Of a stretch of DNA of 32,304 bases, positions 1 through 32,304 are shown one piece after another. Each line of letters starts with the position of its first letter. The stretch's first letter is position 1. This DNA is from a candidate division GN15 bacterium. Lineage in GTDB: Bacteria > Zixibacteria > MSB-5A5 > GN15 > FEB-12. The position numbers were made by a program, and so were the translations under genes. The stretch spans positions 1-32,304 of the forward strand of contig WJMS01000079.1 in the NCBI GenBank assembly GCA_014727815.1, read 5' to 3'. Under the pieces are notes generated by a model that was not told the origin of the DNA, did no database searches, and saw only the letters and a program-made list of their open reading frames with translations.

Positions 1-688
1 CTTCGTCACGAGTCGTGACAAGAAAGCCGGCGTCGCGGAAAGAGGCTGCGATTTCATCAGTCGCGATCTCCGGCGCATCGATCAGCATGCGATAGACGCC
101 GCCGTGTTCGACAGGCGCCGGTGTGCGCACGATTAGCGGTTGATCGAGCACTTCCGGATTGAGGACGACACCGCTGATGGTGCGAGTCGGGCCGTATGCG
201 AGCGTCACCGGGTCACCGATTTTGCGATCGAGCGCCTCGAGCAGGGCAGGCGCAAGGGCGACCTCGCCGCTGTTGGCGGGTAAGCGACCATCGAGCACGC
301 GGACCATGCCGTGGCCAAGACCGTTCGCCTCCAGCGTTGTCGGATCCGCGGCAATGAGTCTGGCGCGAAGGGTCAGCCCGGGGATCGAAACATCATCACG
401 ACCGAAGAAGACTATCGCGCTCGTTGCCCCCGCCGGCAACAGCGCTGTCGCTCGTTCGATCTCGGCGTACTCGCCGGAGAGGTCTACCGAGAGATCGGCC
501 TGCCCCATGGTTGACTGTCGCTGCTCCTCCGGAGTCGGTTGCGTGGTCAGTACGAGGCTGGTGCCGGCGACGATGGCGGCGACCGGGACGGCAATCAGCG
601 TGATGATCAGCGCCGAGCGGGCGCGGTGGCGTTTGGTCTCCCGGTACTCGACCCGGAGAAGGGCGCGAAGTGATCGCCAGAAGGTCAT
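1..688 (-). CDS. ABC transporter permease, FtsX/MacB-like, N-terminal part (truncated by the window edge)
   Basis: Not in the ORF track because it runs off the left edge. Direct minus-strand translation from ATG at 688 gives MTFWRSLRALLRVEYRETKRHRARSALIITLIAVPVAAIVAGTSLVLTT...GQADLSVDLSGEYAEIERATALLPAGATSAIVFFGRDDVSIPGLTLRARLIAADPTTLEANGLGHGMVRVLDGRLPANSGEVALAPALLEALDRKIGDPVTLAYGP..., with no stop to position 1. N-terminal TM helix plus MacB periplasmic-core-like region, directly downstream of an ABC ATPase. Confidence 0.82.
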   Translation of the reverse strand, partial: MTFWRSLRALLRVEYRETKRHRARSALIITLIAVPVAAIVAGTSLVLTTQPTPEEQRQSTMGQADLSVDLSGEYAEIERATALLPAGATSAIVFFGRDDVSIPGLTLRARLIAADPTTLEANGLGHGMVRVLDGRLPANSGEVALAPALLEALDRKIGDPVTLAYGPTRTISGVVLNPEVLDQPLIVRTPAPVEHGGVYRMLIDAPEIATDEIAASFRDAGFLVTTRDE

Positions 689-727
689 GGTTGCCTCCGC
701 GATCGACCGGGCTGATGCACTCTGTGC

Positions 728-1438
728 TCAGTTGGATTCATTGATCAATTCGCCATCGCGGAGGAACAACACCCGGTCGGCCCACGCCGCATGGGCGGAA
801 TTGTGGGTGGCGACGACAGCCGTTTTGCCGCGGCCGCAGTGGTCGCGAAGCAGTTGCATGATGATTTCGCCGGTCACCGAGTCGAGGGCGCCGGTCGGTT
901 CATCGGCCAGCAACAACGATCGTTGACCGACAAAGGCGCGGGCGATGGCAACTCGCTGCTGTTCGCCGCCTGAGAGATTCTCGGGAAAGCGATCAGCCAA
1001 TTCGAGAAGCTGTACGCCCTGCAGCGCTTCCCGGGCCTGGTCATGGGCTTCGATTTGCGCAACGCCATCCAATTCGAGCGGCAGCGCAACATTTTCGAGT
1101 GCGGTCAGGCCCGGCAGCAGGTTAAGATCCTGAAAGACAAAGCCGACCGTCTGTCGTCGCAGGCGCGAGCAGTCATCGGGTGACAGGGCCGACAATTCGC
1201 TGCCGTGCAGGAGGACTCGTCCCTGAGTCGGTTTGTCGAGGGCGCCGGCCAGTGACAGCAGGGTGGTTTTGCCGGAGCCGGACGGGCCCATGATGGCGAC
1301 CAGTTCGCCGGCATGGATATCGAGCGTGATCGGTCCCAGCGCCCGTACGGATGTGGGGCCGCTGCCGTAGACGCGGCTGACGGCGTCAAACCGAAGGAAA
1401 CCGTCGGCGTGGTCGGCTGGTGTGGGCAGGTGGTTCAT
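728..1438 (-). CDS. ABC transporter ATP-binding protein (MacB/LolD-like)
   Basis: Walker A GPSGSGKTT, Q-loop VFQDLNLLPGLTALENV, signature LSGGEQQRVAIARA, Walker B LLLADEPTGALD. Confidence 0.97.
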   Translation of the reverse strand: MNHLPTPADHADGFLRFDAVSRVYGSGPTSVRALGPITLDIHAGELVAIMGPSGSGKTTLLSLAGALDKPTQGRVLLHGSELSALSPDDCSRLRRQTVGFVFQDLNLLPGLTALENVALPLELDGVAQIEAHDQAREALQGVQLLELADRFPENLSGGEQQRVAIARAFVGQRSLLLADEPTGALDSVTGEIIMQLLRDHCGRGKTAVVATHNSAHAAWADRVLFLRDGELINESN

Positions 1439-1950
1439 CGGCCGGCCCCCTTCAGCCGCTGTTCACACCGGTCGAGCCAGTTGATCTCAGCTTCGAGCCG
1501 GGCGGTCAGCAGATCGAGCAGGAGCACCCAGGCAAGGTCGCTGTCGGCACCGGTGTCTTTCTTCACCCGGGTGAACTGCTGGAGTTTCTGCATGGTGGCC
1601 AGGCGCTGGTTGTCGATGATCCTGCCGGCATCGGCTCGCTTGCCGGCGATAGCGAGCAGGACTTTGATGGCAAGTTCATCGCGGGCTTCGCCGGTTGCGA
1701 CCGGGGTGTCGTACCAGGCGCGCAGCGCCGCGCGGCCGGCCGGGGTGATTCTCCAGGCCTGGCGGCCGGCGTCGTCTTCGCCGACCGGCTCAACCATGCC
1801 GTCGCGCTCCAGCCGCGCCAGGGTGCTGTAGACCTGGCCGACATTGAGCGGCCACATGCCGGCCGTGTATTCTTCGAAATGCGATTTCAGCCAGTAGCCG
1901 TGGGCGGGCTGTTCGGCCAGAATCGCCAGGATGCCGTGACGAATGCTCAT
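1435..1950 (-). CDS. PadR family transcriptional regulator
   Basis: MSIRHGILAILAEQPAHGYWLKSHFEEYTAGMWPLNVGQVYSTLARLERDGMVEPV is a PadR winged helix. Start taken at ATG 1950 rather than the longer ORF at 2001. The stop overlaps the ATPase start by 4 nt. Confidence 0.93.
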   Translation of the reverse strand: MSIRHGILAILAEQPAHGYWLKSHFEEYTAGMWPLNVGQVYSTLARLERDGMVEPVGEDDAGRQAWRITPAGRAALRAWYDTPVATGEARDELAIKVLLAIAGKRADAGRIIDNQRLATMQKLQQFTRVKKDTGADSDLAWVLLLDLLTARLEAEINWLDRCEQRLKGAGR

Positions 1951-1966
1951 GGGTTTTCCTTTCGAT

Positions 1967-1990
1967 ATACGCAGTATGCATACGGAGTAT
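1967..1990. promoter_or_regulatory. Candidate PadR operator: tandem ATAC-N3-GTAT dyads
   Basis: ATACGCAGTAT-GC-ATACGGAGTAT just upstream of the padR start, with a perfect 10-bp palindrome GTATGCATAC at its centre (1974-1983). Confidence 0.6.
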
Positions 1991-2098
1991 GTATTTGTCA
2001 AGTAAAATGGCTCATGGTAGTCTATTTTGTGTCGTTACGGCCGGATAATTGACAGGTCGGCCGGCGGTGGCATACGAGGTGGCGCGGCGTAACAAAGA

Positions 2099-2128
2099 AC
2101 GGCTGCAGCGCTTTGACGCCGCAGCCGT
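2099..2128 (-). terminator. Candidate rho-independent terminator of the transglutaminase gene
   Basis: Minus strand ACGGCTGCGGCG-TCAAAG-CGCTGCAGCCGT (12-bp stem with one G-T pair) followed by TCTTTGTT, about 40 nt past the stop at 2168. Confidence 0.6.
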
Positions 2129-2167
2129 CCCAACTACCGGTGAGCCGGTGAGAAGCAGAGGAGGCAA

Positions 2168-3781
2168 CTATTCTGCCGAGATTGCGACCGGGGTCCACTC
2201 GCCGAAGTTCTCGACCACGACCTTGCACTTGCCCCGGGACTGCCATCGTTCGTTGGCGTTGTAGCCCCACTCGAGGTACTCGGAGCCGCCGCCACCGACA
2301 GTCGTGATCAGTACGCCGTTGCTGAGCGAGCCAAAGGCTTTGGCCTGATCGGCGGGCCATTTCTTATCGCCGCGGGAGGGATCGACCGGGAACCAGCCGT
2401 AGCCCGGCAGGTAGATTTCGACCCAGCGGTGGAAGACTTCATCGTACGAGGCATCGTCGCCGCGGACGACAATCGACCCGGCATAGCGCGCCGGCAGTCC
2501 GGCTGCCCGGCACATGGCGATGTAGACGAAGCTGTATTCCGAGCAGGAACCGTTGCCGCGTTCGAGCACCGCCGGGGCGACATTCCAGCCGCCGGCCAGT
2601 TCGTATTCCATACGCGCGATGATGTAGTTGAAGATCTTCCGGCCGATCCAGTAAGGGTTGGTCTCATCGCCGACTGCCTCCCTGACGCCATTTTGTATGA
2701 CCGGATCATCCATGGAGAACTTGGCGTCATTGACGAGGTACCGATCGCGGATGTCATTGGGGATATCATCGAGTGAGCCAAGCCGGTCGGGGTAGACGAA
2801 ATAGCGGGTCTGGTGCATATTGGCCGAGGCCAACATACGTACCGTTGCAAACTCGGTGGGGGCGAGATTCTCGAACCGGAAGTGAGCTACTTGCTGGCCC
2901 CACTTGTCGGTGAGGACTTCGGTGGCTTCCGGCTCGAACGTGGCCGGGTCGAGCAACTCCTGGTTGGTCAGGTCTTTGGGGATGGCGAGGTAGACATCGA
3001 GACCGGTCACTGTCCCCGGACCGAAGTTTCGGGTCTGGTGGATGAACTCGACCTGCTGGACTTTCTTGTCACTGCGCGAATACTTTTTGTCGTGGTCGAT
3101 CACGATCGGGTAGATGCGATCGGTCTGGTAGTCGACATTCCAGAGAGTGGCGCCATCCCAGGCCAGTCCGCAGCTGTGCGGCCCGGGCGCATCGAAGATA
3201 TTGACGACATCGCCGTTTTCCGGCCAGACCATGTAGATCTTGTCGGTGTAGCGATCGGAGACCCAGAGGTAGGTGCCGTCAAACGTCAGGCCCCAGGCAT
3301 TGCGGGTAGGCGACGGGATCGACTTGATCGTGGTGCCGTCTTCGCTGCTGATCAGGTGCAGGGTCTCGCCGCGATCCTCGGCCAGCCAGAGGTACCGGCC
3401 GTTCCAGGCGAGGCCGGTCGGCCGCGAGACCGGGCAGTAGATTGTTGTCTCGACGATCCCGGTCGACGGGTTTGTCGCGTAGATCAATTGTTCTTCGGCA
3501 TCGACCGACCACACCCGTGTTCCATCCCAGGCCAGTCCGCGCGGCACATAGCCGGGCGTGGGCAGCGAATCGAGCACGTCGCCGTCGGTCGGGTCGACCT
3601 TGTAGAGCATGTCGCTGTGTCGATCGGCATTCCAGAGATACTGGCCGTCGAAGGCCAATCCCTGCGGGCATCGGAAAGGCGCCGGGATTGAATTCGGTTC
3701 GGCGTCCTGCGCCATGAGCGCCGGCACGGCGAGCGAGCACACCAGCGCGGCGAGTAGCATTGTCTTGACCATCGTACGCAT
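2168..3781 (-). CDS. Secreted protein: N-terminal NHL/Vgb-like beta-propeller repeats plus C-terminal transglutaminase-like domain
   Basis: Signal peptide MRTMVKTMLLAALVCSLAVPALMA-QDA. About five ~41-44-aa repeats (GLAFDGQYLWNADR.., GLAWDGTRVWSVDA.., GLAWNGRYLWLAED.., GLTFDGTYLWVSDR.., GLAWDGATLWNVDY..). Transglutaminase Cys (GNGSCSEYSFVYIAMCRAAGLPARY), His (VFHRWVEIYLPGYGW) and Asp (FPVDPSRG) motifs. The ORF-track start at 3793 is 4 codons longer. Confidence 0.9.
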   Translation of the reverse strand: MRTMVKTMLLAALVCSLAVPALMAQDAEPNSIPAPFRCPQGLAFDGQYLWNADRHSDMLYKVDPTDGDVLDSLPTPGYVPRGLAWDGTRVWSVDAEEQLIYATNPSTGIVETTIYCPVSRPTGLAWNGRYLWLAEDRGETLHLISSEDGTTIKSIPSPTRNAWGLTFDGTYLWVSDRYTDKIYMVWPENGDVVNIFDAPGPHSCGLAWDGATLWNVDYQTDRIYPIVIDHDKKYSRSDKKVQQVEFIHQTRNFGPGTVTGLDVYLAIPKDLTNQELLDPATFEPEATEVLTDKWGQQVAHFRFENLAPTEFATVRMLASANMHQTRYFVYPDRLGSLDDIPNDIRDRYLVNDAKFSMDDPVIQNGVREAVGDETNPYWIGRKIFNYIIARMEYELAGGWNVAPAVLERGNGSCSEYSFVYIAMCRAAGLPARYAGSIVVRGDDASYDEVFHRWVEIYLPGYGWFPVDPSRGDKKWPADQAKAFGSLSNGVLITTVGGGGSEYLEWGYNANERWQSRGKCKVVVENFGEWTPVAISAE

Positions 3782-4274
3782 CACAACCTCCACAACTGTG
3801 AAACTTCGCGTTTCGGCTCCATCATGCAGCTAAGCTAATTCGGTCGTGATCGTAGTCAAGTCAATAGACACTGACGCAGGACGGTGTGAGCCAAAAGTCC
3901 GTTGGTCAAGGTACGTACGGGCCCGATCGTTTGACGCTGAACGAGACGGTTTGCGCGCGACACATCGCCCCGGGGGCGGGAGGCGTACGGGCAGTGCTCC
4001 CTGGCTTATCGGCTCACATCATCGACCACAAGACCCGCATTGCCCTATTCCGTTGTAAGACATGGACAAAGAAGTTCCACGATGGGAACATTTTTCCGCC
4101 GGACATGTTGTACAGGGCAATACCGATCTACTGGTAGCAATCAATCATGAACGACACACATACCGGGCGACCGACTTAGCGACGCCCGCTTACATATTTT
4201 CGATTCGTTAACCCCATTGCTATGTCTCGACATGCGTCGTGCGACCGACGCACGGGCGACAGGAGAGTTACGTT

Positions 4275-5654
<1,380 letters not shown>

Positions 5655-5698
5655 CAGTGCACGTGCGCACATGATTGGCGCAAAGGAGAATGACAGTA

Positions 5699-6838
5699 AT
5701 GGCTAAAGCTATAGTAAACCCGCCGAAGCGGACGCTGATGGGCCCGGGACCATCCGATGTGTACCCGGAGGTACTCGAGGCGCTGGGGCGTCCGACAGTC
5801 GGGCACCTCGATCCGTACTTCATCGACCTGATGGATGAAACCAAAGAGCTGCTGAAGTATGCGTTCCGGACGAAGAACCAGTTGACGATGCCGGTGTCGG
5901 CGCCGGGCTCGGCGGGCATGGAAACCTGCCTGATGAACCTGATCGAGCCGGGTGATACCTGTGTCGTGTGCGTCAACGGTGTCTTCGGCGGCCGCATGCG
6001 TGATATTGTCGAGCGAATCGGCGGCACGGCGGTGGTGGTCGAGGATGACTGGGGCAAGCCGGTTGATGTGCAGAAAGTCGAGGATGCGCTCAAGCAGCAC
6101 AGTGATGCGAAGTACGTGGCGTTCGTGCATGCCGAGACCTCGACCGGGGCGCGCTCCGACGCCCGTGAGCTGGTAGCCCTGGCCCACACGTATGACTGTC
6201 TGGCGATTGTCGATGCGGTTACGTCGCTCGGCGGGATCGAACTGCAGGTCGATGAATGGGAGATCGATGCGATCTACTCCGGCTCGCAGAAGTGCCTCTC
6301 GTGCATTCCCGGTATCTCGCCGGTCAGTTTCAGCGAACGCGCGCTCGAAGTCGTGCAGAAGCGATCGTCAAAAGTGAAAAGCTGGTTTCTCGACGTGAAC
6401 CTGGTGACGCAGTACTGGGGCAGCGGCAAGAGCCGGTCATACCATCACACCGCGCCGGTGAACTCGATCTACGCGCTCAACCAGTCGCTTCGGATACTCA
6501 AGGCCGAAGGTATTGAGAATGCCTGGAAACGGCATCACGAGAATCATCTCAAGCTCAAAGACGGCCTGGAGGAACTCGGGTTGGAGTTTGCAGTCGAGGA
6601 ATCGCACCGTCTGCCGCAGTTGAACGCGGTGCGTCCGCCGGACGGTATCGATGAAGCGGCAGTGCGACGCCAGCTGCTTGACGAGCACAATATCGAGATC
6701 GGCGCCGGGCTAGGTGCGCTGGCCGGGAAGACGTGGCGGATCGGCCTGATGGGCTACGCCTCACGACAGGAAAATATCGACAAACTCCTGAAGGCGCTTC
6801 GCCAGGTGCTCAGCACCCGGCAGGCCACGGCCGGTTGA
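5699..6838 (+). CDS. Class-V aminotransferase, alanine/serine-glyoxylate aminotransferase family
   Basis: MGPGPSDVYPEVLEALGRPTVGHLDPYF, SAPGSAGMETCLMNL, FVHAETSTGARSD, VDAVTSLGGIELQVDEWEIDAIYSGSQKCLSCIPGISPVSFS (PLP lysine region). ATG at 5699 preceded by AAAGGAG. Confidence 0.93.
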   Translation: MAKAIVNPPKRTLMGPGPSDVYPEVLEALGRPTVGHLDPYFIDLMDETKELLKYAFRTKNQLTMPVSAPGSAGMETCLMNLIEPGDTCVVCVNGVFGGRMRDIVERIGGTAVVVEDDWGKPVDVQKVEDALKQHSDAKYVAFVHAETSTGARSDARELVALAHTYDCLAIVDAVTSLGGIELQVDEWEIDAIYSGSQKCLSCIPGISPVSFSERALEVVQKRSSKVKSWFLDVNLVTQYWGSGKSRSYHHTAPVNSIYALNQSLRILKAEGIENAWKRHHENHLKLKDGLEELGLEFAVEESHRLPQLNAVRPPDGIDEAAVRRQLLDEHNIEIGAGLGALAGKTWRIGLMGYASRQENIDKLLKALRQVLSTRQATAG

Positions 6839-6863
6839 TCGGATTTGCTCAATGAAATGACAG

Positions 6864-6892
6864 AAGGGCGGGTTTTTGACCCGCCCTTTTTT
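6864..6892 (+). terminator. Rho-independent terminator
   Basis: AAGGGCGGGT-TTTTG-ACCCGCCCTT followed by TTTT, 25 nt after the aminotransferase stop. Confidence 0.9.
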
Positions 6893-7029
6893 CTTTGGGC
6901 AGCGGCACGGTTGATATTGGATAGGAGGCAAGTCTTCGCAGCAACCATTGACTTCTGACGAGCGTGCACATGCGGTGATGCGAGGCTATCGATGTACTTC
7001 TGGTCGAAGAACAAGAGCGTAGATGCGGC

Positions 7030-8331
7030 TCAGTAGCGGAATAGCAGCTCGGCCCGAATCCAGGCGTAGCTGTCGGCGGTCGTGGAATAGTAGTCGCCGG
7101 GCATGAAGCCTTCCCATAGCAGGTGGCCGGACCATCGCTCGCCAAACCGATACGACAGGCGGCCGATAAACAGGTCGCCGCGGCCGGTCCCGGTACCACC
7201 GGGGAAGTCCTGTGCAGTCGCAGCGTGCGGTGCGGCCAGGCGATGGTAGTCACCACGGAGGTCGACCTCGGGAGAGAGCGTGAAGCGTACGGTCGCATAC
7301 AACGACAGGAGATTGGTCCACCAGGCGACGGCATCCTCGCGAATCTGCGTGTAGATATACGACTCGCTCCATTTCGGCCATCGCGCAAACATCGGATCCC
7401 AGTCTTCCCAATCATCGGTGTCGGGATCGTCCCCCGACAGGTAAATTAACCCAACGGTGAGTGACGACGGCAAAAACCACTGCGCCGATGACCATCGTGG
7501 ACGGTAGTCCAGATAGGCATAGCCACCGTAGCCCCCGCGGTCGGCATCGCCAAAGCTGCCAAGCTGGTAGGCCGCTTCGATGACGGCCGTGAGGTTTTTC
7601 TGCGATGACAATGGTGTCTTGAGTCGGCCGCCAAGGGTGGTCACGGTCGATTCAAACGGAAAGGCGTCGCTGGCTTCGCGGCGTTTGTGCACAACATAAC
7701 CGTGCACATCGCGATCCCGCCACCGGCCGACATAGTAAGCGCCAAGGCCGGTTTCGGGCTGTTCGACGAGCGGCTGGTCCTGTTTGTGAATGATCGGCAA
7801 CCAGGTGTCGGTCTCGTCTTTGTAGCTGGCGAAGGTCGTCAGGGTGTGATGTTGACGGATATGCCAGTCGAACCTGATTGCGTTGAAGTAGATCGACCGG
7901 GAGCCGTCGAGTGGGTGACCATCCATGACAACAAAGCCCTCGCCGAGCATGATATTCTGGCGTCCGAGCGTGAGGGTTACCGGCCAGTCCCAGGGCTTGG
8001 CGAACCTGACGAACAACTGATCGACGAAGATCTCGTCGAAGTGAAAGTCGACCCCGGCCGGCTGCGTGTAGTAGCGAAACTCGTTGGCGAAACGAAGTCG
8101 AAAGGTCGTGACCGACGACGGCGAATACTCGGCCCCAAGCTGGGTGCGATGGCGAGTGAAGGCGCGCGAGGCGCCGGCGGATTGATCGAGGGTGATGGCG
8201 TTGTCCCAGGTGACCAGGCGGAAGCGTTCGGTGAGAGTGAGCGACCAGTGATCGTTGAGCTTCTTTGCCGACACCGATGGGACGAGCGCCAGGGTCAACA
8301 GCACCATTGCGATCATGAATCGCGGTGTCAT
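7030..8331 (-). CDS. Outer-membrane beta-barrel porin, Alginate_exp-like
   Basis: Signal peptide MTPRFMIAMVLLTLALVPSVSA; ERFRLVTWDNA...TRHRTQLGAEY...LRFANEFRYY...LTLGRQNIMLGEGFVVMDG; alternating-residue barrel strands and terminal aromatic residue (LLFRY). Confidence 0.8.
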   Translation of the reverse strand: MTPRFMIAMVLLTLALVPSVSAKKLNDHWSLTLTERFRLVTWDNAITLDQSAGASRAFTRHRTQLGAEYSPSSVTTFRLRFANEFRYYTQPAGVDFHFDEIFVDQLFVRFAKPWDWPVTLTLGRQNIMLGEGFVVMDGHPLDGSRSIYFNAIRFDWHIRQHHTLTTFASYKDETDTWLPIIHKQDQPLVEQPETGLGAYYVGRWRDRDVHGYVVHKRREASDAFPFESTVTTLGGRLKTPLSSQKNLTAVIEAAYQLGSFGDADRGGYGGYAYLDYRPRWSSAQWFLPSSLTVGLIYLSGDDPDTDDWEDWDPMFARWPKWSESYIYTQIREDAVAWWTNLLSLYATVRFTLSPEVDLRGDYHRLAAPHAATAQDFPGGTGTGRGDLFIGRLSYRFGERWSGHLLWEGFMPGDYYSTTADSYAWIRAELLFRY

Positions 8332-9767
8332 GCCGGCGTCGCCTGGCGTGGTGTGATCAAGCTGATTATCGGCGCGCTCACCAGTGAGGTGAGCATACCC
8401 AGGGTCCCCGCCTGCGGCGAGGCCGTTCCGGTGCCGTAGAGAACGAGGCAGACAGCGAGTCCTATCAGGCCCGAACCAATGGCGCCAAATCGGTTGGCTC
8501 GTTTGGTGAACAGGCCCCAGATGAACGGTCCGAGAAAGGCGGCGCCGATTGCTCCCCAGGAAATACCGAGGATACTGACGATCGTGGCCGGCCGGTAGTA
8601 CGCCATGACCACGGCGAGCAACACGATGACGGCACTGCTGATCCGCATGAGGCGGGTCAGGGTGGTATCGGAGGCGTCCTTGTTGATGAAGCCGGCGTAG
8701 AAGTCTTTGGCAATCGCCGAGCTGGAAATGAGCACAAGCGCGGCGAGGGTAGACATCGAAGCCGACAGAATCAGCAGCAGGATAAGCACCGAGAGGGCGT
8801 CGGGGATTATCCGGGTCAGCAGCTCGGGCATGAGTGCATCGAAGATCGGCTGGCTGTCACGGAAAGCCATGGGGGTGTTCTCGGGTGAGAGGAAAAATCG
8901 TGTTGTGGCGCCGGCGAAATAGCCGATGCCGGTGATGATCAGGGCGAAGATGGTGGAGCCGATCATGCCGATACGGATCGCGCGCTTATCGCGAATCGCG
9001 TAGAACTTCTGCACCAGCTGCGGCATGGCCATCGGCGCCACGCTCGTAAGGAAGACCAGACTCAACAACGGCCACCAGCCGGGCGGGCCGACCGGTTCGA
9101 CCAGTTTGGGATCGATCGCACCGAGGCCGTCGGTGATCTCACCAAGGCCGCCGCCGACATCGAGAATACTCACCAGCAAAACGCCCACCCCGAGGATCAT
9201 GATGATGCCGAAGATGACATCGATAATGGTAATCGACTTGTAGCCGCCGAGTACGAGATAGATGGCCGTGAAGCCGCCCATCAGGATCAGCGCGAGAGTG
9301 TAATCGAGGCCGAAGTTGGAGCGAAAGAGGTAGGACAGACCCATAAACACAGCGGCCGTATAGGGGATGAAGAAGACGAAGATGCAGAGCGAGGCGAACA
9401 GTTTGAGGAAGCGGCTGTCGTATCGCTTTTCGAAGAACTCGCCGATGGTGTGGACGCCGTAGTCGACCGACATCCGCTTGATCCGCGGTCCCAGCAGCCA
9501 CCAGACGAGAAGTACGCCGACCAGCGTGTTACCGGCCGCGACCCAGAGTCCGGAGAGGCCGAAGCCCCAGCCGATCTTGCCGGCAAAACCGATAAACATA
9601 ACGGCGGAGAAATAGGCGGTGCCGTAGGTGAACGCAGTCATCCAGGCGCCGACCTTGCCGCCGCCGAGGAAGAAATCGGAAAAGGAACGAGCTTTGCGAA
9701 ACCCGGCCAGCCCGACCCAGATGATCATCAGGGCGTAGGCGACCAGGACAATAATCTTGAGAACCAT
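8328..9767 (-). CDS. Sodium:solute symporter (SSS family)
   Basis: About 12+ hydrophobic segments; FFLGGGKVGAWMTAFTYGTAYFSAVMFIGFAGKIGWGFGLSGLWVAAGNTLVG, GGYKSITIIDVIFGIIMI, ILSASMSTLAALVLISSSAIAKDFY. Overlaps the porin start by 4 nt. Confidence 0.93.
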   Translation of the reverse strand: MVLKIIVLVAYALMIIWVGLAGFRKARSFSDFFLGGGKVGAWMTAFTYGTAYFSAVMFIGFAGKIGWGFGLSGLWVAAGNTLVGVLLVWWLLGPRIKRMSVDYGVHTIGEFFEKRYDSRFLKLFASLCIFVFFIPYTAAVFMGLSYLFRSNFGLDYTLALILMGGFTAIYLVLGGYKSITIIDVIFGIIMILGVGVLLVSILDVGGGLGEITDGLGAIDPKLVEPVGPPGWWPLLSLVFLTSVAPMAMPQLVQKFYAIRDKRAIRIGMIGSTIFALIITGIGYFAGATTRFFLSPENTPMAFRDSQPIFDALMPELLTRIIPDALSVLILLLILSASMSTLAALVLISSSAIAKDFYAGFINKDASDTTLTRLMRISSAVIVLLAVVMAYYRPATIVSILGISWGAIGAAFLGPFIWGLFTKRANRFGAIGSGLIGLAVCLVLYGTGTASPQAGTLGMLTSLVSAPIISLITPRQATPA

Positions 9768-10253
9768 ACCACTCTCCAGCCGTGCGAGAAGCGAACCCTG
9801 TTCGCAGCAACAGCCGGTAATGTAACCAAATCGACCGGGCAGGGCAAATGCAACCCTCCGGATTCCGGCGAGTGGAGTTCTTTCAGGCGAGACTGCCTAC
9901 GGCATACTTACTTTTCCGGCGTAATGTTGCGATTCTGATCGAGGTAGTTCATGTAGAGGCCGCCGGTAGCGTGCGGCGCCTGCTCGACGGCACTATGTTC
10001 ACTCGCGGGCGCACTCCCGTACGGGCGGACCGACTGATTGTGAACAATCGATCGAACTTCGTTGTTATCACTAGACACCGCGGAGAGGAACGACCGCCCG
10101 GTGTGTTCAGCATGATTGCGTGGCAGGGTGAGCCGGGCCGATCACGACTCGCACCGCTGCCGACACGTTTGTTATAACTATCTCCACCGCATGCACCAAC
10201 TCCATGGATCAGTCGAATTGAATATGCATTGAATGACCCAAGGAGGCGCCACT

Positions 10254-10652
10254 ATGCAGTTTCATGATTTCATTGGTCAGGTACAGCACCGCGCCAGGTT
10301 AGATTCCGAAGAAGCCGCACTCAAGTTGACCCGGGTGACGCTGGAGACGCTGTCCGAGCGGCTCGGTGGCGAGGAGCCGCGGGATCTGGCGGCGCAGCTG
10401 CCCGAGGAGATCGGCCGGTATCTCACCACGCCCGGCAAGGGTGAACGGTTTAACTCGGATGAATTCCTGCAGCGCGTTTCCGAGCGGGAAGGCGCCGATC
10501 TACCGAAGGCCGTCTATCATGTCCGGGCCGTTTTCGAGGTGCTCGGCGAGGCGGTCAGCGGCGGCGAACTGAACGACGTGCGCCAGCAGTTACCCGAAGA
10601 CTACCACCGGTTGTTCGAAGCCGGGACTTCCGGCGATATGCCCAATGCCTGA
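10254..10652 (+). CDS. DUF2267 domain protein
   Basis: MQFHDFIGQVQHRARLDSEEAALKLTRVTLETLSERLGGEEPRDLAAQLPEEIGRYL. AAGGAGG SD just upstream of ATG 10254. Confidence 0.88.
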   Translation: MQFHDFIGQVQHRARLDSEEAALKLTRVTLETLSERLGGEEPRDLAAQLPEEIGRYLTTPGKGERFNSDEFLQRVSEREGADLPKAVYHVRAVFEVLGEAVSGGELNDVRQQLPEDYHRLFEAGTSGDMPNA

Positions 10653-10734
10653 CACCACCTGTACATCGGATGGGACCACACGTTGCTGTCGGCCCGCGCG
10701 CCCGATGAGCTGGGCGGGCTGACGGTTACCAGCT

Positions 10735-13584
10735 ATGTTTACCATACTCATACTGCTTCTGCTTGCGGGCGGCGCCGCGTTGATTATCACCGGCGTCAAA
10801 CGCCAGAAGCGCGGCCGGGCGATCGGCGGCATAGTTGTCATTGCCGCCACCATCGCGTTTTTTCGCCTGCTCGATTTCTGGGGTGAGGCGCTCTGGTTTT
10901 CGGCGATCGATCAATCGGACCGCTTCTGGACCGAGATACTCGCTCGTATCGGGCTGGCCGGGCTCGGCGGTGTCATTGCATTTGTCGCGACCTACCTGCT
11001 GACCCTGCCGATATCCCGGCAGCGCAAGTACACCCGGTTGATCGCCCAGGCGGCGACCACGCTGATCGGGATCTTCTGGGGCTGGGCCAACTGGGACATC
11101 CTGTTGCGCTTCTGGCACCGCACGACAACCGGTCTGGCCGACCCGATTCTCGGCCGCGACACCGGCTTCTACCTGTTTGTGCTGCCGTTTCTCGATACGC
11201 TTTACTGGCTGGCGTTTGCGGTGTCACTGATTTCCCTCATTGCGGCCTTTATCGCCACGCTCGTGCATATCGACAAGGAAGACGTGCGGCTGGAGCCGCC
11301 GCGCGAACACGGCGAGGTGAAACCGGGCGCCTATCGACCGCTCTATTTTACCGGCGCTGTCTTCCTGTTTGTCCTGGCCGGCGGGAAGTTCCTCAACCGG
11401 TATGAATTGATGTACTCCACCTGGGGGGCGGTGCAGGGGCCGGGCTGGACCGATGTCAATATCCGGCTGCCCGCGTACGCGATCGTGGTGGCTGTCACGC
11501 TCCTGCTCGGACTGGTGCTGCTTATTCCTCCGGTGCGATCGGCGTGGGGGCGATGGTTGCGGACGCGGCCGAATATCGATGCCGGCGAGTCGCCACTGTG
11601 GGTGCTCGGTTCGGTCGGCGCCGCCATGCTGGCGGTCTGGCTGGTCGCGCTCAGTGTGATTCCCGGGTTGTTTCAGTGGCTGCGGGTATCGCCGAATGAG
11701 ATAACCTTCGAAAAACCGTATATCGCCAACAATATCGAATTCACCCGGCATGGTTTCGACCTGGCCAAGGTCGAGGAGCGCGAATTCCCCGCCGCCGAAC
11801 AGTTCACCCGGCAGATGGTGCAACAGAACCGCTACCTGTTCGACAATGTCCGGTTGTGGGACTGGCGGGCGCTCGATGCGGTCTACAAGCAATTCCAGGA
11901 AATCCGGCTTTACTATGAGTTTGTCGATGTGGATATCGACCGGTACGACATCGACGGTGACTACCGGCAGGTGATGGTCTCGGCGCGTGAAATGGAGCTG
12001 GCCAATCTGCCGGAGCAGAGTCAGACATTCGTCAACCGTCGCTTCAAGTACACCCACGGCTACGGCCTGACGCTTACCGCCGTGGCCGACTTCACGCCGC
12101 AGGGGCTGCCCAACCTGCTGATCAAGGACATTCCGCCGAAGTCCGAGCATGCGAGTCTCGAGGTCGAGCAGCCGCGCATCTACTACGGTGAGTTGACGCG
12201 CACGCATGTGCTGGTCAACACCGAGGAAGAGGAGTTCGACTATCCGCGGGGGGATCAGAATGTGTATGTCCGCTACGACGGCAGCGGCGGGGTGCAGATA
12301 TCAAACTGGTGGCGGCAGTTCTTGTTTGCGTGGATGTTCGACGGGACCAAGCTGCTGTTCTCCGGCTACCCGACCTCGGAGAGCCGGATCATGTTTCACC
12401 GGGAGATTGAAGATCGGGTGAACACGCTGGCGCCGTTTCTGGAGTTCGATGAGGACCCGTATATCGTGCTCGACGAGGGCAAGCTGTACTGGATTGTCGA
12501 CGCCTATACCAGTTCGCGCTATTTCCCCTACAGCGAACCGTTTTCCGGTCGGGAGCGAATCGAATACTCGCGGGGAGACCGGACCGGCGTGCTGACGAAG
12601 AACGTGGCCGAACAGTTCGCGGGCGACAACTACGTTCGCAACTCGGTGAAGGTGGTGGTCGACGCGTACAACGGTTCGGTCGATTTTTACATCTATGACG
12701 AGGACGACCCGATCATCGAAGTCTGGCGACGTATTTTCCCGGACCTGTTCAAGCCGAGAGACGCCATGCCGGCCTCGCTGGTCGAACACGTGCGCTATCC
12801 CTCCGACATGCTGCTCGTGCAGGGACTGGTGTACGCCAAGTATCACATGAGTGACCCGACCGTGTTTTACAACCAGGAGGACCTCTGGATACGGGCCACC
12901 GAAAAGTACTACGCCAATGTCCAGCCGGTCGAGCCCTACTATGTCATGTGGGAGCCGCCCGAGTCCGACAACCCGGAGTTCATCCTGATGCTGCCGTTTA
13001 CGCCGAAGAACCGGCAGGTGATGATCGGCTGGATCGCCGGCATGTGCGACCCGGAGAATTACGGCCGCTTCCTGGCGTACAAGTTCCCCAAGGAGAAGCG
13101 GGTGCTCGGGCCGCAGCAGGTCGAGACGAAGATCGACCAGGATTCCTATCTCTCCGGGCAGCTGACGCTCTGGGACCAGCGCGGTTCCAATGTGATTCGC
13201 GGCAATGTGCTGGCTATACCGGTGGCCAATACGATCTTTTATGTCGAGCCGATCTATCTGCAGGCGCAGACAGCCGCCTACCCGGAACTTCGCCTGGTCG
13301 TCTGCATGCACAACGATGTGCTCAGCTACGCCGAGACATTCGATGAGGCCCTGCGCGGCCTGTTCGGCGAGGGGCCGCCGGCGTCCGAACGGCCCGACAC
13401 GCTGGTCACCGGCGCGCCGCAGGTCGATCGCCTGATCAACCAGGCCGGTAATGCCTTCGACAACTACCTGAGATATCTCGGGGAATCGAAATTCGACAGT
13501 GCGTCTAATGCACTGCAGTCGCTCCAGGATGCCCTGGAACGACTACAGCGGAGACGCGGTGCGCCTCAGGAAACCGACCGGTGA
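10735..13584 (+). CDS. UPF0182 family integral membrane protein
   Basis: About 7 N-terminal TM segments followed by a large soluble domain with family-typical EFILMLPFTPKNRQVMIGWIAGMCDPENYG, VLGPQQVETKIDQDSYLSGQLTLWDQRGSNVIRGNVLAIPV and FYVEPIYLQA. Confidence 0.94.
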   Translation: MFTILILLLLAGGAALIITGVKRQKRGRAIGGIVVIAATIAFFRLLDFWGEALWFSAIDQSDRFWTEILARIGLAGLGGVIAFVATYLLTLPISRQRKYTRLIAQAATTLIGIFWGWANWDILLRFWHRTTTGLADPILGRDTGFYLFVLPFLDTLYWLAFAVSLISLIAAFIATLVHIDKEDVRLEPPREHGEVKPGAYRPLYFTGAVFLFVLAGGKFLNRYELMYSTWGAVQGPGWTDVNIRLPAYAIVVAVTLLLGLVLLIPPVRSAWGRWLRTRPNIDAGESPLWVLGSVGAAMLAVWLVALSVIPGLFQWLRVSPNEITFEKPYIANNIEFTRHGFDLAKVEEREFPAAEQFTRQMVQQNRYLFDNVRLWDWRALDAVYKQFQEIRLYYEFVDVDIDRYDIDGDYRQVMVSAREMELANLPEQSQTFVNRRFKYTHGYGLTLTAVADFTPQGLPNLLIKDIPPKSEHASLEVEQPRIYYGELTRTHVLVNTEEEEFDYPRGDQNVYVRYDGSGGVQISNWWRQFLFAWMFDGTKLLFSGYPTSESRIMFHREIEDRVNTLAPFLEFDEDPYIVLDEGKLYWIVDAYTSSRYFPYSEPFSGRERIEYSRGDRTGVLTKNVAEQFAGDNYVRNSVKVVVDAYNGSVDFYIYDEDDPIIEVWRRIFPDLFKPRDAMPASLVEHVRYPSDMLLVQGLVYAKYHMSDPTVFYNQEDLWIRATEKYYANVQPVEPYYVMWEPPESDNPEFILMLPFTPKNRQVMIGWIAGMCDPENYGRFLAYKFPKEKRVLGPQQVETKIDQDSYLSGQLTLWDQRGSNVIRGNVLAIPVANTIFYVEPIYLQAQTAAYPELRLVVCMHNDVLSYAETFDEALRGLFGEGPPASERPDTLVTGAPQVDRLINQAGNAFDNYLRYLGESKFDSASNALQSLQDALERLQRRRGAPQETDR

Positions 13585-13642
13585 GGTCGGCTGGCTGGGT
13601 AGAGTGACCCGGCTGAGGATGCCGGGCAGGGGAGTAAGGGTA

Positions 13643-13906
13643 TCATTGGGCGACTGCGCCGATCCAGCGCTCGATCAGGGCATCACGCGTCATCGGGACA
13701 CGGACGACCTGGTTGTCCCAGGAGATATCGCCCAGCGCGGTCATCGGCAACAAGACCCGATGGCCGGGTTGCCAGTGCGATACCTCGACAACTATAAAGC
13801 GTACGCGCCAGTGTTTGTCGTCGATCAGTAACTCGGCGACCTTGCCCAGCAGTCCGTCCTTTGCGATAATCTTACATCCGCACAACGAAGTAATGTCTCG
13901 TATCAT
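13643..13906 (-). CDS. PRC-barrel domain protein
   Basis: 87 aa: MIRDITSLCGCKIIAKDGLLGKVAELLIDDKHWRVRFIVVEVSHWQPGHRVLLPMTALGDISWDNQVVRVPMTRDAL, a typical single PRC-barrel. Confidence 0.85.
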   Translation of the reverse strand: MIRDITSLCGCKIIAKDGLLGKVAELLIDDKHWRVRFIVVEVSHWQPGHRVLLPMTALGDISWDNQVVRVPMTRDALIERWIGAVAQ

Positions 13907-14387
13907 TGGTGGCCGTTCCGTAAGGCGTTATCGTCCGGCAGGCGAAGGAACATCCCTGTTCCGTACGAACATCCGTAGTTCGCTTCCTGCGTCACTTTTG
14001 CTTTCATGGCGGAATGCTGCGGTGGCAAGCACGTGGTGAGACAGTCGTTGCAGATCCTGACACACATGTGGCCCCGTCCAGGACTGTCAGTGCTCATTCC
14101 AACAATTGCAGGATAGTCACATGTCACCTTTGAAACAAGACGGTCAAGCTGCCGTCATTACACGTAAGTAGTGTACGCACAATTGGTTCGGGGTCCAATG
14201 ACACGGTTTCGAGGTGTTTGCTGCTGGCTGACGAGTGGTGCCTGGCCCGTGACGGAGATGCTGTTTGCGTTACGCACTCAAAGTACGTATACTGTAGTCA
14301 AAGGCCGACAGGATTCCCGTCGTCTACACCACTCACCTATCGCCGATTCGGGCGCCTGTTCCACGATCAATGTGAAAGAAACCTGTT

Positions 14388-17369
14388 TTGTCTGATGATA
14401 CCGATCAACAGCCGGAGATACCGGAGGAGTCGCAGTCGCCGCAGTCGGACGATACGACCGAGAGCCGGACACCGTCGTTTATAGTTGGCGTAGGCGCCTC
14501 GGCCGGCGGGCTGAAATCGCTCGAGGCGGTGTTTCGCAACACGCCGGCCGATACCGGTATCGGCTTTGTGGTCGTCACCCATCTCGACCCCGACCATCAG
14601 ACCCTGCTTCCCGAGTTGCTCGATCGAATCACCGGTCTCGAGGTGGAACTGGTTCATGAAGGGGCGATAGTGCGCCCGAACACCGTCCATGTCATCCCGC
14701 CGGGTCAGGATATGGCTATCGGCGACGGCAAACTTCAGTTGATCCACCGGGACCGGCCCGCCCACCCGATCGATTTCTTCTTTCGCTCGCTGGCCCAGTT
14801 CAAAGGCTCGCACGCGGTGGCGGTGGTCCTTTCGGGGACCGGCTCCGACGGCGCCCTCGGGGCGCGTGAGATCAATGATGCGGGCGGTCTGGTGATCGTC
14901 GAAGACCCGCATACGGCCGAGTATCCCGGCATGCCGGAAAGCGCCATCCGGTACGGTGTCGTGCAATACATCCTGCCGGCGCACGAGATCCCGCAGCGCA
15001 TTGTGAACTATGTAGCCCGGCCGGTGCGACCGCGCGAGGCGGATGGGCACAGCCTGAGTGAGGATGAGTTGCGTGATCTGCAGCGTGTTCTCTACCTGCT
15101 CAAGAACGCGACCGGCCATGACTTCACGTACTACAAGCGCAGTACCGTCGTCCGGCGCATCAGCCGTCGCATGGCCGTTCACGGCATCGACAGCCTGGAC
15201 AACTACGCCGACTACCTCCAAAGCAACAAGCAGGAAGCGGCGGCGATGTTCAAGGAACTGCTGATTGGTGTCACCAGTTTCTTCCGCGACCAGGATGCCT
15301 TCGAGATCCTCGAAAAGAAGGTCATTACCGACATTGTCGACAACAAGGACGACAGGTCGGAGATTCGGGTGTGGGTGCCCGGCGCGGCCACCGGTGAAGA
15401 GGCGTATTCGGTGGCGATCGCGCTGCGCGAGGCCATTGGCGAGGCGGAGAAAAACATCACGCTCCGTCTGTTCGCCACCGATATCGACCACGACGCAATC
15501 GAGACGGCCCGCCGCGGCATTTACCCGCCGAGGATCGGCGAGACGATCGATGAGCGGCGGCTGCGGACGTATTTTTCGCAGGTCGACGCCGGCTACAAGG
15601 TCAGCCGCGACATTCGCGAAAAGCTGGTCTTTGCCGAACAGGATGTCGCCAAAGACCCGCCCTTCACCCATCTCGACCTGGTCTGCTGCCGCAATCTGCT
15701 GATCTACCTGGACAGCAGCATCCAGGAAAAGCTGATCCCGCTGTTCCACTATGCCCTGCGTGAAGGGGGCTACCTCTTTTTGGGCAAGTCGGAAACCCTC
15801 GGGGAACATCGGGAGTTGTTTGATACGGTCGACTCCAAAGCCAAGATATACAAACGGCGCAAGGCGTCGCGCACCCCGTTTTATCCCTCGGACCTAATCG
15901 CCGCCGAGCGAGATCAGGGCGGCCATCGGGCCACCTTCCGGGAACACACCGACCTCAAGATCGCCGACCTGGTCAACCGTTCGCTGTTGAACGAGTTCGC
16001 CCCGCCGTCGGTGATTACCGATGAGCGCGGCGAGATTCTCTACGTGCACGGTCGCACCGGCCGCTATCTCGAACCGGCAGCCGGCCGGGCCAGTGTCCGC
16101 GTTTCGGATATGGCCCGTGAGGGATTGTCGCTGCACCTGCCGGCGATGATCCGGAAGGCGGCTTCCGGCCGCGAACGCGTTACTCGCAAGGACTTGCGGG
16201 TGAAGACCAACGACAGTTTCTCGAAAGTCGACGTGAGCGTCATGCCGCTGACCGATCCCGACGGTCCGAAGAACCTGCTGCTGATATCGTTTTTCGAACG
16301 CGGCGCCGATGAGGCGCCGACGGTGGAGCCGGAGCAGCCGGCGAGGGATGAACACGACGCCACCCTGCAGGAGTTGCGGCAGGAAATCCAGTATACGCGC
16401 GAGAACCTGCAGGCGACAATCGAAGAACTGGAGACCTCCAACGAAGAACTCCGTTCGATGAACGAGGAATACCAGTCGACCAACGAGGAATTGAAAAGCG
16501 CCAACGAAGAGCTGGAAACCTCGCGCGAGGAGCTGCAGTCGCTCAACGAGGAGTTGACGACGGTCAATACCGAGTTGCAGGAGAAAGTGAGCGAGCTGTT
16601 GGGGATGGAGGACAAGATGCAGTCGTATCTCGACGGTCTGGACTCGCCGACGGTCTTTATCGACACCCAGCTTCGCATCCGCCGGTTCACCCGGCAGGCG
16701 ACGCGGGTAGTGAATCTCAACAAGGCCGACATCGGCCGCCCGCTCGCGGACATCACCACCAACACCATGGACGATACGCTGGCTTCGGAAGTAAGAAAAG
16801 TGCTCGGGGACATGCGTTACCGCGAGCAGGAGGTTGAGTCGGTCGACGGACATCGCTTCCTGCGCCGCATCCTGCCGCACCGTTGCGACGTCAGTACATT
16901 CGAGGGAGTGGTGATCAACTATGTCGATATCGAGGAGTTGAAACTCCGCACCGATGAGGCCAACCGCGCCCAGGAAGCGGCCCACCGGGCCCAGCGTTTT
17001 GCCATGGCCATCATGCAGACTACCCGCGATTCACTGGTGCTGTTGGACACAGACCTGAATGTGGCCCAGGCGAACCGGGCCTTCTACGCGACCTTTCACC
17101 TGGATCCGGAGAAAGTCAACGGCCATTCGTTGTTGGCCGTCCTGGATAGCGACGCCGATACCGAAAACCTGGAGCATCGGCTCAGACAGGTATTGTCTTT
17201 CCAGGAGACCTTCGATAACTTGCATTTGGCGGGTCGTTTCCCCGGAATCGGCCAGGGGCGGCTCGTGCTCAATGCCCGCACGCTCCAAGGAACGACGGAT
17301 CAGGATGAACGGATATTGCTCGGGATACGTGAGGCAACTCGGGGAGAGACAGATGACGCTGAAGCATGA
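14388..17369 (+). CDS. CheB methylesterase - CheR methyltransferase fusion with coiled coil and C-terminal PAS domain(s)
   Basis: CheB catalytic motifs VGASAGGL, VTHLDPDHQTLLPELL, VLSGTGSDGALGAREI. CheR motifs FFRDQDAFEIL, VWVPGAATGEEAYSVAIAL, DLVCCRNLLIYLD. Long ETSNEELRSMNEEYQSTNEELKSANEELETS coiled coil, then PAS-like segments. TTG start. Confidence 0.94.
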   Translation: MSDDTDQQPEIPEESQSPQSDDTTESRTPSFIVGVGASAGGLKSLEAVFRNTPADTGIGFVVVTHLDPDHQTLLPELLDRITGLEVELVHEGAIVRPNTVHVIPPGQDMAIGDGKLQLIHRDRPAHPIDFFFRSLAQFKGSHAVAVVLSGTGSDGALGAREINDAGGLVIVEDPHTAEYPGMPESAIRYGVVQYILPAHEIPQRIVNYVARPVRPREADGHSLSEDELRDLQRVLYLLKNATGHDFTYYKRSTVVRRISRRMAVHGIDSLDNYADYLQSNKQEAAAMFKELLIGVTSFFRDQDAFEILEKKVITDIVDNKDDRSEIRVWVPGAATGEEAYSVAIALREAIGEAEKNITLRLFATDIDHDAIETARRGIYPPRIGETIDERRLRTYFSQVDAGYKVSRDIREKLVFAEQDVAKDPPFTHLDLVCCRNLLIYLDSSIQEKLIPLFHYALREGGYLFLGKSETLGEHRELFDTVDSKAKIYKRRKASRTPFYPSDLIAAERDQGGHRATFREHTDLKIADLVNRSLLNEFAPPSVITDERGEILYVHGRTGRYLEPAAGRASVRVSDMAREGLSLHLPAMIRKAASGRERVTRKDLRVKTNDSFSKVDVSVMPLTDPDGPKNLLLISFFERGADEAPTVEPEQPARDEHDATLQELRQEIQYTRENLQATIEELETSNEELRSMNEEYQSTNEELKSANEELETSREELQSLNEELTTVNTELQEKVSELLGMEDKMQSYLDGLDSPTVFIDTQLRIRRFTRQATRVVNLNKADIGRPLADITTNTMDDTLASEVRKVLGDMRYREQEVESVDGHRFLRRILPHRCDVSTFEGVVINYVDIEELKLRTDEANRAQEAAHRAQRFAMAIMQTTRDSLVLLDTDLNVAQANRAFYATFHLDPEKVNGHSLLAVLDSDADTENLEHRLRQVLSFQETFDNLHLAGRFPGIGQGRLVLNARTLQGTTDQDERILLGIREATRGETDDAEA

Positions 17370-17423
17370 CCCGACTGGCCCGGTCACGGCAAGGGTGGGT
17401 CTTACGGGAGGAGGCATCCGTTA

Positions 17424-18725
17424 GTGGAAAAACGGTCATCAACCGATCGCCTCGATAAACTTCGAGAGAAGATCGAGCAATTGCGCACCGGCGGTGACGA
17501 GTTTGGCGCCGGTGTTGAGTACGACGATGTCGTCGAGCTGGTCCAGGAACTCGAGACCTACCAGGCCGAGTTACTGCAGGCCAACGAAGACCTGCGTGAA
17601 ACCCATGAAAAGCTGGAACGGGTCGGCCGGAAGTATTTCGATCTCTACGACCTCGCCCCGGTCGGCTATCTCACGCTCAATCGTGACGGCCTGATAACCG
17701 GCGCCAACTTGAGTGCGGCCGGCCTGCTGGAGATGCTTCGGGGCAGGCTGGTCGGCCGCCTGCTTTCCGGTTTCATTCATGCCGAGTCGCGCTCGGACTA
17801 CCTGCACCTGCTGCAGGAGATCCGGTCGGACGGCGATCCGGCCTCGAGCGATGTTCGCCTGACGGCCACCGGCGACGAACTGCGATACGCCAAGCTGAAT
17901 ATCTCGCCGGCGCCGGAGTCGTTCGAAATGGGCAACGAGCTGTGGGTGACCCTGACCGATATCAGCGACCTGAAACGGCTGGAGAAGGAGCGGCAGGACC
18001 TTAACCGCAGCCTCGGGCGCTACAGCCGTCGACTCGAAGCGAGCAATCGGGAACTCGAGGCGTTCAGTTACTCGGTGTCACACGATCTGCGGGCGCCGCT
18101 GCGCAGCGTGGGCGGTTTTGCCGAGGCGCTGCGCGAGGAGGCGGGTGAGAAACTGGATGAGCGGACTCGCGGCTACCTGGACCGCATCGTCGAGGCCTCG
18201 GGACACATGCAGCAGATCGTGGACGGCCTGCTGTCATTGTCGCGCCTGACCCGGGCCGATCTGCGGCGAACGCGGGTCGACCTGGCCGAGCACGCCCGGA
18301 AAGTCGTCGCGGTCTTGCAGGAACAGGAGCCGGAGCGGTCGGTGACGTTTCTCATTCCCAATCGCCTGATAGTCGAGGGCGACAACAACATGCTGCAGGT
18401 TGCGCTCGACAACCTGATCAGCAATGCCTGGAAATTTACCCGCGAGTGCGATGTTGCCCGCATCGAGCTGGGCGAAACCTCACAAGCCGGTCACCAGGTG
18501 ATCTATATGCGCGACAACGGTATGGGGTTTGATGCCCGACATGCCGAGAAGATCTTCGAGCCGTTTCAGCAGGCGCATCGACAGGACAAGGGCAACGGCA
18601 TCGGGGTCGGCCTGGCTATCGTGAGACGAGTTATCAATCGCCACGGCGGCCGGATCTGGGCTGAGGGACAAAAGGGGCTGGGGACAACGATTTCGTTTAC
18701 ACTTTCCGAAGGGACGAAGGAGTAG
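17424..18725 (+). CDS. PAS-containing sensor histidine kinase
   Basis: PAS (YDLAPVGYLTLNRDGLITGANLSAAGLLE); H-box FSYSVSHDLRAPLRSVGGFAEAL; N-box LDNLISNAWKFT; DNGMGFD; FEPFQQAH; GIGVGLAIVRRVINRHGGRIWAEG. GTG start with GGGAGGAGG SD. Confidence 0.95.
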   Translation: MEKRSSTDRLDKLREKIEQLRTGGDEFGAGVEYDDVVELVQELETYQAELLQANEDLRETHEKLERVGRKYFDLYDLAPVGYLTLNRDGLITGANLSAAGLLEMLRGRLVGRLLSGFIHAESRSDYLHLLQEIRSDGDPASSDVRLTATGDELRYAKLNISPAPESFEMGNELWVTLTDISDLKRLEKERQDLNRSLGRYSRRLEASNRELEAFSYSVSHDLRAPLRSVGGFAEALREEAGEKLDERTRGYLDRIVEASGHMQQIVDGLLSLSRLTRADLRRTRVDLAEHARKVVAVLQEQEPERSVTFLIPNRLIVEGDNNMLQVALDNLISNAWKFTRECDVARIELGETSQAGHQVIYMRDNGMGFDARHAEKIFEPFQQAHRQDKGNGIGVGLAIVRRVINRHGGRIWAEGQKGLGTTISFTLSEGTKE

Positions 18726-18728
18726 GTA

Positions 18729-19178
18729 ATGCAGACACAACCAGTGATGCTGGTCGAAGACAATGACTTTGACCGCGGCCTCACCTGCTTTGTTTTCGAC
18801 CAGGAACATGTACTCAATGATGTGGTGTTGTCGCGCAACGGTGAAGAAGCCGTTGACTATTTGTTTGGTGATGGGGACAGCGCCGAATCCGGGCTGCTGC
18901 CGGCGCTGGTCATACTCGACCTGAATATGCCCGGGATTGGCGGTATCGACGTACTGAAGCGGATCCGCGCCGACCAGCGCACCAGCCGGGTGCCGGTAGT
19001 CGTGTTCACGTCATCCGACGATGCCGGCGATCGTGCCGCCAGTTTTGCGGAAGGGGCCACTGACTTCATCATCAAGTCAGGAAGTCACCGAAAGTTCGCC
19101 GATGCGGTGCGCAAGATGGTGGCCGAGTGGTTGACGGTAAACTGTTCAAAGAGCAAGAGAGGAGACGATGCCGACTGA
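18729..19178 (+). CDS. Single-domain response regulator (CheY/Rcp1-like)
   Basis: VMLVEDNDFD, phospho-acceptor VILDLNMPGIGGIDVLKRIR, VVVFTSSDD, ATDFIIKSG lysine. No output domain. Confidence 0.93.
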   Translation: MQTQPVMLVEDNDFDRGLTCFVFDQEHVLNDVVLSRNGEEAVDYLFGDGDSAESGLLPALVILDLNMPGIGGIDVLKRIRADQRTSRVPVVVFTSSDDAGDRAASFAEGATDFIIKSGSHRKFADAVRKMVAEWLTVNCSKSKRGDDAD

Positions 19179-20406
19179 TCTGCGCGTATTGCTGATTGAA
19201 GATGACGACAACGATGCCCTCCTGCTACTTCGCGAACTCGAATCCGGCGACTACAACACGACCCACAAACAGATCCAGACCGCGACCGAACTGCATGCCT
19301 GCCTCGATGAAGAGGCCTGGGACCTCATCATCACCGACTACATGATGCCCGAATTCAGCGGTCTCGAAGCGTTGGGTGTGATCAATGGCCGGCGGCTAGA
19401 TATACCGACCATTATGGTTTCCGGCAAGATGGGCGAGGAGCATGCGGTCGAAGCGATGCGGCTGGGCGCGGTCGACTTTATCACCAAAGACCGGCTGTCC
19501 CGGCTGGTGCCGGCAATCCGTCGTGAACTCAAAGACGCCGCCCGGCGCAAGCGGCAAGCCGCGGCCGAGCGGGAGCTCGAGGAGTGGCGGAAACGCTATC
19601 GGATGGTGGTGGAGGGGATTCGCGAGGGGATCAGTGTCTACAAGGACGGCCGGTTCGTGTTCGTCAACCAGGCCTTTGCCGAGATGACCGGAAAGAGTGT
19701 GGACGAGCTTCTCGGCAGCGGCGAGATCGACTTCTATTCACCCGAAGACCGCCGGATGGCGTTCGACTACCACCGCGCCCGGATGGCCGGCAAGCCGGCG
19801 CCGGAGCATTATGAGCTGAGGGCGACCGTGGCCGACGGCAGTATGCGCCTGCTGGAGGTGCACGAAACACTGATCGACTGGGAAGGCGAATCGGCTGCAC
19901 TGGCCATTATCCGCGACATTACCGAGAAGAAGCATCTCGAGGATGAACTGCGGCACTCCAACGAGGAACTGCAGAAGGAACGCGAGTCGCTGGAGCGGAA
20001 GAACATCGCTTTGTCGGAAATCCTCAGTCAGCTCGAGCACGAGAAAAAAGAGATGGAGCAGCGGCTGCTGGCCAATATCGACAATGCCGTCCTGCCGATC
20101 GTGCGCCGGCTGCAGACGGCGCCGGGTGAGCACCAGGTGGCCGATTTGCAACTGCTCGAGGACGCGCTCAAGCAGGTCGTCTCGCCGTTTATCGGGACGC
20201 TTCGGGCGATGTCATCACGATTGTCGGCGCGGGAACTGGAAGTCTGCCGGATGATCAAAAACGGCGCGCTGACCAAAGATATCGCCCAGGCGCTCAACCT
20301 CTCACCGACCACGATCAGCAAGTACCGCGAGAAAATCCGCAAGAAACTCGGCCTGACCAACCAGACGGTCAACCTGGTGACCTACCTGCAATCACTGAAC
20401 GAGTAG
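19168..20406 (+). CDS. REC-PAS-LuxR HTH response regulator
   Basis: REC: VLLIEDDDNDA, LIITDYMMPEFSG, FITKDRLSRL. PAS: GISVYKDGRFVFVNQAFAEMTGKSVDELLG. LuxR HTH: LSARELEVCRMIKNGALTKDIAQALNLSPTTISKYREKIRKKLGL. Confidence 0.94.
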   Translation: MPTDLRVLLIEDDDNDALLLLRELESGDYNTTHKQIQTATELHACLDEEAWDLIITDYMMPEFSGLEALGVINGRRLDIPTIMVSGKMGEEHAVEAMRLGAVDFITKDRLSRLVPAIRRELKDAARRKRQAAAERELEEWRKRYRMVVEGIREGISVYKDGRFVFVNQAFAEMTGKSVDELLGSGEIDFYSPEDRRMAFDYHRARMAGKPAPEHYELRATVADGSMRLLEVHETLIDWEGESAALAIIRDITEKKHLEDELRHSNEELQKERESLERKNIALSEILSQLEHEKKEMEQRLLANIDNAVLPIVRRLQTAPGEHQVADLQLLEDALKQVVSPFIGTLRAMSSRLSARELEVCRMIKNGALTKDIAQALNLSPTTISKYREKIRKKLGLTNQTVNLVTYLQSLNE

Positions 20407-20451
20407 CCCGGGTCATCACAGCCTCACCACAATCCACGACACGAAAAAGTC

Positions 20452-20480
20452 TTGACAGCCGGGAACCGTTTCATTATTTC
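20452..20480 (+). promoter_or_regulatory. Candidate sigma70-type promoter of the arsenic operon (-35 TTGACA)
   Basis: Consensus TTGACA at 20452-20457, then AT-rich TATTTC/TTATTT 16-17 nt downstream, embedded in the palindromic operator. Confidence 0.5.
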
Positions 20481-20502
20481 GTTATTTAACGAAATAACGA
20501 AA
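20469..20502. promoter_or_regulatory. Candidate ArsR operator: 34-bp four-half-site palindrome
   Basis: TTTCATTA-TTTCGTTA-TT-TAACGAAA-TAACGAAA: 16-bp arms, one mismatch, 2-bp centre, 27 nt upstream of the arsenate reductase-like start and overlapping the putative promoter. Confidence 0.75.
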
Positions 20503-20528
20503 CAGCGACACCCATGCAGGAAGAAACT

Positions 20529-21173
20529 ATGTTCAATCCGACCGTGCAATCGTATATACAGCAGCGTACCGGCGAGTTCGAGACGATCCCGGCCGAGCGC
20601 CGCGAGCGCCTCGGCGAGCTGGCCGGCTTTGTCGAGCAGCGCCTCGGGGCGGGCCAGACGGCGAAGCTGACGTTCATCTGCACGCACAACTCCCGTCGCA
20701 GTCATTTCGCCCAGCTCTGGGCGCGGGCCGCGGCCGACTACTTCGGTGTACCGGATGTGGCGACGTTTTCCGGGGGGACGGAGGCGACGGCGTTCAATCC
20801 GCGGGCGGTGGCGGCGATGCGCCGGGCGGGGTTTGTGATCGACCAGACTACCGACGATAGCAACCCCGTCTACGAGGTCCGCTACACCGACACGGCCAGG
20901 CCGATGCAGGCCTTTTCCAAAGTGTACAATGAGTTTCCCAATCCGGGCGAGGACTTCTGTGCGGTGATGACGTGCGGCGATGCCGACGCCAACTGCCCGG
21001 TGGTGCCCGGCGCCGCGCGTCGCGTGGCGATTCCGTACGAAGACCCGAAAAACTACGACGACACCGAGCGGGAGCAATCGGCCTACGATGAGCGGTGCGC
21101 ACAGATTGGCCGCGAGATGCTGTACCTGTTTTCGCTCGTGACTGTCAATAACGCTGAAAAGGAGCGCACATGA
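20529..21173 (+). CDS. arsC: LMW-phosphatase-fold arsenate reductase-like protein (thioredoxin-coupled type predicted)
   Basis: P-loop FICTHNSRRSHFAQLWA (CX5R) and VMTCGDADANCPVVPGA (CX6C), in an operon with arsR and acr3. Start chosen at ATG 20529 (MFNPTVQSYI); the ORF track starts at 20514. Confidence 0.8.
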   Translation: MFNPTVQSYIQQRTGEFETIPAERRERLGELAGFVEQRLGAGQTAKLTFICTHNSRRSHFAQLWARAAADYFGVPDVATFSGGTEATAFNPRAVAAMRRAGFVIDQTTDDSNPVYEVRYTDTARPMQAFSKVYNEFPNPGEDFCAVMTCGDADANCPVVPGAARRVAIPYEDPKNYDDTEREQSAYDERCAQIGREMLYLFSLVTVNNAEKERT

Positions 21174-21592
21174 ACACAGCCGTGAAGACCAAGCGGGTCA
21201 GCCGTCGGGCTGCCGGCGATATCGATACGACCACGGCTGCAGCATGGTTCAAGGCGCTTGGCGATGACAGCCGTCTGCGCATTGTCCTGGCGCTTCGCGA
21301 ACAGGAGCTGTGTGTCTGCCAGATTGTCGCCCTGCTGGAGCTGGCCAATTCGACGGTTTCGCAGCATTTGACGGTTTTGCGCAACGCCGGCTTGATCGAA
21401 AGCCACAAGCGCGGTCGCTGGGTGTACTATCGCCTGAGCGACGCTGCGGGCGGGCTGCAGGTTGGCCGCTCGCTCAGTCGGCTGCTCGATGCGGTAGCTG
21501 CCGGCGCCGACTGGCAGGACGACGGGCGTCGCCTCAAGCGTATTCTCAAGCTCGACCCGGAACAACTGTGCCAGATCACCTATCTCAGCTAA
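21170..21592 (+). CDS. arsR: ArsR/SmtB family repressor
   Basis: ALGDDSRLRIVLALREQELCVCQIVALLELANSTVSQHLTVLRNAGLIESHKRGRWVYYRL; CVC As(III)-site-like motif. 4-nt overlap with the preceding gene. Confidence 0.93.
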   Translation: MNTAVKTKRVSRRAAGDIDTTTAAAWFKALGDDSRLRIVLALREQELCVCQIVALLELANSTVSQHLTVLRNAGLIESHKRGRWVYYRLSDAAGGLQVGRSLSRLLDAVAAGADWQDDGRRLKRILKLDPEQLCQITYLS

Positions 21593-21616
21593 GTCACCAG
21601 GAACACCGGAGATTGT

Positions 21617-22699
21617 ATGAAGACACCAGCCGATAGTCCCAAGCGACTCAATTTCCTCGACCGCTATCTCACCATCTGGATTTTCGCCGCCATGGCAATC
21701 GGCGTGGCGACCGGGCATTTCTATCCCGGCATTGCCGGTTTCTGGGAGACGTTTTCGGTCGGCGCCACCAATATTCCGATTGCGGTCGGGTTGATTCTCA
21801 TGATGTACCCGCCGCTGGCGAAGGTGCGTTACGAGGAGATGGGCCGGGTCTTCCGTCACACGAAGATTCTCTTTCTCAGCCTGGTGCAGAACTGGGTGAT
21901 CGGTCCGATCCTGATGTTTGTTCTCGCGATCGTCTTTCTGGCCGGCTACCCGGAGTATATGGTCGGGCTGATCATGATCGGGCTGGCGCGGTGTATCGCC
22001 ATGGTGATCGTGTGGAACGACCTGGCCGATGGCGACCCGGAGTATGCCGCCGGGCTGGTGGCGTTCAACTCGGTCTTTCAGGTGATCTTCTATTCCGTCT
22101 TCGCCTGGTTCTTTGTCACCAAGCTGCCGCCGCTGTTCGGGCTGGAGGGGGCGGTGGTCAATGTCACCATGGGGCAGATCGCCGAGAGTGTGTTGATCTA
22201 TCTCGGTATCCCGTTCGTGGCCGGCATGCTCACCCGTTTCGTCTTCGTCAAACTGAAAGGCAAGGACTGGTACCATCGCGAGTTCGTACCGCGTATCAGC
22301 CCGATCACGCTGGTGGCGCTGCTGTTTACGATCCTGGTGATGTTCTCGCTCAAGGGTGAGCTGATCGTGAAGATCCCGCTCGATGTGGTCCGCATTGCGA
22401 TTCCGCTGCTTATTTACTTCGTGCTGATGTTCCTGGTCAGTTTCTTCATGAGCGTGAAAGCGAAGGCCGACTATCCACGTGCGACAACATTGAGTTTCAC
22501 GGCTGCTTCGAACAATTTCGAGCTGGCCATTGCGGTCGCGGTGGCGGTGTTCGGGATCAATTCCGGGGTGGCCTTCGCGGCCGTGATCGGTCCGCTGGTG
22601 GAGGTGCCGGTGTTGATTGCCCTGGTCAACGTGGCGCTGTTCTTCCGGCGGAAGTACTTCGGGCAAGCATCGGTGGAAGTCGCCCGGCCGGGCGCCTGA
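21617..22699 (+). CDS. acr3: ACR3 family arsenite efflux permease
   Basis: [98 protein letters not shown]. Confidence 0.96.
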
Positions 22700-22718
22700 G
22701 CGGCTGTGGTGTGATACG

Positions 22719-22747
22719 CGGGCGGGAGTCGGCAGGACTCCCGCCCG
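22719..22747. terminator. Strong hairpin between convergent genes, possible bidirectional terminator
   Basis: CGGGCGGGAGTC-GGCAG-GACTCCCGCCCG perfect 12-bp stem between the acr3 stop (22699) and the subtilase stop (22761). No clear U-tract on either side. Confidence 0.55.
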
Positions 22748-22760
22748 GTCCAAAGAACTG

Positions 22761-25700
22761 TTACTCGCACGGTTCCGGAGCAGGACCGCCGAGAAACAGG
22801 CTGTTTACCAGATAGGTCACATCGACCAGGTCAACATTTCCTTCCGGATCGCCATCGATATTGGCGGCCTCGAGACAGGGCGGGTTCGGGCCGCCGAGAA
22901 AGAGGTTGTTGACGAGATAGATGATATCGCTCAGATCGACGTTGTCATCGGGGTCATCGTCAACATTACCGCGCACCCGGCAGCACGACTCGCAGGCATC
23001 GCCGATACCGTCTTCGTCGCTGTCGATCTGGAGGGGATTGTACACCTCCGGACAGTTATCGCACGCATCGCCGACCAGGTCGTCGTCGGAGTCGATCTGC
23101 TCCGGATTGTACACATCACGACAGTTGTCGAAGCAATAGGTGAAGCCGTCGCCATCGCTGTCCGAGCTGTCACTGCACGTGGTCGGCAGGGCGCCCATAT
23201 CCGCGCGGGTGCCGTCGGGATCGTTGTACACGGGATCGGGATGACCGGCATTGATGCACGGTGATTGCTCCGAGAGGTTGAAGTCCTCGCCGGACAGGTC
23301 GACGAACATGGGATCCAGACTCAGTGAGCCCGGTCCGGGATCGATATGGTAGTAGTCGCCGGAGGCGTTCTGATAGGTGGTGTTGTAGTCGCAGATGGTG
23401 TTTTCCGAAGTGGCGACGAGAATCCCGAATCCGCCGTTGTTGAAGGCGACGATGTTGTTTCGGATCAGCGTATTGGGGCAGGCGCGAAGCGAGATTCCGG
23501 CGCCCGCGGTCTGGGCGGTGTTTCCCACTATCGTGTTACCGACGGCCGTGAAATTCGGACTTTCTTCTATCTTGAGGAAACTGCCCCCGGTCGGTCCTCC
23601 CGAATTGCCGTAGCCCAGGCAGCGAGTCACGGTCAGATTGGAAACACCCCAGGCGTAGATGGCGCCGTTGCCGACATTGTGTGCAAAGGTGCAGCGATCG
23701 ACCGTGATGTCGGAGCACTCCGTCAGGCGCAGGGCCCACGAGCCCTGATTTCCATTACCCGCAAATGTACAGTTCCGAAGGACCGTTCCGCTGCCCTCAC
23801 AGATTACCGCAACGATGGCATTGCTGAACTTGCAGTTGGTCAACGAGGGGGCGTTGCCCGAGTCAACTCTCACTGCCACCGTTCCGTCCGGGCACAAAAT
23901 CGTGAGGCCTGCTATAGACCCCGTGTACGAGGCATCCTGTGCGATACGCAGCGTCGAGTAGCCACTGCCCTCGAGAGTGAGCGTCGTCTGGTCCGGCCCG
24001 GCGGTACCGATCAGCGAGGGAGCGCCGCGACCGAATTCGATCGCCTCCGTATAGGTACCCGGCGCGAGCAAGATTGTATCGTAGCTGTTCGAAACAGCCA
24101 GCGCTTCCTGGATAGTGGCAAAGTCAGCCGGGACGTGCAGCATGTGCTCGAAGTCGGTATCGAAGGTCAAGTAGCGCCATTCGCCCCAGACACCGCCGTT
24201 GTTCAACCGTATCCTGAGGTAATAGGTGGTCAGGTCAGCCAGTGTCGCACCGGCATAGGCGGCCGCATGGGCCGACCCGGCCACCGGTCCGGTCGCCCAC
24301 ATTTCCGCCGCCGCCCAATCATCATCCGTCCCGACCTCAATTTCATACAGCGCTTGACCAGCAATGCTGGTATCGACGAAGGTCCAGTGCAGGGTCGGTG
24401 TCGGCTGCAGCACGGTTGTGAAAAAGCCATCGTCACCAAAGTGCAGATCGTTCGCAAACGGAAACTCAAGGCCGCCCCAGTCCTCCCCGGTCTCTCCGGC
24501 AGTGGCGTTGAGCCGCTTGTTGTACCGCCACATGTAGACATCCGATGGCGTGGAATTGTACGGGACATCGTCGAAGCGATGCATCACCAGTCGTCCCCGC
24601 TTCTGAGTGGCGCCGTCGATACACGGCGCCACCACATCGAGAAAACCATCACTATCGAAATCGCCAAGAGTGGGAACGTGGCCACTCAGGTTGGAGGCCG
24701 GCGTTGCGGCGGTCATGGGAAAGCCCGTCAGCGGCTCGCCAAGCGTTGAGAATGCCTGCAGGCGCACGGTCGGATTGGCATTGTTGTAGTCGCGGATGAA
24801 CAAGCTCAGGACATCCCGCTCGCCGTTGCCGGAAATGTCTCCCACGAGGGCATGTTCGACGATGCCCGGAGTCAAAGGCGAGGCAAACAGGCCCGACGTG
24901 GTCGTGTCACCGAGGTAGGACGACCCGTCGACATTCCACGCTCGCAGTGTGCCCTCGTAGGAGCAGAAGTACTCCAACTCACCGTCGTCATCGATATCCG
25001 TAAAGACCGGCATGCTGAGAATCGAGTATGGATATGCCGCCACAATGCCGGTTTCGTGCGGCCAGCCGGGGACCGGTTCAAGGCCGTAGTCGAACGCGTA
25101 GACATACCACTCGCCGCCGATCGACCAGGGATATGTCAGGCTCTGCTCCGCTCCCGTCACCACCAGTTCGAGCAGGCCGTCATTATCGACATCGGCTGCC
25201 GACAGGTGGGCGTGTACCGGCTGGATCGGGTTGATATCCGGTATGAGCCGGATCGAGTCCTGCGGACAACCGTCGATATCGAACCAGGTCAGCCACGGAC
25301 CGATGGCATACATTTCACAGTACCCGTCGCCGTTCAAATCAGCGGGCAGGAACTGCTCATAGACGCCTGGGGCGCCCCCGGTTGGGCTGCCGCACCAGGG
25401 CCGCAACGTGCCATCAGCATTGAACACGAAGCAATTGCTGGCATTCGTGTAGAGGTCAAACCCGGCGTCGTAGTGGATTTCATCCAATCCGTCATTGTCC
25501 ATGTCTCGCAGGAATACGGTCGGAGAAAGAGCCGCCAGTTCAATGGTACGATAGCTATCGGTCGGGCCGTTGTTGAGCAGGACACTGGTCAGGCCGACAC
25601 TCGAGCGGTAGATGAACAATGACACGCCCGCGACGACCACGAAGTCCTCGTAGTGATCGTAATCCAGTCGGCCGACGGCGACAGGCGCCACACGGAAGTC

Positions 25701-27962
25701 CAATCCGGGAAGGCTGGGCACACCGCTTGTCTGGATGGTGCCGTCATGATTGACGAACAGCAGGCCCGATTCCGTACCAAACATCAGTTCGACCTGACCA
25801 TCCTGATCCACATCAGCATAGCTGACGACTCGTCCGAGCCTGTCCTCGAAATCGAGCGTCCAGCCATCCGGCGAGCTAAACGGTGACTTGGTGTACAACA
25901 GCAATTGATCCTCCTCCGCCAGACCGCTGTCATCGAAGACTCGGAGGCGGACGGTGGTGGCGCCGTCGGGAAATTGCGAAGCGTCGACGGACGTCAGCAC
26001 CTCATCCGCCGCAGGAATCGACCGCGTGGCCAGGGTGACCCAGGTAGCCGGACTGGCGCCGGCGCCGTAATCGATGATGGCATGGCTGAAGTCGGGGCAG
26101 TGGGCTGAGCCGCGAAGTTCTACCAGACCGTTGACGCTGTCGTTCGGGTTCGGCGAGGTGAACTCCGCCACCGTGGTTCCGGTCACGAATACCCGGATGC
26201 GGTCGAGATTGTCTTCACCAACGCGGAGGCGGATGTCATACTCTCCCGGCGCCAGACCGCTGCAGTCCAGGGCGCCGAGCAGACCGTTGGTGACGGGTGT
26301 TGTAGAACCGAAAAAGGTCGTCCAGTTGTCGGTGCCCAGCGGGGCGTATTCCATCACCAGTTCGGCAAAATCACTGCCGTCGGCGGTACCAATAAAATTG
26401 GCGGTACCCGACAGTACGGTGAAGTTTCTCGGGCTGGTGATGACTGTACGGGTATCGGGTGTGGCCGCGAGGGCCGCGGCAATGTTAATGCGGCCCCAGC
26501 CGGAATACTGGTCCCAGCCGGGGTAGTCATCACCGACGCCGTACGGGTCGACCAGGTCGTCGGCGGTTGTTTCGATGATCTCGCGGACTCGCGCCCGGGT
26601 CAGCCCGGGCGAGACGGCGCGTATGGCGGCGGCCACGGCGGCGGCGTGGGGCCCCGCCATACTTGTCCCGGAGGCCAGGTAATAGTGATCGTCGATGATG
26701 TGGACATCCGGTTCCGGATTGGCGCCGCCATCGTACATGTCGGTGCCCCCGGCTCGTAGTGACAGGACCGATTGCCCCGGAGCACACACGCTGATGAATT
26801 CGTTGTACGTCGAGAAGTAGGTGACCTGATCGAGATCGTTGGTGGCGCCCACGGCCATCACCTCGGCGAAACAGGCCGGGTATTGAATCTCATAGTCACT
26901 GTCGTTGCCGGAGGAAGCGATCAATACGACGTTGTTGGCCGCCGCGTAGCCGAATACATCGAGCATCAAGTCGGTGGGTGAGAGACCGCCGAAACTCATG
27001 CTGATCACATCGGCGCCGTTGTCGACCGCATACACCATTGCACCGGCAACGACCGAATAGGTCATCACCGGACTGATCTTGAGCGCCATGACACGAACAT
27101 CGGGAGCAGCTCCGGCCACCCCGGCCCCGTTGCCGGTAACGGCGCCGACGATACCGGCGCAGTGGGTGCCGTGACCGAACGTATCATCGGGATCATTATC
27201 TCCCTCGGGTGGGATAGCGAGTACATCTCCGGCGATGTCATAACCGACATAGTCGTCGACATAGCCGTTATTGTCGTCGTCCAGTCCATTGTCCGGAATC
27301 TCCCCCTCGTTGTGCCAGAGGTGTGGAGCCAGGTCGGGGTGATCCAGGTCGAGCCCGCTGTCGAGAATCGCCACTATCGTGGTTACGGTCTGGTCGGGCG
27401 GGGTCGTGAAGACTTCATGGGCATCGATATCCCCATCCGGCGTGCCACTGACCAGCGCCAGGGTGTCGTTGTTCGCACCCGGCAGTCGCTCGACGTGGTA
27501 GTGCGGCTGGCCGTTGTTGTGCAGACTCCACTGGTGCGGATACAGCGGATCGTCGGGCGTGTCGAGGAAATACACGTACCCATCGGGAACGGCATACTCG
27601 ACCTCGGGCAGGCGCGCATACGCCTCGGCCATCGCATCCAGGTCGGCATTCCGTCCCGGCGCCAGTACGTACACGTGCGCCAGCGGATTGTCCGACGATT
27701 TCACGGCGGCCGGCTCGAGCAGTTTCCACTGTTGTTCCACGGCGTATCGGTCGTGCAGGGCGTCGACCGTGGCTATTCCGGTCCGGGGCAGGCTTTTGTC
27801 GTGGTGCTGCCTGACCGGCGCATCGGGGTGGAACTTGATGATAAGTTGATTCGGTTGACGCGGCTCTGGCGAGGTCGCCTCCGGCCACAAGAGAGCGGCG
27901 CTGTCTGGAGCCAGCAGGGTCGCAAGCAACAACGTCAGCAGCAGAACATGACGGATCCGCAT
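22761..27962 (-). CDS. Secreted multidomain S8 subtilase with FG-GAP/VCBS repeats, right-handed beta-helix, thrombospondin type-3 repeats and C-terminal dockerin-like domain (1733 aa)
   Basis: Signal peptide. Catalytic Asp [16 protein letters not shown], His [14 protein letters not shown], Ser [23 protein letters not shown] motifs ([72 protein letters not shown]). Beta-helix [29 protein letters not shown]3 [58 protein letters not shown]. Paired dockerin repeats. Confidence 0.95.
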
Positions 27963-28286
27963 GGTGAAACTCCTTATGGCCGTTGGGCCGTTTGCCCGGA
28001 GGTTACCCGAGCAGGGGCAGGTACCCTGAGCTATTGATGGGCTTTTGTGTATGCTGTCGATCTATGTCGAGTTTGTGCATTCCGACAAGTATCTTCGAGG
28101 AAGGGGCGCCGCCGGAGACGATTCGATCGGCCGCTTGTCTCCTCCCGTTCATGAATCTTATTTCCTGTCTATCCGCAATCTTGCATTACTCGGCGGCAAA
28201 ATGCGATTTCATGCTCCTTTTTATTGACTCGGGTGCTGTTGCTCTCTATGGTTGCCGCGAACAATCATGAAACCGGAGCGGGGGAC

Positions 28287-28823
28287 GTGACGCTCAAGAC
28301 CCTGTTCGATCGCGCGCGGAGCGGTGATACTGCCGCCGAGGAAGAGATGTTTGCCTATCTGCGTGCAAGATTTACATTCATTGCGAAAAGAAGAGTACGT
28401 GAGGGTGATGCCGAGGACATTGCCCACGAGGCCTGCATGACGGTGCTGGACCGGTATCGGGCGCTTGCGCCGGATACGGAATTCGAAGCCTGGGCCTACC
28501 GCGTGCTGCGCAACAAGATCGGCAACTACCTGCGGCACGGGGCGGTGCGCCGTCGCTATGACGCATCCCCGGACGCCCCGGACAGCCTCGGCAAAGGGCG
28601 GGCAACCGATCCCGACACGGTCCTGACCCTGGTTGAGTGTCTGCGGCGGCTGGTTCGGACACATCCGCGATACGCGCGCGTCCTGAACCTGCATCATCAC
28701 GGCTACGACAGTGAGGAGATCTGTCGTCGGTTGGAAATCAGTCGAAGCAACCTGTACTCGATGCTCAGTCGGGCGCGGGCGCTGCTCACCGAATGTATTT
28801 TCGGAACGGGAGATGACAAGTGA
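28287..28823 (+). CDS. ECF-type RNA polymerase sigma factor
   Basis: Sigma2-like LFDRARSGDTAAEEEMFAYLRARFTFIAKRRVREGDAEDIAHEACMTVLDRYRA...FEAWAYRVLRNKIGNYLR and sigma4-like LRRLVRTHPRYARVLNLHHHGYDSEEICRRLEISRSNLYSMLSRARALL. GTG 28287 with GGAG 8 nt upstream preferred over the TTG at 28224; ATG 28248 is an alternative. Confidence 0.88.
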   Translation: MTLKTLFDRARSGDTAAEEEMFAYLRARFTFIAKRRVREGDAEDIAHEACMTVLDRYRALAPDTEFEAWAYRVLRNKIGNYLRHGAVRRRYDASPDAPDSLGKGRATDPDTVLTLVECLRRLVRTHPRYARVLNLHHHGYDSEEICRRLEISRSNLYSMLSRARALLTECIFGTGDDK

Positions 28824-29509
28824 GCGAACGTTGTATCGATACCGAAACGGGCAACCTGCTGCACGGGTATGAACTGGGGCTGCTGACCGATGATGAAACC
28901 GGCCGGTTCGAAGAGCACCTGCTGTCATGCGAGTACTGCTTCGCGGAGTTGAAGCGCTTCGAAGAGCAGTCCCGGCTTCTCCAATCACCGGCTGTTGTGG
29001 GCGTTGAGCGTATCGCGTCGGAGGTTGAGGCAGCAGTCGACGAGTCACTGGGCGAGCGTCTCAAACGCTGGTTGTGGCCGGAGACACCCATCCTGTACCG
29101 CCCGGCCCTGCTGCTCGTCATCATCCTGCTTCTGTTGTATCCGGCATACCTCGGTCTCTTCCGGCAAGATGCACGGTTGGCGGTGCGCCCGGTAGCGGAA
29201 CTCTCGCTGCTGCCGACACGTTCGAGCGGCGCCGAAGCACCGGTGGTTGGCGCCGGGCAACCGGTGGTCATCGAGTTCGTGTGTTACGACAGTCAGCCGG
29301 GGCAGCCTTACCGCGTTCGCATTCTCGATGAGCGGGGGGAAGTAGTCTATGGAATCGATGAGTACCGGGGTTTCGATAAGTACGAGACCGGTCGCCTGCT
29401 GCTTGGGGCTGATCGGCTTCGTCCGGGCGCCTATCGCCTGGTGGTTGACGACTTCCTGACAAAGCCGCCCCGCTTGCTTCACGAATACGCATTCCAGATC
29501 GCCCCCTGA
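28820..29509 (+). CDS. Membrane zinc-finger (ZAS/zf-HC2) anti-sigma factor with exported C-terminal domain
   Basis: HxxxCxxC motif in FEEHLLSCEYCFAELKRFEE; single TM ILYRPALLLVIILLLLYPAYLGLF; about 115-aa C-terminal domain. GTGA overlap with the sigma factor stop. Confidence 0.85.
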   Translation: MSERCIDTETGNLLHGYELGLLTDDETGRFEEHLLSCEYCFAELKRFEEQSRLLQSPAVVGVERIASEVEAAVDESLGERLKRWLWPETPILYRPALLLVIILLLLYPAYLGLFRQDARLAVRPVAELSLLPTRSSGAEAPVVGAGQPVVIEFVCYDSQPGQPYRVRILDERGEVVYGIDEYRGFDKYETGRLLLGADRLRPGAYRLVVDDFLTKPPRLLHEYAFQIAP

Positions 29510-29553
29510 TCGGCCGCGCGGTTTCGCGCGTCAAGAGCCGACGCACCTGATTA

Positions 29554-29582
29554 TTGCCGTATACCACTCGGGCGGGTATATT
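29554..29582 (+). promoter_or_regulatory. Candidate promoter for the TPR-CHAT gene
   Basis: TTGCCG-N17-TATATT; the -10 ends 8 nt before the ATG at 29591, and no SD-like sequence is visible. Confidence 0.35.
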
Positions 29583-29590
29583 ATGGGTGC

Positions 29591-32304
29591 ATGTCCGATT
29601 CTTTCACGACATCCCGCATAGGAACGGTCTGTCGCTCGGTCGGTGTCCGACTATGCTGTGCGGTGCTGTTGATCGTTCTCGCGGGGCCGGCCGCGACAAT
29701 ATCGGCCCAGGCCGATAGTGCCCGTGCCCTGCTGGCGCTGGCCGACTCGCTCCAGAAGGCGAGTGCGTTCGACTCGACAGCGGTCATACTCGAACGGGCG
29801 CTGGCGGTGGCCGAGGAGTCGGGCGCCGATGACACCCTCATTGCCCGTATTCTCGGCAATGCCGGTACCGTGGCCACGGTCGCCGGCAACTATGACCGTG
29901 CCGAACGGTACTGCCGTCGCTCGCTGGAAGTCATCGAGCGGTTCGGCATACCGGACACCACGGCCTACGCCCGTGGCCTGTATCGCCTCAGCCACATCTT
30001 GTATCGCCACAAGGACTACGTGACTGCCGAGAGCCTGCTTACCCTTGCGGAGGGGTACGCGGAGATGGTGTCCCCGGTCAAGCATGTCGTTCTTTCGGCG
30101 GTGATCGATCTGCTGGCAATGATCCACATGGAGACGGGGCGACCGGAGTCGGCTGAATGGCTCTATCGCCGCGCTCTGGCGATGCGTCAGGAGCACCTTG
30201 GTGAGCGGCACCCGATGACGGCTACCAGTCTCACCAATCTGGCCATGCATCTCAAGGAGCAAAGCGAGTCTGATCAGGCTGAGCGCCTGTACCTTCGTGC
30301 GCTGGAAATCAAGCAAGAGGTAGCGGGGCCGAATGATATCTCACTTATCCCCAACCTGAACAACCTCGCTACGCTCTACAACGATCGGGCCGAGTATAGC
30401 CTGGCCGAGGACTACCTGTGGCGCGCGCTGCGAATCTGCCGCACCCACCTGCCGCCCGACCATCCGTACGCCGCCAGCGTTCGCAATAACCTGGCTGCAT
30501 CGATGTCGAGACAGGGCAAGTTCGTCGAGGCTGAACGCCTCTATCTCGAGGCGATCGACAACATCGGCGCCGCCCTGAGCCCGGAGCATCCCGACATCCC
30601 CTTCATCATGACCAGCCTGGCCGACCTGTATACGCTTGTGGGCGAGTACGGCAAAGCCGAGCAGACGCTGCATGCGGCCCTGGAACTGCTGCCCGATGAT
30701 GATCGCTCGTTTGCTGCGACCGGCGCGCGAACCTGGCGCAACCTTGCTGACTGCTACCGCGTGCAGGGGAAGTACGCTGAAGCCGACCGGCTTTTCAGTC
30801 AATCACTGGCGTTGACCGAAGAGCGGCTGGGTGAAGACCATCCCTCGGTTGCCGAAGTACTGGTGCTCTACGGCAATCTCAAACTCGATCTCGGTCTGGT
30901 CGGTGAAGCCGAGGAGCAGTATCGCCGCGCCGGCCGGATATACGAGTCGGCCTACAGCGATGCGCATCCTGACTACGCGTTGGCCCTGCATAATCTCGGC
31001 GTGCTGCATTTGCAAGCCCGTCGCCACGACCGGGCCCAGGCGTTGTTCGAGCGGGCTCTGCGGATCAACCGCGCGGCGGCCGGTCTTGAAAGCCCTCAAA
31101 GTGTGATGATGCTGCACAGTCTTGGCGCGTTGTGCGCCCGCCGCGGCGACACCACTGCAGCCGACACGCTGTTGGCCGAAGCCCTGTCGCGTCGCCTGGA
31201 TCTGTTCGGCGACGGGCATCGCGATGTCGCCCTCACCCGCCTGGCGTTCGGGTCGCTGCGCAAACTGCAGGGACGCTACGAGGAAGCGGAGGAGTTGCTT
31301 CGCCGGGCGCTGGATGATCTGGTTGCCTCGTTTGGTTCATTCCATCCGGAAGTTGCCATGGCCGAGGCTAACCTGGCCCGATTGTATGCGACCATGGAGC
31401 GGACGACGGTGGCGCAGGAACACTTCGCCCGGTCGATCGCCGTGCGGCAGCGTTTCCTCGACTATGCCTTTACCTTCTCATCCGAAAGCCAGAAGCTTCG
31501 CTGGCTCGACGCGTACCCGATGCTGGACAACGCGCTGCTGTCGTTCGCACAACATGCACAGCAACCGGAGATCACACTCGCGGCCGCCGAGATGATCCTT
31601 CGCGGCAAGGCGGTGGTCGCCGATGCGGTCATGGCCGAGCGCGAGGTCGTGCTGTGCTCCGACCAGCCGGAAATCCGCGCTGCGTTCGACCGCCGTACCG
31701 AAGTAAGTACACGTATCGCCAATCTGACCCTGGCCGGTCTGTTCGAGGATGTGGCCGCGGGCTATCGCGATACGCTCACGGCACTGACGCTTCGCCACGA
31801 CTCGCTCGAAGCCAGTCTCAGTCGGCAGTGCGCCGCCTTCAAGCTGGACATGCGCATCCGTGACGTGCACTGTCCCGATATCGCCGAGTCTCTCGAGCCC
31901 GGCTCGGCGTTGTGGGAGTACGTACGCTATGAACCGTATGACTTCGACACGATCGCGAGCGAAGATGATCGGGTTGGGCCGCCACGCTACCTCGGACTGG
32001 TGGTCGGGCCGGCCTGTGAGCCGACCCTGGTCGATCTGGGTGAGGCGGCGCCGATCGACAGCCTGGTCCGGCACGCCCGAGGTCTGATCGATCGAGTGGG
32101 CGCCGACATCCTCTCACCGCGTGCGGCCTTCCTCGAGGAACGACTGCGGGCGGTGCTGGCGGAACTCGCCGAGCGCGTGTTCGCGCCCATGGCGGCTGTC
32201 TCACCGAATGACACGGTGCTGTTCGTTTCCCCCGATGGCGCCCTGAATCTCATGCCGCTGCAGGTACTGCCGCTGGCGGACGGCGGCTACGTGGTCGAGC
32301 GGTA
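29591..32304 (+). CDS. Exported TPR-repeat protein with CHAT (caspase-like) domain, C-terminus beyond the window
   Basis: Not in the ORF track (open to the right edge). Direct translation: MSDSFTTSRIGTVCRSVGVRLCCAVLLIVLAGPAATISAQADSARALLALADSLQKA..., multiple kinesin-light-chain-like TPRs (YRRALAMRQEHLGERHPMTATSLTNLAMHLKEQ..., LFSQSLALTEERLGEDHPSVAEVLVLYGNL..., LFERALRINRAAAGLESPQSVMMLHSLGAL), then a CHAT-like segment YLGLVVGPACEPTLVDLGEAAPIDSLV...DTVLFVSPDGALNLMPLQVLPLADGGYVVER. Confidence 0.88.
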   Translation, partial: MSDSFTTSRIGTVCRSVGVRLCCAVLLIVLAGPAATISAQADSARALLALADSLQKASAFDSTAVILERALAVAEESGADDTLIARILGNAGTVATVAGNYDRAERYCRRSLEVIERFGIPDTTAYARGLYRLSHILYRHKDYVTAESLLTLAEGYAEMVSPVKHVVLSAVIDLLAMIHMETGRPESAEWLYRRALAMRQEHLGERHPMTATSLTNLAMHLKEQSESDQAERLYLRALEIKQEVAGPNDISLIPNLNNLATLYNDRAEYSLAEDYLWRALRICRTHLPPDHPYAASVRNNLAASMSRQGKFVEAERLYLEAIDNIGAALSPEHPDIPFIMTSLADLYTLVGEYGKAEQTLHAALELLPDDDRSFAATGARTWRNLADCYRVQGKYAEADRLFSQSLALTEERLGEDHPSVAEVLVLYGNLKLDLGLVGEAEEQYRRAGRIYESAYSDAHPDYALALHNLGVLHLQARRHDRAQALFERALRINRAAAGLESPQSVMMLHSLGALCARRGDTTAADTLLAEALSRRLDLFGDGHRDVALTRLAFGSLRKLQGRYEEAEELLRRALDDLVASFGSFHPEVAMAEANLARLYATMERTTVAQEHFARSIAVRQRFLDYAFTFSSESQKLRWLDAYPMLDNALLSFAQHAQQPEITLAAAEMILRGKAVVADAVMAEREVVLCSDQPEIRAAFDRRTEVSTRIANLTLAGLFEDVAAGYRDTLTALTLRHDSLEASLSRQCAAFKLDMRIRDVHCPDIAESLEPGSALWEYVRYEPYDFDTIASEDDRVGPPRYLGLVVGPACEPTLVDLGEAAPIDSLVRHARGLIDRVGADILSPRAAFLEERLRAVLAELAERVFAPMAAVSPNDTVLFVSPDGALNLMPLQVLPLADGGYVVER

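Follow-up and report, generated by a model that had tools for sequence, protein, structure and literature searches.

We describe a gene cassette of the Zixiibacteriota, an uncultured phylum of bacteria, in which an ECF sigma factor, a membrane-anchored zinc anti-sigma factor and a predicted exported TPR-CHAT protein are encoded side by side. The cassette is real, conserved and functionally coherent. It probably forms a CRISPR-independent, protease-gated sigma circuit, in which the exported TPR-CHAT protein would act as the site-1-like protease that triggers release of the sigma factor. In its juxtamembrane loop, every linked TM anti-sigma factor compared has a basic residue at one position, which marks a candidate cleavage site.

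Background

In Craspase, the TPR-CHAT protease Csx29 cleaves Csx30, and relief of ECF sigma inhibition has been proposed (PMC10028731). CHAT substrates are commonly encoded nearby, according to PMC9729208. A second precedent is the ECF54 group of sigma factors, for which Casas-Pastor 2021, as cited in PMC8999054, gives CHAT, subtilase and carboxypeptidase genes in the genomic context and proposes proteolytic control; the group is described as lacking an anti-sigma factor. The listed ECF54 model is actinobacterial (Geodermatophilus).

Methods

CHAT domains were searched in 40 relatives of the source genome and then in 111 genomes of the phylum, and about 100 gene neighborhoods were read. Cassette genes were called using home-made profiles, and export was predicted from hydrophobicity rather than SignalP. 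AlphaFold2 was applied to the window and to one related locus. For a full-length TPR-CHAT protein, modeled using two sequences, the TPRs came out well and the CHAT domain poorly, and a fold search was therefore not based on that model. The position equivalent to separase D2151 was mapped by hand via the CHAT alignment and lies eight residues past a conserved Trp.

Results

A sigma, anti-sigma and TPR-CHAT cassette at a contig end

The window, i.e. the whole 32,304-nucleotide stretch of DNA analyzed, is an entire contig (C345) of a Zixiibacteriota genome of 3.7 Mb in 364 contigs (92.6% complete, 4% contamination). An earlier note, made from the sequence alone, had read three consecutive plus-strand genes as ECF sigma, anti-sigma and TPR-CHAT, and both the open reading frames and the Pfam matches agree with this (Table 1). 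The first gene matched Sigma70_ECF (3.7e-11), Sigma70_r2 (2.9e-10) and Sigma70_r4_2 (1.5e-7). Its start is uncertain, with the listed TTG having alternatives in an ATG at 28248 and a GTG at 28287. The GTGA overlap reported between the first two genes is present and suggests that their translation is coupled.

Table 1. Features of the cassette, with positions given on the window
Feature	Position	Strand	Basis
ECF sigma factor (sigma2 + sigma4), 199 aa from TTG	28224..28823	+	Sigma70_ECF 3.7e-11, TIGR02937 1.7e-17
GTGA overlap, sigma stop / anti-sigma GTG start	28820..28823	+	sequence
Membrane anti-sigma, 229 aa: zinc anti-sigma domain, one TM, extracytoplasmic beta-sandwich	28820..29509	+	zf-HC2, hydrophobicity (TM19=2.59), AlphaFold2
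HxxxCxxC zinc anti-sigma motif (HLLSCEYC, residues 33-40)	28916..28939	+	sequence
Anti-sigma transmembrane helix (residues about 96-114)	29105..29161	+	hydrophobicity; AlphaFold2 helix 93-117
Candidate cleavage site R134-S135, juxtamembrane loop (LSLLPTR/SSGAEAP)	29219..29224	+	conservation; AlphaFold2 loop
Extracytoplasmic Ig-like beta-sandwich (residues 149-227)	29264..29500	+	AlphaFold2, pLDDT 81-92
Exported (predicted) TPR-CHAT protein, 904 aa inside window, open at contig end	29591..32304	+	TPR_12, CHAT
TPR-CHAT signal peptide (residues about 1-41, AQA/D)	29591..29713	+	sequence; 14-residue hydrophobicity 2.74
TPR array, limits approximate	29723..31210	+	8 TPR_12 stretches
CHAT domain start (model positions 2-54)	32150..32302	+	Pfam

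The second gene matched zf-HC2 (7e-5), and its product has all of the features of the zf-HC2 (ZAS) anti-sigma class, namely the HxxxCxxC motif, a coupled ECF sigma gene and a single TM segment. The architecture proposed earlier, a ZAS domain followed by one TM helix and an outer part of about 115 residues, is upheld by the HLLSCEYC motif, the strong TM signal and the AlphaFold2 model. In that model the outer part consists of an edge strand (residues 126-130), a loop (131-148) and a beta-sandwich (149-227). A fold search with the outer domain returned generic beta-sandwich matches only.

The third gene matched TPR_12 (1.3e-81) and, over its first 54 positions, the CHAT model (7e-4), with the CHAT fragment exceeding the Pfam cut-off in a whole-genome search (24.9 bits). 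Its product begins with a signal-peptide-like stretch, CCAVLLIVLAGPAATISAQA, and the signal peptide suggested by the earlier note holds as a prediction.

The end of the contig falls inside the CHAT domain and, as had been noted, before both the catalytic His and the catalytic Cys. Two CHATs of the genome, and no others, are truncated: that of C345 (model positions 2-54) and one on contig C342 at positions 1-849 (model positions 57-289). The C342 piece starts about two residues past the end of the C345 piece in all 12 of the best relatives listed, so that about two residues, or about four bases, would be missing between the pieces if the contigs are neighbors. The continuation of the TPR-CHAT gene is thus very probably C342:1-858 (locus L009) of the same genome, a join that we infer because the contigs end without overlap. 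C342 encodes both catalytic residues, the His in HLATHGF and the Cys in LSACESG. Every domain scored keeps the dyad, 76/76 of type A and 15/15 of type B (types defined below). An intact dyad fits the CHAT peptidases of clan CD, and proteolytic activity is predicted. A purely scaffolding role for TPR-CHAT was considered and rejected, as His and Cys are invariant in the 91 scored domains.

Two cassette types with matching topology

The window cassette belongs to what we call type A, made up of an ECF sigma factor, a TM anti-sigma and a predicted exported TPR-CHAT. Of the type A TPR-CHAT genes of the Zixiibacteriota, 57 have a flank of 1.5 kb or more, and 39 of these adjoin a sigma/TM-anti-sigma pair, which lies upstream in the same direction in 23, downstream in the same direction in 2 and convergent in 14. 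This linkage is more than chance. At the level of genomes, an exported TPR-CHAT was present in 13/13 genomes with a window-type anti-sigma versus 5/28 without one (Fisher p 5e-7). The arrangement varies: no anti-sigma lies close to about 10 of the type A genes, two genomes (G027 and G040) contain both the pair and a TPR-CHAT in unlinked positions, and some loci (L123, L124) have two or three TPR-CHATs to one sigma/anti-sigma pair. The window's own genome holds two more type A cassettes (C200 and C152), and at contig ends it has two CHATs of type B.

Type B consists of an ECF sigma factor, a TM-less protein of ~195 aa, a TPR-CHAT of ~920 aa without a signal peptide, and a secreted subtilase. 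Over 28 loci, the sigma factor was detected in 27 and the ~195 aa protein and subtilase in all. The linkage first seen at one locus is therefore conserved across the phylum, in 39/57 type A and 27/28 type B cases. A conserved subtilase link was also considered for type A and rejected, with a subtilase nearby in few loci only. In the window, an S8 gene is divergent to the sigma gene, a neighbor that is not conserved in type A loci.

The location of the TPR-CHAT follows that of the anti-sigma factor. Wherever the linked anti-sigma has a TM segment, the TPR-CHAT has an N-terminal hydrophobic segment, without exception where the start is present (mean over 14 residues of 1.6 or more, mostly 2-3.4), whereas values next to a TM-less anti-sigma are below 1.5. 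In both types the protease and the anti-sigma C-terminus are consequently predicted to share one side of the membrane. A cytosolic TPR-CHAT, which the earlier note had named as contrary evidence, does not accompany linked TM anti-sigmas, as an export signal is predicted in each such case. In the CHAT tree, type B forms a single clade (support 97), and the topology match thus represents few independent events that form a consistent pattern.

The TM-less type B proteins have an invariant Arg of their own (31/31), which lies in a D-S...V-R stretch before the C-terminal part. An hhalign comparison gave no support for shared ancestry between the type A ectodomain and the C-terminal region of the type B protein (0.3% probability), and the type B Arg is for this reason treated apart from that of type A.

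The TPR-CHAT might alternatively be the output of the circuit, an exported protease that the sigma factor turns on when needed, while the anti-sigma detects the signal unaided through its outer domain. Sigma factors often adjoin their targets, several TPR-CHATs may follow one pair (L124), and the neighboring subtilase of type B is most simply an output. We nevertheless consider this explanation unlikely for TPR-CHAT, since it predicts neither the invariant Arg loop described below nor the placement of TPR-CHAT in the compartment of the anti-sigma C-terminus in the cytosolic system. In addition, a search for a common ECF-like promoter motif upstream of the sigma genes and the convergent TPR-CHAT genes, which is a weak test, found none above shuffled sequences.

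An invariant basic residue in the anti-sigma loop

One column of the loop between the TM helix and the outer domain is basic in 55/55 linked TM anti-sigmas (Arg in 54, Lys in one), always followed by S, A, G, N or T; the window equivalent is R134-S135. No other column of the ectodomain is as conserved, and mean pairwise identity there is 20% over the 55 proteins. Within the modeled loop 131-148, residues 135-139, which adjoin R134, have pLDDT values <50. Of 19 TM anti-sigmas unlinked to CHAT in these genomes, 8 have an Arg followed by one of these five residues near the TM, at scattered places. The difference between linked and unlinked proteins has a Fisher p of 2e-7 with relatedness ignored, and the alignment-free version of the Arg test is weak by itself (54/55 versus 53% in shuffled ectodomains). 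We designate R134-S135 and its equivalents a candidate cleavage site; the conserved Arg could instead serve docking or structure.

A docking role would have TPR-CHAT control the anti-sigma uncut, with the TPRs binding the ectodomain at the Arg and the protease acting elsewhere. TPRs bind proteins, an invariant Arg may mark a binding hot spot, and the Asp of the separase P1-Arg pocket is missing here. The restriction to S/A/G/N/T after the Arg and the low-confidence loop nonetheless resemble a scissile bond more than a folded interface, and complete conservation of the dyad would need another substrate, which makes docking without cleavage quite improbable. The chance that another exported protease, DegS-like or trypsin-like, cuts the loop and that TPR-CHAT is a mere neighbor appears slight: classical site-1 proteases are mostly unlinked housekeeping enzymes, as this would have it, but the Arg loop is not general in the TM anti-sigmas of these genomes.

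Cleavage by TPR-CHAT, the reading that we prefer, raises the question of how Arg would be recognized. In separase D2151 binds the P1 Arg, and K670 is reported in its place in a Craspase CHAT (PMC9729208). The equivalent of D2151 is absent, the mapped position (Trp+8) being Ala both in L061, an intact cassette (JAQVRW010000079.1), and in L009, and Arg specificity would therefore require other acids. In type A CHATs an Asp at Trp+4 is invariant and a Glu before the His strand is nearly so; either is a possible P1-Arg anchor on the basis of conservation. A published model of separase (PMC4626109) has a Glu after beta1 as second P1-Arg anchor.

Related loci in other phyla

Eleven plasmid loci of other phyla were compared. 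Two of these, both from Bacteroidota (Chondrinema litorale NZ_CP111057 and Aureibacter tunicatorum NZ_AP025312), combine a sigma factor, a TM protein and an exported TPR-CHAT, and the remaining nine have no sigma/TM-protein pair. Both Bacteroidota CHATs keep the His and Cys and have a further TM at the end. The presumed anti-sigmas are not zinc-finger proteins, and the Arg motif was absent from that of Chondrinema, the one example read.

Discussion

We propose the following mechanism for type A. By homology, the zinc anti-sigma domain would keep the sigma factor tethered to the inner side of the cytoplasmic membrane. The TPR-CHAT, exported via its predicted signal peptide, would present a TPR superhelix and a separase/caspase-like CHAT domain on the outside. 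A signal bound by the TPRs may switch on the CHAT domain, by analogy with Csx29, which would then cut the anti-sigma loop between the TM helix and the beta-sandwich, at or next to Arg134-Ser135 as conservation suggests. Intramembrane and cytoplasmic proteases could finish the shortened anti-sigma, as for RseA, and free the sigma factor. The cytosolic version would comprise the sigma factor, the TM-less anti-sigma-like protein and a cytosolic TPR-CHAT, with the secreted subtilase as likely output.

The earlier note had cast the exported TPR-CHAT as a site-1-like protease. The dyad, the linkage, the export signal and the invariant basic loop residue favor this, while the separase P1-Arg Asp is not conserved and the ECF/CHAT linkage had previously been noted (ECF54). 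None of the three refuting conditions that the note had set was borne out, as far as sequence can tell. The proposal is partly supported, since whether and where the protein cuts, what it senses and which way control runs are what we infer. Its view of the circuit as CRISPR-free was corroborated, with no match to RAMP-type Cas proteins (PF03787) in the window's genome or six relatives.

The cassette resembles Craspase (Cas7-11, Csx29, Csx30 and CASP-sigma; PMC10028731, PMC9729208) in that a TPR-CHAT is encoded with an ECF sigma factor and its inhibitor. Freeing of sigma by cleavage of the inhibitor is supported for Craspase, whereas for the window cassette it is our proposal. Here, the TPR-CHAT is predicted to be exported, the inhibitor is a zf-HC2 TM anti-sigma rather than Csx30, and the CHAT domain has only distant sequence similarity to that of Craspase (E about 0.02). 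As in RseA/DegS/RseP and RsiW, a membrane anti-sigma is expected to be cut outside and then inside to free an ECF sigma factor, but the proposed site-1 enzyme is a clan CD cysteine protease of the same cassette and not a serine protease. CalpL/CalpT/CalpS is reportedly a further case of an ECF sigma factor released from its inhibitor by a protease; this differs in protease fold, being a type III CRISPR Lon-SAVED enzyme that is said to be cytosolic and triggered by cyclic oligoadenylate.

Linkage of ECF sigma factors to CHAT is not new, given the published ECF54 context. Type B, which has both CHAT and subtilase genes near the ECF sigma gene, looks similar to that context, and proteolytic control is proposed in either case. 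Type A differs from ECF54 in its membrane zf-HC2 anti-sigma and exported CHAT and in the lack of a conserved subtilase, and type B differs in its TM-less anti-sigma-like protein. In the open-access literature searched, outside which most subscription papers lie, we found no TM zinc-finger anti-sigma with an exported TPR-CHAT, no matched cytosolic version and no invariant Arg loop.

Conclusions

We see an even chance that a widespread, CRISPR-free family of exported separase/caspase-like proteases is devoted to site-1 cleavage of membrane anti-sigmas at a conserved juxtamembrane basic residue, and that a cytosolic sister system exists alongside. R134-S135 and its equivalents name an exact bond at which this can be tested. 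If the proposal is true, caspase/separase-like proteases switch ECF sigma factors from outside the cytoplasm, and sensor and protease are united in a single TPR-CHAT polypeptide that is encoded beside its own substrate. ECF/CHAT/subtilase loci believed to be free of an anti-sigma merit a renewed search for a TM-less one. Modules of this kind could have provided the chassis when Craspase recruited its Csx29/Csx30/sigma arm, and Craspase would then be one instance of a broader, CRISPR-independent signaling design.

Variation in cassette architecture

In two loci, the ECF sigma factor and the exported TPR-CHAT protein flank a TM protein of another kind, for which Pfam gave no match in L117; TR[TA] also occurs outside the TM in both (NITRTGD in L117 and VRTRAMD in L129). 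Type C is a ~770 aa, CHAT-free protein adjoining an ECF sigma factor, in which a zinc anti-sigma domain shares one chain with a stretch resembling FlgO and with a TPR array.

The type B layout of sigma factor, ~195 aa TM-less protein, cytosolic TPR-CHAT and secreted subtilase is very constant (L090-L099 and L141-L160). No tested copy of the ~195 aa protein reached the Pfam cut-off, and HxxxCxxC is retained in L078/L080. S8 genes turn up repeatedly near CHAT genes here; that of the window is divergent from the sigma gene and lacks conservation with type A cassettes (TM anti-sigma, exported TPR-CHAT).

Positions of variant genes and loci
Feature	Locus	Position	Strand	Remarks
Differing TM protein	L117	4863-5918		
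Differing TM protein	L129	5031-6107		
Type C	L088	4054-6321		
Type C	L088	7941-10268		
Type C	L089	6258-8507		
Tandem TPR-CHATs	L124	5029-16010		
Bacteroidota TPR-CHAT	L194	2763-6017		
Bacteroidota TPR-CHAT	L199	2610-5399		
S8 subtilase	window	22761-27962	-	1733 aa; signal peptide, FG-GAP repeats, beta-helix

At L124, one sigma/anti-sigma pair is followed by three exported TPR-CHATs in tandem, as if a single switch were fed by several sensors. The two Bacteroidota exported TPR-CHATs, at L194 and L199, close with a C-terminal TM that anchors the protease in the membrane, next to its presumed anti-sigma.
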